Of a DNA stretch of 64,000 bases, positions 1-64,000 are shown piece after piece. The notes under the pieces were generated by a model that saw nothing but the letters and a program-made list of their open reading frames with translations, ran no database searches and was not told where the DNA came from. Position numbers and translations under genes: made by a program. How positions within the stretch are numbered: the stretch's first letter is position 1; each line of letters starts with the position of its first letter. The stretch lies in contig CAMWVA010000003.1 in assembly GCA_947177575.1 (NCBI GenBank), positions 1-64,000 of the forward strand, written 5' to 3'. Origin of the DNA: an uncultured Porphyromonadaceae bacterium. GTDB taxonomy: Bacteria > Bacteroidota > Bacteroidia > Bacteroidales > Muribaculaceae.

Positions 1-2
1 TG

Positions 3-413
3 TTAAATAATACTAAACAAATTAAAATCAATCCCATTCATATCGGGAAAGAAATTGAATCCCGTATGCATTACCTACGACTCTCAAAGTCGGAATTTGG
101 TCGAAAAATTGGCATACCCCAGCAGAATGTTAATCGTATTTTGGGCAAAGAGTCAATAGATACAGATAAACTTGTACGAATAAGCGAGGCTTTAAACTAT
201 AATTTCTTTGCCCTGTTTTGTAATGATGAAAGTGATACTTCATCCTGCTCCGAAGATACTGATGTGCAACATCCCACAGGTACCGCCGATTTAGCTGCCA
301 TAGAAAAAAAGGCTTTAATTCGTCAGCTAACGAGTGCAAACGAGATGATTGCCGAGAAAGAGAGAACAATCAAAATACTTATGTCCCAACTCAAAATTGA
401 TGTAGATAAGTAA
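3..413 (+). CDS. XRE-like helix-turn-helix protein; frame is open to the left window edge, so the start is uncertain (ORF track start at 66)
   Basis: Translation ...SKSEFGRKIGIPQQNVNRILGKESIDTDKLVRISEALNYNFFALF is HTH_3-like, with a C-terminal coiled-coil-like tail. Confidence 0.6.
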   Translation, partial: LNNTKQIKINPIHIGKEIESRMHYLRLSKSEFGRKIGIPQQNVNRILGKESIDTDKLVRISEALNYNFFALFCNDESDTSSCSEDTDVQHPTGTADLAAIEKKALIRQLTSANEMIAEKERTIKILMSQLKIDVDK

Positions 414-578
414 TGAATGTCTGTGAGTATAAAGTAGTATTTACAAAATTGGTTGTCAATAGCCGCGTTATAGACGCGTGTGACTACGATATAGTATTTT
501 TATAAAGAAACATGCTATTTGATAATCAATATTTTAATAAAGTCAGCTGTTGGGGACCACACTCCTGCCCCCGCCACC

Positions 579-605
579 AAAAGCCGACTTTATAAGTCGG
601 CTTTT
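579..605 (+). terminator. Rho-independent-type terminator
   Basis: AAAAGCCGACTT-TAT-AAGTCGGCTTTT perfect 12-bp hairpin followed by a T run. Confidence 0.8.
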
Positions 606-638
606 TTTATTGTTTTAATCTTATAAAGATTTAGCGAT

Positions 639-1310
639 ATGGAAGTAGTTTACGAAGATAATCACATCATAATAGTTAATAAAGCTGCCGGAGAAATTGT
701 ACAGGGTGACAAAACGGGAGACCGTCCCCTATCCGAGGAAGTAAAGGATTATCTCAAACAGAAGTACAATAAACCCGGTAACGTATTCTGCGGTGTCGTG
801 CACCGTATAGACAGGCCTGTTGCGGGTCTTGTGATATTTGCCAAAACATCAAAGGCTCTGACTCGTCTTAATGATATGCTACGCGAGGGCAAAATACATA
901 AGACTTATTGGGCATTGGTCGAGGGACATCGTATGCCACCTGAAGATGAAATAGAGTCACTTCTTATCAGTGACGGTCGGCTTAACAAAACTTTCGTTGC
1001 TGAACACCCGGCTCCTGATGCCAAACTGTCACGACTGCGCTACAAAACCATAGCGACAGGCGACCGTTACACTCTTCTTGAAGTCGAACTGCTCACCGGC
1101 CGCAAACATCAGATACGTGTTCAGTTATCTTCTACAGGCACCCCTATCAAGGGTGATCTCAAATATGGCGCCCGGCGCAGTAATCGCGACGGCGGCATCT
1201 CGCTCCTCGCACGCCGCATCGAGTTTGAGCACCCGGTGTCACACCAGCCTGTCGTAGTTGAAGCAGCCCCCCTACCCGATATGCTCAAACTGCTCACCCC
1301 AGCATCCTGA
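639..1310 (+). CDS. RluA-family RNA pseudouridine synthase
   Basis: VVHRIDRPVAGLVIFAKTSKA active-site motif and LLTGRKHQIRVQL. Confidence 0.9.
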   Translation: MEVVYEDNHIIIVNKAAGEIVQGDKTGDRPLSEEVKDYLKQKYNKPGNVFCGVVHRIDRPVAGLVIFAKTSKALTRLNDMLREGKIHKTYWALVEGHRMPPEDEIESLLISDGRLNKTFVAEHPAPDAKLSRLRYKTIATGDRYTLLEVELLTGRKHQIRVQLSSTGTPIKGDLKYGARRSNRDGGISLLARRIEFEHPVSHQPVVVEAAPLPDMLKLLTPAS

Positions 1311-1317
1311 CGTTATT

Positions 1318-1537
1318 GCGAGCTGAAGCTCGCTCACAGAACCAGGAGGCACAATATATATCATACTTCAAGCTACCGCAGGGGGTGTTAAAGCGAGCTG
1401 AAGCTCGCTCACAGAACCAGGAGGCACAATATGCATTATACCTCAAGCTACCGCAGGGGTGTTAAAGCGAGCTGAAGCTCGCACACAGGACCAGGAGACA
1501 CGCTGCCTCTTGGTTCTGTGTGCGAGCTTCAGCTCGC
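1318..1537. repeat. Intergenic palindromic repeat cluster: three direct units (about 75-bp period) plus one inverted copy
   Basis: GCGAGCTGAAGCTCGC at 1318-1333, 1393-1408 and 1467-1482; reverse complement GCGAGCTTCAGCTCGC at 1522-1537; shared flank C(T/A)CACAGRACCAGGAG(G/A)CA. Confidence 0.9.
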
Positions 1538-1559
1538 AATAATTCGCTTATAGCAGTAG

Positions 1560-3584
1560 TTACTTCTTAAGGAAGGCTCCTACCACATTGTAGATATTAT
1601 CAGTAGTATAGCCGAACTTCTCGTCGAGGACACCGGCGGGAGCACTGGCTCCGAAGCGCTCCATACCATACACCTCCCAGTCGCCTTTCATCACAGGATA
1701 AAGTGTAGCGGGCAGACCGGAAGTCAGACCGAAGATTTTTACGCCGTCAGGCATAACTTCAAGCTGATAGTCCTTAGGCTGCTCTTTGAAGAGACCTAAC
1801 GAAGGCATAGACACTACCTGGGCCTTAACGCCATCAGCGGCAAGACGGGCAGCGACACTACACAGCAGCGATACGTCACTGCCATTACCTACAAGCACTA
1901 TTTCAGGCTTTTCGGCCGGTATCACTACATAGCCGCCGCATTCGGCCTTACGGGCCTCTTTACGACGGTCAGCACCGGGTAAATCCTCAAGATTCTGACG
2001 TGAGAATATAAGCACAGTGGGACACTCCCAATTGTTCATAGCCAGACGATAAGCTTCAACAGTCTCGGCAGAATCAGCAGGCCGCAGAACCAAAGCGGCA
2101 CGATGGCCCTTAAGATTTTTCATCTGTTCGAGAAGACGTATCTGGGCTTCCTGCTCTATTGGCTCATGAGTAGGACCGTCTTCACCGACACGGAATGAGT
2201 CATGAGTATATATAAACTTGACAGGCAGTTCCATCAAGGCAGCCATACGGATAGCAGGCTTCATATAATCACTAAACACAAAGAAAGTACCGCAAGCACC
2301 TATAACGCCACCATGAAGAGCAATACCGTTCATGATGCAAGCCATTGTCAGTTCGGCAACGCCAGCCTGCAGGAAAGCACCGCTGAAGTCGCCTTTTATC
2401 AGCTCATGAGTCTTTTTGAGGAAGCCGTCAGTCTTATCACTGTTAGCAAGGTCGGCACTTGACACAACCATATTGCCCACATGCTCGGCAAGGAAGCTAA
2501 GAACTGCAGCCGAAGCGGCACGACTGGCCATATTTGGTTTAAGCTCAATTTTATCCCAGTCGAGTTCAGGCAGACGATTACCCATGTAGTCACCAAGAGT
2601 CTTAGCAAGTTCAGGATTTGCTTCAACCCACTTAGTCTCCTCAGCACGACGTTCAGCTACAATCTTTGTAAGTTCCTCGCGGCGCTGTGCGTAAAGCTCG
2701 CGTACGTCATCCCATATCTGCCAGGGGTTTTCCGGGTCGCCGCCAAGTGCAGCTACCGTAGCTTTTATGTCAGCACCGGCTTTGCTCAGAGGCTGACCGT
2801 GAGTAGAAATCTTACCTTCGATACTTGTACCGTCGGTAGCTACGCCACCACGCGCCATAACAGTATGGCCTATAATAAGAGTAGGACGTTCTTTTTCCTC
2901 ATGAGCTGTAGTCAGCGCACCGGCCATAGCCACAGGATCAGTTCCGTCCACTTCAAGTACATTCCAGCCCCATGTACGGTACTTGGCAGCTGTATCTTCG
3001 TCAGTCACATCTTCCACCATAGTGGACAGCTGCACATTATTCGAGTCATAGAACATTATAAGGTTGTGCAGACCGAGTTTACCGGCTATACGTCCGGCAC
3101 CCTGAGATACTTCCTCCTGTATGCCGCCGTCCGAAATAAAGGCATAAGTCTTGTGACTCCAGCTTTCACCGAAGCGGGCACAGAGAAAACGCTCAGCTAT
3201 AGCACAGCCCACAGCCATAACATGACCCTGGCCTAAAGGACCCGAACTATTATCGACACCACGTGCCACATCAAGCTCAGGATGTCCCGGTGTAACACTG
3301 TTCCACTGACGGAATTCTTTAAGCTCCTCGATAGTATAACGGCCTGTGAGCGCCAGTACTCCATAGAGCATGGGCGACATGTGGCCGGGATCAAGGAAGA
3401 ATCGGTCACGACCTATCCAATGCGGGTCGGCCGGGTCATAAACCATAAATTTCGAGAAGAGTACATTTACAAAATCTGAGCCGCCCATGGCGCCTCCGGG
3501 ATGGCCCGATTTGGCTTTCTCCACCATCTCGGCAATCAGCACACGCAGATTGTTGGCTGCGCGATCATAGATTTTTCTTTCCAT
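1560..3584 (-). CDS. tkt: Transketolase
   Basis: Full-length 674 aa; KSGHPGGAMGGSD, GPLGQGHVMAVG, THDSFRVGEDGPTHEPIEQ. Confidence 0.95.
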   Translation of the reverse strand: MERKIYDRAANNLRVLIAEMVEKAKSGHPGGAMGGSDFVNVLFSKFMVYDPADPHWIGRDRFFLDPGHMSPMLYGVLALTGRYTIEELKEFRQWNSVTPGHPELDVARGVDNSSGPLGQGHVMAVGCAIAERFLCARFGESWSHKTYAFISDGGIQEEVSQGAGRIAGKLGLHNLIMFYDSNNVQLSTMVEDVTDEDTAAKYRTWGWNVLEVDGTDPVAMAGALTTAHEEKERPTLIIGHTVMARGGVATDGTSIEGKISTHGQPLSKAGADIKATVAALGGDPENPWQIWDDVRELYAQRREELTKIVAERRAEETKWVEANPELAKTLGDYMGNRLPELDWDKIELKPNMASRAASAAVLSFLAEHVGNMVVSSADLANSDKTDGFLKKTHELIKGDFSGAFLQAGVAELTMACIMNGIALHGGVIGACGTFFVFSDYMKPAIRMAALMELPVKFIYTHDSFRVGEDGPTHEPIEQEAQIRLLEQMKNLKGHRAALVLRPADSAETVEAYRLAMNNWECPTVLIFSRQNLEDLPGADRRKEARKAECGGYVVIPAEKPEIVLVGNGSDVSLLCSVAARLAADGVKAQVVSMPSLGLFKEQPKDYQLEVMPDGVKIFGLTSGLPATLYPVMKGDWEVYGMERFGASAPAGVLDEKFGYTTDNIYNVVGAFLKK

Positions 3585-3804
3585 AAGTAGTTTATCTCGT
3601 AGGTATTTTTTTGGGGTTAACTCGTTTTTTCCCCTAAGGAGCAGATGAGTTTTAGTTATCGGAGTTGAGTCGCTGAATGTTTACGGGGAGAAATTTATCC
3701 CGTCGTCTGTACCCTGCCCGAGCAGTCACAGGCGAAGGGATTATATTTGTCCGATTCAGTCGTCCGTCATAACAGACAGACTGTCGGAAAACAATTATTA
3801 CAAC

Positions 3805-5334
3805 TTACAGATAAAGCTGTTCGTCAAGACTCGGTTCTTCTTCAACAGGTATATCTTTATTGACATTATGACAGCCTATAAGACTGTAATAAAGTAGATA
3901 AGCAAGCATAGCCACCACAAGCCAGTAAGAGACCATATAACCGCATGTATCGGCCAGCCAGCTCTGTATCAGAGGCATTATACCGCCGCCGACCACCATC
4001 ATCATAAAGATTCCGGAAGCCTGAGCCGTGTACTTGCCAAGTCCCTCGACAGCGAGATTGAAGATACCGCCCCACATCACAGATGTGCAAAGACCGCAAA
4101 GTACAAGGAACAGTGCGCTAATCGGCACAAGCGGACGGTCGAGACTTATCACCATATCGTCAGCAGTCTTGCCGAAACGTGATTCTATAGTCGCTTCATG
4201 AGCTGAAAGCACTTTAGCATCTTTGGTAGCCATAAAATTGTCGATTACATCCTGAGGAACATCTGACTCCACAAGTATTTGGGTAGTTTTCTGCACAGGG
4301 TCATAAACGAAATTAGGTACCTCTATCTTATTTTCACGCGAAGTAAAGATAGCTACTACAATAAAAATTATAGCAGCACTTGTGGCCACAACCATCTGTA
4401 TTTTTGTGGATACTTTACCCGAAATAGTACTCGATACCGTACGCCCCACAAGCATGAAGAACCAGTAGATAGCAACGATAACACCGGCTACTAACGAAGC
4501 TGCACCTGCTACTTCGGCACCATCGGCACCCGTATCAGACAGATAGAAGTTAAGTGTGCCGGGGATACCGACTTCAATACCTACATAAAAGAAGATACCG
4601 ATAACACCTAATACTGTATGACGGAAATTCCAAGGGCTATGAGTATAGGCCGGTTTTTTAGCACCGCCTTTCTGAAGATTAGGCTCGGGAATAGTAACGA
4701 ACAGAATGATAAAGAAAGCTACCACAAATACGCCCATAGCTATCCAGAGTAACGGAGCCACTACACTCATGGTAGTCTCTTTGGTAAGAACGCCGATAAG
4801 TGCACCTACAAAGAACGGAGTCAGTGTGCCGGACAGTGAATTAAGCGAACCACCGGCCTGAAGCAGCTGATTGCCTTTATTACCGCCGCCACCCAAAAGA
4901 TTAAGCATCGGGTTAACAACAGTATTGAGCATACATACGCAGAAACCGCATACGAAAGCACCAAGAAGATAGATGATGAAATTAAGGCTTACAAGTTCGG
5001 TCAGCATTACATTAGCGCCTACTCTGCTCGAGAGCCACTGTATAAACAGACCTACCACACCGATAGCCATAGCCCAAAGGGCAGTTTTCTTATATCCCAT
5101 TCTGACGAGCATGTTACCTGCCGGAATACCCATAAAAAGGTAAGCCAGGAAGTTCATCATGTTGCCCATCATACCGAGCACGGAATTACCGGCGAATTTA
5201 TTGCTCCATATCGTACCGATAGGAGCCGCGAGGTTGGTAACAAACGAAATCATCGCGAACAGGAAGAACATCGCGATAATTGGTAAAGTGTAATTTGGCT
5301 TTGGCACTGTTGCCGCCTGATTAGAATTAGCCAT
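3805..5334 (-). CDS. MFS transporter (FucP/sugar permease-like)
   Basis: 509 aa, about 12 TM segments; N-terminal GxxxG-rich MFS architecture. Confidence 0.75.
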   Translation of the reverse strand: MANSNQAATVPKPNYTLPIIAMFFLFAMISFVTNLAAPIGTIWSNKFAGNSVLGMMGNMMNFLAYLFMGIPAGNMLVRMGYKKTALWAMAIGVVGLFIQWLSSRVGANVMLTELVSLNFIIYLLGAFVCGFCVCMLNTVVNPMLNLLGGGGNKGNQLLQAGGSLNSLSGTLTPFFVGALIGVLTKETTMSVVAPLLWIAMGVFVVAFFIILFVTIPEPNLQKGGAKKPAYTHSPWNFRHTVLGVIGIFFYVGIEVGIPGTLNFYLSDTGADGAEVAGAASLVAGVIVAIYWFFMLVGRTVSSTISGKVSTKIQMVVATSAAIIFIVVAIFTSRENKIEVPNFVYDPVQKTTQILVESDVPQDVIDNFMATKDAKVLSAHEATIESRFGKTADDMVISLDRPLVPISALFLVLCGLCTSVMWGGIFNLAVEGLGKYTAQASGIFMMMVVGGGIMPLIQSWLADTCGYMVSYWLVVAMLAYLLYYSLIGCHNVNKDIPVEEEPSLDEQLYL

Positions 5335-5416
5335 AATCTTTAAGTTGAGTTGGTTTATGTTTTTTAGGGTTATTCTGTAGAGATATTCTGCTGGCCGCGG
5401 ATTCGGAACGGGATTC

Positions 5417-5424
5417 CAAAGTTA
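5417..5424 (-). promoter_or_regulatory. Bacteroidetes -7 element (TAACTTTG on minus strand) upstream of the MFS gene
   Basis: CAAAGTTA on plus strand; weak TTG-type -33 about 20 bp further upstream. Confidence 0.45.
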
Positions 5425-5495
5425 CACATTATTTCGTTGATTAACCAATTTCATTTCTATTTTTATCCTGATTTATCCGATTCGGGCTATATTTT

Positions 5496-6173
5496 CTAAG
5501 TATACTGCCGTTCTCCGAATATCGCGGTACCTACCCGTACCAGATTTGACCCTTCAGCCACAGCTATCGGCCAATCACCACTCATGCCCATTGATATTAC
5601 ATCGAAGCCACACAACTCATCGCCACATATACGATGCACCTCACCGAAAATATCAGCTATGGCTTTGAAATCGGCCCGCACACGGTCAGTGTCATCAGTA
5701 TTGGAAGCCATTCCCATAACACCGCATATATGTGTATTGGTAAGGTTACGGTAGGCATGACGACTGAAGTAATCAAGCAGTTCATCAGCTGAGAAACCGA
5801 ATTTTGTCTCCTCACGAGCCACATGTACCTGCATCAGAACACGGGTCACTACCCCGGCACGTCGGGATTCGGCATCAACAAGTTCAAGCAGACGTTCTGT
5901 ATCTATGCTCTCTATCATAGCCACCTTACCGACAAGTCGACGTACCTTATTAGTTTGCAGATGCCCTATGAAATGCCATTTTATATCGGAAGGAAGCACA
6001 GCTTCTTTTTCAAGAAGTTCGTTGACACGGCTCTCGCCGAATAGTCTCTGTCCGGCATCGTATGCCTCGCGTATAGCTTCGGCAGGATGGAATTTCGATA
6101 CGGCTACCAATCTAACGCCTTCAGGTAGCTCTGAATGAAGCCTACGTATCTCGGCTGCTATATCATGACTCAT
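5496..6173 (-). CDS. YggS/PLPBP-family PLP-binding protein
   Basis: VRLVAVSKFHPAEAI, FGESRVNELLEK, WHFIGHLQTNKVR, SMGMSGDWPIAVAEGSNLVRVGTAIFGER. Confidence 0.93.
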   Translation of the reverse strand: MSHDIAAEIRRLHSELPEGVRLVAVSKFHPAEAIREAYDAGQRLFGESRVNELLEKEAVLPSDIKWHFIGHLQTNKVRRLVGKVAMIESIDTERLLELVDAESRRAGVVTRVLMQVHVAREETKFGFSADELLDYFSRHAYRNLTNTHICGVMGMASNTDDTDRVRADFKAIADIFGEVHRICGDELCGFDVISMGMSGDWPIAVAEGSNLVRVGTAIFGERQYT

Positions 6174-6622
6174 GACTGCTTAGTATTTGGAGCGCTGAGA
6201 TCCAGCGGATAAACATCCATAAGCGGTGTCTCGGCTATCGAGGCTATTTCGTAATCACCTAAAGTGCCGGCCATACCCTGTTCAAAACAGTCAAGGGCAC
6301 CTTTGAAATCCGAGGCAGCTACCAATATAAAACTGGCCGTCTTTTTCTCAACACCTGTTTTCTCATCAGGAGTGATAAAATTAACTTTTACCATATAGTA
6401 CTTGTCAGCTGTCTCATCAAAGAATATTTCCGATATTTTAGTCTTTTTGACTGCCGAAATAGAGAAGTCGCCTGAAATAAAAGGTTTCACCTCTTCGATA
6501 ATACGGGCTTCCGCTTCCGTAAAGGTAAGGGCATCTACTAAATAGGGTTCGTTGACTTTCTTAACCATACCATTTTCCTGCATACGGTCATATTTCACTT
6601 TACATTCAAACCAAAGGGCCAT
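6170..6622 (-). CDS. DUF4494-like Bacteroidetes protein
   Basis: MALWFECKVKYDRMQENGMVKKVNEPYLVDALTFTEAEARI is characteristic of the family; overlaps the yggS start. Confidence 0.75.
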   Translation of the reverse strand: MALWFECKVKYDRMQENGMVKKVNEPYLVDALTFTEAEARIIEEVKPFISGDFSISAVKKTKISEIFFDETADKYYMVKVNFITPDEKTGVEKKTASFILVAASDFKGALDCFEQGMAGTLGDYEIASIAETPLMDVYPLDLSAPNTKQS

Positions 6623-6833
6623 TGTGTATGTCGGGTATTAGTGGAATTAATATCATTTTCCGGGTTGCCGTCCCCGAGGAGAGGTGTATGGCACAGTTTC
6701 CGAGAGTACGGAAACCATAATTTTTGTACAAAGTTACAAAATTTTTCGCCCCATGTTGTGTACATAACATTTTTTTAACTAACTTGCACACCAATTTTAC
6801 AACCTGCCTTCTCTCCGACTTGATTTCAACACC

Positions 6834-7136
6834 ATGTCTGAGCTCTTCACTACACTGCTGCAGCGCGGGCGTCATCTGTTTACCCGCATTGCCGACCTTT
6901 ACATCGACGGTTTCCGTAACATGACCGTCGGTCGTACACTTTGGGCCATAATAGGTCTTAAGTTAGTGGTATTTTTCCTAATAATGAAGCTGTGCTTCTT
7001 TCCTAACCTGCTGCAACGGGATTTTGACACCGATGATCAGCGTGCCGATCATGTACGTCATGAACTCACCTCACGCTCTGCCTCACAGCCCGTAGATTCG
7101 ACTATTTATCTAAAATCAAACTATACTAACCCCTAA
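6834..7136 (+). CDS. DUF4492-like small single-TM protein preceding cydAB
   Basis: LFTRIADLYIDGFRNMTVGRTLWAIIGLKLVVFFLIMKLCFFPNLL; 13 bp upstream of cydA. Confidence 0.75.
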   Translation: MSELFTTLLQRGRHLFTRIADLYIDGFRNMTVGRTLWAIIGLKLVVFFLIMKLCFFPNLLQRDFDTDDQRADHVRHELTSRSASQPVDSTIYLKSNYTNP

Positions 7137-7149
7137 CACTACTAAGACA

Positions 7150-8718
7150 ATGGAAGATTTAATGACAGTTGTCGATTGGTCGCGATGGCAATTCGCTCTG
7201 ACCGCCATCTACCACTGGCTCTTCGTCCCGCTGACGCTGGGTCTGTCGGTGATTGTGGCGATTATGGAGACTATTTATGTCCGCACCAATTCTCCGAAGT
7301 GGCTGGCCGCTACTAAGTTCTGGATGACCCTTTTCGGCATCAACTTTGCTATAGGTGTCGCCACCGGTCTGGTTCTCGAATTTGAGTTCGGTACCAACTG
7401 GAGTAACTATTCATGGTTTGTAGGCGACATCTTCGGCGCACCACTTGCTATAGAAGGTATAGTAGCCTTCTTTATGGAGTCTACCTTCGTTGCCGTCATG
7501 TTTTTCGGTTGGGACAAGGTAAGCCGCGGCTTCCATCTCACCGCTACATGGCTTACAGCCATAGGTGCTTCAATATCGGCTCTCTGGATTCTTGTGGCCA
7601 ACGCATGGATGCAATATCCTGCCGGCACAGAATTTGACCCTGTACAGATGCGTAACATCATGACCGACTTCTGGGCTCTCTTTTCAGGCGTGGCGGTCAA
7701 CAAGTTTTTCCATGCCGTATTCAGCGGCTGGGCACTTGCCGGTGTCTTCGTTATCGGTGTCAGCTGCTGGATGCTTTTCATCAACCGCAACACCGCCTTT
7801 GCCCAGCGCTCTATTAAAGTCGGCGCATGGACCGGACTGGCAGGTCTGTTGCTGACTATGTACACAGGCGACGGCTCAGCTGTCGAAGTAACCCGTTGTC
7901 AGCCTATGAAACTCGCTGCTATGGAAGGTCTGTATCACGGTTCATCCGAACAGAGTCTCGTAGCTTTCGGTCTCGTAAATCCTGACAAATCATGGAACAA
8001 TACCGAAGATGAATATCTCTTTGCTTTTGAAATTCCTTACGGTCTCTCGATTCTAGCTAATCACGACATGCACTCGTTCGTACCGGGTATAGCAGATATA
8101 ATCAACGGTGTCAGTGTCAATGCACAGGGTGATACCATTAATACTATCTCATACGCCGAACGTATAGCACGTGGTAAACAGGCACACGAAGCCCTGCGTC
8201 GTTTCGACATAGCACGCGCCAACGGTGATAAAACGGCTATGGCAGCCGCACAACAGGCGCTTCAGGCAGATTATCCGTATTTCGGTTACGGCTATTTCGA
8301 TTCTGTCGATGAAGCTATTCCTCCCGTAGGAGTTACTTTCTATTCATTCCGTATAATGGTAATATTGGGTTCATACTTCCTGCTGTTCTACGTATTGGTA
8401 CTTATCGGCGTCTACTATCGTGAATGGCTGTATCGTGCACGCTGGATGCAGGTTGTAGCTATACTGTCAGTACCCCTGATGTGGGTATGCTCCGAAGCAG
8501 GATGGATAGTTGCCGAGGTAGGTCGCCAACCTTGGACCGTACAGGACCTGTTACCTACACGAGCTGCTATCTCATCTCTTCCCGCTTCGTCGGTCATCAC
8601 TACTTTCTGGCTCTTCGCCGGTATTTTCACCATTCTGCTTATTGCTGAGGTCAGCATTATGATGCACCAGATAAGCATCCGCTCTTCTCAGGATTTAGAA
8701 ACCGCTAACACATACTGA
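7150..8718 (+). CDS. cydA: Cytochrome bd ubiquinol oxidase subunit I
   Basis: WSRWQFALTAIYHWLFVPLTLGLS, GDGSAVEVTRCQPMKLAAMEGLY, long Q-loop. Confidence 0.96.
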   Translation: MEDLMTVVDWSRWQFALTAIYHWLFVPLTLGLSVIVAIMETIYVRTNSPKWLAATKFWMTLFGINFAIGVATGLVLEFEFGTNWSNYSWFVGDIFGAPLAIEGIVAFFMESTFVAVMFFGWDKVSRGFHLTATWLTAIGASISALWILVANAWMQYPAGTEFDPVQMRNIMTDFWALFSGVAVNKFFHAVFSGWALAGVFVIGVSCWMLFINRNTAFAQRSIKVGAWTGLAGLLLTMYTGDGSAVEVTRCQPMKLAAMEGLYHGSSEQSLVAFGLVNPDKSWNNTEDEYLFAFEIPYGLSILANHDMHSFVPGIADIINGVSVNAQGDTINTISYAERIARGKQAHEALRRFDIARANGDKTAMAAAQQALQADYPYFGYGYFDSVDEAIPPVGVTFYSFRIMVILGSYFLLFYVLVLIGVYYREWLYRARWMQVVAILSVPLMWVCSEAGWIVAEVGRQPWTVQDLLPTRAAISSLPASSVITTFWLFAGIFTILLIAEVSIMMHQISIRSSQDLETANTY

Positions 8719-8723
8719 AAGTC

Positions 8724-9872
8724 ATGACACTCGAATATCTTCAGAATTATTGGTGGCTGCTCGTATCCATACTGGGCGGCATCCTGGTGTTTCTGCTCTT
8801 CGTACAGGGTGGACAATCAATGCTGCTCTCAACACGTTCAGCCGAACGCCGCGAACTCATAGTCAATTCTTTAGGACGTAAGTGGGAATTGACCTTTACC
8901 ACTCTTGTGGTATTCGGCGGTGCCGCCTTCGCTTCCTTCCCGCTATTTTATTCCACAAGTTTCGGTGGTGCCTACTGGCTATGGCTTATTATACTGTTCT
9001 CCTTCATACTTCAGGCTGTGAGCTATGAATTCCGCAACAAGCGTGGTAATATTTACGGTACAGGCACTTACGATTTGTTTCTTTTCCTTAACGGTCTTAT
9101 AGGTTGTGTACTGCTCGGTGTAGCCGTTGGTATGTTCTTCTTCGGCGGTGAGTTCACAGTTTCACGAGGCAGTTTGCTCGACAACACAGCCCCTGTAATC
9201 TCAAACTGGGCACCTTCACATGGATTTGAGGCAATGGCTGACTGGCGCAATCTCGTACTCGGTATCGCAGTGTTCTTCCTCGCACGCACTCTGGCCTGCC
9301 TGTACATGATTAACAACATAGATAATTATCCATATCGCGATTCACTGCGTCAGCGTTGTCTCATCTACGGAGGTTGCTTCCTTATCTTTTTCCTATGGTT
9401 CCTCGGTGTGCTTCTTACCACAACAGGATATGCCTATACTACTGACGATTTCGGCAACACCACTATTATACCTATAGGCTGTAAATACTTCTATAATTAT
9501 ATAGATCTCTGGTGGGCCGGTCTGACACTGCTCATCGGTGTGGGTCTTACCCTGTTTGGCTGGATAAGCACTGTGATGCGTCGCAATTACACATACGGTA
9601 TATGGCCGACCGGCTTCGGTGTGTTTCTTGTAGTAGCAAGTCTCTTCTGGGTAGCCGGCTACAATGACACTGCATTCTATCCTTCGACTATAGACCCTGA
9701 CTCATCGCTTACAATACGTAACGCCTCATCATCTCACTTTACTCTTACAGTGATGAGCTATGTGTCACTACTTATCCCTGTAGTGGTTCTGTACATCGCA
9801 TACGTATGGCACTGTATGGACCGCCGTAAAATAAGTATTGACGAACTTCGTACAGCCGATCATAAATATTGA
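8724..9872 (+). CDS. cydB: Cytochrome bd ubiquinol oxidase subunit II
   Basis: LQNYWWLLVSILGGILVFLLFVQGGQSML; 382 aa, follows cydA. Confidence 0.95.
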   Translation: MTLEYLQNYWWLLVSILGGILVFLLFVQGGQSMLLSTRSAERRELIVNSLGRKWELTFTTLVVFGGAAFASFPLFYSTSFGGAYWLWLIILFSFILQAVSYEFRNKRGNIYGTGTYDLFLFLNGLIGCVLLGVAVGMFFFGGEFTVSRGSLLDNTAPVISNWAPSHGFEAMADWRNLVLGIAVFFLARTLACLYMINNIDNYPYRDSLRQRCLIYGGCFLIFFLWFLGVLLTTTGYAYTTDDFGNTTIIPIGCKYFYNYIDLWWAGLTLLIGVGLTLFGWISTVMRRNYTYGIWPTGFGVFLVVASLFWVAGYNDTAFYPSTIDPDSSLTIRNASSSHFTLTVMSYVSLLIPVVVLYIAYVWHCMDRRKISIDELRTADHKY

Positions 9873-9912
9873 TGATACTTTTTTTGCGTATCAATTGTCA
9901 ATAACCAATCTG

Positions 9913-9949
9913 ACGGCCTCCGCCGACACACTGTGTCAGCGGAGGCCGT
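9913..9949 (+). terminator. Hairpin downstream of cydB
   Basis: ACGGCCTCCGC...GCGGAGGCCGT. Confidence 0.7.
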
Positions 9950-9989
9950 TACAGACCTCTACCGGTAAAAACTATATAAATTCTGTCAC

Positions 9990-10559
9990 ATGAATATTTA
10001 CTGGCAATTATTTACCTCTTTCTTTAAGATAGGAGCTTTCACTTTCGGAGGCGGATGGGCTATGATTTCCATTATAGAACGTGAAATAGTAGACAAACGG
10101 CACTGGATAGAACGTGATGACTTTCTCGACCTGCTCGCCATAGCCCAGTCACTTCCCGGCATTCTGGCAGTAAACATAGCCACTGCTGTCGGTGACAAAA
10201 TCAAAGGTACACGTGGCAGCGTACTTGCCTCTCTGGGTACAATACTGCCATCTTTTATCATTATTCTGGCTATAGCTATATTTCTGACTCCTGAAACTAT
10301 AAAAAGCAACCGTGCCCTGTCAGCTATATTTATGGGAATACGTCCGGCTGTAGTGGCACTCATCATCGCTCCGGTCATTACCTCAGCCAAAGCTGCCAAA
10401 CTGACATGGCGCACCGTGTGGATTCCATTGGTAGTGGCTCTGATGATATCTCTTAATCTCGGCACTGTCTCCAGTCCTATCCTCTATATAGTGCTCGGTG
10501 CTCTCGGAGGCTGGGGTGTATGGTATATAGGACAACGAGGAATTCGAAAAAAAATGTAA
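9990..10559 (+). CDS. Chromate transporter, single-domain (ChrA N-like half)
   Basis: FFKIGAFTFGGGWAMISIIEREIVDKRHWI...DLLAIAQSLPGILAVNIATAVG. Confidence 0.9.
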   Translation: MNIYWQLFTSFFKIGAFTFGGGWAMISIIEREIVDKRHWIERDDFLDLLAIAQSLPGILAVNIATAVGDKIKGTRGSVLASLGTILPSFIIILAIAIFLTPETIKSNRALSAIFMGIRPAVVALIIAPVITSAKAAKLTWRTVWIPLVVALMISLNLGTVSSPILYIVLGALGGWGVWYIGQRGIRKKM

Positions 10560-10577
10560 ACTATTTTAGCAACCGAC

Positions 10578-11186
10578 ATGCAGATATACTGGCAACTTAT
10601 ATGGGCCTATCTGAAAATAGGCATCTTCGGCTTTGGTGGCGGCTATGCTATGCTGTCGCTGGTAGAACATTCAGTCGTTGACCCGGGATGGATAACCGAA
10701 CAGACTTTCACCGACATCGTGGCTATTTCGCAAATGACTCCGGGCCCTATCGGTATCAATTCTGCCACATATATAGGCTTCGTAGCACCAAGCCATGTTA
10801 ATCCCGAGCTTTCCGGCATAGGTTGGGGTCTGCTCGGCTCTATGGTATGTACGCTGGCTGTGGTCCTACCCTCATTTTTTCTGGTGCTTTACAGTTCTCA
10901 CTTCATACGCCGCCACAACGAAAGCGGTGTCATCAAAGCAATATTCTCCGGTCTGCGTCCGGTAGTTGTAGGCTTAATAGCATCAGCTGCCATACTGCTG
11001 ATGAATAGAGCTAACTTCTGTCCTGACGGTGAAACAAACCAGCTTATTACAAGTATTATAATATGTGCAGCAGCATTCTGTCTGGTATTCTTTTCCATAC
11101 CTTTCAAAGGTAAACAGGTGAAACTGCACCCCATTCTGGTAATAATCATGGCTGGTCTGGCCGGCTATCTTATCTATGCCTTCTGA
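10578..11186 (+). CDS. Chromate transporter, single-domain (second half)
   Basis: YLKIGIFGFGGGYAMLSLVEHSVV...DIVAISQMTPGPIGINSATYIGF. Confidence 0.9.
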   Translation: MQIYWQLIWAYLKIGIFGFGGGYAMLSLVEHSVVDPGWITEQTFTDIVAISQMTPGPIGINSATYIGFVAPSHVNPELSGIGWGLLGSMVCTLAVVLPSFFLVLYSSHFIRRHNESGVIKAIFSGLRPVVVGLIASAAILLMNRANFCPDGETNQLITSIIICAAAFCLVFFSIPFKGKQVKLHPILVIIMAGLAGYLIYAF

Positions 11187-12567
11187 TAAAATCATGCAGT
11201 CACAACAGAAAGAACTCGGTTCATTCTCACGGCCCGGTGCCGACAGCGCTTACGATGAGGCCATTCAGTTTCTATATTCACAACTGCCTATGTTCTCACG
11301 TGTGGGAGCTGCCGCTTATAAACCCGGTCTTGACACCACACTCGAACTTGACCGTATATTCGGTCATCCGCACACAAAGTTCAAATCAATCCATATCGGA
11401 GGTACCAACGGCAAAGGCAGCACCTCGCATACATTGGCAGCCATGCTTCAGGCTCAAGGGTATAAAGTAGGTCTTTATACCTCACCTCATCTTGTCGATT
11501 TCCGTGAACGTATACGTGTTAACGGTGAAATGATACCCCGTAGTGCTGTCACAGACTTCGTACAACGCTGGAAATCAGTGCGGAGTGACGGGCTTCATCC
11601 TTCCTTCTTCGAACTAACAATGATGATGGCATTCGACTGGTTTGCACAGCAGAATGTCGATTACGCTGTTATCGAAGTAGGTATGGGAGGACGACTCGAC
11701 TCTACAAACATTATCACCCCTATAGCATGTGTTATAACCAACATCTCACCTGACCATACACAGTTTCTCGGCACGACTCTGCCTGCAATAGCCTCGGAAA
11801 AGGCAGGTATCATCAAAAGTGACATACCTGTGGTTATAGGTGAGGCCGAAGGTGAGGTAAGACAAGTCTTTGAGCAGCGTGCAGCCGAAGTAGGCACAGA
11901 TATTACATTTGCGAGCGACGAAGCTCTGTTACTTTCCGCACACGAGACCGAACCTGCGGGACTTGAATGCGAAGCTGTCTCACCCGGTAAGTTCCGTTTC
12001 GCTTTATCTGGCGACTATCAGATTGCCAATGCCAACACCCTTCTGTCAGCTGTGTCTATGCTGCGCCGCTGCGGAGTACGTCTTGACGATGAAGCTGTAA
12101 AGCGAGGATTTGCCGAAGTAGAAAGCCTCACAGGACTGCGTGGCCGCTGGACCATAATCAGCAACTGTCCGCTGTCTATATGTGACACAGGTCATAATGA
12201 AGCCGGATTATGCTACAATATGAATCAGCTTGAGCGACTTATCTCACGTCGTCATGACGCACGGCTCAGAATAGTAGCGGGATTTGTAGCTGATAAGGCA
12301 ATTGACCATATATTACCGCTGTTACCTTCTAACGCCCTTTATTATATCACACAGGCCGCCATACCCCGCGCACTCCCTGCGGAAGAACTTTATAAGCTCG
12401 CTACAGCAAGCGGACTTGACTGCCGCCTCTGTCCGACTCCTGTAGAAGCATGGCACACAGCTATGACTGAAGCAGCCTCGGACGATATTATCTACGTAGG
12501 AGGCTCGACATTCGTAGTAGCTGACTTACTTGCATGGCTTGACTCAGGCGGCCAGCTGGCTGATTAA
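11176..12567 (+). CDS. folC: Bifunctional folylpolyglutamate synthase/dihydrofolate synthase
   Basis: SIHIGGTNGKGSTSHTLAAMLQAQGYKVGLYTSPHLVDFRERI. Confidence 0.94.
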   Translation: MPSDKIMQSQQKELGSFSRPGADSAYDEAIQFLYSQLPMFSRVGAAAYKPGLDTTLELDRIFGHPHTKFKSIHIGGTNGKGSTSHTLAAMLQAQGYKVGLYTSPHLVDFRERIRVNGEMIPRSAVTDFVQRWKSVRSDGLHPSFFELTMMMAFDWFAQQNVDYAVIEVGMGGRLDSTNIITPIACVITNISPDHTQFLGTTLPAIASEKAGIIKSDIPVVIGEAEGEVRQVFEQRAAEVGTDITFASDEALLLSAHETEPAGLECEAVSPGKFRFALSGDYQIANANTLLSAVSMLRRCGVRLDDEAVKRGFAEVESLTGLRGRWTIISNCPLSICDTGHNEAGLCYNMNQLERLISRRHDARLRIVAGFVADKAIDHILPLLPSNALYYITQAAIPRALPAEELYKLATASGLDCRLCPTPVEAWHTAMTEAASDDIIYVGGSTFVVADLLAWLDSGGQLAD

Positions 12568-12592
12568 AAAATTATCTGAAAATAATTCTCCT

Positions 12593-12648
12593 ATACAGAC
12601 CATGCGTCCGGTAGAATGACAATATTCCACCGGACGCATGGTCTGTAT
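12593..12648. terminator. Long bidirectional hairpin between convergent folC and rng
   Basis: ATACAGACCATGCGTCCGGT / ACCGGACGCATGGTCTGTAT, 20-bp perfect arms. Confidence 0.8.
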
Positions 12649-12698
12649 TCTAATAATGTGGTCAGCGTATAGTTTCCCTCACGGGTTTCATGCCGACG

Positions 12699-14327
12699 CT
12701 AATCGTCATTATCTTTATCGTGATTTTTCATTCGCGAATGAGTCTTGGTCTGGTTACTGTTCAAGTCGCGTTCTTCTTTTAAATCGACTTCCTTCTGTTC
12801 TGCATCTATGACACGATACTGTAGATAGGCTAAAGATTCGTCAGCCACAATCTTGAAGTTACGCCCGTATCGGCGACGCCATGTACCGTAGAGTGAAAAG
12901 AGACCTTTCTTGATATAAGCCTCCACGTACGGATGTACATACATTACGAACTTCTTGATTTGAAGATGATTAACCAGATAATCAAGTTTCTCGTCGAGTT
13001 TATCGGTGAACAGTAGTGAAGGCTGGACTTCTCCTCGGCCGTAGCACGACGGACACGTCTCGGCTGTAGTTATATCAAGGGCCGGACGCACGCGCTGGCG
13101 TGTTATCTGCATCAGACCGAATTTGCTGAGGGGCAGAATGTTGTGACGGGCCCTGTCGTTAGCCATAACTTCGCGCATGTGATCGAAGAGTGTCTGACGG
13201 TGTTCCGGCTTAGCCATATCGATGAAGTCTATGACAATAATACCGCCCATATCGCGCAGACGTAACTGACGGGCTATCTCATCAGCGGCCTTCAGATTAA
13301 CATCAAGAGCATTCGACTCCTGGTCGGGACTTGCCTTTGAGCGATTGCCCGAATTGACATCAATGACATGCAGAGCCTCAGTATGCTCAATTATGATGTA
13401 GGCACCGCTCTTAAATGATACTGTCTTGCCGAAACTACTCTTTATCTGACGAGTGACGTTGAAATGATCGAAGATAGGAATCTCTTTGTTGTAGAGTTTT
13501 ACAATGTCCTTGGTCTCCGGTGCAATCAGGGTCACATAGTTCTGTATCTGGGTAAAGGTTTCGGGGTCATTAACCCATATACTCTCGAAGGTTGGGCTGA
13601 AAATATCACGTATCACGCTCACGGCACGCGAGTCTTCCTCATATATAAGAGCCGGCGGCTGACTACGCTGCATCTTACCTATCGCTTCCTCCCAGCTTTT
13701 GACAAGTGTACGCATCTCATGATTGAGCTCAGCTACACGCTTATTTTCTGCCGAAGTCCTTACTATGACTCCGAAGCCTTTGGGCTTTATACTACTGATA
13801 AGCTGGCGAAGACGGATTTTCTCTTCAGCTGATTTTATCTTCTGCGAAATCGAGATTTTGTCGCCGAAGGGTATCAGAACCATGAACCGTCCTGTAAACG
13901 ATAATTCGGTGGTAAGCCTTGGTCCTTTGGACGATATGGGCTCCTTAGCTATTTGCACCATGAGCTCCTGACCGGGCTGTAGAAGGTCCTGTATGGTTCC
14001 CGTTTTGGGTATATCGGGCAGTGTCTTGAACTTCGATATGTTAGGCAGACGCTTCTTATCCTCAAGAGCTTCCTTGACGAAAGCCTGATAGGTTGAAAAC
14101 TGAGCTCCCAGATCGAGATAATGAAGAAAAGCGTCTTTCTCATAGCCGACATCCACGAAGGCAGCATTCAGACCCGGCATTATCTTCTTGACCTTAGCCA
14201 GATAGAGATCGCCCACAGCGTATGCTATGTTGCGGCTTTCTTTCTGCAAAGACACAAGACGCGAGTCCTCAAGCAGCGCTATCGAGATGTCTTTCTGCTG
14301 TACATCGACTATCAGTTCGCTTTTCAT
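12699..14327 (-). CDS. rng: Ribonuclease E/G family protein (start chosen at MKSELIVDV)
   Basis: MKSELIVDVQQKDISIALLEDSRLVSL...KIMPGLNAAFVDVGYEKDAFLHY...GGIIVIDFIDM...CPSCYGRG. Confidence 0.93.
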   Translation of the reverse strand: MKSELIVDVQQKDISIALLEDSRLVSLQKESRNIAYAVGDLYLAKVKKIMPGLNAAFVDVGYEKDAFLHYLDLGAQFSTYQAFVKEALEDKKRLPNISKFKTLPDIPKTGTIQDLLQPGQELMVQIAKEPISSKGPRLTTELSFTGRFMVLIPFGDKISISQKIKSAEEKIRLRQLISSIKPKGFGVIVRTSAENKRVAELNHEMRTLVKSWEEAIGKMQRSQPPALIYEEDSRAVSVIRDIFSPTFESIWVNDPETFTQIQNYVTLIAPETKDIVKLYNKEIPIFDHFNVTRQIKSSFGKTVSFKSGAYIIIEHTEALHVIDVNSGNRSKASPDQESNALDVNLKAADEIARQLRLRDMGGIIVIDFIDMAKPEHRQTLFDHMREVMANDRARHNILPLSKFGLMQITRQRVRPALDITTAETCPSCYGRGEVQPSLLFTDKLDEKLDYLVNHLQIKKFVMYVHPYVEAYIKKGLFSLYGTWRRRYGRNFKIVADESLAYLQYRVIDAEQKEVDLKEERDLNSNQTKTHSRMKNHDKDNDD

Positions 14328-14342
14328 TGGTGTATTATGAAA

Positions 14343-14399
14343 AAAGAACAAACTGTGGCAGGTCGCGTTCTTAATACGCCACTCACCTGTTTGTTCTTT
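14343..14399 (-). promoter_or_regulatory. Structured 5' leader immediately upstream of rng
   Basis: AAAGAACAAAC (14343-14353)/GTTTGTTCTTT (14389-14399) outer stem plus GTGGC (14355-14359)/GCCAC (14378-14382) inner stem. Confidence 0.5.
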
Positions 14400-14411
14400 G
14401 AGACTGTAGCT

Positions 14412-14434
14412 GCCGGCCTCAGACGAGGGCCGGC
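14412..14434 (-). terminator. GC-rich hairpin between the microprotein gene and rng
   Basis: GCCGGCC...GGCCGGC. Confidence 0.5.
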
Positions 14435-14454
14435 GGCATGCGTGTCCGTCGTTA

Positions 14455-14544
14455 TTATTTCTTCTTATGACGGTTCTTTCTCAGTCTTTTCTTACGCTTG
14501 TGGGTAGCCATTTTATGGCCTTTTCTCTTTTTTCCGCTTGGCAT
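14455..14544 (-). CDS. 29-aa very basic protein, mS38/AURKAIP1-COX24-like (not in supplied ORF track)
   Basis: Reverse-complement reading gives MPSGKKRKGHKMATHKRKKRLRKNRHKKK-stop. Confidence 0.75.
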   Translation of the reverse strand: MPSGKKRKGHKMATHKRKKRLRKNRHKKK

Positions 14545-14640
14545 AGTTGTTGTGTTTTTTTATGTGTTGTTATCTTGATGCTTGTCGGACACAAATGATT
14601 TCAGCAATTTCGATGTCACGGTCTATACCGTGAAAACCAC

Positions 14641-14913
14641 TTATTTCACCTGGTCCAGAAATACTTTCGAGGGTTTAAATGCCGGTATCTTATGTTCCGG
14701 TATCTTGATAGTTGTGTTTTTGGAGATGTTACGAGCAGTTTTCTCTCTTCGTGTCTTCACGATAAAGCTACCGAAGCCACGAAGGTACACATTATGGCCG
14801 TTTCCCATAGAGTCCTTCACCACCTCCATAAACTTCTCTACCGTGGACAGCACGGCGGCTTTCTCAAGACCTGTGCTGCGTGAGATTTCGTTTACAATAT
14901 CAGCTTTTGTCAT
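14641..14913 (-). CDS. HU family DNA-binding protein
   Basis: MTKADIVNEISRSTGLEKAAVLSTVEKFMEVVKDSMGNGHNVYLRGFGSFIVKTRREKTARNISKNTTIKIPEHKIPAFKPSK. Confidence 0.96.
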   Translation of the reverse strand: MTKADIVNEISRSTGLEKAAVLSTVEKFMEVVKDSMGNGHNVYLRGFGSFIVKTRREKTARNISKNTTIKIPEHKIPAFKPSKVFLDQVK

Positions 14914-15208
14914 TTCCGTTGTTAATTATTTCTACCTTTTTACACATTATGTGAGGTATCCGAGGCCAATCATTTCGTATTGGGCTCTTCACCCTCTTAC
15001 TCTATACCGAGACCAGCTGACGGTCTTGGCTTTTTTGGCGGTGCAAATATCGTAATTTTTTTTATTCTTGACAATATGTTTAAGCTTTTTCGGCTCTTTT
15101 TGGCCATTTTTATGGGGTTTCAGACCATGTTTCTACTGCTTCTTATCTTTTTCAGTACCTTTGGAAGACTTAGTACAGCACCGAATCAATAATTATTCAC
15201 ACTATTTC

Positions 15209-15820
15209 TTATATTATTTCGACACTGACACCTGATAAGGCGTCAAGACGTCCGGACATTTCATCTACCATATCAGCACGCATACGCAGTGTCACACTGC
15301 AGACGTTGTCAAACTCACGCTCCGTGACCTCAATACCGGGCAATTTTGATATTTTCATCACTCCGTCAGCAGCTACGTAAGGAAATATAGCCTTTACCGA
15401 ACGCATTTCATGACATTCCTTACGTCCGGCTGCTTCAAGCGCCAAACGTGCCGCCTCACGATAAGCCACTATAAGTCCGCTCGTACCCAACTTGATTCCC
15501 CCGAAATAACGCACTACGGCCACAACGACATCAGTCAGTTCAAGACTATTGATCTGACCAAGAATAGGTTTACCGGCTGTACCGGAAGGTTCGCCGTTAT
15601 CATTGAGCTGCCATTCATTGCGTTGTGGTCCTATCATGTAGGCCCAACACACATGCCGCGCATCGTGATAGCGATTTTGCAGCTCTTTGACAATTTCGCG
15701 CGCCTCGGCTGCTGAGGCAGCCGGGCGTGCGAAAGCCAGAAAACGACTCATTTTTTCTGTATAGCGTCCTTCACCGGGACCCTCCACAGTATAATACGTG
15801 TCCATTAGCCGAAATAACAC
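15209..15820 (-). CDS. YigZ/IMPACT family protein
   Basis: SRFLAFARPAASAAEAREIVKELQNRYHDARHVCWAYMIG...DNGEPSGTAGKPILGQI...VVRYFGGIKLGTSGLI. Confidence 0.93.
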   Translation of the reverse strand: MLFRLMDTYYTVEGPGEGRYTEKMSRFLAFARPAASAAEAREIVKELQNRYHDARHVCWAYMIGPQRNEWQLNDNGEPSGTAGKPILGQINSLELTDVVVAVVRYFGGIKLGTSGLIVAYREAARLALEAAGRKECHEMRSVKAIFPYVAADGVMKISKLPGIEVTEREFDNVCSVTLRMRADMVDEMSGRLDALSGVSVEII

Positions 15821-16392
15821 TCCAGAGCAGACTTGGCTGGATAAAGCAGCATACCGTTAGCTACCTCATTGGCCTTATGCGCACCAAGTTCTTCTTTGAC
15901 TATTGACAAAGCCCAAAGCAACGAATTGGCAGGACCGTTACCAAGTACAAACTTATCGTCAGTCACAACCGGAGCAGTATCAGGCTCAGCACCTTCAAGC
16001 ATATTTTCGAAACCGGGATAACAGGTAGCCTTACGTCCTTTGAGCAGTCCGAGCTGACCGAGTACCACAGCAGGCGAGGCGCAGATAGCGGCGATACGGC
16101 CATGTGCATCAGCAGCCTGACGGCGTAGCAAGCCCTGCAACGGAGCGAAATTGTACAGATTAGTAGCACCCGGCATACCGCCCGGAAGAACTAACCAAGC
16201 TGGATCACTGAATAAGGTATTGTCAAAAAGCACATCGGCATTAACAGTCACACCGTGAGCACCTGCCACTTGAAGAGCCGATGTGATAGATACAGTTTTG
16301 ACAGGCATTCCGGCACGACGCATTACATCGATTGCTGTCAGCGCTTCTACTTCTTCGAAGCCTTCAGCAAGAAATACAAATGATTCTTTCAT
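15805..16392 (-). CDS. DJ-1/PfpI family protein (YajL/ThiJ-like)
   Basis: VFLAEGFEEVEALTAIDVMRRAGM...LPGGMPGATNL...AAICASPAVVLGQLGLL. Confidence 0.93.
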   Translation of the reverse strand: MKESFVFLAEGFEEVEALTAIDVMRRAGMPVKTVSITSALQVAGAHGVTVNADVLFDNTLFSDPAWLVLPGGMPGATNLYNFAPLQGLLRRQAADAHGRIAAICASPAVVLGQLGLLKGRKATCYPGFENMLEGAEPDTAPVVTDDKFVLGNGPANSLLWALSIVKEELGAHKANEVANGMLLYPAKSALECYFG

Positions 16393-16603
16393 TTTTAAGT
16401 CTTCTTTTCGTTTATATTAGTTTTTTATGTCAGTCCTTGAGGGCAATACAGTTGGGAGGACGAGGCAAGTGAAGGCAGGACCCACACCTTCATTCTTGAT
16501 TCGCTAAATTAATACTTATTTTTCATTTTTTTGCTACTTTTGTAAGATTTTTTATCGTTTTTACGATTTTTTTATTTTTCATTTTTATATCCCAAAATAT
16601 TCT

Positions 16604-17611
16604 ATGCGACTTAAGAATCTTTATCTAAGCGGTATAACATTCATTACTCTTCTCCTTATCACTGTGACAGCCTGCCGAAGACCTGACCCTGCACGGCTGA
16701 TGCAAGGCATGATATGGAATACAACATTCAGAATTACCTATCTCTCCCAACACAATCTTAACGATTCAATAATGACAGCACTGAATGAAGTCGGACACTC
16801 GCTGTCTGTATTTGATACTACTTCACTGGTCAGCCGTGTAAACAGAGCGAAACGTGCCATGGTTGTTGATTCAGCTTTCCGTACAGTATGGCGAGAAGCT
16901 ATGGCTACGCATCGTGCCAGTCACGGACGCTTTGACCCTACCCTATCCCCTCTGATAACAGCTTGGGGATTCGGACCCGGTCATCAGCCTACCACTGACA
17001 CTCTGCGTATTGACAGTCTGCTGAATATAGTCGGATTGACTAAGTCACATCTCTGTGGAGATACTTTATATAAAGATATAGCAGAACTACAGTTTAATTT
17101 CTCGGCCTTGGCCAAAGGGTTTGGGTGCGATATGGCAGCAGCTGTATTAAAACGCAACGGTGTAAAAGATTTTCTAATCGAAATCGGAGGTGAAATTACA
17201 GCTGAAGGCAACAGTCCCAGAGGCACTTCATGGCGTGTATCGGTTGACAAGCCGGTTGCTTCTGACGAAGTAACACACGCCTCGCAACTTGTGGTTAATC
17301 TTCCGACACCATGCGGGCTGGCGACAAGTGGAAATTATCGTAACTTTCATACTACTGATTCCGGCAGTCGTTTTGGACACACAATAGATCCCGTATCAGG
17401 ACGTCCGTGTCTTACCGACGTACTCAGCGCCACAGTGATAGCACCGACATGTATGCAGGCCGATGCTCTTGCTACAGCCTGTATGACTATGGATTCAAAG
17501 TCAGCGATGGCTATGGCCGATAGTCTGAGACGCCCTGTAATGCTTGTACTCGCCGATTCATCTGTATATATGTCCTCCTCATTTTCAGCTCTTGTTAAAA
17601 AAGAACCTTAG
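16604..17611 (+). CDS. apbE: FAD:protein FMN transferase (ApbE), lipoprotein
   Basis: Lipobox TVTACR; LSVFDTTSLVSRVN, FSALAKGFGCDMAAAVLKRNGVKDFLIEIGGEI, GHTIDPVSGRP. Confidence 0.92.
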   Translation: MRLKNLYLSGITFITLLLITVTACRRPDPARLMQGMIWNTTFRITYLSQHNLNDSIMTALNEVGHSLSVFDTTSLVSRVNRAKRAMVVDSAFRTVWREAMATHRASHGRFDPTLSPLITAWGFGPGHQPTTDTLRIDSLLNIVGLTKSHLCGDTLYKDIAELQFNFSALAKGFGCDMAAAVLKRNGVKDFLIEIGGEITAEGNSPRGTSWRVSVDKPVASDEVTHASQLVVNLPTPCGLATSGNYRNFHTTDSGSRFGHTIDPVSGRPCLTDVLSATVIAPTCMQADALATACMTMDSKSAMAMADSLRRPVMLVLADSSVYMSSSFSALVKKEP

Positions 17612-17682
17612 TTTCAGACATCTTAAAATATTTGAATAACACATTTGAAGAAGTAAGAAACAAAACAATAAAAAAATTTAAT

Positions 17683-17690
17683 TAACTTTG
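17683..17690 (+). promoter_or_regulatory. -7 element TAACTTTG upstream of candidate 6S-like RNA
   Basis: Exact TAnnTTTG; no convincing -33 TTTG at the usual spacing. Confidence 0.4.
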
Positions 17691-17694
17691 CAAT

Positions 17695-17934
17695 CGGATT
17701 GACAAAGGACAATCCATAATATTTCGGAAAAAATAAGAAGCGTTATGCTTATCTTGTTAGTTTGAGAACCTGAGAAATTCACAATTGAGCAAGAGGTCAG
17801 CATAGTGGTTCTCACGCATATAGCGTGGGCTACTCTGTTACATCTGCTCACAGGTTTTCTCAGGACCTTCAAACTAAGACGTGGCATAGTTGGCTCACGT
17901 TTCTTTTATTGCTATTTTAACCTCAGAGCCAACG
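17695..17934 (+). ncRNA. 6S RNA-like / Bacteroidales-1-type structured ncRNA (boundaries approximate)
   Basis: Closing stem TTAGTTTGA (17757-17765)/TCAAACTAA (17869-17877) and CCTGAGAAA (17769-17777)/TTTCTCAGG (17856-17864); large internal bubble; apical hairpin CTCACGC (17811-17817)/GCGTGGG (17823-17829); 3' GTTGGCTC/GAGCCAAC stem. Confidence 0.55.
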
Positions 17935-17945
17935 GGCGCCTCTAT

Positions 17946-18707
17946 ATGGATATGAGAAATATTATCATTCCTTTTCTTTCCGTCAGCTGCCTCTTTATCT
18001 CAGCCTGCAGCAGCAACGACGAGCCTAAAATTCCGGCCAATACCATCACTCTCAACATGATGAATGACACTGAAGGTCAAACTACCATAGGGGGTTCGGA
18101 TGTATATATCAACAGCGCAAACAACTTTACTACCAATACATGCGGAATTGTGAATCTCGGCAGTAACGGAAATTTCAATCAGAATCCTAATCTTTCACAG
18201 ATAGCTCAGGAAGTCGCAGTCATTCCCGGAGATTACTACCAGATTGTTCTCGCAAGTGATATAAAAAATATTGCCGGTCAGCGCGCATACCCTCTGAATA
18301 CTAATTTCTATAGTGTCTACGTGGATTCATGGATTTACGATAAGGACAAAGAAATATCAGGAGCAAAGATTGAGTATGCGGAGTGTTTTCCTGAAACGAA
18401 AAAACTACCGGACTGGGATTCGGTCATAAACATCGAACTTCATTCCGGTTGGAATGACCAGAACGAATATGCAACATATAGCTTTGCACCGGATGTAGAG
18501 ATTGATCCTTATTTCGAAATCTACGACTTTGAATACTCTGACCTCAGCGACTACCTTAAAGTTGATAGCAGCCGTAATCTAATGACTTTCACCAATACCT
18601 CCAATCATAGAGGTAAAGTCGAGATTATTGTACGTGTCAGATACGAAAGTATTTTCTCACGTGTACATCTAATAGTCAAATCACTTGCTTATGATTACGA
18701 TGAATAA
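17946..18707 (+). CDS. Putative lipoprotein (start moved downstream of the ORF-track call at 17805)
   Basis: MDMRNIIIPFLSVSCLFISACSSNDEP lipoprotein signal; upstream extension lies in structured RNA. Confidence 0.6.
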   Translation: MDMRNIIIPFLSVSCLFISACSSNDEPKIPANTITLNMMNDTEGQTTIGGSDVYINSANNFTTNTCGIVNLGSNGNFNQNPNLSQIAQEVAVIPGDYYQIVLASDIKNIAGQRAYPLNTNFYSVYVDSWIYDKDKEISGAKIEYAECFPETKKLPDWDSVINIELHSGWNDQNEYATYSFAPDVEIDPYFEIYDFEYSDLSDYLKVDSSRNLMTFTNTSNHRGKVEIIVRVRYESIFSRVHLIVKSLAYDYDE

Positions 18708-19158
18708 ACTTATAAGATGCGGTTTATTACTGGCAATTATACTTTTGTCCACCTGCACTACGTCAAAAAGTACTGTTTCAACTACCGTAGATCTGTCTAA
18801 ATATGAATACGCTTCGGTAATAAATAACGACACGTATCATATCCCGGCTGAACTGATAGAATACGAAATCCAACTGTTCGATGCTATAGAAGCATCACGA
18901 CTACAACTGGTCAATGATATGCGTATCTATGAGCTGACACCTCAGCAACAGGAGAAGCTGTTATTAGTCAAATACGGAGTTAACCATGATAACACGGAAG
19001 CTATAGTAACAGTAAACTTCATTGACTATATGACCGGTCGTCCTGTGGCATCATGTCGCGGAGCATTCGGGTTAGGTATTGATCATGGCAAAGACCTCAA
19101 AGGTGCTATCAAAAGAGTTGCAAAACAGATTTCCGATACCTTTCCGCAAAAAAATTAA
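18685..19158 (+). CDS. Putative lipoprotein, unknown function
   Basis: MNKLIRCGLLLAIILLSTCTTSKS; 157 aa. Confidence 0.6.
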   Translation: MLMITMNKLIRCGLLLAIILLSTCTTSKSTVSTTVDLSKYEYASVINNDTYHIPAELIEYEIQLFDAIEASRLQLVNDMRIYELTPQQQEKLLLVKYGVNHDNTEAIVTVNFIDYMTGRPVASCRGAFGLGIDHGKDLKGAIKRVAKQISDTFPQKN

Positions 19159-19367
19159 ATATATAGCTTACCTCCTGCCTTTGCCGAATTCTTTAAAGTT
19201 GTCAATCCCTGTTATATACATCATTGTAGACCGGTTGCCACAGAGTATAGGAATATTATGAACAAAATCAGGATATGCAACGTTTCAAATCGTGAGAGAT
19301 AGGCTTGGGTTACTTTTAACCCGTCATTTATAAACTACATCTATCATAAACAATAAAATTCAAGACT

Positions 19368-19619
19368 ATGAGCTTCATCTGGTATATTATTATTGGCATT
19401 GTTTCCGGTGCGGTAGCCGGCAAGCTAATGCGTGGCGGTGGCTTCGGACTTATTGTAAATCTGGTTGTAGGTATCATCGGAGGCGTATTAGGAGGCTGGC
19501 TTTTCGGTCTGATAGGTATATCCACTTCCAGCATAATCGGTAATCTTATCACTTCTGTAGTAGGTGCCATATTCCTACTTTGGATAGTAGGCCTTCTGAG
19601 CCGTTCAACTAATAGATAG
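19368..19619 (+). CDS. GlsB/YeaQ/YmgE family stress-response membrane protein
   Basis: IIIGIVSGAVAGKLMRGGGFGLIVNLVVGIIGGVLGGWLFGLIGI. Confidence 0.9.
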   Translation: MSFIWYIIIGIVSGAVAGKLMRGGGFGLIVNLVVGIIGGVLGGWLFGLIGISTSSIIGNLITSVVGAIFLLWIVGLLSRSTNR

Positions 19620-19644
19620 CGATTTCCCAATCAGTTTACCAACA

Positions 19645-19710
19645 AAAGCAATATAAAAATAAAGAGTCTTAAAATCATGATTTTAAGACTCTTTATTTTT
19701 ATATTGCTTT
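19645..19710. repeat. 66-bp perfect palindrome with no spacer
   Basis: AAAGCAATATAAAAATAAAGAGTCTTAAAATCA|TGATTTTAAGACTCTTTATTTTTATATTGCTTT, 33-bp exact arms. Confidence 0.95.
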
Positions 19711-19888
19711 ATGAAACCGGAAAATAAGAATCTTGCGGAGTTAGACTACAATTTTAAATAAACAAAGCGTGAAGAAGAATTGGTAAATAAAGACATTAAA
19801 TACTATTAATCTGTTAAATTCCGTTATATAAGTTACCAAATGAGAGTTTGTCTACAGGAGGTTTTCCACCAGAATCATTTATAATAAT

Positions 19889-20614
19889 ATGCAGCAAATA
19901 AAGATTCCCGAAGTTAACGTCACTCTATGGGATAAATACAAAGTTTCTTTTGTTCCCCACCACGATGTCAACATTATCGTGGGCCTTAACGGTAGTGGAA
20001 AAACTACGCTATTGTCCGAAATAGAAAAGAAAATCCTTAAGAATACAGAAAATAGATTATCCTACATTTATATACCTTCTGTTGATAATCTTATAGTAAG
20101 AGATAAACGTAAAAAAGCGACCGCACTTTCTCAGGACTTGGATTCATACATTTACGATATGAAGACCGGTCCATCTCTTATGTATTATAGAATGTCAATG
20201 CTTGATGCACCAGTCTCTGTACAGTCAAAAGTAAGAGAGAGAATTAATTTTTTCTGTGACATAGTAAATAGTCTTTTTAAAGATACCGGTAAACATATCG
20301 AAATAGAAGGTAATAAATTTATAATTGATTCCAATAATTCTTCACTGTCGATAAACAACTTATCTTCTGGAGAAAAACAATTGCTACTGATTCTGCTACG
20401 TGTTTTCCTCTTAGATGAAAAGGAATCTGTTATATTAATAGACGAGCCGGAAAATTCGCTTGATATAAGTTGGCAATATAAATTAATTGATTTGTTGGTC
20501 AGTCTAAATCATAATGCCCAATTCTTTATTACTACACATTCACCCAGTATTTTCGGAGCAGGTTGGGGAGACAAAATTATTTATATGGAGGATGTGACCA
20601 CTAATATTAAGTAA
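19889..20614 (+). CDS. Compact ABC/SMC-like AAA ATPase (AAA_15/AAA_21 type), candidate AriA-like component
   Basis: Walker A GLNGSGKTT; signature LSSGEKQLLLILL; Walker B VILIDEPENSLD; H-loop ITTHSPSIF. Confidence 0.85.
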   Translation: MQQIKIPEVNVTLWDKYKVSFVPHHDVNIIVGLNGSGKTTLLSEIEKKILKNTENRLSYIYIPSVDNLIVRDKRKKATALSQDLDSYIYDMKTGPSLMYYRMSMLDAPVSVQSKVRERINFFCDIVNSLFKDTGKHIEIEGNKFIIDSNNSSLSINNLSSGEKQLLLILLRVFLLDEKESVILIDEPENSLDISWQYKLIDLLVSLNHNAQFFITTHSPSIFGAGWGDKIIYMEDVTTNIK

Positions 20615-20620
20615 GTTATT

Positions 20621-21466
20621 ATGAGTCGAATAGAAGATCAAGCGAACTACTATAAAAATCTTCATTTACGAGATAGAAGCATTATTGCAGTGATACATAT
20701 TGAAGATGAAGCTGATAAAGAATTTTGGAATGTTCAGTTGCAGAATGTAAGAATTGGACATTATTATTTTATTTCACACAGTAAAAATGATAACGGAGTT
20801 GAGACAAAGGGGTGTGAACAATGTTTAAAATATCGTCAATATACTAATCGACAATTCTTTATTTGTATAGACAGTGATTTACGTCTGCTATGTCAGGAAG
20901 ATGGATTGACTTCAGAAAACTATATAGCCCAAACCTATGCTTATTCCTGGGAAAATCATTTATGTGAAGCAGAACATTTACAACTGAGATTCAGTCAAAA
21001 ATTAAAAGAAACTGACTTTAACTTTGTGAAGTTTCTAAGTGCATTTTCAAGAATAGTTTATAAACCACTTCTTTACCTTGTATATTATCAGACTCCTGAA
21101 TTAAACAGTCTTTGGAATATAAAGATATTCAATAAATGTATTCCCCTTCAACCTTCGCAGAAAGATTTAGCAGATAATGGAACCTTGTACCTACAAAAGA
21201 TAAAGCAACTTTTTGATACCACTCTTTCTTCTCTCTCATTATATCTTCCAGATAATTTTGCAATAGAAGGTCTAACACCTGATAACGCATATCTTCACAT
21301 ACAAGGCCACCAACTTTACAATCTGATTAACCATATAGGCACAAGAATATGTAAAGGAGAAAGAGTCGGTTTTAAATCACAGATATTAGATGAGAAATTC
21401 CCTACTTCCGGCTATAAGGAGATAGAAGATGTACAATCAGATTTAAGAACAATTCTGGCTACTTAG
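20621..21466 (+). CDS. DUF4435-like (TOPRIM-like) protein, candidate AriB-like effector
   Basis: VIHIEDEADKEFW, FFICIDSDLRLL, YAYSWENHLCEAE blocks; 6 bp downstream of the ATPase. Confidence 0.65.
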   Translation: MSRIEDQANYYKNLHLRDRSIIAVIHIEDEADKEFWNVQLQNVRIGHYYFISHSKNDNGVETKGCEQCLKYRQYTNRQFFICIDSDLRLLCQEDGLTSENYIAQTYAYSWENHLCEAEHLQLRFSQKLKETDFNFVKFLSAFSRIVYKPLLYLVYYQTPELNSLWNIKIFNKCIPLQPSQKDLADNGTLYLQKIKQLFDTTLSSLSLYLPDNFAIEGLTPDNAYLHIQGHQLYNLINHIGTRICKGERVGFKSQILDEKFPTSGYKEIEDVQSDLRTILAT

Positions 21467-21479
21467 CACAAATTAAAAT

Positions 21480-21544
21480 CTTTAGAAATAAGAAAGTTAT
21501 CATTTAGGACTGTTGTCTAAATGATAACTTTCTTATTTCTAAAG
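21480..21544. terminator. Long bidirectional hairpin between convergent DUF4435-like and patatin genes
   Basis: CTTTAGAAATAAGAAAGTTATCATTTAG-9 nt-CTAAATGATAACTTTCTTATTTCTAAAG, 28-bp exact arms. Confidence 0.85.
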
Positions 21545-21581
21545 AGAAACTTTAGTAGGCTATGTTTTAAGAATAGATATT

Positions 21582-23960
21582 TCAGCGTAGCAGACGGGGA
21601 GCCTGAAGAAGAACACCTAAATTGATACCGAAATTCCAGTTACCGCCTGGCGATGAGAGATAATTGCCGTAAACGGCAAGACTGCCGAAGGAGAAATTGT
21701 AGACAGCGGCAAGTTCACCGATAAACTGAGGATTACGGAACCAACCTGAGTGACGAGCCATATCATTAGCACCCGGTACTACTTTACGAATAGGTACATA
21801 TCCATAGAAATCACCACGTAATTGAAGGCGCTGCATCGGTGACCACACCGGCATAACACCAACTGCCAGATAATTATCCGCACGGAAAGCAGGATTAAAG
21901 TAGTTGCGTGTTGAAGGTGTAGGCGCAAAACTGGCAGCATGTATCATCGTAGCTGTATAATGCTGATTGAGATGCTGAAGCGTCAGCAGTCCACAGGCAG
22001 AAGCACCTATATTTACATTCTTGATAAGCGGGAAAAACTGTTTCCATTCACCCTGTATCGAAGCACGATAACGATAGTCATAAGTATCGGACTGCTCAGA
22101 AGACGGTATACCACCATCAATATAGCGATCACCTTCATGCGATAGCTGAATACTCGTCTTTACATTACGTCCTTGATTAGGATACATAATATCATTTAGG
22201 GTATTGTATTCGTATCCGACTTCTAACGCCCCTACACGGTAACGGCTACGGTCTTTCTTACGGTCAGTATAGTCAGTTACACCTATCGAATAATATTTGT
22301 CTTCAAGCCAGCCGTATGCCGCACGTACGTAACCTATCGAAGGCATATTCATTGACCAGCTGTAACCGAGACGGAAGAAGGTCTCGTTATCAGTTATGAA
22401 TGAAGGCGTCGAACTCTGATAGAACAGAAGCTCGCTGTCATAATATTTCTGTCGGCTGGCAACAAAATCAAAACGCAACATCGAGGGTATATTGGTGTGA
22501 AGGGCAAATTTAGCAGTTGCCATACCGGCATAATATGTCTGTCCTATCCAGCCGCGCAAGTCGACATCAAGCGAATTGAAACTCAGTGTATGATAACCCA
22601 AGTCAACGTATAACTGACTTTGTGTTGAGGTGGTAATCCAACCACCCACACCTATCTTCCACGGATTTTTGATACTGGCCTCAAGCAACAGAGTATTATT
22701 GCCGTCTTTACCGAATCGGGCCTGCGGCCACAGATTTTCGAGTTTACCTGAAGTTACAGCACGGTAATAAGCATCTTGTACCTCATTTATATTTATCTTT
22801 TCACCGGCTATAGGCTGAAACAATGAAGTCAGATAATGACTCTGAGACGGTGTAGCACCCGTAATCTCGACCTTGTCGAAAGTCAGCGTCGGCGTCTTAG
22901 CCGCGTAACTGTTGCGACGCTCAGTGACTTCGCTCAGAGGGCGACGTGCGGGAAGACGTTTTTTGATTGAGTCAACCATTGCCAGACCGGTACGGTATCC
23001 TATCTCATAGATTTGTTGTGACTGTTCGAAATCAAGTACTCCGAATTGAAGTACCGGGACATCTATCTTTACACCTTCGGCAGCCGGCAGACTATAATCA
23101 TTATTCTGAATTATCATATCTGACAGCTGAGAATAGAGATTGTTGGCCTGAGGCTTACCGTCGGGCTTAGAGACTGCGACACCGATTATAAAGTCAGGAT
23201 TAAAATCCTCGCGCATCACATCTACAGGGAAATTATCATAGATACCACCGTCGTACACCAGCACACCGTCCATCTCAATAGGTTTGAATACTAACGGAAA
23301 ACTCATCGAGGCACGTACGGCATCGCCTAACGAACCGTCATGACACACAATCTTATGTTTGTGGTACACGTCTGAACACACACAGCGGAAAGGCACAAAA
23401 AGATTATTGAAGTTCTCGCCACACTGTTCTGTGTAAGGAGCATAGAGACGTAAAAACTCTATATTCATCGGCAGCGGACTTATAAGGTGTGCCGGGATAA
23501 GTTGTCCAGCTATATTGTTGGTGACAGTACTGTCTCGAAGATTCAGATTGATTTCAACCCATTGGGGTGTAGCCTCGGGAGCTGTAAGTAATGAAATCTC
23601 TTTGGGATTGATGATACCGGTGCTCCAGTAATGGAAATCAGGCTGAGTGAACAGATGCAGCATCTGTTCAGGATTCCAACCGCAGGCATAAAGACTACCT
23701 ACTATAGCACCCGCCGACGTGCCGGTCACATAATCGATAGGAATATCATTATCCTCAAGGGCTTTGATAACACCGATATGAGCCACACCCTTGGCGCCAC
23801 CGCCACTTAGCACAAGACCCACACGCTGTCTGCCTGAAGAAGAGGCATTGCCCGCAGGTGTAGTGCCGGTAGTATCGGCAGCTGTCGCACATATACCTAC
23901 GCCCAATATTGTCAGAGTAGTAAACAGTAACCGCTTCAGTTTTCTATGTCGTAGTTTCAT
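21582..23960 (-). CDS. Patatin-like phospholipase with C-terminal BamA/surface-antigen barrel
   Basis: RVGLVLSGGGAKGVAHIGVIKALEDNDIPIDYVTGTSAGAIVGSLYA; DGGIYDNFPVDVM; beta-barrel-like C-terminus. Confidence 0.92.
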   Translation of the reverse strand: MKLRHRKLKRLLFTTLTILGVGICATAADTTGTTPAGNASSSGRQRVGLVLSGGGAKGVAHIGVIKALEDNDIPIDYVTGTSAGAIVGSLYACGWNPEQMLHLFTQPDFHYWSTGIINPKEISLLTAPEATPQWVEINLNLRDSTVTNNIAGQLIPAHLISPLPMNIEFLRLYAPYTEQCGENFNNLFVPFRCVCSDVYHKHKIVCHDGSLGDAVRASMSFPLVFKPIEMDGVLVYDGGIYDNFPVDVMREDFNPDFIIGVAVSKPDGKPQANNLYSQLSDMIIQNNDYSLPAAEGVKIDVPVLQFGVLDFEQSQQIYEIGYRTGLAMVDSIKKRLPARRPLSEVTERRNSYAAKTPTLTFDKVEITGATPSQSHYLTSLFQPIAGEKININEVQDAYYRAVTSGKLENLWPQARFGKDGNNTLLLEASIKNPWKIGVGGWITTSTQSQLYVDLGYHTLSFNSLDVDLRGWIGQTYYAGMATAKFALHTNIPSMLRFDFVASRQKYYDSELLFYQSSTPSFITDNETFFRLGYSWSMNMPSIGYVRAAYGWLEDKYYSIGVTDYTDRKKDRSRYRVGALEVGYEYNTLNDIMYPNQGRNVKTSIQLSHEGDRYIDGGIPSSEQSDTYDYRYRASIQGEWKQFFPLIKNVNIGASACGLLTLQHLNQHYTATMIHAASFAPTPSTRNYFNPAFRADNYLAVGVMPVWSPMQRLQLRGDFYGYVPIRKVVPGANDMARHSGWFRNPQFIGELAAVYNFSFGSLAVYGNYLSSPGGNWNFGINLGVLLQAPRLLR

Positions 23961-23998
23961 AATCTGGTTATAGTTTATCATGGCTTTCCCGTTCTCAC

Positions 23999-25255
23999 CT
24001 ATTTCCCTGCTTCAGTTATATAGGAATCCTTGAAACCAAGGAAGTAAAGCACACCGTCAATACCGATAGTCGAAATGCTCTGTCCGGCCTCAGCCTTAAC
24101 CTTCGGCTTAGCATGGAAGGCTATACCAAGTCCGGCTTCCGAAAGCATCGGCAAGTCATTGGCTCCGTCACCTACAGCTATAGTCTGAGCAATGTTTATA
24201 TGCTCTACCTGTGCCAATAGGCGCAACAACTCCTTCTTACGCTGACCATCTACGATGTCACCGAGATACCGTCCGGTCAGTTTACCATCTTCACCGACTT
24301 CCAGTTCATTGGCATACACATAGTCAAAACCGAATTTCTGCTTCAGATATTCGCCGAAATATGTAAAGCCGCCTGATAGTATAGCTGTCTTATAACCTGA
24401 ACGTTTGAGTACTTCCATAAGACGTCCGAGTCCTTCAGTGATAGGTAGATTCTCGGCTATATCTTTCATTACCGACACATCAAGACCCTTCAGAAGCGCA
24501 ACACGCTCAGTAAAACTCTCGCGGAAGTCTATCTCACCACGCATGGCACGGGCGGTGATTTCGCGTACCTGTTCTCCTACACCGGCACGGTCAGCCAGTT
24601 CGTCTATAACCTCAGTGCCTATAAGTGTTGAGTCCATATCAAAGCATATAAGTCGGCGGCTGCGGCGGTAAATAGTATCTTCCTGCATAGAAATATCAAA
24701 ATCAAGCTCAGCAGCCGTATGCATCAGTTGCTGCTGCATCAGAGTACGGTCAGCGGGAGTACCGCGTACCGAAAACTCGATACAGCTCTTCGTAGCCGGT
24801 TGTTCGGCCTCATCAAGAGGCGGACGACCGGTCAGACGCCGTATGTTGTCAATGTTAAGTCCTTGTTCGGAGATAATACGCGCTGTGGCTGAGATCTGTT
24901 CTGCCGTCAGCTTCCGACCGAGTATAGTAATTACATAACGGTTCTTACCCTGACGCGATACCCACTGTTCATAGTCCTGTTCCGAGACTATGCTGAACTG
25001 TACCTGCACACCGAGGTCCTTGCTCTTGAACAATATCTCCTTCAATATGTCGCCGCTGCGCTTTGAATCTGTTTTAAACAGTATACCAAGAGAGAGATGA
25101 TGATGTATGTCGGCCTGACCCATATCAAGTATGGCGGCATCATGACGCGCAAGCACCTCAGTGAGGGCAGCCGTCAGTCCGGCACGGTCAGGACCGGAAA
25201 TATTTATGAGTATAAGTTCACGTTCACTCTGTGATTGTGTGGAATCCTGTGACAT
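23999..25255 (-). CDS. serB: Phosphoserine phosphatase with N-terminal ACT-like region
   Basis: ICFDMDSTLIGTEVIDELADRAGV...AVGDGANDLPML. Confidence 0.94.
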   Translation of the reverse strand: MSQDSTQSQSERELILINISGPDRAGLTAALTEVLARHDAAILDMGQADIHHHLSLGILFKTDSKRSGDILKEILFKSKDLGVQVQFSIVSEQDYEQWVSRQGKNRYVITILGRKLTAEQISATARIISEQGLNIDNIRRLTGRPPLDEAEQPATKSCIEFSVRGTPADRTLMQQQLMHTAAELDFDISMQEDTIYRRSRRLICFDMDSTLIGTEVIDELADRAGVGEQVREITARAMRGEIDFRESFTERVALLKGLDVSVMKDIAENLPITEGLGRLMEVLKRSGYKTAILSGGFTYFGEYLKQKFGFDYVYANELEVGEDGKLTGRYLGDIVDGQRKKELLRLLAQVEHINIAQTIAVGDGANDLPMLSEAGLGIAFHAKPKVKAEAGQSISTIGIDGVLYFLGFKDSYITEAGK

Positions 25256-25363
25256 AGCAGTAAGATTTGAATTACGTTTTCTTAATACCTGCTCCGTTGA
25301 GGAGTTTTAAACTACAGACCTTAAGATTAGAGGCCGATGATGCAATATCATTAACAAAGCCTT

Positions 25364-26191
25364 TCACTTACGACTGTTTTTTTTCTTTTTTGTATCTTTC
25401 TTAGTACTGGATTTACCGGCTTTATCGTTTTTGGATTTAGGGGTAGAGACCTTACGTGTACGTGCTGATTTTTCCTGACGGGCTTTTACTACGGCTGCTT
25501 CAGGACGCAAACCGGCAACCTGTTCGGCACTGTCGGCATAATCAGCTTCGGCAGCCATACCGAAATATTTAGCTGCCTTAACAACGTTACGCTCCACACC
25601 CTTACCATCACGCAACATAGAAGCATAACGGTAAGCGCCTTCAGGACTGCCATGCTCGGCTGAACGCCAGTAGTATTCGGCTGCTATACGGTCATCCTGT
25701 AGCACACCTTGTCCTTGTTCGAACTGACGTCCGATATTTAGCATCGCCTTAGCGTGACCATTTGAAGCAGCCTTGCGAAACCAGTAAGACGACTGCTCAT
25801 AATTCTGACGCACCCCGTATCCATCACGAAACAGACATCCTATATCATACTGTGCTTCGCAATTACCTGCTTCCGAGGCCTTACCGAACCAACGCCAAGC
25901 TTCATTAAAATCACGTTCGGTACCTGTACCGGTCAGATAGCACAGCGCCACCATACGCATAGCCTCACTGTCTCCCTGATTCGCTTCACGGACATAGCGC
26001 CCGTAGTCAGCTGCATTCAACACCTGATCAGCAGGCTCAAGATTCTCGACCTTACTGTAATCTATGAAATTGGCATATTGCGACAGATCCGGATTCTGTG
26101 CCATAACCTCATCGGTGCCACACAGAGATAGGGACATTAATAGCAATAGAGTACAGTAACCACTACGAAGTATATTGTTGGTCTTTATCAT
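25364..26191 (-). CDS. SEL1-repeat (TPR-like) secreted protein with Lys-rich C-terminus
   Basis: Repeats such as AMRMVALCYLTGTGTERDFNEAWRWFGKASEAGNCEAQYDIGCLFRDGYGV. Confidence 0.88.
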   Translation of the reverse strand: MIKTNNILRSGYCTLLLLMSLSLCGTDEVMAQNPDLSQYANFIDYSKVENLEPADQVLNAADYGRYVREANQGDSEAMRMVALCYLTGTGTERDFNEAWRWFGKASEAGNCEAQYDIGCLFRDGYGVRQNYEQSSYWFRKAASNGHAKAMLNIGRQFEQGQGVLQDDRIAAEYYWRSAEHGSPEGAYRYASMLRDGKGVERNVVKAAKYFGMAAEADYADSAEQVAGLRPEAAVVKARQEKSARTRKVSTPKSKNDKAGKSSTKKDTKKKKNSRK

Positions 26192-26245
26192 TATTTTCTT
26201 TAGTCTTTTGTAATCTGATGTTTAGGAGTAACCGACGCATTAAGA

Positions 26246-26294
26246 CCGGACCCGGCCGTTCGTCTGTGTTCCGTCAGACGAGGGCCGGGTCCGG
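26246..26294. terminator. Long GC-rich hairpin between DUF349 and SEL1 genes
   Basis: CCGGACCCGGCC...CGTCTG/CAGACG...GGCCGGGTCCGG. Confidence 0.7.
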
Positions 26295-26339
26295 AAGAAT
26301 TATCTTACTCTTTAATTTGTTGTGATGCCGGATAGCGGA

Positions 26340-28247
26340 TTACTTTTCATCACGTGCAGCCTGAGCAGCCTCACGGTCCATAGTCTTCACTTTGGCAGTG
26401 AGATCAGTTATCTCCTCTTTGAGACGGGCAATCTTACGCTCGAATTCGGCTACCATAGAATTACCGGCTTTCGACTTCACACTGAAGAAACCGAGATTAT
26501 TCTCAAGAGTCTGAAGTTCACCTTTCTTAGTTTCTATAGAACGCACAAGTCTGTCACGCTCGCTAAGAGGAGCACCGCCACGATCAGAACGGTTGCCGCC
26601 ACGGTTGTCATTACGTCCGCGACGGGAATCACGGCGCTGGTCGCGACGGTCAAGGCTATCGTAGAACTCATCACACAGACCACGATATTCATTATAGATT
26701 TCGTCCATCACTTTATGAGGTACAAAACCTATGCTTTTCCACTCTTCCTGAAGAGCGCGTACATCGGGGAGTACTTCACGACGGTTTTCAGTCTCAAGCA
26801 GCTCACGCAGACGTGCTATAATGTTGCGCTTGGCCTCAAGATTGGCGTTCTCTTCCTGATGCCGAGCATTGAAGGTCTTTTTACGCTCGCTGTAGAACTT
26901 ATTGCAAGCGGCATTGAAACGCTCCCACAGAGCTTCACCCTGCTTGCGGGCTATGTGACCGGTCTTCTTCCACTCGGCCTGCAATTCGGCCATAGCTTCT
27001 ACGTTTTTGCGGTCAGACACGTCGCTGAGCAGCGCCTCGGCACGTTCGATAAGTTCACGCTTCTTAGCTACATTAGCAGAGTTATCCTCACGGGCTTGCT
27101 TATAATATTCCGCCTTACGGGCGAAGAATGTGTCACAGGCCTGACGGAAACGTGCGAAAAGAGCTGTATTGGTCTTACGTGAAGCAAAACCGAGCTGACG
27201 CCAGCGTGTCTGTATATCTTTCACTGTAGCTGTGGCAGCATCCCATGCCTGATAACCCTGAAGGCTGTCAGGATTGATAGCCTCTACCTCAGCACACAGA
27301 GCCAGTTTGGCAGTCTCGTTGGCCTGTTCTTCGGCCTTACGTGTCTCGAAATAATCCTGATGACGTTTATTGATGACAGTCGAAGCCTTCTTGAACTGTT
27401 CCCATATCTCTTCACGTACTTCTTTGGCTACCGGGCCGGTCTCACGCCATGCCTCATGCAGAGTCTGAAGCTTACGGAAGGCGGCAATCACATCGGCCGC
27501 TTCGGTCAGAGCTTCGGCCTGTTCGATAAGGGCACGTTTTGCCTCAAGATTTTTCTTGAAGTCGAGGTCACGCAGCTCCTTGTTCATCTTCAGACGGTCA
27601 AAGAAAAGTTCTTCTACCTGCTGATAAGCCTTCCAGATTTCGGTTTCGTTAGTGGGAGGCACATCACCTACCTGACGGAATTCCTGCTGAAGTTCATGAA
27701 ACTTACTGAAGTGCAGATTGATGTTGTCTATGTCTTCGGCCAGGGTCTGCAGACGTGCGATGATGTCCTGTTTTTTCTCAAGATTGGCCTGACGGCGTTC
27801 AGCCTCCGCCTCCAGATATGCATTGCGTTTCTCGCGGAAGGCTGACAGCAATTCTTTCAGCTCGTTTTCCTTTGCATCAGGAGTAGCCGAGAATGTCTCG
27901 GGGGCATTGCCGGCTTCGACGTATGCCGCAAGCTCCTGATTGTCTTCGCGGTTGCGTATCAGGAAGAAAGCCTTTTTGATAGCGGCTACCTCGCGGTTGG
28001 CATCGGCACGGTCATTAGCCACAATACCACGCAGGGTCTCAATGAGTTCTTCTTTAGTCATGGAGTGAAGCTTAGGCAGCGATTCGGGCTGCTCTTCGAT
28101 GTTGTCGATAGCTTCGTCGGCTGCCTCAGCCATGTCAAGAGCGGGCGATGTGGTTTCTGCACATTCTTCTGCAACACACTCTTCTGCGGCAATTTCTGCA
28201 GCGGGGGTCTGGATCTCCTCAGGAGTCCTCAGTTCGTTGTCAGTCAT
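26340..28247 (-). CDS. DUF349 repeat protein
   Basis: Repeated W-x2-x-G units (RWRQLGFASRKTNTALFARFRQACDTFF, EWKKTGHIARKQGEALWERFNAACNKFY, EWKSIGFVPHKVMDEIYNEYRGLCDEFY). Confidence 0.9.
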   Translation of the reverse strand: MTDNELRTPEEIQTPAAEIAAEECVAEECAETTSPALDMAEAADEAIDNIEEQPESLPKLHSMTKEELIETLRGIVANDRADANREVAAIKKAFFLIRNREDNQELAAYVEAGNAPETFSATPDAKENELKELLSAFREKRNAYLEAEAERRQANLEKKQDIIARLQTLAEDIDNINLHFSKFHELQQEFRQVGDVPPTNETEIWKAYQQVEELFFDRLKMNKELRDLDFKKNLEAKRALIEQAEALTEAADVIAAFRKLQTLHEAWRETGPVAKEVREEIWEQFKKASTVINKRHQDYFETRKAEEQANETAKLALCAEVEAINPDSLQGYQAWDAATATVKDIQTRWRQLGFASRKTNTALFARFRQACDTFFARKAEYYKQAREDNSANVAKKRELIERAEALLSDVSDRKNVEAMAELQAEWKKTGHIARKQGEALWERFNAACNKFYSERKKTFNARHQEENANLEAKRNIIARLRELLETENRREVLPDVRALQEEWKSIGFVPHKVMDEIYNEYRGLCDEFYDSLDRRDQRRDSRRGRNDNRGGNRSDRGGAPLSERDRLVRSIETKKGELQTLENNLGFFSVKSKAGNSMVAEFERKIARLKEEITDLTAKVKTMDREAAQAARDEK

Positions 28248-28371
28248 ATCTGGGAGTTAGAGTTATGGCGCCTGCGTCCGGTACAGACTCTCTCCGTGAG
28301 TCCTCCCGGCGGAACCGCGCCGGCGCTTTGGGTCTTATTGGTTTGTTGTTCTGTTGTGTTATGAGCTACTA

Positions 28372-29214
28372 TCATTTATCAAGTATAGTAGCCTTGATTA
28401 TACGTACATCTTCGAGCGGGCGGTCTGAACTGTCAGTCTCTGTCTGCTGTATACGGTCTATTACGTCCATACCTTCTATTACCTCACCGAAGACAGTGTA
28501 GGCACCGTCAAGATGCGGTGCTCCGCCTTCGGTGGTATATACGTCGATAACCTCCTGAGGTATGGATTGCACCGGTGCGTTCTGTTCGGTGTCAGCTATG
28601 AGGCGCTGACGAAGTGCATCGAGGCCTTCCTTATCACCGGCACGCTGCAGCATGTCTATCTCTTCCTGATGCTGCTGACATAGCTGACGGAAATAAGACT
28701 GAAACTGAGCCTGCTTCTGACGTTCCTGCATAGCTTCCATCTCACGTGCGCTGTAAGTACGGCCGGTCACAATATAAAACTGTGAACCTGACGAACGCCT
28801 TTCGGGGTTGACATTATCGCCTGTACGCGCAGCAGCCAGTGCACCTCGGCGATTGAAATGACGCGGATATTCTATCTCGGCCGGTATTGTGTAATCGGGC
28901 GAGCCGGCTCCGAGCCGCTGGCCCGGTTTTGCCTCACGCGAGTCGGGGTCGCCTGTCTGCACCATAAAATCCTTGATGACGCGGTGAAACAGCAGCCCGT
29001 CATAATAGCCTTCTGTCACAAGCTTCACGAAATTATCGCGATGCTGCGGGGTATCGTCATAGAGCATCACCTTCACCGGACCCTCAGTCGTAAGCAACTC
29101 GACTACGGGGCCTGCCTTAGAGGTTGGAGTTGTCATGTTGGGTGTGACTTGTTGTGCCAGCTCGCTCATTACGGCGACAGCCAGCAGGGTGATTATTAAA
29201 AATAACTGTCTCAT
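28372..29214 (-). CDS. Cyclophilin-type peptidyl-prolyl isomerase, exported
   Basis: NFVKLVTEGYYDGLLFHRVIKDFMVQTGDPDS; GSQFYIVTG; YTVFGEVIEGMDVID. Confidence 0.93.
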   Translation of the reverse strand: MRQLFLIITLLAVAVMSELAQQVTPNMTTPTSKAGPVVELLTTEGPVKVMLYDDTPQHRDNFVKLVTEGYYDGLLFHRVIKDFMVQTGDPDSREAKPGQRLGAGSPDYTIPAEIEYPRHFNRRGALAAARTGDNVNPERRSSGSQFYIVTGRTYSAREMEAMQERQKQAQFQSYFRQLCQQHQEEIDMLQRAGDKEGLDALRQRLIADTEQNAPVQSIPQEVIDVYTTEGGAPHLDGAYTVFGEVIEGMDVIDRIQQTETDSSDRPLEDVRIIKATILDK

Positions 29215-29264
29215 TACTTTGTTCTATTGGTATATTACGACACAGGCCGCTGTGTTTTTAGCAC

Positions 29265-29636
29265 TTAGGACGGACGTTCGTAGATGCGCTTATAGATACG
29301 GCGGAAATTGTCGTCACTGGCACGTAATTCCTCGGCACGTTCCATATAATCGGCACCCCATATAGCTTCAAGCAGCGAACCTATGTAACGACGCTCACGG
29401 TCCTTGTCAATAGCCCCTTCTATAAGAAGAGGTAGCCACGGCTCGTAGCGTTCATAGTCCATCGCACTCAGAAAACGAGCGCTACTGGCCAGAAACTGAC
29501 CTGTAGTGTCCACTTTGCGTAGATTGGCGACAAGGGCGTCCATCTCTGCATCACAGCTGTTACTGTTGTTGACGATATATTCGTATGTTTCCATACCGTC
29601 AGGGTCGTTTTCTAATATCTTTTGTAGGTCGTTCAT
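29265..29636 (-). CDS. Conserved hypothetical protein (start chosen at MNDLQ)
   Basis: Acidic/helical 123-aa ORF, codon usage consistent with neighbours. Confidence 0.5.
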   Translation of the reverse strand: MNDLQKILENDPDGMETYEYIVNNSNSCDAEMDALVANLRKVDTTGQFLASSARFLSAMDYERYEPWLPLLIEGAIDKDRERRYIGSLLEAIWGADYMERAEELRASDDNFRRIYKRIYERPS

Positions 29637-29818
29637 TTTTGCGGTTAGATAATAATCTGCAAATGTAGGCATATTTGTGAAATTATTAATATTTTTCGGT
29701 TTATTTTTTGCTTACATTACCCCAAAGTCTTTAATATTTGCCCCTTTTTTATTAATTTTGCAGAGTTTTAAGGTCATCTAAGCCCCTACGGAGGCTCTCA
29801 GGACCACTCTTACAATTA

Positions 29819-30481
29819 ATGATTTTTCCTCTCAATAAAGATATGGATAATCCGAAATTTGCTATAGTCGTAGGTCGCCAGTATGGTGCCGGCGCCAGAC
29901 GTCTGGCTTCCGAGCTGGCCCGACGTCTCGGAGCTTCCTATTACGATAAGGAACTGCTTGATGAGGCGGCCAAGCGTCTGGGCTATGATCTGAGCCTATT
30001 CTCAGCAGCCGACGAACGACGGCCTTCTATGCTGCGAGGTATGTGGCTGCATGGTTTCGGCATGGGAGGTAATACCGACGCATTGTCAGGCGAGACACTT
30101 TTTCAGGTGCAAGCCGATGTGTTACGTGATATCGCCGAGCGCGACAACTGCGTTATCGTAGGACGTGCTGCCGACTATGTGCTACGGCATCACCCTAATA
30201 TGGTAAGTATTTTTCTACATGCTCCGGCAGAGCATAGAGCAGCAAACATCGTAGCCCGTGGCGAGTGCCGTAATCTGACAGATGCTGCTGATATGGCTCG
30301 ACGTCATGACCGCCGCCGCGAAGAATTTTATAATTACTTCACAGGAAGTCACCGCTGGGGACGCGCACATAACTATGACCTTACTCTTGATGCCTCACGT
30401 ATCGACCCTGATACCCTGACAGAGATTGTCATGGCTTATCTCACTGCCCGAGGCATAAAACCCGTAGAAAGCAAAAACTAA
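29819..30481 (+). CDS. Cytidylate kinase-like family protein
   Basis: FAIVVGRQYGAGARRLASELARRLGASYYDKELLDEAAKRLG...NCVIVGRAADYVLR. Confidence 0.88.
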   Translation: MIFPLNKDMDNPKFAIVVGRQYGAGARRLASELARRLGASYYDKELLDEAAKRLGYDLSLFSAADERRPSMLRGMWLHGFGMGGNTDALSGETLFQVQADVLRDIAERDNCVIVGRAADYVLRHHPNMVSIFLHAPAEHRAANIVARGECRNLTDAADMARRHDRRREEFYNYFTGSHRWGRAHNYDLTLDASRIDPDTLTEIVMAYLTARGIKPVESKN

Positions 30482-30503
30482 GCTCTAATATAAATAAATA
30501 TAG

Positions 30504-30881
30504 GCAGAGGTGCGGTCTGTCGCTTGCCGTCATTATATGCGGCAAGAGGAAAGTCCGGGCAACTCAGAGCAGCGTGTTTCCTAACCGGAAGCCGGGGGCG
30601 ACCCCGGGGATAAGTGACAGAAAACAACCGCCGTGCTCCTACTATCGGACACGGTAAGGGTGAAAAGGCGGGGTAAGAGCCCACCGGCCTGGCTGGTGAC
30701 AGTCGGGGCCGCACATCCCACGTGTTGCAAGGCCAAATATACCGGCAGTTAAGGATTGCTCGTCCATTGCCGGGGGGTAGGCTGCTTGAACCGGCTGGCA
30801 ACAGTCGGTCTGGATAAATGACAGACACCGTCGGCTCGTTTTGAAGTCATCGGTACATAACCCGGCTTACAACATCTCTGC
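30504..30881 (+). ncRNA. rnpB: RNase P RNA (bacterial class A)
   Basis: GAGGAAAGTCCGGGC and CATAACCCGGCTTAC; P1 GCAGAGGTG (30504-30512) pairs with CATCTCTGC (30873-30881). Confidence 0.95.
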
Positions 30882-30887
30882 TTTTTT

Positions 30888-30924
30888 AACAACGGTTCAT
30901 ATCCAAATGATATGGACCGTTGTT
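30888..30924 (+). terminator. Hairpin downstream of rnpB
   Basis: AACAACGGTTCATATC...GATATGGACCGTTGTT (one G-T pair), then T-rich. Confidence 0.75.
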
Positions 30925-30985
30925 TCTTATATATGAAGTCTCCTCATTTTTCCTACTGCTTTAATTTTATTCCTATTCCGCCACT

Positions 30986-32392
30986 ATGAAACAATCTAAC
31001 GGTAAAAAAGACAAACCCTCTCTTTTCAGCCGCCTTTATGACAAGGCAATGGCTTTCTATGAATACTGCACCGTCGGGGTGTGGCGTTCATCACGACGCT
31101 CCTTCAGCGTCACTGTTATAAAGACCGCCGGGCTGTCAGTACGCTCTTTTCTCGACCGAGGCCTGCAGGATAAGTCTACTTCACTTACTTACAATACAGT
31201 GCTGGCTATCGTGCCGGCCTTAGCTCTGGTTTTCGCAATATGCCGGGGATTCGGATTTCAGAATCTTCTGGCCGAAACGCTGCGACAATATATTCCCGGG
31301 CAGGAAAAGGCTGTCGATACGGCTCTGTCATTCGTAGACTCTTACCTCAATCAGGCCTCACAAGGCATATTTGTAGGTATTGGTTTGGTAATGCTGCTAT
31401 GGACTCTCATATCACTGCTGTCAAACATCGAAGAAGCCTTCAACAATATATGGGCTATCAAGCGTGACCGTACTTTCTTCCAGAAAGTCACCGACTACAT
31501 TTCGCTTTGTCTTATAGTACCTATACTTTTGATATGTTCTTCAGGTCTGTCGATTTTTATGTCTACCACTCTGCAGGAGAAGCTTCATCTCTCCTTTCTC
31601 ACACCGCTGATAAACATAGCTCTCGAACTTTCGCCTTTAGTTATGGTATGGCTTGCTTTCTCACTTAGTTATCTGCTTATTCCGAATACCAAAGTGGAAT
31701 TTAAGTGTGCAGCCATATCGGGAGCTATATGTGCCATAATGTTCCAGATACTACAGCTGTTATTTGTCAACGGTCAGATTTATGTGGCTAAATATAATGC
31801 TATATATGGTTCGTTCTCTTTCCTGCCCCTTTTGCTGATATGGCTCCAGCTCTCATGGCTTATACTGCTGTTCGGGTGTGTACTGACCTATTCGCTCCAA
31901 AATGTATTTGCATTTAATTATCTCGGACAGGTATCTGAAATCAGTCCTTCCTACATGCGTCAGATTACGATAGCCGTCACAACCATAATAGTGCAGCGCT
32001 TCAATAATGGTCTTGCTCCGATGAGCCGCAACGATATTTCGACAGCATACGGTATACCGGTACGTCTGGTAGGCTACATCTGCGACCGCCTTAAAAAAGT
32101 CGGTCTGGTAAATTTCGTACTGCTTAAAGACGATATTCTTGGTATGACTCCTGCCATAGAGCCTGATAAATTTACCATAGGTTCCGTATTCCAGGCACTC
32201 GACAATAATGGAGACAGTGATTTTATTCCTGACTTCAATGAGCTTTATGCACCGATGATTAAGGCTACCACATCTACAACGGAGCTTTTCTATGACGCCG
32301 GTGACGATGTAAAACTGGTATCGTTGCCATTGCCGACACCTGCACAGGTAACCGAGATACGCCAGCGTCAGACTTCGGATACTGCTTCGTGA
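30986..32392 (+). CDS. YihY/BrkB-family inner membrane protein
   Basis: LTYNTVLAIVPALALVFAICRGFG...LLSNIEEAFNNIWAIKRDRTFFQKVTDYISL...YGSFSFLPLLLIWLQLSWLILLFGC. Confidence 0.9.
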   Translation: MKQSNGKKDKPSLFSRLYDKAMAFYEYCTVGVWRSSRRSFSVTVIKTAGLSVRSFLDRGLQDKSTSLTYNTVLAIVPALALVFAICRGFGFQNLLAETLRQYIPGQEKAVDTALSFVDSYLNQASQGIFVGIGLVMLLWTLISLLSNIEEAFNNIWAIKRDRTFFQKVTDYISLCLIVPILLICSSGLSIFMSTTLQEKLHLSFLTPLINIALELSPLVMVWLAFSLSYLLIPNTKVEFKCAAISGAICAIMFQILQLLFVNGQIYVAKYNAIYGSFSFLPLLLIWLQLSWLILLFGCVLTYSLQNVFAFNYLGQVSEISPSYMRQITIAVTTIIVQRFNNGLAPMSRNDISTAYGIPVRLVGYICDRLKKVGLVNFVLLKDDILGMTPAIEPDKFTIGSVFQALDNNGDSDFIPDFNELYAPMIKATTSTTELFYDAGDDVKLVSLPLPTPAQVTEIRQRQTSDTAS

Positions 32393-32497
32393 TGTCCTAC
32401 ATACGTTGCATCTCAGCAAAGATATGTTGCACCTCATCGTGACTGCAAAATTATTTTTATTTTTTAGAGCATGTTTTCAGTTTTTCTTTTGAATTAG

Positions 32498-32529
32498 TTT
32501 GCCTCGTTCAAAAGTTTCAACTATCTTTG
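32498..32529 (+). promoter_or_regulatory. Consensus Bacteroidetes promoter for glycogen operon
   Basis: TTTG (32498-32501)-20 nt-TATCTTTG (32522-32529). Confidence 0.75.
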
Positions 32530-32644
32530 TGACAATCTTCTCAAACAATGATAAAGCGAATCCAAGATTAATACATGCCTCCCCTCCTGCATGGATCCGT
32601 TCAACTTCCCTTGAAAAACGAAATCTTTTATAATAGAAACCTCC

Positions 32645-34612
32645 ATGAGTTACCTTAAATTTGACAAGAACCTGATGATAAATCTGGAGCAAAGCCTCAC
32701 TAAAGAGATGCTGCGCACCAACAAGTCAGGGGCATATCACTGTACGACCATCGTGGGGTGCAACACCCGCAAGCAGCACGGTCTGCTCGTCATTCCGATT
32801 CCGGAGATGGACGACAAGGCGCACGTGCTTCTGTCATCGCTCGATGAGACTATCATACAGCACGGCGCTCCTTTCAACATGGGTCTTCATCAGTATGGCA
32901 ACGGCATTTTCAGTCCTAACGGCCATAAATACATACGCGAGTTCACATGCGAGTCAGTACCTACAATGACCTTCCGTGTAGGTGGTGTTATATTTACTAA
33001 GGAAAAAGTATTCATCTCGCACGAAAACCGTATCCTTATCAAATACACTCTGGTCGAGGCCCACTCCGAAACTACGATGCAGTTCCGTCCGTTCCTTGCC
33101 TTCCGTAACGCCAATGACCTTGTGATGGAGAACAGCTCTATCAACACTGCCGTTCGCGACGTGCCTGACGGCATCGCCACCTGCCTTTATGAAGGCTATC
33201 CTGAATTGTTTATGCAGTTCAGTAAGCCTGTGAAGTGGGTTAACGACGGTCATTGGTATAAAGGTATAGAATATTTTAAGGACCGTGATCGCGGCATTCC
33301 TTACAAAGAGGACCTATGGGTGCCCGGATATTTTGAACTGCCTATCAAGAAGGGCGAATCAATTATCTTCTCTGCTTCTACATTTGAATGTGACCCTGCC
33401 ACCTTCGAAAGCACATACGAAGCTGAACTCCTTACCCGTACTAACCGCACCAGCTTCTACAACTGTCTTAAGAACTCAGCAAAGCAGTTCTATCTGAAGA
33501 ATAAGACCGGTATGTATATCATGGCCGGTTATCCTTGGTATAATGTACGTGCACGCGACGAACTCATGGCGCTTCCGGGCTGTACACTTGCCATAGATCA
33601 TAAGGAGGACTACGAACTTATACTTGACACATTCCTCGAGGCTCTGAAGCGTTTCCTTGACAAAGGTGAAAAAGACAAAACCATACACGAAATCGACCTG
33701 CCGGATATTCCTCTCTGGACTATCTGGGCCATACAGCAGTATCGTCGCACTGAAGGTCTGAACGCCTGCCGTGAAAAATACGGCAGCACACTGCGTTTCC
33801 TTGTCGATACTATCCGTGCCGGTAAAGTACCTAATCTGTATAATAATCCTAACGGGCTGCTTTCAACCGACGGCTCGCAGAAGCCTGTGACCTGGCTGTC
33901 AGCATCAATCAACGGACACCCCATCATACCGCGTACAGGTTATGTAGTTGAATTCAATGCTCTGTGGTATAATGCTCTGCGTTTCGTGACTTCGCTCTAT
34001 GCTGATGATCCCGAACATACAGAGTATGTAGCAGACCTCAATGCACTGGCCGATAAGGTAGGTGAATCATTTGTAAATACATTCCTTAACGAACACGGCT
34101 ATCTTTACGATTATGTAAACGGCAGCTACACCGACCTTGAAGTTCGTCCGAACATGGTTATAGCTATAGGTCTGGAATATTCACCCCTAAGCCGCAGCCA
34201 GCGCAAGAAAGTACTTGACCTCTCTACACGTGAGCTTCTCACACCTAAGGGCCTTCGTTCGCTCAGTCCTAAGAGTTACAACTACCGCCCCACATACGTA
34301 GGCGGTCCCGTAGAACGTGAGTATGCTGTCCATCAGGGTCCCGCACGTCCATGGCTGTTCGGCTTCTATGCCGATGCTTATTTCAAAGTATTCGGTGTGT
34401 CAGGTCTGGGCTTTATCGAGCGTATGCTCATAGGTTATGAAGACGAAATGACCGAGGGCTGTATCGGCTCACTGTCAGAGATGTACGACGGAAATCCTCC
34501 CTACACCGGACGAGGTGCCGTCAGCACTGCCAAGAATGTGGGCGAGATTCTCCGCACACTCAAGAATGTAAAGGAATTAAACAAACTTCAAAACGATCAA
34601 TACAGTAAATGA
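32645..34612 (+). CDS. Glycogen debranching enzyme (amylo-alpha-1,6-glucosidase type)
   Basis: TNKSGAYHCTTIVGCNTRKQHGLLV; IMAGYPWYNVRARDELMALPGCTLA; NPNGLLSTDGSQKPVTWLSASING. Confidence 0.9.
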   Translation: MSYLKFDKNLMINLEQSLTKEMLRTNKSGAYHCTTIVGCNTRKQHGLLVIPIPEMDDKAHVLLSSLDETIIQHGAPFNMGLHQYGNGIFSPNGHKYIREFTCESVPTMTFRVGGVIFTKEKVFISHENRILIKYTLVEAHSETTMQFRPFLAFRNANDLVMENSSINTAVRDVPDGIATCLYEGYPELFMQFSKPVKWVNDGHWYKGIEYFKDRDRGIPYKEDLWVPGYFELPIKKGESIIFSASTFECDPATFESTYEAELLTRTNRTSFYNCLKNSAKQFYLKNKTGMYIMAGYPWYNVRARDELMALPGCTLAIDHKEDYELILDTFLEALKRFLDKGEKDKTIHEIDLPDIPLWTIWAIQQYRRTEGLNACREKYGSTLRFLVDTIRAGKVPNLYNNPNGLLSTDGSQKPVTWLSASINGHPIIPRTGYVVEFNALWYNALRFVTSLYADDPEHTEYVADLNALADKVGESFVNTFLNEHGYLYDYVNGSYTDLEVRPNMVIAIGLEYSPLSRSQRKKVLDLSTRELLTPKGLRSLSPKSYNYRPTYVGGPVEREYAVHQGPARPWLFGFYADAYFKVFGVSGLGFIERMLIGYEDEMTEGCIGSLSEMYDGNPPYTGRGAVSTAKNVGEILRTLKNVKELNKLQNDQYSK

Positions 34613-35874
34613 AGGCACTGATGTTCGGGTGGGAGTTCCCACCTCATATTCTCGGAGGTCTCGGCACAGCCTCTTACGGACTCACCAAGGGCATGCACGC
34701 CAATGGCGACATGGACATCACTTTTGTCATTCCTAAGCCCTGGGGTGACGAAGAGAAAGGGTTTGCCCAGATCATCGGCGCCTGCAACACCCCTGTGGCC
34801 TGGCGCGATGTCAACTGGGACTTCGTAGAGCAGCGTATAGGCAAATACATGAGTCCGCAACTCTACTATGACCTGCGCGACCATATTTATGCCGACTTCA
34901 ACTATATGCATCTTAATGATCTGGGATGCATCGAGTTCTCAGGTAAGTATCCCGATAATCTCGTCGAGGAAATCAACAACTACTCCATAGTAGCAGGTGT
35001 CATAGCCCGCACTATACCTTGTGACATTATCCATGCACATGACTGGCTTACCTATCCTGCCGGCATACATGCTAAGAATGTCACCGGTAAGCCGCTCGTG
35101 ATTCATGTGCATGCCACTGACTATGACCGTTCGCGCGGTAACGTAAATCCTACCGTATTCGGTATTGAGAAAGACGGTATGGAACATGCAGATCACATCA
35201 TCACCGTGTCGAATCTCACTCGTCGCACAGTAATCGAGAAGTACGGTATCAATCCGGATAAAGTTAGCACAGTGCACAATGCTGTGATACCTCTGGACGA
35301 CGAACTTCTTAACCTTAAACGTAGCGAAAGCAAAGACAAGGTCATCACTTTCTTAGGCCGTATCACCATGCAGAAGGGGCCTGAATATTTCGTCGAGGCA
35401 GCAGCCAAGGTACTTCAGAAAAATAAGAATGTCCGCTTCGTAATGGCAGGTGGCGGCGACATGGAGCAGGCTATGATTCGTCTTGCAGCCAAGCGAGGTA
35501 TCTCTGACCGTTTCCATTTTACAGGCTTCCTTAAGGGTAAAGATGTTTACCAGATGTTCCGTGACTCCGATGTGTACGTTATGCCTTCGGTTTCGGAACC
35601 GTTCGGTATATCGCCGCTTGAAGCTATGGAAATGGGCGTACCTTCTATAATCTCCAAGCAGAGCGGTTGTGCCGAAATTCTTGATAATGTCATCAAGACC
35701 GATTACTGGGACATTGATGCCATGGCTGATGCTATGCATGCTCTTATCTCCTATCCGGCTCTTCACAATACTCTGCGTGATAAGGGTATCGAAGAGATTC
35801 ACGGCATCACATGGGAAAAAGCAGGCAAGAAGGTCATTGACATTTATAAAAAGGTCATTAACGACCGTAAGTAA
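34609..35874 (+). CDS. Glycosyltransferase, glycogen/starch synthase-like
   Basis: MFGWEFPPHILGGLGTASYGLTKGM; HAHDWLTYPAG; MPSVSEPFGISPLEAMEMGVPSI. Confidence 0.9.
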   Translation: MKALMFGWEFPPHILGGLGTASYGLTKGMHANGDMDITFVIPKPWGDEEKGFAQIIGACNTPVAWRDVNWDFVEQRIGKYMSPQLYYDLRDHIYADFNYMHLNDLGCIEFSGKYPDNLVEEINNYSIVAGVIARTIPCDIIHAHDWLTYPAGIHAKNVTGKPLVIHVHATDYDRSRGNVNPTVFGIEKDGMEHADHIITVSNLTRRTVIEKYGINPDKVSTVHNAVIPLDDELLNLKRSESKDKVITFLGRITMQKGPEYFVEAAAKVLQKNKNVRFVMAGGGDMEQAMIRLAAKRGISDRFHFTGFLKGKDVYQMFRDSDVYVMPSVSEPFGISPLEAMEMGVPSIISKQSGCAEILDNVIKTDYWDIDAMADAMHALISYPALHNTLRDKGIEEIHGITWEKAGKKVIDIYKKVINDRK

Positions 35875-35939
35875 TACCTATCTACACCTCTCCCCTCACC
35901 TTTTTCTTTCTGATAATTATTAAGCCCCTTATAACAGCA

Positions 35940-37400
35940 ATGAAATCAGTTTGCTTCTATTTCAAAATTCACCAGCCCTTCCGTCTGAAACGCTATCGTT
36001 TCTTCGACATAGGTAACGACCACTACTACTATGATGATTTCTCAAACGATGAAATCATCACCCGTCTGGCTCATCAGAGCTATATACCTATGGCCCAGAC
36101 ACTGCTTGATATGATTAAGGATAACCCGGGCGAGTTCAAATGCTCGATTTCAATATCAGGCACTGCTATCGAGCAGCTTCAGCTCTATGTACCCGAGTGT
36201 ATCGATCTGCTTAAGAAACTCGCTGACACAGGTGCTGTCGAGTTCCTGTCAGGCACTTACGCACACTCGTTGGCCGCACTCGAAGACCCTGAGGAGTTCA
36301 TCCGTGAGGTAAAGATGCACGATGACCTTGTTGAGCATCTGTTTGGTGTACGCCCCTCCACTTTCGCCAACACCGAACTTATTTATGATGATGACATTGC
36401 TCTGCTCGTCAATTCTATGGGCTTCCGTTCGGTACTCACCGAAGGTGCTAAGCACGTACTCGGCTGGAAATCGCCTAACTACGTATACACCGCTGCTGTA
36501 GCTCCCGACCTGCGTCTGCTGCTTACTAACGACAAGTTAGCAAACGACATCTCGATGAACTTCAATAATCCCTCATGGGACGAATATCCCCTTACAGCTG
36601 ACAAATATGTTGACTGGATTGCTTCGCTGCCCGAGCAGGAACAGGTTGTCAACTTATATCTGAGCATGGATACATTCGGTACCTTCCTGCCCAAGCAGAC
36701 AGGTATATTCGACTTCCTCAAAGCACTCCCCCGCTTCGGTCGTGAGAAAGGCGTACGTTTCTCGACTCCTGCTGAAGTACTCGGAAGTCTCAAACCCGTG
36801 GGCGAACTCAGCGTAATGCACCCCATATCCGATATTGACGAAGCTCGTGACGTATCGGCATGGAAAGGTAACGAACTTCAGAACGAAGCTCTCCGTAAAC
36901 TCTACGGTGCTGCCGAGCGTGTAAGCATGTGTGAGGACCGTCGTCTGAAGCAGGACTGGGAATATCTCCAGAGCAGCGACCACTTCTTCTATATGAGCAC
37001 TAAGAATATGGCCGACGGTGCAAGCCATGCTGCCTTCAGTCCTTACGACTCTCCGTTTGCCGCCTTCACCAACTACATGAATGTGCTCGGCGACTTCCTT
37101 GTACGTGTACAGGAGCAGTTCCCCGAATCAATCGACAACGAGGAGCTCAACTCTCTGCTGCTCACTATCAGAAATCAGGCTTCTGAAATTGACTCTCTCA
37201 AGAAAGAAGTCAAGAATCTGCGTACTAATATTCTTAATGCCGACGACTCCAACAATGCTCCCGTTGCTAAGCCTGAGACACCTGCAATCGCCGACAAGAA
37301 AGAACCCGAAGCTGAACCCAAAACTGAGCCTAAAGCAACTGCTAAAGCTGAAAAAGCTGCCAAGCCCAAAGCACCTCGTAAAAACGCTAAGCGCAAGTAA
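35940..37400 (+). CDS. GH57 family glycoside hydrolase (alpha-amylase-like) with basic low-complexity tail
   Basis: VCFYFKIHQPFRLKRYRFFDIG; EFLSGTYAHSLAAL; LYLSMDTFGTFLP. Confidence 0.9.
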   Translation: MKSVCFYFKIHQPFRLKRYRFFDIGNDHYYYDDFSNDEIITRLAHQSYIPMAQTLLDMIKDNPGEFKCSISISGTAIEQLQLYVPECIDLLKKLADTGAVEFLSGTYAHSLAALEDPEEFIREVKMHDDLVEHLFGVRPSTFANTELIYDDDIALLVNSMGFRSVLTEGAKHVLGWKSPNYVYTAAVAPDLRLLLTNDKLANDISMNFNNPSWDEYPLTADKYVDWIASLPEQEQVVNLYLSMDTFGTFLPKQTGIFDFLKALPRFGREKGVRFSTPAEVLGSLKPVGELSVMHPISDIDEARDVSAWKGNELQNEALRKLYGAAERVSMCEDRRLKQDWEYLQSSDHFFYMSTKNMADGASHAAFSPYDSPFAAFTNYMNVLGDFLVRVQEQFPESIDNEELNSLLLTIRNQASEIDSLKKEVKNLRTNILNADDSNNAPVAKPETPAIADKKEPEAEPKTEPKATAKAEKAAKPKAPRKNAKRK

Positions 37401-37503
37401 TCCCAATATTTATCCTCTTTAGCGCGACATTCGCCAGCTGCCTACAAAGACCGCTGGCGAATGTTTTTATTATACGAGGACTAAACACACATTCTTATAC
37501 ACT

Positions 37504-37571
37504 ACAGACAGAACACGCAGCCTTCCGTTACTCCGTACAGGAGATAACGGAAGGCTGCGTGTTCTGTCTGT
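37504..37571. terminator. Long bidirectional hairpin between convergent GH57 and nuoN genes
   Basis: ACAGACAGAACACGCAGCCTTCCGTTA / TAACGGAAGGCTGCGTGTTCTGTCTGT, 27-bp exact arms. Confidence 0.85.
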
Positions 37572-37606
37572 AAATATATAAATGACAGTTTAGACTATTA
37601 TTTGGT

Positions 37607-39097
37607 TTAGCCTACGAACAAGGGAAGTATAGCGCTAAGTATGCTGTCCTGCGAAGCCATAACGCTGTCGATACAGTACTGGTAGATGTAAGGTACCAGA
37701 CCGAAGAAAACGATACCGGCAACACTTATCCACAGAGCCGCACGGCTTGCGCCATCACTGCGGAAGCTTTCAATCTTCGGTGCATCACCACTGATCCAAA
37801 TCGCTTTCACTACTAAGAGGTAGTAATAGAGAGAAATGATAGTGTTGATAAGAGCTATGAGCACAAGCATATAGAGAGCCATCGAACCTGTACCTGTCAC
37901 GCTGGTGAAGATAAGGAACTTACTAAAGAAGCCTGCGAACGGCGGAATACCCGCCAGTGAGAACATAGCTAATGTCATGGCAAAAGAGAGCCACGGATTA
38001 GTCTTATGCAGACCGTTGTAATCGTCCATATTAAGCTTGCCGGTCTGATATTCTATCGTCTGTATTACAGCGAAAGCACCGAGGTTGCTGACAATATAGA
38101 CAAAGATATAGAACATCATCGAGCCGAGACCTAACGAGCTGTCGGCTACAGCACCGAGCATCAGATAACCTGCCTGTGAGATTGACGAGAAAGCCATGAA
38201 GCGTTTCATGTTCTTCTGACGCATAGCAAACAAGTTACCGACTGTAATGGTAGCGATGATGACGGCATAAAGCATCCATTCCCATGCATCACTGTAAACA
38301 GCACCGAAACACTGCGTAAAGATGATGAAGAAAGCGAAAGCTGCCGCACCTTTCGATACTACCGAAAGATAACTGGTAATCGAAGTAGGTGCACCTTCAT
38401 ACACATCGGCTGTCCACAGATGGAAAGGCACCAGCGAAAGCTTGAAGCCCAGGCCGGCCAGTACGAAAGCTATAGCTACGAGAAGCAAACCGCTTGTCTC
38501 GCCTATAGACAGTGCTACGGCTATATCCGAGAAATAAAGCGAACCGCCCGAGAAAGCATATACAAACGACAGACCGCAAAGTAGAATAGCCGATGAAAAG
38601 ACAGCGGTCATAATGTATTTGATAGCAGCCTCGTGGCTTTCGTACTCCTTCTTGTTGAAAGCAACAAGAGCAGCAAGGGGCAGAGATGCCGATTCAAGAC
38701 CGATGATAAACAGCAGGAAGTGACGGGCCGATACCATAAGGTACATACCGAACAATGTCACTAAAAGCAATTCATAGAACTCACCGCGGCGTATCTTCAT
38801 GCTCTCACTGTCAACCCATTTGACCGACTGAAGGAATACGATGAAGACACCTACATTAAGTATAGCTTTGATAGCGTTGCAGGCCGGAGTGTTGACATAC
38901 ATACCGCCGAACACAGGTTCGGCACTCGCAGGCACTATCCATATAGCCACTGTACCCAGTGCGAACAGTATCGTAGTCAGGGAAGGCAGAGCTTTCTTTG
39001 CCCCCTCACCGCTGAATGTATCAAATAAGAATACAATCAGGAATATCCCGAGAACGATCAGCTCTGGGAGCATGGCTCCGAATTGAGAATAATCCAT
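37607..39097 (-). CDS. nuoN: NADH-quinone oxidoreductase subunit N
   Basis: Multi-TM antiporter-like; FMAFSSISQAGYLMLG; MFSLAGIPPFAGFFSKFLIF. Confidence 0.94.
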   Translation of the reverse strand: MDYSQFGAMLPELIVLGIFLIVFLFDTFSGEGAKKALPSLTTILFALGTVAIWIVPASAEPVFGGMYVNTPACNAIKAILNVGVFIVFLQSVKWVDSESMKIRRGEFYELLLVTLFGMYLMVSARHFLLFIIGLESASLPLAALVAFNKKEYESHEAAIKYIMTAVFSSAILLCGLSFVYAFSGGSLYFSDIAVALSIGETSGLLLVAIAFVLAGLGFKLSLVPFHLWTADVYEGAPTSITSYLSVVSKGAAAFAFFIIFTQCFGAVYSDAWEWMLYAVIIATITVGNLFAMRQKNMKRFMAFSSISQAGYLMLGAVADSSLGLGSMMFYIFVYIVSNLGAFAVIQTIEYQTGKLNMDDYNGLHKTNPWLSFAMTLAMFSLAGIPPFAGFFSKFLIFTSVTGTGSMALYMLVLIALINTIISLYYYLLVVKAIWISGDAPKIESFRSDGASRAALWISVAGIVFFGLVPYIYQYCIDSVMASQDSILSAILPLFVG

Positions 39098-39138
39098 TTT
39101 GTGTCAGGTTGTTTATTTTCGTTATTCAATACATTTGC

Positions 39139-40653
39139 TTAGATGGCACCCTGTATGGCTGCTATTATAGGCTGGAAACTATGCTGGATAGTCTCGTTAA
39201 TCCAGTTGGGGAAGCAACCTATACCGGCGATACATACTATCAGTGTCACTGTCGAAAGACGTTCCCACCATGTGGCATCGGTAAGCTGACGGTGATGTTC
39301 GTCGTGTACAGGACCAAGCAGAAGCTTGCCGACAACACGCAAAATATAGACTGCTGTGGTAACGATAGCACTGCAAGCACAGATGACAAAGATACGGTGG
39401 AAGAGGTCGCTGTCCTGGAAAGCACCGAAGAAGATAGTCATCTCAGCTACGAAGCCCGAAAGACCCGGCAGACCTAAAGAAGCGAAACCTGCTATCATGT
39501 AACATACACCTAAATAAGGCATAATCTGCATCAGACCGCCCATCTGACGTATGTCACGTGTGTGGGTACGTCCGTAAATCATACCGATAAGAGCAAAGAA
39601 GAGAGCTGTCATCAGACCGTGTGAGAGCATTTGCATGATAGCACCTGTCATTGCTGTGGTGTTAAGCATCAGGATAGCGAAGAGCACCATACCGCAGTGT
39701 GACACCGAAGAGTAAGCGTTGATATACTTCAGGTCGGTCTGAACACAGGCTGAGAATGCACCGTACACAATCGAGATACCGGTAAGTATGATGAATATCC
39801 AGGCCAGTTCGTTAGCTGCCTGCGGAAGCAGGAAGATAGCGATACGGAAGCAGCCGTAACCACCGAGCTTCATAAGCACACCGGCATGAAGCATCGAAAC
39901 TGCTGTGGGGGCGCAGGCATGACCGTCAGGACTCCATGTGTGGAACGGGAACATTGCGCCGAGAACACCGAAACCTACAAAGGTAAAGCAGAAGAGCATA
40001 TTCTGCCATGAGGGGTCAATCGAAGCGTTATGCGAGATTTCAAGGATATTCCATGTCAGCTGTCCGCCTTCGGGTGCAGAGTGCCAGAATATACCGAGCA
40101 GACCGAGCATCAGGAAGGCAGAACCGCCCATCAGCATCAGTGTCAGCTTCATAGCTGAATATTCCTTACGGCCTGTGCCCCAGACACCGATAAGCAGGTA
40201 CATCGGGATAAGTGCCACCTCATAGAACATGAACATTGTGAACATGTCTATCGAGATAAAGAAGCCGAATACACCCGTTGAAAGCAGGGCAAACCAAAGG
40301 AAGAAATTCTTGGGCAGAGGATTAATCTGCCATGAGGCTATCGTGCCTGCGAATACTATTACAGCGCTGAGCAGAAGCATCAGTACCGAGATGCCGTCTA
40401 CGCCGACTGCAAGATGTATGTTGAGCGGCGCATACCACATCCAGCTGCCTGTGAAGAGCATTTCGCTTTCATCACCCATGCCGCGCAGGCGCAGGAAGTC
40501 GCAGCAGAGCCAGATGGCCAGACCCAGCAGGGCGACCGAACATACCACCATCACCGCACGGATGGCCTTCATATTGCTGTTGCGGCACAGGCCCAGTCCG
40601 GCCATCATAATGATGGGTATGATTACAAACCAGATTAATATATTTCCGAACAT
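39139..40653 (-). CDS. nuoM: NADH-quinone oxidoreductase subunit M
   Basis: FPFHTWSPDGHACAPTAVSMLHAGVLMKLGGYG; LKYINAYSSVSHCG. Confidence 0.95.
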   Translation of the reverse strand: MFGNILIWFVIIPIIMMAGLGLCRNSNMKAIRAVMVVCSVALLGLAIWLCCDFLRLRGMGDESEMLFTGSWMWYAPLNIHLAVGVDGISVLMLLLSAVIVFAGTIASWQINPLPKNFFLWFALLSTGVFGFFISIDMFTMFMFYEVALIPMYLLIGVWGTGRKEYSAMKLTLMLMGGSAFLMLGLLGIFWHSAPEGGQLTWNILEISHNASIDPSWQNMLFCFTFVGFGVLGAMFPFHTWSPDGHACAPTAVSMLHAGVLMKLGGYGCFRIAIFLLPQAANELAWIFIILTGISIVYGAFSACVQTDLKYINAYSSVSHCGMVLFAILMLNTTAMTGAIMQMLSHGLMTALFFALIGMIYGRTHTRDIRQMGGLMQIMPYLGVCYMIAGFASLGLPGLSGFVAEMTIFFGAFQDSDLFHRIFVICACSAIVTTAVYILRVVGKLLLGPVHDEHHRQLTDATWWERLSTVTLIVCIAGIGCFPNWINETIQHSFQPIIAAIQGAI

Positions 40654-40686
40654 AATGTTAGATTTTTCTGCGTTGCGACTTTCAGG

Positions 40687-42630
40687 TTAGATCAGACAAA
40701 GCCACGTTATGGCTGCAAGTACAACAGCACCCATGAAGTACCAGATGACGTAGGCCTGTATAGCGCCGTTCTGCATACCCTTGATAGAAGCTGAAGCACG
40801 CTGTGCTATCCATGCCATACCGTCCATAGTGGCATCTATGACGTGACGGTCGAACCATGCTATGCTGCGGCAGATGATACCGAAGATAATCTTATGTGTG
40901 ATGAACTGATAGATTTCATCCCAGTAGAAGCGGCGGTGGGCTGCCTCCCAGAGTGTGGGCATCATATTCTTAAGACGTGTCGGCACACTGTTCTCCTTGA
41001 AGTAAAGCTTAAATGCTATAAAGATACCGATGAGAGCTATAATTATACTTGTTATAGCAACGGGTGCTTCAAGATGAATGTGATAAGGCTCGCCGTTCCA
41101 TGTGATAAACTCGCCGAAAGGTATAAAACCGGCAACACAGCTCACAGCGGCAAGAATAATGAGCGGAAGTGACATCTGCCAGGGAGCGTCGTGCGGACGA
41201 TGCTCTTTGTAGTGAGGATTCTCTTTCCACCAGAATACGAGGAAGTACATACGGAACATGTAGAAAGCCGTCAGACCGGCTACCATGCTCATCCATGCAC
41301 CCCATACCCAGTTATTGGCATACATAGCAGCAAGCATTTCGTCCTTAGAGAAGAATCCTGAGAACGGAGGAATACCGGCAATAGCAAGACAGCCTATAAG
41401 GAATGTCCAGTGAGTGATAGGCATATACTTGTAAAGACCGCCCATGGCAGTATAATTGTTGCTGTGTACGGCATGTATCAGGGCACCGGCACCAAGGAAG
41501 AGCAACGCCTTGAACATAGCGTGAGTGAACAGGTGGAACATCGAAGCCATATAGCCGAGTCCGCTGTAATGTACACCCTCGATAGGCTGGTCATAAGCCA
41601 CACCTAACGATACCATCATGAAGGCTATCTGTGATATGGTCGAGAAAGCCAGAATACGCTTGATGTCTATCTGAGCGCAGGCTACGGCTGCTGCATAGAA
41701 TGCTGTGATAGCACCTACGACGGTAACGAAAGTCAGCGAGCTGGGTACAACACAGTACACCGGGAACATACGGGCCACCAGATATACACCGGCCACAACC
41801 ATTGTGGCAGCGTGGATAAGAGCCGATACAGGAGTCGGACCCTCCATAGCGTCGGGAAGCCAGATATGCAGCGGAAGCATTGCAGACTTACCCATACCAC
41901 CTGTGAAGATAAGTACCATAGCCCAAGTCAGAGCCGAAGCGCCCATGAAAGTAGCACCACCGGTCGAACCGAGTACTGACTCGGGATTCTGTGTAAGAGT
42001 GATAAAGTTGAATGTATCGGTAAAGTACGACAGTACAAGAATACCGATCAGGAAGCCGAGGTCAGCAAAGCGGGTTACTATAAACGCCTTTTTCGAAGCC
42101 GATACAGCCGACGGCAGTTTGTAGAAGAAACCGATGAGCAGGTACGAAGACACACCTACAAGCTCCCAGAAAATATACATCTGGAAGATGTTAGTAGCTA
42201 CAACAAGGCCGAGCATCGAGAATGTGAAGAGCGACAGGAAGGCGTAATAACGCTGGAAACCCGGCTCATGCTCCATATAACCCCAGCTGTAGAGGTGTAC
42301 CATGAACGAGATTGTGGTGATGACTATAAGCATCATCGCCGAGATAGGATCGAGCAGGAAACCGAGGTTCACTACAAGACGCTGTGTGAAAGCCAGCCAG
42401 GTGACATCGAACACCTGATACTGCTGACGGACACCGTCAAGTATGAACAGGGGGTCGCCGCTGAAATAATAGGTAAAAGCCACGATGTAGGCCAGTACAG
42501 CCGTCGTGCCAAGACCGCAGATGCCGAGCACACCTGCAAGTTTGCGCGACATCTTGACGCCCCCGATGCCTAAGACGAGGAACATCGTGATCGGAATCGC
42601 CAGAATCAGAATTGGAAGTGTAATGTCCAT
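40687..42630 (-). CDS. nuoL: NADH-quinone oxidoreductase subunit L
   Basis: PLHIWLPDAMEGPTPVSALIHAATMVVAGVYLVARM; DIKRILAFSTISQIAFM. Confidence 0.95.
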   Translation of the reverse strand: MDITLPILILAIPITMFLVLGIGGVKMSRKLAGVLGICGLGTTAVLAYIVAFTYYFSGDPLFILDGVRQQYQVFDVTWLAFTQRLVVNLGFLLDPISAMMLIVITTISFMVHLYSWGYMEHEPGFQRYYAFLSLFTFSMLGLVVATNIFQMYIFWELVGVSSYLLIGFFYKLPSAVSASKKAFIVTRFADLGFLIGILVLSYFTDTFNFITLTQNPESVLGSTGGATFMGASALTWAMVLIFTGGMGKSAMLPLHIWLPDAMEGPTPVSALIHAATMVVAGVYLVARMFPVYCVVPSSLTFVTVVGAITAFYAAAVACAQIDIKRILAFSTISQIAFMMVSLGVAYDQPIEGVHYSGLGYMASMFHLFTHAMFKALLFLGAGALIHAVHSNNYTAMGGLYKYMPITHWTFLIGCLAIAGIPPFSGFFSKDEMLAAMYANNWVWGAWMSMVAGLTAFYMFRMYFLVFWWKENPHYKEHRPHDAPWQMSLPLIILAAVSCVAGFIPFGEFITWNGEPYHIHLEAPVAITSIIIALIGIFIAFKLYFKENSVPTRLKNMMPTLWEAAHRRFYWDEIYQFITHKIIFGIICRSIAWFDRHVIDATMDGMAWIAQRASASIKGMQNGAIQAYVIWYFMGAVVLAAITWLCLI

Positions 42631-42633
42631 ATC

Positions 42634-42945
42634 TTAGTGTTTCAGTTTGTTGATTTCACGTACGTCGGTGTTACCGATTGCCCGGTAGATATTGATGATA
42701 ATAGCGATAGCTATGGCTGTCTCGGCAGCGGCTATGGCTATCGAGAACAACGTGAACACCATACCTTCCATCGAGCCAGGGAAGAGGAAACGATTGAAAA
42801 CCACGAAATTTAGGTCAGCCGAATTGAGCATAAGCTCAAGTGATATCAGCATCGCAATCAGGTTTTTACGGGTGACGAACCCGTAGACGCCGCAGACGAA
42901 CATTATGACGCTGGGCACAAGATACCATAATATGCTTAAGTCCAT
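42634..42945 (-). CDS. nuoK: NADH-quinone oxidoreductase subunit K
   Basis: TRKNLIAMLISLELMLNSADLNFVVF; AIAAAETAIAIAIIINIYR. Confidence 0.94.
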   Translation of the reverse strand: MDLSILWYLVPSVIMFVCGVYGFVTRKNLIAMLISLELMLNSADLNFVVFNRFLFPGSMEGMVFTLFSIAIAAAETAIAIAIIINIYRAIGNTDVREINKLKH

Positions 42946-42951
42946 AGATGT

Positions 42952-43479
42952 TTATCTTTTGCGCGCCACTACGACGCCGCCGATTATACATGCCAGAAGC
43001 AGTACACTGACTGCCTCGAACGGAAGCAGATACTGGAAACGGTTGGTACCCGTGAAGGCCGTGCCTATGTCGTGCATAGTGATAGGCGTGGTGCTGTTGA
43101 GGCACTCTGTCAAGGACAGACCGTTAAGCAGCGGCATCTTGAAGAGGGCAAACAGAAGCACTACCGTACCGGCCACCGCACACATAGTGCCTAAGAAGCG
43201 ACGATGCGACTCAAGCGGGGCATTCTTCTGGTCAGGCTTGTGCGTAAGGACGATCGAGAACACAAACAGCACCATTATGCCGCCGGCATATACGGCTATC
43301 TGGACAGCACCTAAAAACTGGAAACCCAGCTGGAAATAGAAGATAGCCGTGCAGATAAGCACAAACAGCAGATATGTGGCCGATCGCAGAAGCTTGCGTG
43401 ATGTCACTGTCAGGAAGCTGAATACTACCGTGGCAATGGCTATCACGAAATACAGAATTATATTTGCTACTGAATCCAT
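42952..43479 (-). CDS. nuoJ: NADH-quinone oxidoreductase subunit J
   Basis: YFQLGFQFLGAVQIAVYAGGIMVLFVFSIVLT. Confidence 0.93.
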   Translation of the reverse strand: MDSVANIILYFVIAIATVVFSFLTVTSRKLLRSATYLLFVLICTAIFYFQLGFQFLGAVQIAVYAGGIMVLFVFSIVLTHKPDQKNAPLESHRRFLGTMCAVAGTVVLLFALFKMPLLNGLSLTECLNSTTPITMHDIGTAFTGTNRFQYLLPFEAVSVLLLACIIGGVVVARKR

Positions 43480-43487
43480 TATATGAG

Positions 43488-44168
43488 TTATTTGTTTTCG
43501 GTGTTGTCTGTGGCCCGTGCTGCAGGTTTAGGTGTGCCTGCTGCGGGCGCCTCAGGTTTGGCTGCCTGCGCACCGCCTTCTGCAGCTGCTTTAGCGGCTG
43601 CGGCTGCACGCTCGGCTTTTATCTTAGCAGCTTTGGCAAGAGCCTCGGCTTTGATGCGGGCAAGTTCTTCAGGCGACATAGCGGGTTTAGCCGGAGCAGC
43701 AGGTGCCGGTGTCGCTGGTTCAGGACGATAGTTGAGCTGTTTGATAAGAGCGTCACGGGTGAACACAGCCTGCTCAAAGTCATTGGAGAACTCCAGAGCA
43801 TCCTGCGGACATGTGGTGACACAAAGCATACAGAAAGTACATGAACCAAGATCGTACATATACTTGTCCAGAACACGTTTTTTCTTACCGTCAGGCAGTT
43901 CAACCATCTTGGTAGTCAGCTGGATAGTGCCATTAGGACAGTTCATCTGGCATATACCGCAGCCTATGCACTTGTGGCGCCCTTCGGCGTCATACTTCAG
44001 AGTGAGTTCCGCACGAAACCGGTCAGAAATGTTGAGGGTGGCACGGTTCTCGGGATAACACTCAGTTATCTTTGGTGTCACGAGTTCCTTGCCGGTCACC
44101 TGCATTCCCTGTGCGAGGCTTTTGAGGCCCTTTCCCACCGATGAAAAATATTCCTTTATACTACTCAT
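43488..44168 (-). CDS. nuoI: NADH-quinone oxidoreductase subunit I with Ala/Pro/Lys-rich C-terminal extension (start chosen at MSSIKEYF)
   Basis: Two 4Fe-4S motifs CIGCGICQMNCP and CTFCMLCVTTCP. Confidence 0.92.
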   Translation of the reverse strand: MSSIKEYFSSVGKGLKSLAQGMQVTGKELVTPKITECYPENRATLNISDRFRAELTLKYDAEGRHKCIGCGICQMNCPNGTIQLTTKMVELPDGKKKRVLDKYMYDLGSCTFCMLCVTTCPQDALEFSNDFEQAVFTRDALIKQLNYRPEPATPAPAAPAKPAMSPEELARIKAEALAKAAKIKAERAAAAAKAAAEGGAQAAKPEAPAAGTPKPAARATDNTENK

Positions 44169-44211
44169 TATATATTCTGAAAATACGTTTCTTAAAGATA
44201 CATCCTGTGTG

Positions 44212-45105
44212 TTATCGTTCCACCTGACCTCCGAGGATGTCAAGGAGTTCGGTGGTGATGCTTTGCTGACGAAGCTTATTGTACTCAAGCCGCAGGCTTT
44301 CGAGCAGCTTCTTAGCATTGTCGTTAGCACTCTGCATGGCCATCACGCGTGCAGCCTGTTCTGAGGCACGGTTTTCGATGGTTATCTCCTGCATGGTCGA
44401 GAGCACGAACATCGGTAAAACCTCGTTAAAGATACTGTTAGCGTCAGGTTCGAAAATGTAAAGCTGATTAGCCTGTGCTTTGTCGGTTAGTTGCTCTCCG
44501 CTCAATGCCTTATGGTCTACCGGGAAAATCTGGTCGCTACTGGCTATCTGACGGCTCATGGACACATAGCGCATATATACTACTTCCACCATATCCACAC
44601 TGCCTTCAAGAAAGGCCTTACGTAATTGTTCGGTGAAGTTGCTGACAGTAGCAGCATCCATTTTTGAGTCAACGCCGTCGGTCAGACGCATTTCTACGCC
44701 CTGCTGTTGCAGATGTGCCACAGCACGTGTGACCTTACGGCCTACCGGATATATAATAAAGCGAACCGCATTGCCATACTGCTCACGCAGATGGTTGAGC
44801 TCTACGAGAAGATGCTTGAAGATATTGATATTATAGGCGCCGCAGAGTCCGTCGTCACTGCCGTACACCACTACGCCTACGGTGTGCACATCGCGTGTCT
44901 CGGTCAGGGGCGAATTAAAATTCTCGCCTGTGGCCAGTATGTGACCCATGATACGTTTTATCTGGTTCTTAAAGGGCAACAGCTGGCGTAGCTCCGACTC
45001 GTACTTGTGTACCTTTGCCGAAGATATCATTTTCATTGCGCCGGTGATTTTCTCACTCGACGCCACCGAGCCTATTCGCGTCTTGAGTTCCCTGAGGGTG
45101 GCCAT
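44212..45105 (-). CDS. atpG: ATP synthase F1 gamma subunit
   Basis: MATLRELKTRIGSVASSEKITGAMKMISSAKVHK; SDDGLCGAYN; YNKLRQQSITTELLDILGG. Confidence 0.96.
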   Translation of the reverse strand: MATLRELKTRIGSVASSEKITGAMKMISSAKVHKYESELRQLLPFKNQIKRIMGHILATGENFNSPLTETRDVHTVGVVVYGSDDGLCGAYNINIFKHLLVELNHLREQYGNAVRFIIYPVGRKVTRAVAHLQQQGVEMRLTDGVDSKMDAATVSNFTEQLRKAFLEGSVDMVEVVYMRYVSMSRQIASSDQIFPVDHKALSGEQLTDKAQANQLYIFEPDANSIFNEVLPMFVLSTMQEITIENRASEQAARVMAMQSANDNAKKLLESLRLEYNKLRQQSITTELLDILGGQVER

Positions 45106-45141
45106 GTGTTGTGTTGATGATTTGGTTTGTCAGAAATCTCC

Positions 45142-45190
45142 GCACCGGTGTCCGAAAGACTAATTCAGTTCTCCGGACACCCGTGCGGCT
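45142..45190 (-). terminator. Hairpin in the atpA-atpG intergenic space (attenuator or processing hairpin)
   Basis: CCGCACCGGTGTCCG / CGGACACCCGTGCGG, 15-bp arms with one mismatch. Confidence 0.5.
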
Positions 45191-45210
45191 TGGTTTGGTT
45201 TTGATTAGGC

Positions 45211-46794
45211 TTATGCCTTGGTCATGTATCGGGCTGATATTTCAGCGGCGCATTCACGCAGTTTAGCCTGAACATCGTCAGTGAGCTGACCGGCTCTAAG
45301 TTGGTCAAGCACTTCTTTCTGATATTTGGCTTTAACAAGCTGCAGGAACAGTTTCTCGAATTCTTCTACCTTATCAATAGGTACATTCTCGAGCAGTCCG
45401 TTCACACCGCAATAGATTACAGCTATCTGATTCTCGACAGGCCAGGGCTGATACTGCGGCTGTATAAGAAGCTGCTGGTTCTTGCGGCCGCGGTCTATCA
45501 CTTTGGCAGTCACAGGGTCGATGTCGCCGCCGAACTTGGTAAACGACTCAAGTTCGCGGAACTGAGCCTGTGCAATCTTAAGCGTACCGGCCACTTTCTT
45601 CATCGACTTGATCTGTGCGTTACCACCTACACGCGACACCGATATACCTACGTTAATAGCCGGACGGATACCCTGATTGAAAAGAGCTGTCTCAAGGAAT
45701 ATCTGACCGTCGGTAATCGAGATTACGTTAGTAGGAATGTAAGCCGAAACGTCGCCTGCCTGAGTCTCGATAATAGGGAGTGCTGTCAGCGAACCACCAC
45801 CCTTCACCATGGGTTTGAGCACAGCGGGAAGGTCATTCATCTTTTCAGCTACTTCCTGGTCATCAATGATTTTAGCGGCACGTTCAAGCAGACGTGAGTG
45901 CAGGTAGAATATATCGCCGGGATATGCCTCACGACCTGAAGGACGCTTAAGCACCAGCGAAATCTCGCGGTATGCTACTGCCTGCTTTGAAAGGTCATCA
46001 TAGACGATGAGCGCATCACGGCCGGTATCGCGGAAATATTCTCCTATGGCTACGCCGGCAAACGGTGCCCAGTAGCGCATTGAGGCTGAGTCGGCAGCTG
46101 TGGCTGCGACAACGCAGGTATATTCCAGAGCGCCATATTTCTCAAGAGTATGCACAAGAGCTGCTACTGATGAGGCTTTCTGGCCTATAGCGACATAGAT
46201 ACAATATACCGGTTTGCCGGCCAGGAAATTCTGGCGCTGGTTGATGATAGTATCAACGGCTATTGCAGTCTTACCTATCTGACGGTCGCCAATGATAAGC
46301 TCGCGCTGACCGCGACCTATAGGAATCATGGCGTCGACAGCCTTAAGACCTGTCTGTAAAGGCTGGTTAACCGGCGAACGGAATATTACACCGGGAGCCT
46401 TACGCTCAAGAGGAAGGCGTATCAGCTTACCTTCGATAGGCCCTTTGCCGTCGATAGGTTCGCCGAGGATATTGATTACACGGCCGAGCAGTCCTTCACC
46501 TACTGGTATAGAAGCAATCTCACCGGTGCGCCGCACGGTCATGTTCTCAGTGACTTTATTTACATCGTTGAGCAGCACGACGCCGACGTTGCTTTCCTCA
46601 AGATTGAGGGCCACGCCTTTAACGCCGTTCTCAAATTCCACCAGCTCGTTCGAGCGCACATTGTCAAGGCCGTAGACGTGTGCAACACCGTCACCGACAT
46701 TGAGCACCGTACCGGTCTCCTCAAACTTTACCTTCGAGTCGATGTCGGCGAGCTGCTGTTTTAAAACATCTGATAATTCGCTTGGATTAAGCAT
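45211..46794 (-). CDS. atpA: ATP synthase F1 alpha subunit
   Basis: [28 protein letters not shown]. Confidence 0.97.
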
Positions 46795-46798
46795 CTGT

Positions 46799-47344
46799 TC
46801 AATTGCTTCTTAATAGGTTTTGACGTAACTGTTCGATTTCGTTGCTTAGCGAGGCATCCATGCGCACGTTATCCACATCGATGACAAATCCGCCGATCAA
46901 GTCGGGATTGACCCGCAGACTGTACTCCAGACTGCAGTCCTTGTAAGCTCCGCTGACTACCTTTTTGAGTTTATTCATCTCCGCGTCGCCCAGCTCGGTC
47001 GCCGTTGTGATAGTCACCTGTGCGATATGATTGGCCTTGCGGTAGATATCACGATATGCCAACGCCATCTGGTATGCGAACTCCTCGCGGCCATGGGCCA
47101 GAATGAGCCATACAAACCGACGGTAATCGTCTTCTACCAGAGCGCCCGCCGCCGACTCGAGCAGCTTCTTCTTGTCGTCGTTGCTGACGTTCGGATTTGA
47201 AAGCACCCGCTGCAGGCCGGGGTTGTCTTGAAACGACTTCACCACTGCCAGCATCTCGTCATACACCTTACGGGACTTGCCCTGTTCTTCGGCGTATTTA
47301 TAGAGTGCCTTGGCGTAGCGGTGGGGTATTAGACCGTTGTTCAT
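46799..47344 (-). CDS. atpH: ATP synthase F1 delta subunit
   Basis: [52 protein letters not shown]. Confidence 0.93.
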
Positions 47345-47347
47345 CGC

Positions 47348-47842
47348 TTAGTTCTTCTCAATTTCGTCCAACAATTTGTTCACAAGCTCCTTCTGAGCAG
47401 CGTCAGTCTTCATCTGACGACGCACCATTTTCTCGGCTATCTCGATTGAGAACTTGCTTACTTCGTTTCTAAACTGAAGCTCGGCTTCCTTGCGTGACTG
47501 TTCTATCGACACTTTGGCAGCGTCCATGACCTTCTGGGCCTCGAGGCTCGCCTCGTTCTTGGCCTCTTCGATGATCTGGGTCTTCATCTGCGCTGCCTCA
47601 CGCAACATTTCGGCCTGACGCTGACGTGCTTCCTCCATGTATTTGCTGGCTTCGGCACGTGCATTGTCAAGCTGCTCCTTGGCTTGCCGGGCATACTCAA
47701 CTCCGTTGTCGATTGTGTCGGCACGGGCGTCCATATTCTTCAGTATCACAGGCCATCCCCATATAGCTAACACTACGAACAGCACTGCGAAGGCTATGAA
47801 CATCCAGAACACCAAGCCGAAATCAGGCGTGAATAGTTCCAT
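47348..47842 (-). CDS. atpF: ATP synthase Fo b subunit
   Basis: FGLVFWMFIAFAVLFVVLAIWGWPVILKNMDARADTIDNGVEYARQAKEQLDNA. Confidence 0.94.
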   Translation of the reverse strand: MELFTPDFGLVFWMFIAFAVLFVVLAIWGWPVILKNMDARADTIDNGVEYARQAKEQLDNARAEASKYMEEARQRQAEMLREAAQMKTQIIEEAKNEASLEAQKVMDAAKVSIEQSRKEAELQFRNEVSKFSIEIAEKMVRRQMKTDAAQKELVNKLLDEIEKN

Positions 47843-47915
47843 TATCTGTTATTTGTGTTGGTTTTGATTGTGTTGGTTACTATTCTCTCGTGGCCGCGGC
47901 TGCTGCCGGGGCTTT

Positions 47916-48161
47916 TTAGAGGAACAGGGCGAGAGCTGCTACAATCACAGCGAAGAGGGCCACACCTTCCACGAGGGCGGCTATCACAATCATGCTCGAA
48001 CGGATGTCGCCGGCTGCTTCGGGCTGACGGGCGATAGCCTCCATGGCTGAGCTTCCGATCTTACCGATACCCATGCCTGCACCGATTGCTGCCACACCGG
48101 CACCTAATGCTGCACCGAGAGCTGCTAACGGTGCCACTGCTGCTAAAATCATTGATAACAT
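47916..48161 (-). CDS. atpE: ATP synthase Fo c subunit
   Basis: Two TM hairpin; GSSAMEAIARQPEAAGDIRSSMIVIAALVEGVALFAVIV. Confidence 0.95.
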   Translation of the reverse strand: MLSMILAAVAPLAALGAALGAGVAAIGAGMGIGKIGSSAMEAIARQPEAAGDIRSSMIVIAALVEGVALFAVIVAALALFL

Positions 48162-48239
48162 AGTTCTGAGTTTTTTGAGTGTTGTGTTATTGTTTTGTTG
48201 TTATTTCGTTTCTTTTTTGTTCTGCTCTCACAGTGTGTT

Positions 48240-49523
48240 TCAAACGGCTATATCGTCACCTGCTACTTTCATAACATCATCTTCCTTATGATGGTGTCCG
48301 TCTTCCTGACCCATAGCTATAAACATGGTCGAAAGCAGGGTGAACACGTATGCCTGAATGAAGCTTACCAGCACATCGAGAGCAAGCATGAAGATAGTGA
48401 ACAGTATTGATACTACTACCGAGCTGCCAGCTACAGCCGCACCGAAAGCGGCAAAGATAAAGATAATCATAACCAGCGTTATCACTATCATGTGGCCGCC
48501 CATCATATTGGCGAAAAGTCGGATACACAGAGCTGCCGGTTTCGTAAAGATACCGAATATCTCAATAAGCTGCATGATTGGCAGCGGGAACTTCAGGAAC
48601 AATGGTACATCAGGCCAGAATATTTCTTTCCAGTAATGTTTTGTACCCAGCACATTGGTGATTACAAAGGTCATAACTGCCAGAACAAGTGTCACAGCGA
48701 TATTACCTGTCAGGTTAGCACCACCCGGGAAGATAACTATCAGACCCAAAAGGTTAAGCACCAATATAAAGAAGAAACACGTCAGAAGGAACGGAGCGAA
48801 TTTCTTAGCTTTATCACCTAAAGTAGCCTTGATGACACCGGTATAGATAAAATCTATCAGCATCTCCATAAAGCCGAGTCCCTTGCGGGGAGCCTTGAAG
48901 CCCTTGCGTGCATACCATCTCACTACGCTCATCACCATCAGAGTGACAATAATCGCAGCAATGAAAAGTGCAAGTACATTCTTGGTTATTGATATATCCC
49001 AAGGCTTATATTCACGGTAATAAACTCCGTCGAACTTCACGTAACCGTCAACGATAGAATCCGGATTACCGGGAGTACCCTGTGCCACAGTCATGGCGTA
49101 GACTTCAGATTCTTCAGCCGGAGTAAGAGGAAAGATTTCAACTACTTTGTTCTTGTGCTTGCTTTCATGAGCTATACAGAAACGGTAGGTCTTTCCATCG
49201 CGTTCCACTTCATGAATCACAGGAGTCAGATGCTCTGTTTCTTCGCCGGTAGCCTCGTCACGGTACACCGTCACTTCGGTCAGTTTGCCCGAAGAGAAAC
49301 AGAACCATTTGCCGTCTTCGGCACGTACTATCACGGGCAGCGGTATGCGGTAGACATGGCTGAAAGGCACCTCCCAGCCGTAGCCGTCGCCGAGATGATG
49401 GAAGATGGCTTCCTTCACGTTCACCTCTCCCCCGCCCTCCTCGTGAGATGAGGCCAGGGCTGTCTGAGGCAGCATCAGCAGAGCTGCCAGCAGAACAAGT
49501 AATGATGTTAGCTTCTTTGTCAT
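48240..49523 (-). CDS. atpB: ATP synthase Fo a subunit with long exported N-terminal region
   Basis: C-terminal KPAALCIRLFANMMGGHMIVITLVMIIF; N-terminal signal peptide and about 170-aa soluble region. Confidence 0.94.
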   Translation of the reverse strand: MTKKLTSLLVLLAALLMLPQTALASSHEEGGGEVNVKEAIFHHLGDGYGWEVPFSHVYRIPLPVIVRAEDGKWFCFSSGKLTEVTVYRDEATGEETEHLTPVIHEVERDGKTYRFCIAHESKHKNKVVEIFPLTPAEESEVYAMTVAQGTPGNPDSIVDGYVKFDGVYYREYKPWDISITKNVLALFIAAIIVTLMVMSVVRWYARKGFKAPRKGLGFMEMLIDFIYTGVIKATLGDKAKKFAPFLLTCFFFILVLNLLGLIVIFPGGANLTGNIAVTLVLAVMTFVITNVLGTKHYWKEIFWPDVPLFLKFPLPIMQLIEIFGIFTKPAALCIRLFANMMGGHMIVITLVMIIFIFAAFGAAVAGSSVVVSILFTIFMLALDVLVSFIQAYVFTLLSTMFIAMGQEDGHHHKEDDVMKVAGDDIAV

Positions 49524-49535
49524 CTTCTCTGTCTC

Positions 49536-49772
49536 TTAGTATATGCACACCGACACCACATTGTCATCGACATCGGCTAAACCGCCTTTTATCTCCACGC
49601 TCTTTTCAGCACCTTCGGGGGTACGGTAGCGTACCTTGCCCGACGTCAGAACCGATATGAGCGGTGCGTGGTTTCTGAGCACAGTGAAGCTGCCCAAAGC
49701 TCCGGGCAGTGTAACTGACTCTGCCTCGCCGCTGAACGTCACCTCACGGGCCGATATTATTTCGAGTGTCAT
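49536..49772 (-). CDS. atpC: ATP synthase F1 epsilon subunit (short)
   Basis: LEIISAREVTFSGEAESVTLPGALGSFTVLRNHAPLISVLTSGKVRYR. Confidence 0.93.
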   Translation of the reverse strand: MTLEIISAREVTFSGEAESVTLPGALGSFTVLRNHAPLISVLTSGKVRYRTPEGAEKSVEIKGGLADVDDNVVSVCIY

Positions 49773-49817
49773 ATATGATGTTTGGTTTTGGTTGTCGGCC
49801 GCATCGCGGCCGCTGCT

Positions 49818-51383
<1,566 letters not shown>

Positions 51384-51386
51384 TTA

Positions 51387-52463
51387 TCAGAAGTGCCAGC
51401 CGAGGGCCACGAACACTGCCATCAGCAGCAGGTTGGCCAGTGACAGCGGCATGAGGTATTTCCACTCGAAAGCAAGCATCTGGTCGATACGTACACGTGG
51501 GAAAGTCCACTTGAACCAGATAATTACGAATGAAATAAAGAAAGCCTTACCGAGGAACCATACTATCGAAGGTATCCAGTTCATAACGGCGTTGAAGCCG
51601 TCCCAGCCAGGTATATGCAACGGCATCCAGCCACCGAGGAACATCAGTGATGCAATACCCGATACAATGAAAAGGTTAAGATACTCAGCCAGATAGAAGA
51701 AGCCGAAGTGAATACCTGAATATTCGGTATGATAACCGGCGATAAGCTCGTGTTCAGCCTCCGGAAGGTCGAAGGGGCCACGGTTAGTCTCAGCAGTAGC
51801 AGCTACTATATATATCAGAAAAGCTATTATGGCAGGGATATGGCCACGGAACAGGAACCATGCTTTCTCCTGTTCATATACAAGCTCACTGATGTTCATC
51901 GTGCCGGCGAATACCACTATCGTTATCAGTGCCAGACCCAGTGATATTTCGTAGCTTATCATCTGAGCACCGCTTCGCATAGCGCCGATAAGAGTATATT
52001 TGTTATTTGACGACCAGCCGGCCAGAAGTATACCTAACACACCCACCGATGACACGGCAAGTATGAAGAAGATACCTATGTTGTAATTAATTATCTGAAG
52101 ACCACGTCCCCATGGCAGACAGGCCAGCATCACAACTGATGATGTAATAACAAGATAAGGTGCAAGCTTGAACAGAAAACGGTCAGTACCTTTAAGACTG
52201 ATAAGCTCCTTGACAAGTATCTTGAACATGTCGGCGAACACCTGCAGCAGACCCCACTTGCCCACACGCATAGGGCCGAGACGGCACTGGAACCATGCAC
52301 ACAGCTTGCGCTCGTACAGAATGTAGAACAGCGCCAACACCGTGTAGGTCAGAAGTACAAGAACAGCTATGACCACACATTCGATAAGGATTGCCAGCCA
52401 TTCAGGCATACATCCTACCAGCAGGTCGTTAAACCATTTTGTCCATATTCCAAAATCAAACAT
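51387..52463 (-). CDS. nuoH: NADH-quinone oxidoreductase subunit H
   Basis: LYERKLCAWFQCRLGPMRVGKWGLLQVFADMFKILVKE; ETNRGPFDLPEAEHELIAGYHTEYSG. Confidence 0.95.
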   Translation of the reverse strand: MFDFGIWTKWFNDLLVGCMPEWLAILIECVVIAVLVLLTYTVLALFYILYERKLCAWFQCRLGPMRVGKWGLLQVFADMFKILVKELISLKGTDRFLFKLAPYLVITSSVVMLACLPWGRGLQIINYNIGIFFILAVSSVGVLGILLAGWSSNNKYTLIGAMRSGAQMISYEISLGLALITIVVFAGTMNISELVYEQEKAWFLFRGHIPAIIAFLIYIVAATAETNRGPFDLPEAEHELIAGYHTEYSGIHFGFFYLAEYLNLFIVSGIASLMFLGGWMPLHIPGWDGFNAVMNWIPSIVWFLGKAFFISFVIIWFKWTFPRVRIDQMLAFEWKYLMPLSLANLLLMAVFVALGWHF

Positions 52464-52516
52464 AGTGGATGGATTATTTTCGGGTTTTATTGTCGTTTCT
52501 TATTTTTCTCGACCTT

Positions 52517-54148
52517 TCAACGGTCTATGTCAGGTATCACGAAATCAAGGGCAGCACCGATAGTTATAAGGTCGGCTATCATGTTACCCTGACAGCAGAT
52601 GTCCATAACTCCGACAAGATTGAAGCACGGACTCTGGAAGTGCACACGGTAGGGATTCTTCTGCCCGTCGCTCTCGATATAAACACCGAATGTACCACGA
52701 CTTGCTTCTACCTGCTGATACCAGCGGCCGGCAGGGAGCTTGATAATTTTGGGTACCTGCGCACGTATCGGACCTTCCGGAATACGGTCCACAAGCTGTT
52801 CAAGTATACGAACACTCTCCTCTATTTCTCTCATGCGCACCATATAGCGGGCGTAGGAGTCACAGCCTTTCTCGAGTACTTCCTCGAATTGTACCATCGG
52901 ATAGGCAGCGTACGGATGCTTCTTACGACAGTCGCAGCTCCAGTCCGAACCACGTCCGCTCGGACCTGTGACAGCGTAATTTATAGCGTTTTCTTTGGTG
53001 AGTATGCCCACACCTTTAAGACGATTCATGGCTATGACGTTGCCGGTGAACACCTTGTGATACTCTTTCATACGCTCGGGCATGATACGTATCAGTTCTT
53101 TGACGTCTTTTACGAAGTCAGTGTGAATGTCGGCGATTACTCCACCTATCACGTTATAGTTCATAGACATACGGGCACCGCAGGTTTTCTCGAATATATC
53201 GAGCACCATTTCGCGTTCGCGGAAACCGTAGAAGAATGCTGTAGTGGCACCGAGGTCCATAGCGGTACAGCCGAAAGCCAGAAGATGCGAAGAAATACGC
53301 ATCAGCTCGTCCATCATCGTACGTATTACGACAGCTCGCTGTGGTACCTCAAGACCAAGGGCTTTTTCGATACACATACATAGACAGTGACGGTTCTGGT
53401 GTGCCGACATATAGTCCATACGGTCAGTGAAGTGCAATATCTGCGGATATGTCAGGCCTTCACACAGTTTTTCGATACCGCGATGTATGTAACCTGAAAC
53501 GACATCTACCTTCTTGATGATTTCACCGTCTACAGCAGCGCGGAAACGCATTACACCGTGAGTAGACGGGTGTTGTGGACCAAAGTTAACCACATAATCA
53601 TCTTCAGTAAATACTTTACCCGGTATTTTCTTAATTTTGCCGTTCTCGTCCTCTACAAAGCTTACTGTGTCGTCCTCGTGTTTCTCATCTTCCATACGCA
53701 CGGGGTTCAGCTTGGGGTCAGCATCATAATCCTTACGCAACGGATAACCTACCCAGTCATTACGCAGGAAGAAACGACGCATGTCGGGATGGTTAATAAA
53801 TTTAATGCCGTAGAAGTCAAAAGCCTCACGCTCTTGGAACAGAGCTACCTTCCAAAGGTCGCTCACTGAGTGTATCATGGGATTTTTACGGTCAGTCACT
53901 GCTACTTTCACGGCCAGCAGGTCCCAGTTACGGGCAGTTGAGGTCAGATAGTATATGACACCGAGGCTTTCTTTCCAGTCCATACCCACCACGGCGGTGA
54001 GCAGATCATAGTTCAGTTCACGGTCATTCTTGAGGGCAGTAGCCAGACTGTGCCAGTCCTGTTCAGGCACATTGACCAGCAGGCAGTCACCCTCCTCGAA
54101 AGTGACCGAGGGACAGATCTGACTGATTTTTGCTTTTATATCGCTCAT
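52517..54148 (-). CDS. nuoCD: NADH-quinone oxidoreductase fused subunits C/D
   Basis: NuoC-like EREAFDFYGIKFINHPDMRRFFLRNDWVGYPLRKDY then NuoD-like NFGPQHPSTHGVMRFRAAVDGEIIKKVDVVSGYIHRGIEKL. Confidence 0.94.
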   Translation of the reverse strand: MSDIKAKISQICPSVTFEEGDCLLVNVPEQDWHSLATALKNDRELNYDLLTAVVGMDWKESLGVIYYLTSTARNWDLLAVKVAVTDRKNPMIHSVSDLWKVALFQEREAFDFYGIKFINHPDMRRFFLRNDWVGYPLRKDYDADPKLNPVRMEDEKHEDDTVSFVEDENGKIKKIPGKVFTEDDYVVNFGPQHPSTHGVMRFRAAVDGEIIKKVDVVSGYIHRGIEKLCEGLTYPQILHFTDRMDYMSAHQNRHCLCMCIEKALGLEVPQRAVVIRTMMDELMRISSHLLAFGCTAMDLGATTAFFYGFREREMVLDIFEKTCGARMSMNYNVIGGVIADIHTDFVKDVKELIRIMPERMKEYHKVFTGNVIAMNRLKGVGILTKENAINYAVTGPSGRGSDWSCDCRKKHPYAAYPMVQFEEVLEKGCDSYARYMVRMREIEESVRILEQLVDRIPEGPIRAQVPKIIKLPAGRWYQQVEASRGTFGVYIESDGQKNPYRVHFQSPCFNLVGVMDICCQGNMIADLITIGAALDFVIPDIDR

Positions 54149-54191
54149 GTGTTGATTAGTCGGTTGGCGGTTCTTGTCTAAAATTTCGGAT

Positions 54192-54803
54192 TTAGCCTAA
54201 CTGGCCTCTTTCTTCAGGATGTTTAGCAAAAAATTCCTCGATACGTTCCTTACGGTTCACACCGCCGAAGAATTTCTGTACCTTTATTTTACGCTGCAGC
54301 TGCATCAGGCCATAGAAGAAGGCTTCAGGACGCGGCGGGCAGCCGGGGATATATACATCGACGGGCAGAACCTTGTCTACACCCGGCAACACGCAGTAAC
54401 TGTTCTTGAACGGACCACCCGATACGGCACAACCACCGCAGGCTATCACGTATTTAGGTTCGGCAAGCTGATCATAGAGACGCAACAGCGCAGGTACCAT
54501 GCGGTGCACGATAGTGCCCTGTACCATTATATAGTCAGCCTGACGCGGTGAGTTACGAGCTACCTCGAAACCGAAACGGGCCATATCATAGCGAGCAGCT
54601 CCAAGACTCATAAACTCAATGGCGCAACAGCTTGTACCGAATGTCAGAGGCCAAAGTGAATTTGACAGACCCCAGTTGATAAGCTGGTCCAGCTTGCCGA
54701 CCATTACGTTGGTACCGCTGGCATTCAGCTCCTCCACCAGTTTGTCAATATATTCGTTGTCTTTGAAGTCCTCATGCTTCATGCTTTTGATCTTCACTTC
54801 CAT
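54192..54803 (-). CDS. nuoB: NADH-quinone oxidoreductase subunit B (start chosen at MEVKIKSM)
   Basis: [59 protein letters not shown]. Confidence 0.95.
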
Positions 54804-55165
54804 TTCAGCGCTCCTTTCCGCCATGCGTACGCAAGGCCCATGATGAGTACAAACATAAAGATTCCGATGCACAGCAGGCCTTTAGGACCCATACCACGTG
54901 TAACTACTGCCCACGGGTAAAGAAAGACTGTTTCGACATCGAAAATAAGAAACAGAATCGCAAAGATGTAATAGCCGGCCTTGAACTGTATCATTGACTC
55001 TCCGCGTGTGGGGATACCGCACTCGTAGGTCTCCGATTTCTTCACCGAATATGACTTCGGCGAAATCAATTTGGCTATCAGCAAGGCCGCGAACACCAGA
55101 CCTATACCGGTCAGCGTAGCTGTCACGGCAAGGGTGTTATTGCCTATCTCTAATAGTAGATTCAT
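54794..55165 (-). CDS. nuoA: NADH-quinone oxidoreductase subunit A
   Basis: [44 protein letters not shown]. Confidence 0.94.
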
Positions 55166-55239
55166 ATTAATATGTTGTATTTTAGTTGATTACATAAATT
55201 TCGATGTCAAATGCCCTGACCTCATTCAACAATTTGTTG

Positions 55240-55271
55240 CAAAGATATTTAAAAATTCTTAAAGCAGCAAA
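55240..55271 (-). promoter_or_regulatory. Consensus Bacteroidetes promoter upstream of nuoA
   Basis: Minus strand TTTG-20 nt-TATCTTTG (plus: CAAAGATA 55240-55247, CAAA 55268-55271). Confidence 0.8.
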
Positions 55272-55329
55272 AAATTTTCTAACACTCTTTTCGATTAGCC
55301 GATATGTTTTACAACTACCTTTTTGTCAC

Positions 55330-55371
55330 AATAACAGGGTAGGAGTCCAACCTATCTCCTACCCTGTTATT
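55330..55371. terminator. Hairpin downstream of the 55.4 kb lipoprotein gene
   Basis: AATAACAGGGTAGGAG / CTCCTACCCTGTTATT, 16-bp exact arms. Confidence 0.75.
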
Positions 55372-55413
55372 ACACTATGTCAGCATATATCCCGTAAAGG
55401 GGATATATTTGCT

Positions 55414-56340
55414 TTATTGTTTATCATTACCCGGAAGCGGGAGTATAACTGAACCGGTAAAATGTCCTTTGTATTGACCGGCCACTTCATAGTCTATGAC
55501 AAAGTCGGTCATACGGTCGCCGACAGTGCTTACCGAGATGCTGTTGAATGTAAACGGCGGTATAGGTTGAAGTGCTCCGCCTTCAAGATATTGCGGAATA
55601 ATATCATTACCGCTCATACGATATCCGTTGGGAGTCCATTCTACTTTAAGACCCTTCACTACCACAGCAACAAGGTCACGACCCATCTCTTCGGCAAAAC
55701 GTGCGTTGTAGATTACCATATCCGCAGTCATGGTCTGTGTGTCGATGACAGTGCGGTATAGCATCTTGTCGTTAGTATAAGTTTTAGTCTCACCCTCCCA
55801 TTCGTAGGTGGTCTCTGTCTTACCGCCCATATAGGCTTCGGTATTAAATGTACGTACTGAGTAAAGGTCACCTACATTATATGAGAAAGCTACAACAGGG
55901 AGTTCACGATAGTTTAATGCGCCTCCTTTGATACCGGGTACAACCTGTGTCGTATAATATTTACGATTGGTAAGCATACCTGTAAGGCTTAATGGCATAC
56001 CGTCTACTGTAGCGGAAGCATCTTTGAATTCTATCATTTCACCTCCATCGCTGGCATAACCGCTGGTAAAACGAGTCGCAGAAGTGGTAAAATTGTAGGA
56101 AGTGTTATTCCAGGTCAGACCTGATGCACTTACCTCTACCGTGATAGCTACAAGATCGTAATGCAGCTGATATGTGGCCGGCGATACGTGGGCCGGACGG
56201 TCACCGCTTAGCGGAGTGTAAAGATTGTAGACAGGATACGAGGTGGTGTACGTCGATTCCGAATCGTTCTTGTTACACGAGGCAGCGGCCGCCAATATAG
56301 CAGCTGCACCTAATGCGCACATAAATCTGTTTGTTTTCAT
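55414..56340 (-). CDS. Putative lipoprotein downstream of the TonB receptor gene
   Basis: MKTNRFMCALGAAAILAAAASCNKNDSES lipobox. Confidence 0.7.
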   Translation of the reverse strand: MKTNRFMCALGAAAILAAAASCNKNDSESTYTTSYPVYNLYTPLSGDRPAHVSPATYQLHYDLVAITVEVSASGLTWNNTSYNFTTSATRFTSGYASDGGEMIEFKDASATVDGMPLSLTGMLTNRKYYTTQVVPGIKGGALNYRELPVVAFSYNVGDLYSVRTFNTEAYMGGKTETTYEWEGETKTYTNDKMLYRTVIDTQTMTADMVIYNARFAEEMGRDLVAVVVKGLKVEWTPNGYRMSGNDIIPQYLEGGALQPIPPFTFNSISVSTVGDRMTDFVIDYEVAGQYKGHFTGSVILPLPGNDKQ

Positions 56341-56413
56341 TTCTGATGTATGGTTATTATTGGTTGATTTCAATTAAAAGAAGTTGAAAGCAAGACAGGA
56401 TAACTGCTGACTC

Positions 56414-58648
56414 TCATAATTTCACTGTCAGTGTGGCTCCAATCTCGCGTGTTTTGGCTCGTTGTACAAATTCGTTTCCCATAGAAACGAAATAAAATGT
56501 ATCATAGTGTGTGGCTGTCAGATTACGTCCCCATACACTCAGACTCACCACACCTGCTTCGGCAGTAATCTGAGCACCCGGTAAGAGATAAAACGGCTGA
56601 CGCTGTGTATTGGCTTCATTCCAGTAAATATCTCCTGTGCCACGCAGATTCACTTCAGCTGTCAGACTTTTTATAGTTTTGCCGGACCAGCTGTGATTAT
56701 ATATTCCCTGTACGAAAAGTGTGTTAGCCGGTACGTATGGCAGTCGTTTACCGGCATAATTTTCGCGACCATCATAAAAATGGACGAACCGTGCATCCGT
56801 CAGTCCGTAACTGGCTGTCAGATTCCAGTCAGTAGCCGGCTGCCAGTGTATAGTCAGTTCGGCACCCATACTGCGTGTCTGGCCGGCATTGGTCATCATA
56901 CGGCCGGTAGTAGTACCCTCAGGGAACATGGTAAGCTGCTGGTCACGACAGTCTATGTAAAATACGGCTGCTTCCAGTCCTAATCCGTCGATAGGCCACA
57001 GATGTGCACCTATTTCATAATTCCAACTTTTTTCAGGTCGGTAGCCAACTATAGCATCTATGTCCTCACTACCTCCTATACCCATTATACTCATAAGGCG
57101 CTGCTGCAATACCTCGCTAAACATCTGCGTGTTATAACCTCCTGACTTATATCCTTTCGAGATATTGGCATACACGTTGCCTGTCTCCCGGCCGAGATTA
57201 TAGACAGCACCGAAACGCGGTAACAAAGTCAGATGATGACGATTCAGACGGCCGTGGTCATCAATATCTATATTCACATGACGGTAAGGTTCGCCGTCCG
57301 GAGCGTCTATGATATATCCTGTGGCACAATAACTGTGATAATGCAAGGCGGCGTGTTCATAATCAAGACGCAATGCAGCGGTCAGGTTAAATTGCCCGGC
57401 ACGAAGAGTTGACTCATGATAAAGTGCCACACCCCACGTAGGAAGTGTGAAATCGCTATTGAGCGGAAATGAACGTGTGTCCCATCTTATAGGATACATG
57501 GGATTGGCTTGATTACGGTGATTCTCTATAAGAGTTCTGATGCCGGCATCCTTAAATGTCACCGGAGCGTTCATGTTCATCTGCTTATAAAAACCGAACA
57601 CTCCTCCTAACCATCCGTAAGGCGAATCACCACCATGACTGCGGGCCACTACATCCTGTGTCACGGCTGTTTCACGTTGCGCCTGTGTCAGTGTGAAATA
57701 ATCAGTCGGCAGGAAATCCTGATCAAGCGTGAGATTGTCGTTCAGGTGCTGTACACTGGTCACACTTGTCAGAGTATAACGGTTATATGTATGACTTACA
57801 GTCAGTCCGTCAGTGAGTGCGAAGCGACGGTAATAACACGTGTCGTCGTAGGCTATCTCACCGCTTCCTATGTATTCGTAAGGATAACCGCTTTGATGTA
57901 ACAGACTTGCAGCAAGAGTATTTATCACACGCACACGTGGCTTCACACGCCATTCAGCTTTCACACGTACTCCTCCGGAACGCTCGTGGTCAACCTCGGC
58001 ACCGTTATAATGATTGGTATATTCTCCACGTGTATCGGTATAGTTGGCCGAAACACCGATACCGAATTTCTCACTAAGACGTCGGTTGACTGCTGCACGG
58101 ACACGCAGACGCAAATGCGTACCGGTCTCGGCTGTCAGCTTTATATCCTGCTGACGCAGCGGTGAGGAAGTCGATATGTTAATAAGGCCTCCCATAGTGT
58201 TGCGTCCGAACAGTGTGGACTGCGGACCACGAAGCATCTCGACCGAGGCTATATCGGCAAGGTCGAAATCGTATGCGTTTTTATTGAGTATAGCTACATT
58301 ATCCACTATCAGTCCGACAGCAGGCTGATCTATACGTGCGCCGATACCTCTCACATATATTGATGAGGTGATACGCGAACCGTAATCGGGCATATAAAAA
58401 TTAGGCACCACATCTGAAATGCTACGCAAGGCTGTGGCATTAAGCTGTTCAAGGTCGGCAGCCGTCAGAAGTGTAGCGGCTAAAGGCTGTTCCAACAGAC
58501 GGTCTTGCTGCTTGATTGCCACGACATTATACTCAGGTAAAGTAATAGTGTCGCGTACCGTCGCGCTCTGATGGGCTAAAGCAGCAACGGGAATACAGAA
58601 CATGGCCGTCAAGGCCGTAAGAGCTGTAGTTATATCGGTTTTCATCAC
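56414..58648 (-). CDS. TonB-dependent outer membrane receptor
   Basis: Plug domain SIYVRGIGARIDQPAVGLIVDNVAILNKNAYDFDLADIASVEMLRGPQSTLFGRNTMGGLINI; barrel C-terminus. Confidence 0.93.
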   Translation of the reverse strand: MMKTDITTALTALTAMFCIPVAALAHQSATVRDTITLPEYNVVAIKQQDRLLEQPLAATLLTAADLEQLNATALRSISDVVPNFYMPDYGSRITSSIYVRGIGARIDQPAVGLIVDNVAILNKNAYDFDLADIASVEMLRGPQSTLFGRNTMGGLINISTSSPLRQQDIKLTAETGTHLRLRVRAAVNRRLSEKFGIGVSANYTDTRGEYTNHYNGAEVDHERSGGVRVKAEWRVKPRVRVINTLAASLLHQSGYPYEYIGSGEIAYDDTCYYRRFALTDGLTVSHTYNRYTLTSVTSVQHLNDNLTLDQDFLPTDYFTLTQAQRETAVTQDVVARSHGGDSPYGWLGGVFGFYKQMNMNAPVTFKDAGIRTLIENHRNQANPMYPIRWDTRSFPLNSDFTLPTWGVALYHESTLRAGQFNLTAALRLDYEHAALHYHSYCATGYIIDAPDGEPYRHVNIDIDDHGRLNRHHLTLLPRFGAVYNLGRETGNVYANISKGYKSGGYNTQMFSEVLQQRLMSIMGIGGSEDIDAIVGYRPEKSWNYEIGAHLWPIDGLGLEAAVFYIDCRDQQLTMFPEGTTTGRMMTNAGQTRSMGAELTIHWQPATDWNLTASYGLTDARFVHFYDGRENYAGKRLPYVPANTLFVQGIYNHSWSGKTIKSLTAEVNLRGTGDIYWNEANTQRQPFYLLPGAQITAEAGVVSLSVWGRNLTATHYDTFYFVSMGNEFVQRAKTREIGATLTVKL

Positions 58649-58652
58649 TGTG

Positions 58653-58684
58653 CAAAGTTAGCATGAGACCACCGCCTGTACAAT
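58653..58684 (-). promoter_or_regulatory. Promoter for the TonB-dependent receptor gene
   Basis: Minus strand ATTG-20 nt-TAACTTTG (plus: CAAAGTTA 58653-58660). Confidence 0.55.
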
Positions 58685-58791
58685 CCTCATTATTTATGAT
58701 TTTTTTGTTACCTTTGCACTGCTTTCCCTCTTTTCTGACGGTTCCGCGCCGCTACGCTCAGAGGCAATTTTTCTTCAACTCTACTTTTATC

Positions 58792-60009
58792 ATGAAATCT
58801 ATCAGAGAATTATACCGTATCGGCACAGGGCCGTCATCTTCCCATACAATGGGTCCACGCAAGGCCGCCGAGATTTTTCTGGCCCGTCACCCTCGCGCTG
58901 CCGCCTATGAAGTCACTCTTTACGGTAGTCTGGCTGCCACCGGTAAAGGCCACATGACTGACGTTGCAATCATTGATGTGCTTGAGCGTTCGGAAATGCC
59001 TGTCAATATCATCTGGAAGCCCGACGTATTTCTCCCCTATCATCCTAACGGTATGAAGTTCCGTACTCTTGATGCGATGGGTATACCTTCGGACGAATGG
59101 ACTGTTTATTCCGTAGGCGGCGGTGCTATCGAGTATGAAGGTATGGTACGCGAAGGACAAGGTGAGATTTATGAACTCGATACTATGTCTGACATTATGG
59201 CTTACTGCGAGCGTACCGGCCGCGCTTACTGGGAGTATGTCGAACAGCGTGAAGGTTCAGGTATCTATGATTATCTTCATGATGTCTGGGAGGCAATGAA
59301 GGCTTCAGTAGAACGGGGCCTCAACACCGACGGCCGTCTGCCGGGACCGCTTAACCTACGCCGCAAGGCAAGCTCATATTATGTTAAAGCCGAAGGCTAT
59401 CGCGACAATCTCCGCTCACGCGGCCGTGTGTTTGCTTACGCTCTCGCTGTAAGCGAAGAGAACGCTGCCGGCGGCACCATAGTCACGGCGCCTACCTGTG
59501 GTTCGAGCGGTGTTGTACCCGGTGTCCTCTATCATCTGTGGCAAAGCCGCCAATTCCCTGAGCGTGTCATGCTACATGCTTTAGCTACAGCGGGACTTGT
59601 CGGTAACATCGTCAAACACAATGCCAGTATCTCAGGTGCTGATGTAGGCTGTCAAGGCGAGGTAGGGGTAGCCTGTGCAATGGCCGCTGCCGCTGCCAGC
59701 CAGCTTTTCGGAGGTAGTCCGGCTCAGATTGAATACGCGGCAGAGATGGGTCTCGAACATCACCTCGGTATGACCTGTGACCCTGTATGCGGTCTGGTAC
59801 AGATACCATGTATCGAACGTAATGCATACGCTGCCGCCCGCGCTCTTGATGCCAATATCTACGCCAGCTTCACCGACGGCTCACACCGTGTATCATTCGA
59901 CCGCCTCGTCGCTGTAATGAAACAGACCGGCCACGACCTACCCTCTCTCTACAAAGAGACAGGCACCGGTGGCCTCGCCAAGGATTACTCCCAAATGCAA
60001 CGCAAATAA
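58792..60009 (+). CDS. sdaA: L-serine ammonia-lyase (start chosen at MKSIRELYRIG)
   Basis: YRIGTGPSSSHTMGPRKAA; GGTIVTAPTCGSSGVVPGVLYHL; MTCDPVCGLVQIPCIERNA. Confidence 0.95.
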   Translation: MKSIRELYRIGTGPSSSHTMGPRKAAEIFLARHPRAAAYEVTLYGSLAATGKGHMTDVAIIDVLERSEMPVNIIWKPDVFLPYHPNGMKFRTLDAMGIPSDEWTVYSVGGGAIEYEGMVREGQGEIYELDTMSDIMAYCERTGRAYWEYVEQREGSGIYDYLHDVWEAMKASVERGLNTDGRLPGPLNLRRKASSYYVKAEGYRDNLRSRGRVFAYALAVSEENAAGGTIVTAPTCGSSGVVPGVLYHLWQSRQFPERVMLHALATAGLVGNIVKHNASISGADVGCQGEVGVACAMAAAAASQLFGGSPAQIEYAAEMGLEHHLGMTCDPVCGLVQIPCIERNAYAAARALDANIYASFTDGSHRVSFDRLVAVMKQTGHDLPSLYKETGTGGLAKDYSQMQRK

Positions 60010-60050
60010 CACCCCCTCATCCGAGCTGCTATATATACATGATATACATG

Positions 60051-60082
60051 CCTCCTGGTTCTGTGTACGAGCTTCAGCTCGC
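60051..60082. repeat. Single copy of the intergenic palindromic repeat
   Basis: CCTCCTGGTTCTGTGTACGAGCTTCAGCTCGC. Confidence 0.85.
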
Positions 60083-60094
60083 TCCTACCCCCTA

Positions 60095-60203
60095 TAACAC
60101 AAGCGCCTGTCTCACGACAGGCGCTTGCCAAAACCTTAAAAAATCTAATCCTATGAAAAAACTTCATCAGCTGTGTACCGGTTACCGCGGCACTTACTGA
60201 TGC
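60095..60203 (-). ncRNA. Candidate minus-strand small RNA
   Basis: Promoter TACCTTTG (rc of 60206-60213) with GTTG 20 nt upstream; 5' hairpin GCGGCA/TGCCGC; terminal hairpin CAAGCGCCTGT (60100-60110)/ACAGGCGCTTG (60117-60127). Confidence 0.45.
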
Positions 60204-60288
60204 CGCAAAGGTACGGTTTTATTTTCATATACACAACCTCACGCGCTTTTGCAGTGTGGTTTCTTTTTTACTCTCTCTATTTTTGCTA

Positions 60289-61203
60289 ATGTCTACTTTT
60301 ATCGTTCACACTCTGGGTTGTGGTTCTGCCAAACCCACCCCTCGTCATCAGCCATCATGTACCGTAGTCGAACATCGTGGCAATCTCTTTATGGTTGACT
60401 GCGGCGAAGGTGCACAACTTGCCTTCATGCGCCAGAGACTGCACTTATCACGTCTGAGCCACATATTCCTTACCCATCTTCACGGCGACCATGTATTCGG
60501 ATTGCCCGGTCTTATCGGGACCTTAGGCCTTAGTCAGATAGGCGGCTCTCTTACAATCCATACCTTTGAAGAAGGCCGTATAGCACTAACCAGTATTTTT
60601 GACACTTTTAGCCGCAATCTCCCCTTTGAGGTACACTTCAATGTGATACGACCCGAGGAAGCTGTAATCTACGATTCTCCATCACTGAGTATACGAACTG
60701 TACCTTTACGCCACACACTGCCTGCGGTAGGATACATCTTCGAAGAGAAACCCCGTTTGCGTCATCTCCGCCGCGACATGTGTGACTTTCACGGGGTACC
60801 CGTTTATATGTTCAACCGCATCAAAGCCGGCGAGGACTTTACCCGCCCCGACGGCACCGTCATACCTAATCATCTTCTTACCGCTCCTCCTTCGCCTACC
60901 CTTTCATACGCCCATATCAGTGACACCGTCTATATGCCGGACCTTGCACCCCGTATCGGACCCGTTGACCTTCTGTTTCACGAGACAACCTACCTTACAG
61001 ATCACGCAGCCGACGCACCCAAACGCGGTCACTCTACTGCGGCACAGGCGGCTATGGTAGCACGCGACGCCGGAGCGAAACGCCTCCTGACAGGTCACTA
61101 TTCCTCCCGCTACGACGACGATGAAGCTTTCGTACGCGAAGCGTCCGCAATTTTTCCCAACGTCATAGCTGGCCGTGAAGGTCTTCGCACTCCTCTCGAC
61201 TAA
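60289..61203 (+). CDS. rnz: Ribonuclease Z (start chosen at MSTFIVHTLGCGSA)
   Basis: LGCGSAKPTPRHQPSC; HIFLTHLHGDHVFGLPGLI; FHETTYLTDHA; AKRLLTGHYSSRY. Confidence 0.94.
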   Translation: MSTFIVHTLGCGSAKPTPRHQPSCTVVEHRGNLFMVDCGEGAQLAFMRQRLHLSRLSHIFLTHLHGDHVFGLPGLIGTLGLSQIGGSLTIHTFEEGRIALTSIFDTFSRNLPFEVHFNVIRPEEAVIYDSPSLSIRTVPLRHTLPAVGYIFEEKPRLRHLRRDMCDFHGVPVYMFNRIKAGEDFTRPDGTVIPNHLLTAPPSPTLSYAHISDTVYMPDLAPRIGPVDLLFHETTYLTDHAADAPKRGHSTAAQAAMVARDAGAKRLLTGHYSSRYDDDEAFVREASAIFPNVIAGREGLRTPLD

Positions 61204-61215
61204 CCCCCAAAAAGA

Positions 61216-61383
61216 GGCGAGCTGAAGCTCGCACACAAAACCAGAAGGCACTCCTGCATAAGAAAAACCTGCCGACACAGTAAACCCAAGAGGTAAAAAT
61301 TAGGAGGCACAGTAAAGATTAGGAGGCACAGCTTGTGAAAATGAGCTGTGCCTCCTAGTTCTGTGTGCGAGCTTCAGCTCGCC
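61216..61383. repeat. Inverted pair of the palindromic repeat family flanking further AGGAGGCACA copies, between convergent rnz and the Omp28-like gene
   Basis: GGCGAGCTGAAGCTCGCACACA (from 61216) and TGTGTGCGAGCTTCAGCTCGCC (to 61383); nested hairpin TAGGAGGCACAGCT/AGCTGTGCCTCCTA (61320-61357). Confidence 0.9.
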
Positions 61384-61407
61384 TATATCTCAGTACTTAT
61401 ACCTCAG

Positions 61408-63396
61408 TTAAATCTTCGCACTCCAGCTACCCTCAGCGCTGCTTACCAGCACCACTACAGGGCTGCTTACATTAGTCTCAATACGTGCGCAGCCTTTAGC
61501 TGTACCCAAAGTAATACCTGTCATAGAGACAACACGCACCTCGGCATCTTCAGGCGCTGTAACCACTACAGCCATACCGTCACGACGGGCACTTACACCT
61601 GACAGTGTCACCTCATCGACACCCGAACCGCCATATTCAGCAAATTCGCGCACATCACTGGCTACAATATCGCCGTTCTCGTCCATCACCAATATTATAA
61701 CTGACGTATTAGCCAAGTCAATCACGGTCTCAGGTACAGCGAAAGTCAGCTCACAGGCTTTTGGTTGGTCGCCTGTCCATGATTCACTCAATGGTTCGCC
61801 GGCATAGGAAGGCTCAATACAGCGTGCCACATGCTGATACACCATTTTATCGAAAGATATGTATTGCACACCGAACTCTCCGCCTGCAAGATATTTCGTC
61901 ATGTAAGGTACAAGAAACTCACCGTATGCCGAGCTCACATACGATGCATCACGATTATAGAAACCATTAGTCTGCACATAGCCGGATGTATTACCGCGTA
62001 CATTATCCTCAACCATTACGGCAGCGGCTGTCAGCTGACGTGACTCAGCATCGTAAGCATTACGCACATCGAAATGAACTGTCAAATCCTTACCCCACGG
62101 AGAAGCAGCATCAGGAGCATCGACAGAAGTTATATTCACCTGATTATAGCTGCGACGTTCCATTTGGCTGGCTACCTCCTGACGACGGTCAGGCATCAGT
62201 CCGCGTGACGAACGGTTGAAGATAGCCTGAGGATAGCTGCTCGTACCGTTACGGTCTATAGTCGAAGCCACATACCCCTCAACACCCTCGTTCATAGGGT
62301 CGGCATAATTGATATTACCATGTATGGCAATAGGTATCACACGGCCTTTGCCTTCCTCAACCGGATAAATGTCATGATAATATTCCATTGAAGCAGCTCC
62401 CGAAGGACAGGCCTGACAACCGGTAGCTGTCAATTCTTCTATAACCACATTACTTACGTAGCTGACTGTAGGCAGACCTACAGCTCCGGTCAATACAGAA
62501 GCGGGTGCACCCTCATAATTAGGTGTCACCGTTATAGTATAGTTCAGTGTCGAGCTACTGCTCATTTCTATCGGATCAAATGTCACACGCTGATACAGGA
62601 GACTTGTACCGTTACCACCGAAAGCTTTGGTATAACTACGTGTCTGTGTCTCGTCACCGGCAGTGAGCACAGCTGTAAAACCGGCACAGGCTACAGGAGT
62701 CTTCATGCCGACATTCAGATCTATAGTTACCTCCTGTCCGGCATCAGCCACCTGAGGTGTCTTATTATCAAAAGTCACGGCATAATTACCTATCTGTATA
62801 TCGGTAAAGCCAGTCATTCCGAGGTCCTCACCTGTGCTGACAAAAGCCAGATGTACTGTCTTACCTGCAAAACCATTCAGCGGACAGTTAATTATCTTTG
62901 TGCTTACATCCGAAGCTGAGGTACCATTCACAGTACCTTCATATACCGGCACCTCACTGAAAGCATCATGTTCCGGACCATCTGTAGAGACCAGTACTTT
63001 AATCGGATTACGTCCCAGACCCCAGTTACCGGCGTTGCAATACACCGCACCGGTAAAGGTCAATTCCATAGCATCGTCAGTTATCTCTATCGGAGGAGTA
63101 ATGAGCCATTGATCAGCAGCTGTGGCAGGATCAAAATTAGTACAGCTCATAGCGTAGCACTTATCAGCATGACGGAGTAAGAGATATACCGGGCCGTCAC
63201 CTGTACTGCCGAAATAATCGCTCATTGAAGATGCCGGCACGGCACCGTTGCCATAAGTAGTCCACCCGTCGGTAGGATAATCGCTGTGCTGTTCCATAGC
63301 AATAAAGTTCTCGCTGAACAGCACCGGTGTTTCAACAGCACCAAAGGCACTTATAGCCAATGTAGCTGTCACAATCATGGTATAAAGCTTTTTCAT
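61408..63396 (-). CDS. Omp28-like/choice-of-anchor exported protein with a CxxC motif and a possible C-terminal sorting-like domain
   Basis: Signal peptide MKKLYTMIVTATLAISAFGA; N-terminal FSENF...DQWLITPPIEI; ELTATGCQACPSGAASMEYYHD; C-terminal VRVVSMTGITLG. Confidence 0.75.
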   Translation of the reverse strand: MKKLYTMIVTATLAISAFGAVETPVLFSENFIAMEQHSDYPTDGWTTYGNGAVPASSMSDYFGSTGDGPVYLLLRHADKCYAMSCTNFDPATAADQWLITPPIEITDDAMELTFTGAVYCNAGNWGLGRNPIKVLVSTDGPEHDAFSEVPVYEGTVNGTSASDVSTKIINCPLNGFAGKTVHLAFVSTGEDLGMTGFTDIQIGNYAVTFDNKTPQVADAGQEVTIDLNVGMKTPVACAGFTAVLTAGDETQTRSYTKAFGGNGTSLLYQRVTFDPIEMSSSSTLNYTITVTPNYEGAPASVLTGAVGLPTVSYVSNVVIEELTATGCQACPSGAASMEYYHDIYPVEEGKGRVIPIAIHGNINYADPMNEGVEGYVASTIDRNGTSSYPQAIFNRSSRGLMPDRRQEVASQMERRSYNQVNITSVDAPDAASPWGKDLTVHFDVRNAYDAESRQLTAAAVMVEDNVRGNTSGYVQTNGFYNRDASYVSSAYGEFLVPYMTKYLAGGEFGVQYISFDKMVYQHVARCIEPSYAGEPLSESWTGDQPKACELTFAVPETVIDLANTSVIILVMDENGDIVASDVREFAEYGGSGVDEVTLSGVSARRDGMAVVVTAPEDAEVRVVSMTGITLGTAKGCARIETNVSSPVVVLVSSAEGSWSAKI

Positions 63397-63647
63397 ATAT
63401 ATTTAAGGAGTATGTTTGGTATTTCAGTATATGGCAATAGATCCGACCTAAGTCAGAACACTATAGTTGTCGTTTAGACCCGGACAGCAGGGCTCAGTTT
63501 AAGTCGGTCTGAATTTAAGCCGCCGGTCTAACCGTAACGGCTTCACTTGCAAAATTAATAGCTTTCTCTCAATACCCCAAACTTTTTTAATCTTTACTGC
63601 TTCTGTTAGACAACACAAAAGATAGTCAACATACGGCCAACTTACTT

Positions 63648-64000
63648 TCACTCGCTGAAACCGATAGAGAGAAAATGAAGAATAGGCGCCATCCCTGTAA
63701 TCCAATAGTACCAGCTGTGAACTCCGCTCCGCATCCGGTAATCAATAGGAATAGCCTTTCTTTTCATAGCAAGGAAAAATTCGACATTACCCTCATAAAA
63801 GAAGTCATTATCTCCGCAATCTGTATACCATCGTACACTTTTCAGCTTCTCTACCTCTTCAGGAGTAGCATTCTCCACGTACGCCGATGGATTGTTAACG
63901 ATAAGTGAATTTGCATAGTCCTTATCAGTCTTGGCCATTTGGCTCTGTTCCGGATGGCCTAATATACCGCTTATCGCACACGAAGCACCGTAGAGTTCCG
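63648..64000 (-). CDS. C-terminal part of an esterase-family alpha/beta hydrolase, truncated by the right window edge
   Basis: Frame is open through 64000 (ELYGASCAISGILGHPEQSQMAKTDKDYANSLI...); VRWYTDCGDNDFFYEGNVEFFLAMKRKAIPIDYRMRSGVHSWYYW. Confidence 0.7.
   Translation of the reverse strand, partial: ELYGASCAISGILGHPEQSQMAKTDKDYANSLIVNNPSAYVENATPEEVEKLKSVRWYTDCGDNDFFYEGNVEFFLAMKRKAIPIDYRMRSGVHSWYYWITGMAPILHFLSIGFSE

Follow-up and report, generated by a model that had tools for sequence, protein, structure and literature searches.

The window, the whole 64,000-nt stretch of DNA analysed here, carries on its minus strand a 29-codon open reading frame (ORF) that, judged by sequence comparison, almost certainly encodes bS22, a small basic protein of the 30S ribosomal subunit. 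The protein itself is already known, having been described as a small-subunit ribosomal protein and being present in solved ribosome structures. Translation of the minus strand from 14544 to 14455 gives MPSGKKRKGHKMATHKRKKRLRKNRHKKK and ends at a TAA stop codon. The annotation of the bS22 coding sequence (14455..14544, minus strand, 29 codons plus TAA) draws on this translation, on phmmer matches, on the pattern of codon variation and on distribution across the phylum. An earlier, sequence-only reading had placed a reverse-strand ORF of 29 codons at 14455–14544, and its coordinates and strand were exact. Its statement that more than half of the residues are lysine, arginine or histidine also held when these were counted (11 K, 5 R and 3 H, 19 of 29 residues; K plus R make up 16 of 29, or 55%).

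The upstream neighbour encodes an HU-family DNA-binding protein (14641..14913, minus strand; Pfam PF00216, E = 2e-26) and the downstream neighbour, rng, an RNase G/E family ribonuclease (12699..14327, minus strand; TIGR00757, E = 5e-133), confirming the proposed placement of the ORF between HU and rng. The rng ORF was listed as 12699–14351, with its likely start at the ATG at 14327. Directly 5′ of the bS22 start lies an A-rich leader (14545..14568, minus strand), in which direct reading revealed no Shine–Dalgarno-like sequence. Leaders in Bacteroidota usually lack such a sequence, and the equivalent 24 nt in members of the same genus (congeners) are also A/T-rich.

Identity of the ORF product

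A phmmer search of the PDB with the 29-residue peptide returned three end-to-end matches and no others: 9i5v_10, an AURKAIP1/COX24 domain-containing protein (26 of 29 residues identical, E = 1.4e-9), 7jil_5 (25 of 29, E = 5.1e-9) and 8fmw_V, the 30S ribosomal protein bS22 of Borrelia burgdorferi (20 of 28, E = 1.3e-5). The alignments covered residues 1 to 28 or 29 at 71–90% identity. One PDB sequence, u123360 (7jil_5 and four other entries), is named both 30S ribosomal protein S22 and 50S ribosomal protein L38. As bS22 and bL38 are distinct proteins in the Borrelia ribosome paper (PMC10618245), and given the match to 8fmw_V, we read this naming as bS22. The length of 29 residues and the charge of the window protein also fall within the published range of ∼28–33 residues, 55–65% of them positively charged (PMC10085706). 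Based on the PDB chain matches and the published descriptions of bS22, we therefore assigned the window protein to this family. In agreement with the earlier proposal of a ribosome-associated or rRNA-binding protein, the matched chains are bS22 chains of solved ribosomes and structural papers place bS22 in the small subunit.

Among proteins of known structure, chain 5 of the Flavobacterium johnsoniae 70S ribosome (7jil) and chain 10 of 9i5v resemble the window protein from end to end and differ from it in length by at most one residue. Relative to these chains, the window protein carries G9 where they have R9, and it departs from them in a few further places (residues 3, 12 and 21–23); G9 is common to the whole genus and several related families. 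The Borrelia burgdorferi protein (8fmw chain V) has the same THKRKK core and NRHKK tail, but comes from another phylum, uses a GUG start and is unannotated in the Borrelia genome (PMC10618245), whereas other bS22 relatives are annotated in databases (e.g. 9i5v_10 and the Cutibacterium acnes protein, PMC10085706). The actinobacterial bS22 proteins of Mycobacterium smegmatis and C. acnes occupy the same 30S site (PMC10085706, PMC10618245), with the latter having 33 residues and 37% identity to F. johnsoniae bS22 (PMC10085706). Mitochondrial mS38 (AURKAIP1/COX24) and cytosolic eL41 occupy a site analogous to that of bS22, and mS38 is likewise a bent basic helix (PMC10618245), although longer than the window protein.

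The likeness to mS38/AURKAIP1-COX24 suggested by the sequence-only reading was the right comparison according to database names and structural papers, but it was not recovered by the corresponding Pfam model. The proposed search with an AURKAIP1/COX24 profile was negative, as COX24_C (PF08213) matched neither the window protein at E ≤ 10 nor anything in the whole genome, and an NCBIfam search of the protein also gave no COX24_C-type match. These negative searches count for little beside the strong phmmer match. Of 14 control genomes, only 3 were matched by the COX24_C model, and these belong to other lineages. The link to mS38 therefore rests on published structures and not on the Pfam model.

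Gene order and the hairpin upstream of rng

The association of bS22 with rng is strongly conserved. In 31 of 32 congeners rng lies directly 3′ of bS22, and in the remaining one the contig runs out 187 nt downstream. Elsewhere in the order, 22 of 23 members show the same arrangement. When loci were fetched with the window Rng protein from a separate genome collection, bS22 was directly 5′ of rng in 78 of 80; in the two exceptions, the upstream sequence is just 186 nt long in one contig, and a run of Ns covers the first codons in the other. The closest records by Rng similarity are metagenome assemblies labelled uncultured Porphyromonadaceae and Bacteroides sp. (98–99% identity), ahead of many that bear the label Muribaculaceae, so the window most probably derives from a Muribaculaceae-type member of Bacteroidales. 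Further afield in the phylum, rng was found within 1.5 kb downstream of bS22 at 10 of 19 loci, with no rng match in that interval at the remaining nine. In 25 of 32 congeners the HU gene was no more than 220 nt upstream of bS22, and it adjoins bS22 in all order-mates with enough sequence, while in more distant relatives it is mostly 600–1050 nt upstream. Thus, the HU–microORF–rng order that had been put forward for conservation stood firmly on the rng side, but on the HU side it is common and not universal. In the seven congeners without HU upstream (L005, L012, L019, L021, L026, L029 and L031), this space is taken up solely by genes of the YigZ/IMPACT-like and DJ-1/PfpI-like kinds, or by a gene for a HAD-type hydrolase. 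In three distant Bacteroidota loci that we read (L057, L061 and L068), an ORF encoding TPR-like repeats and a hydrophobic segment at the N terminus is situated between HU and bS22.

Between bS22 and rng we identified a terminator-like hairpin (14342..14399, minus strand), AAAGAACAAAC ... GUUUGUUCUUU followed by a U run, with a minimum free energy of −23.7 kcal/mol and a z-score of −4.9. A comparable stem and U run occurred in 54 of 63 bS22–rng gaps, compared with about 17 expected from shuffled sequence. This hairpin probably acts as a terminator and uncouples the expression of bS22, which is presumably produced at ribosomal levels, from that of rng; the bS22 mRNA would then normally end at the hairpin before rng. 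The same stem, roughly AAGAACAAAC ... GTTTGTTCTT, recurs in these gaps across species and families with differing loops (the window, L002, L003, L007, L008, L020, L025–L028, L030, L034, L043, L045 and L049), and it is more alike among species than an ordinary terminator requires. We regard it as improbable, though conceivable, that bS22, besides acting in the ribosome, is also linked to RNase G through this hairpin, e.g. if surplus free bS22 bound to it and changed the read-through into rng.

The sequence-only reading had also drawn on proximity to an RNA-processing enzyme, and the position is indeed conserved, but it is not what shows the function. A basic peptide with no ribosomal role that acts with RNase G, for instance by chaperoning RNA or by autoregulating rng, would fit both the recurrent hairpin and the position of rng as the next gene downstream in most Bacteroidales and in many other Bacteroidota. 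However, this protein has been built into solved ribosome structures and the peptide is already a stoichiometric 30S component in relatives, while nearly half of the more distant loci retain bS22 without a nearby rng match. We therefore consider such a partner of RNase G very improbable and retain the assignment to bS22.

Conservation and phylogenetic distribution

The 6 kb around bS22 are overlapped by 68 ORFs of at least 25 amino acids, so the presence of an ORF is by itself no evidence of a gene. We compared the coding sequence among 32 congeneric copies, in which 31 peptides are identical and the sole change is S3N. Despite this identity, nucleotide variation touches 24 of the 29 codons, and of the 25 variable sites 23 fall at third codon positions; for a random single change in this ORF, the expected synonymous fraction is about 18%. 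Mean pairwise identity among the congeners was 93% for the coding sequence versus 37% and 26% for the 60 nt on either side (ungapped comparison). Across the phylum, a match to the peptide was found in 196 of 198 sampled genomes (79–97% identity among the matches listed), and a second draw of phylum genomes gave bS22 in 57 of 60. Together, the identical peptides, third-position variation, unconserved flanks and phylum-wide matches indicate that the ORF encodes a protein and is under strong purifying selection, and that bS22 is near-universal in the Bacteroidota genomes sampled. Hence the absence of peptide conservation, which would have spoken against a gene, was not what we observed. That this is a non-functional chance K/R-rich ORF or leader peptide, as the abundance of short ORFs in the region and the low complexity of the sequence might suggest, is refuted by the PDB chain matches, protein conservation throughout the phylum and third-position drift, and is the least credible reading of all.

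A few genomes gave no bS22 match. In one genus of the same phylum (g112), bS22 was undetected in three near-complete genomes (G207, G255 and G258), against its presence in 57 of the 60 genomes of that draw. The rng gene of this genus is divergent in G207 and G255 (40% identity), G207 has no bS22-like ORF upstream of rng, and a further query, built from the Borrelia sequence, matched weakly and in G255 alone (E = 0.9). This genus may represent a real, lineage-specific loss of bS22. Four congeners and one order-mate also had no match: for one of them (G003), the contig stops <100 nt short of the start of rng, and in the other four, which are incomplete drafts, rng was not found either. These five absences are therefore probably assembly gaps and not losses.

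We also looked for virus-encoded copies. A degenerate bS22 pattern gave three matches in 2.9 million viral contigs, all of which look like chance products of the degenerate code: in two (L157 and L159) the residues MSTHKSKK lie inside a phage gene array, and the third (L158) has no bS22-like ORF on its ORF listing. A tblastn search of bS22 against 50,697 phage records returned no match, a result weakened by the BLAST low-complexity filter.

Predicted role in the ribosome

bS22 has been described in Borrelia, F. johnsoniae and M. smegmatis, and is regarded as analogous to mS38 and eL41 (PMC10618245). In Borrelia it forms a bent helix in a 16S rRNA pocket of h2, h27, h44 and h45 and touches H68 of the 23S rRNA, and the F. 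johnsoniae protein lies in the same pocket (PMC10618245). C. acnes bS22, which carries the database name AURKAIP1/COX24 domain-containing protein, occupies the same site, where it touches 23S rRNA and thereby creates a new inter-subunit bridge (PMC10085706). By analogy with these relatives, the window protein would sit in the h2/h27/h44/h45 pocket and contact 23S rRNA at the subunit interface, with its lysine, arginine and histidine residues predicted to neutralise the rRNA backbone. These results do not describe a new kind of system, but they add phylum-wide distribution and synteny figures for bS22. They illustrate how small the ORF of a core ribosomal gene can be, and that genes of 29 codons are worth annotating.
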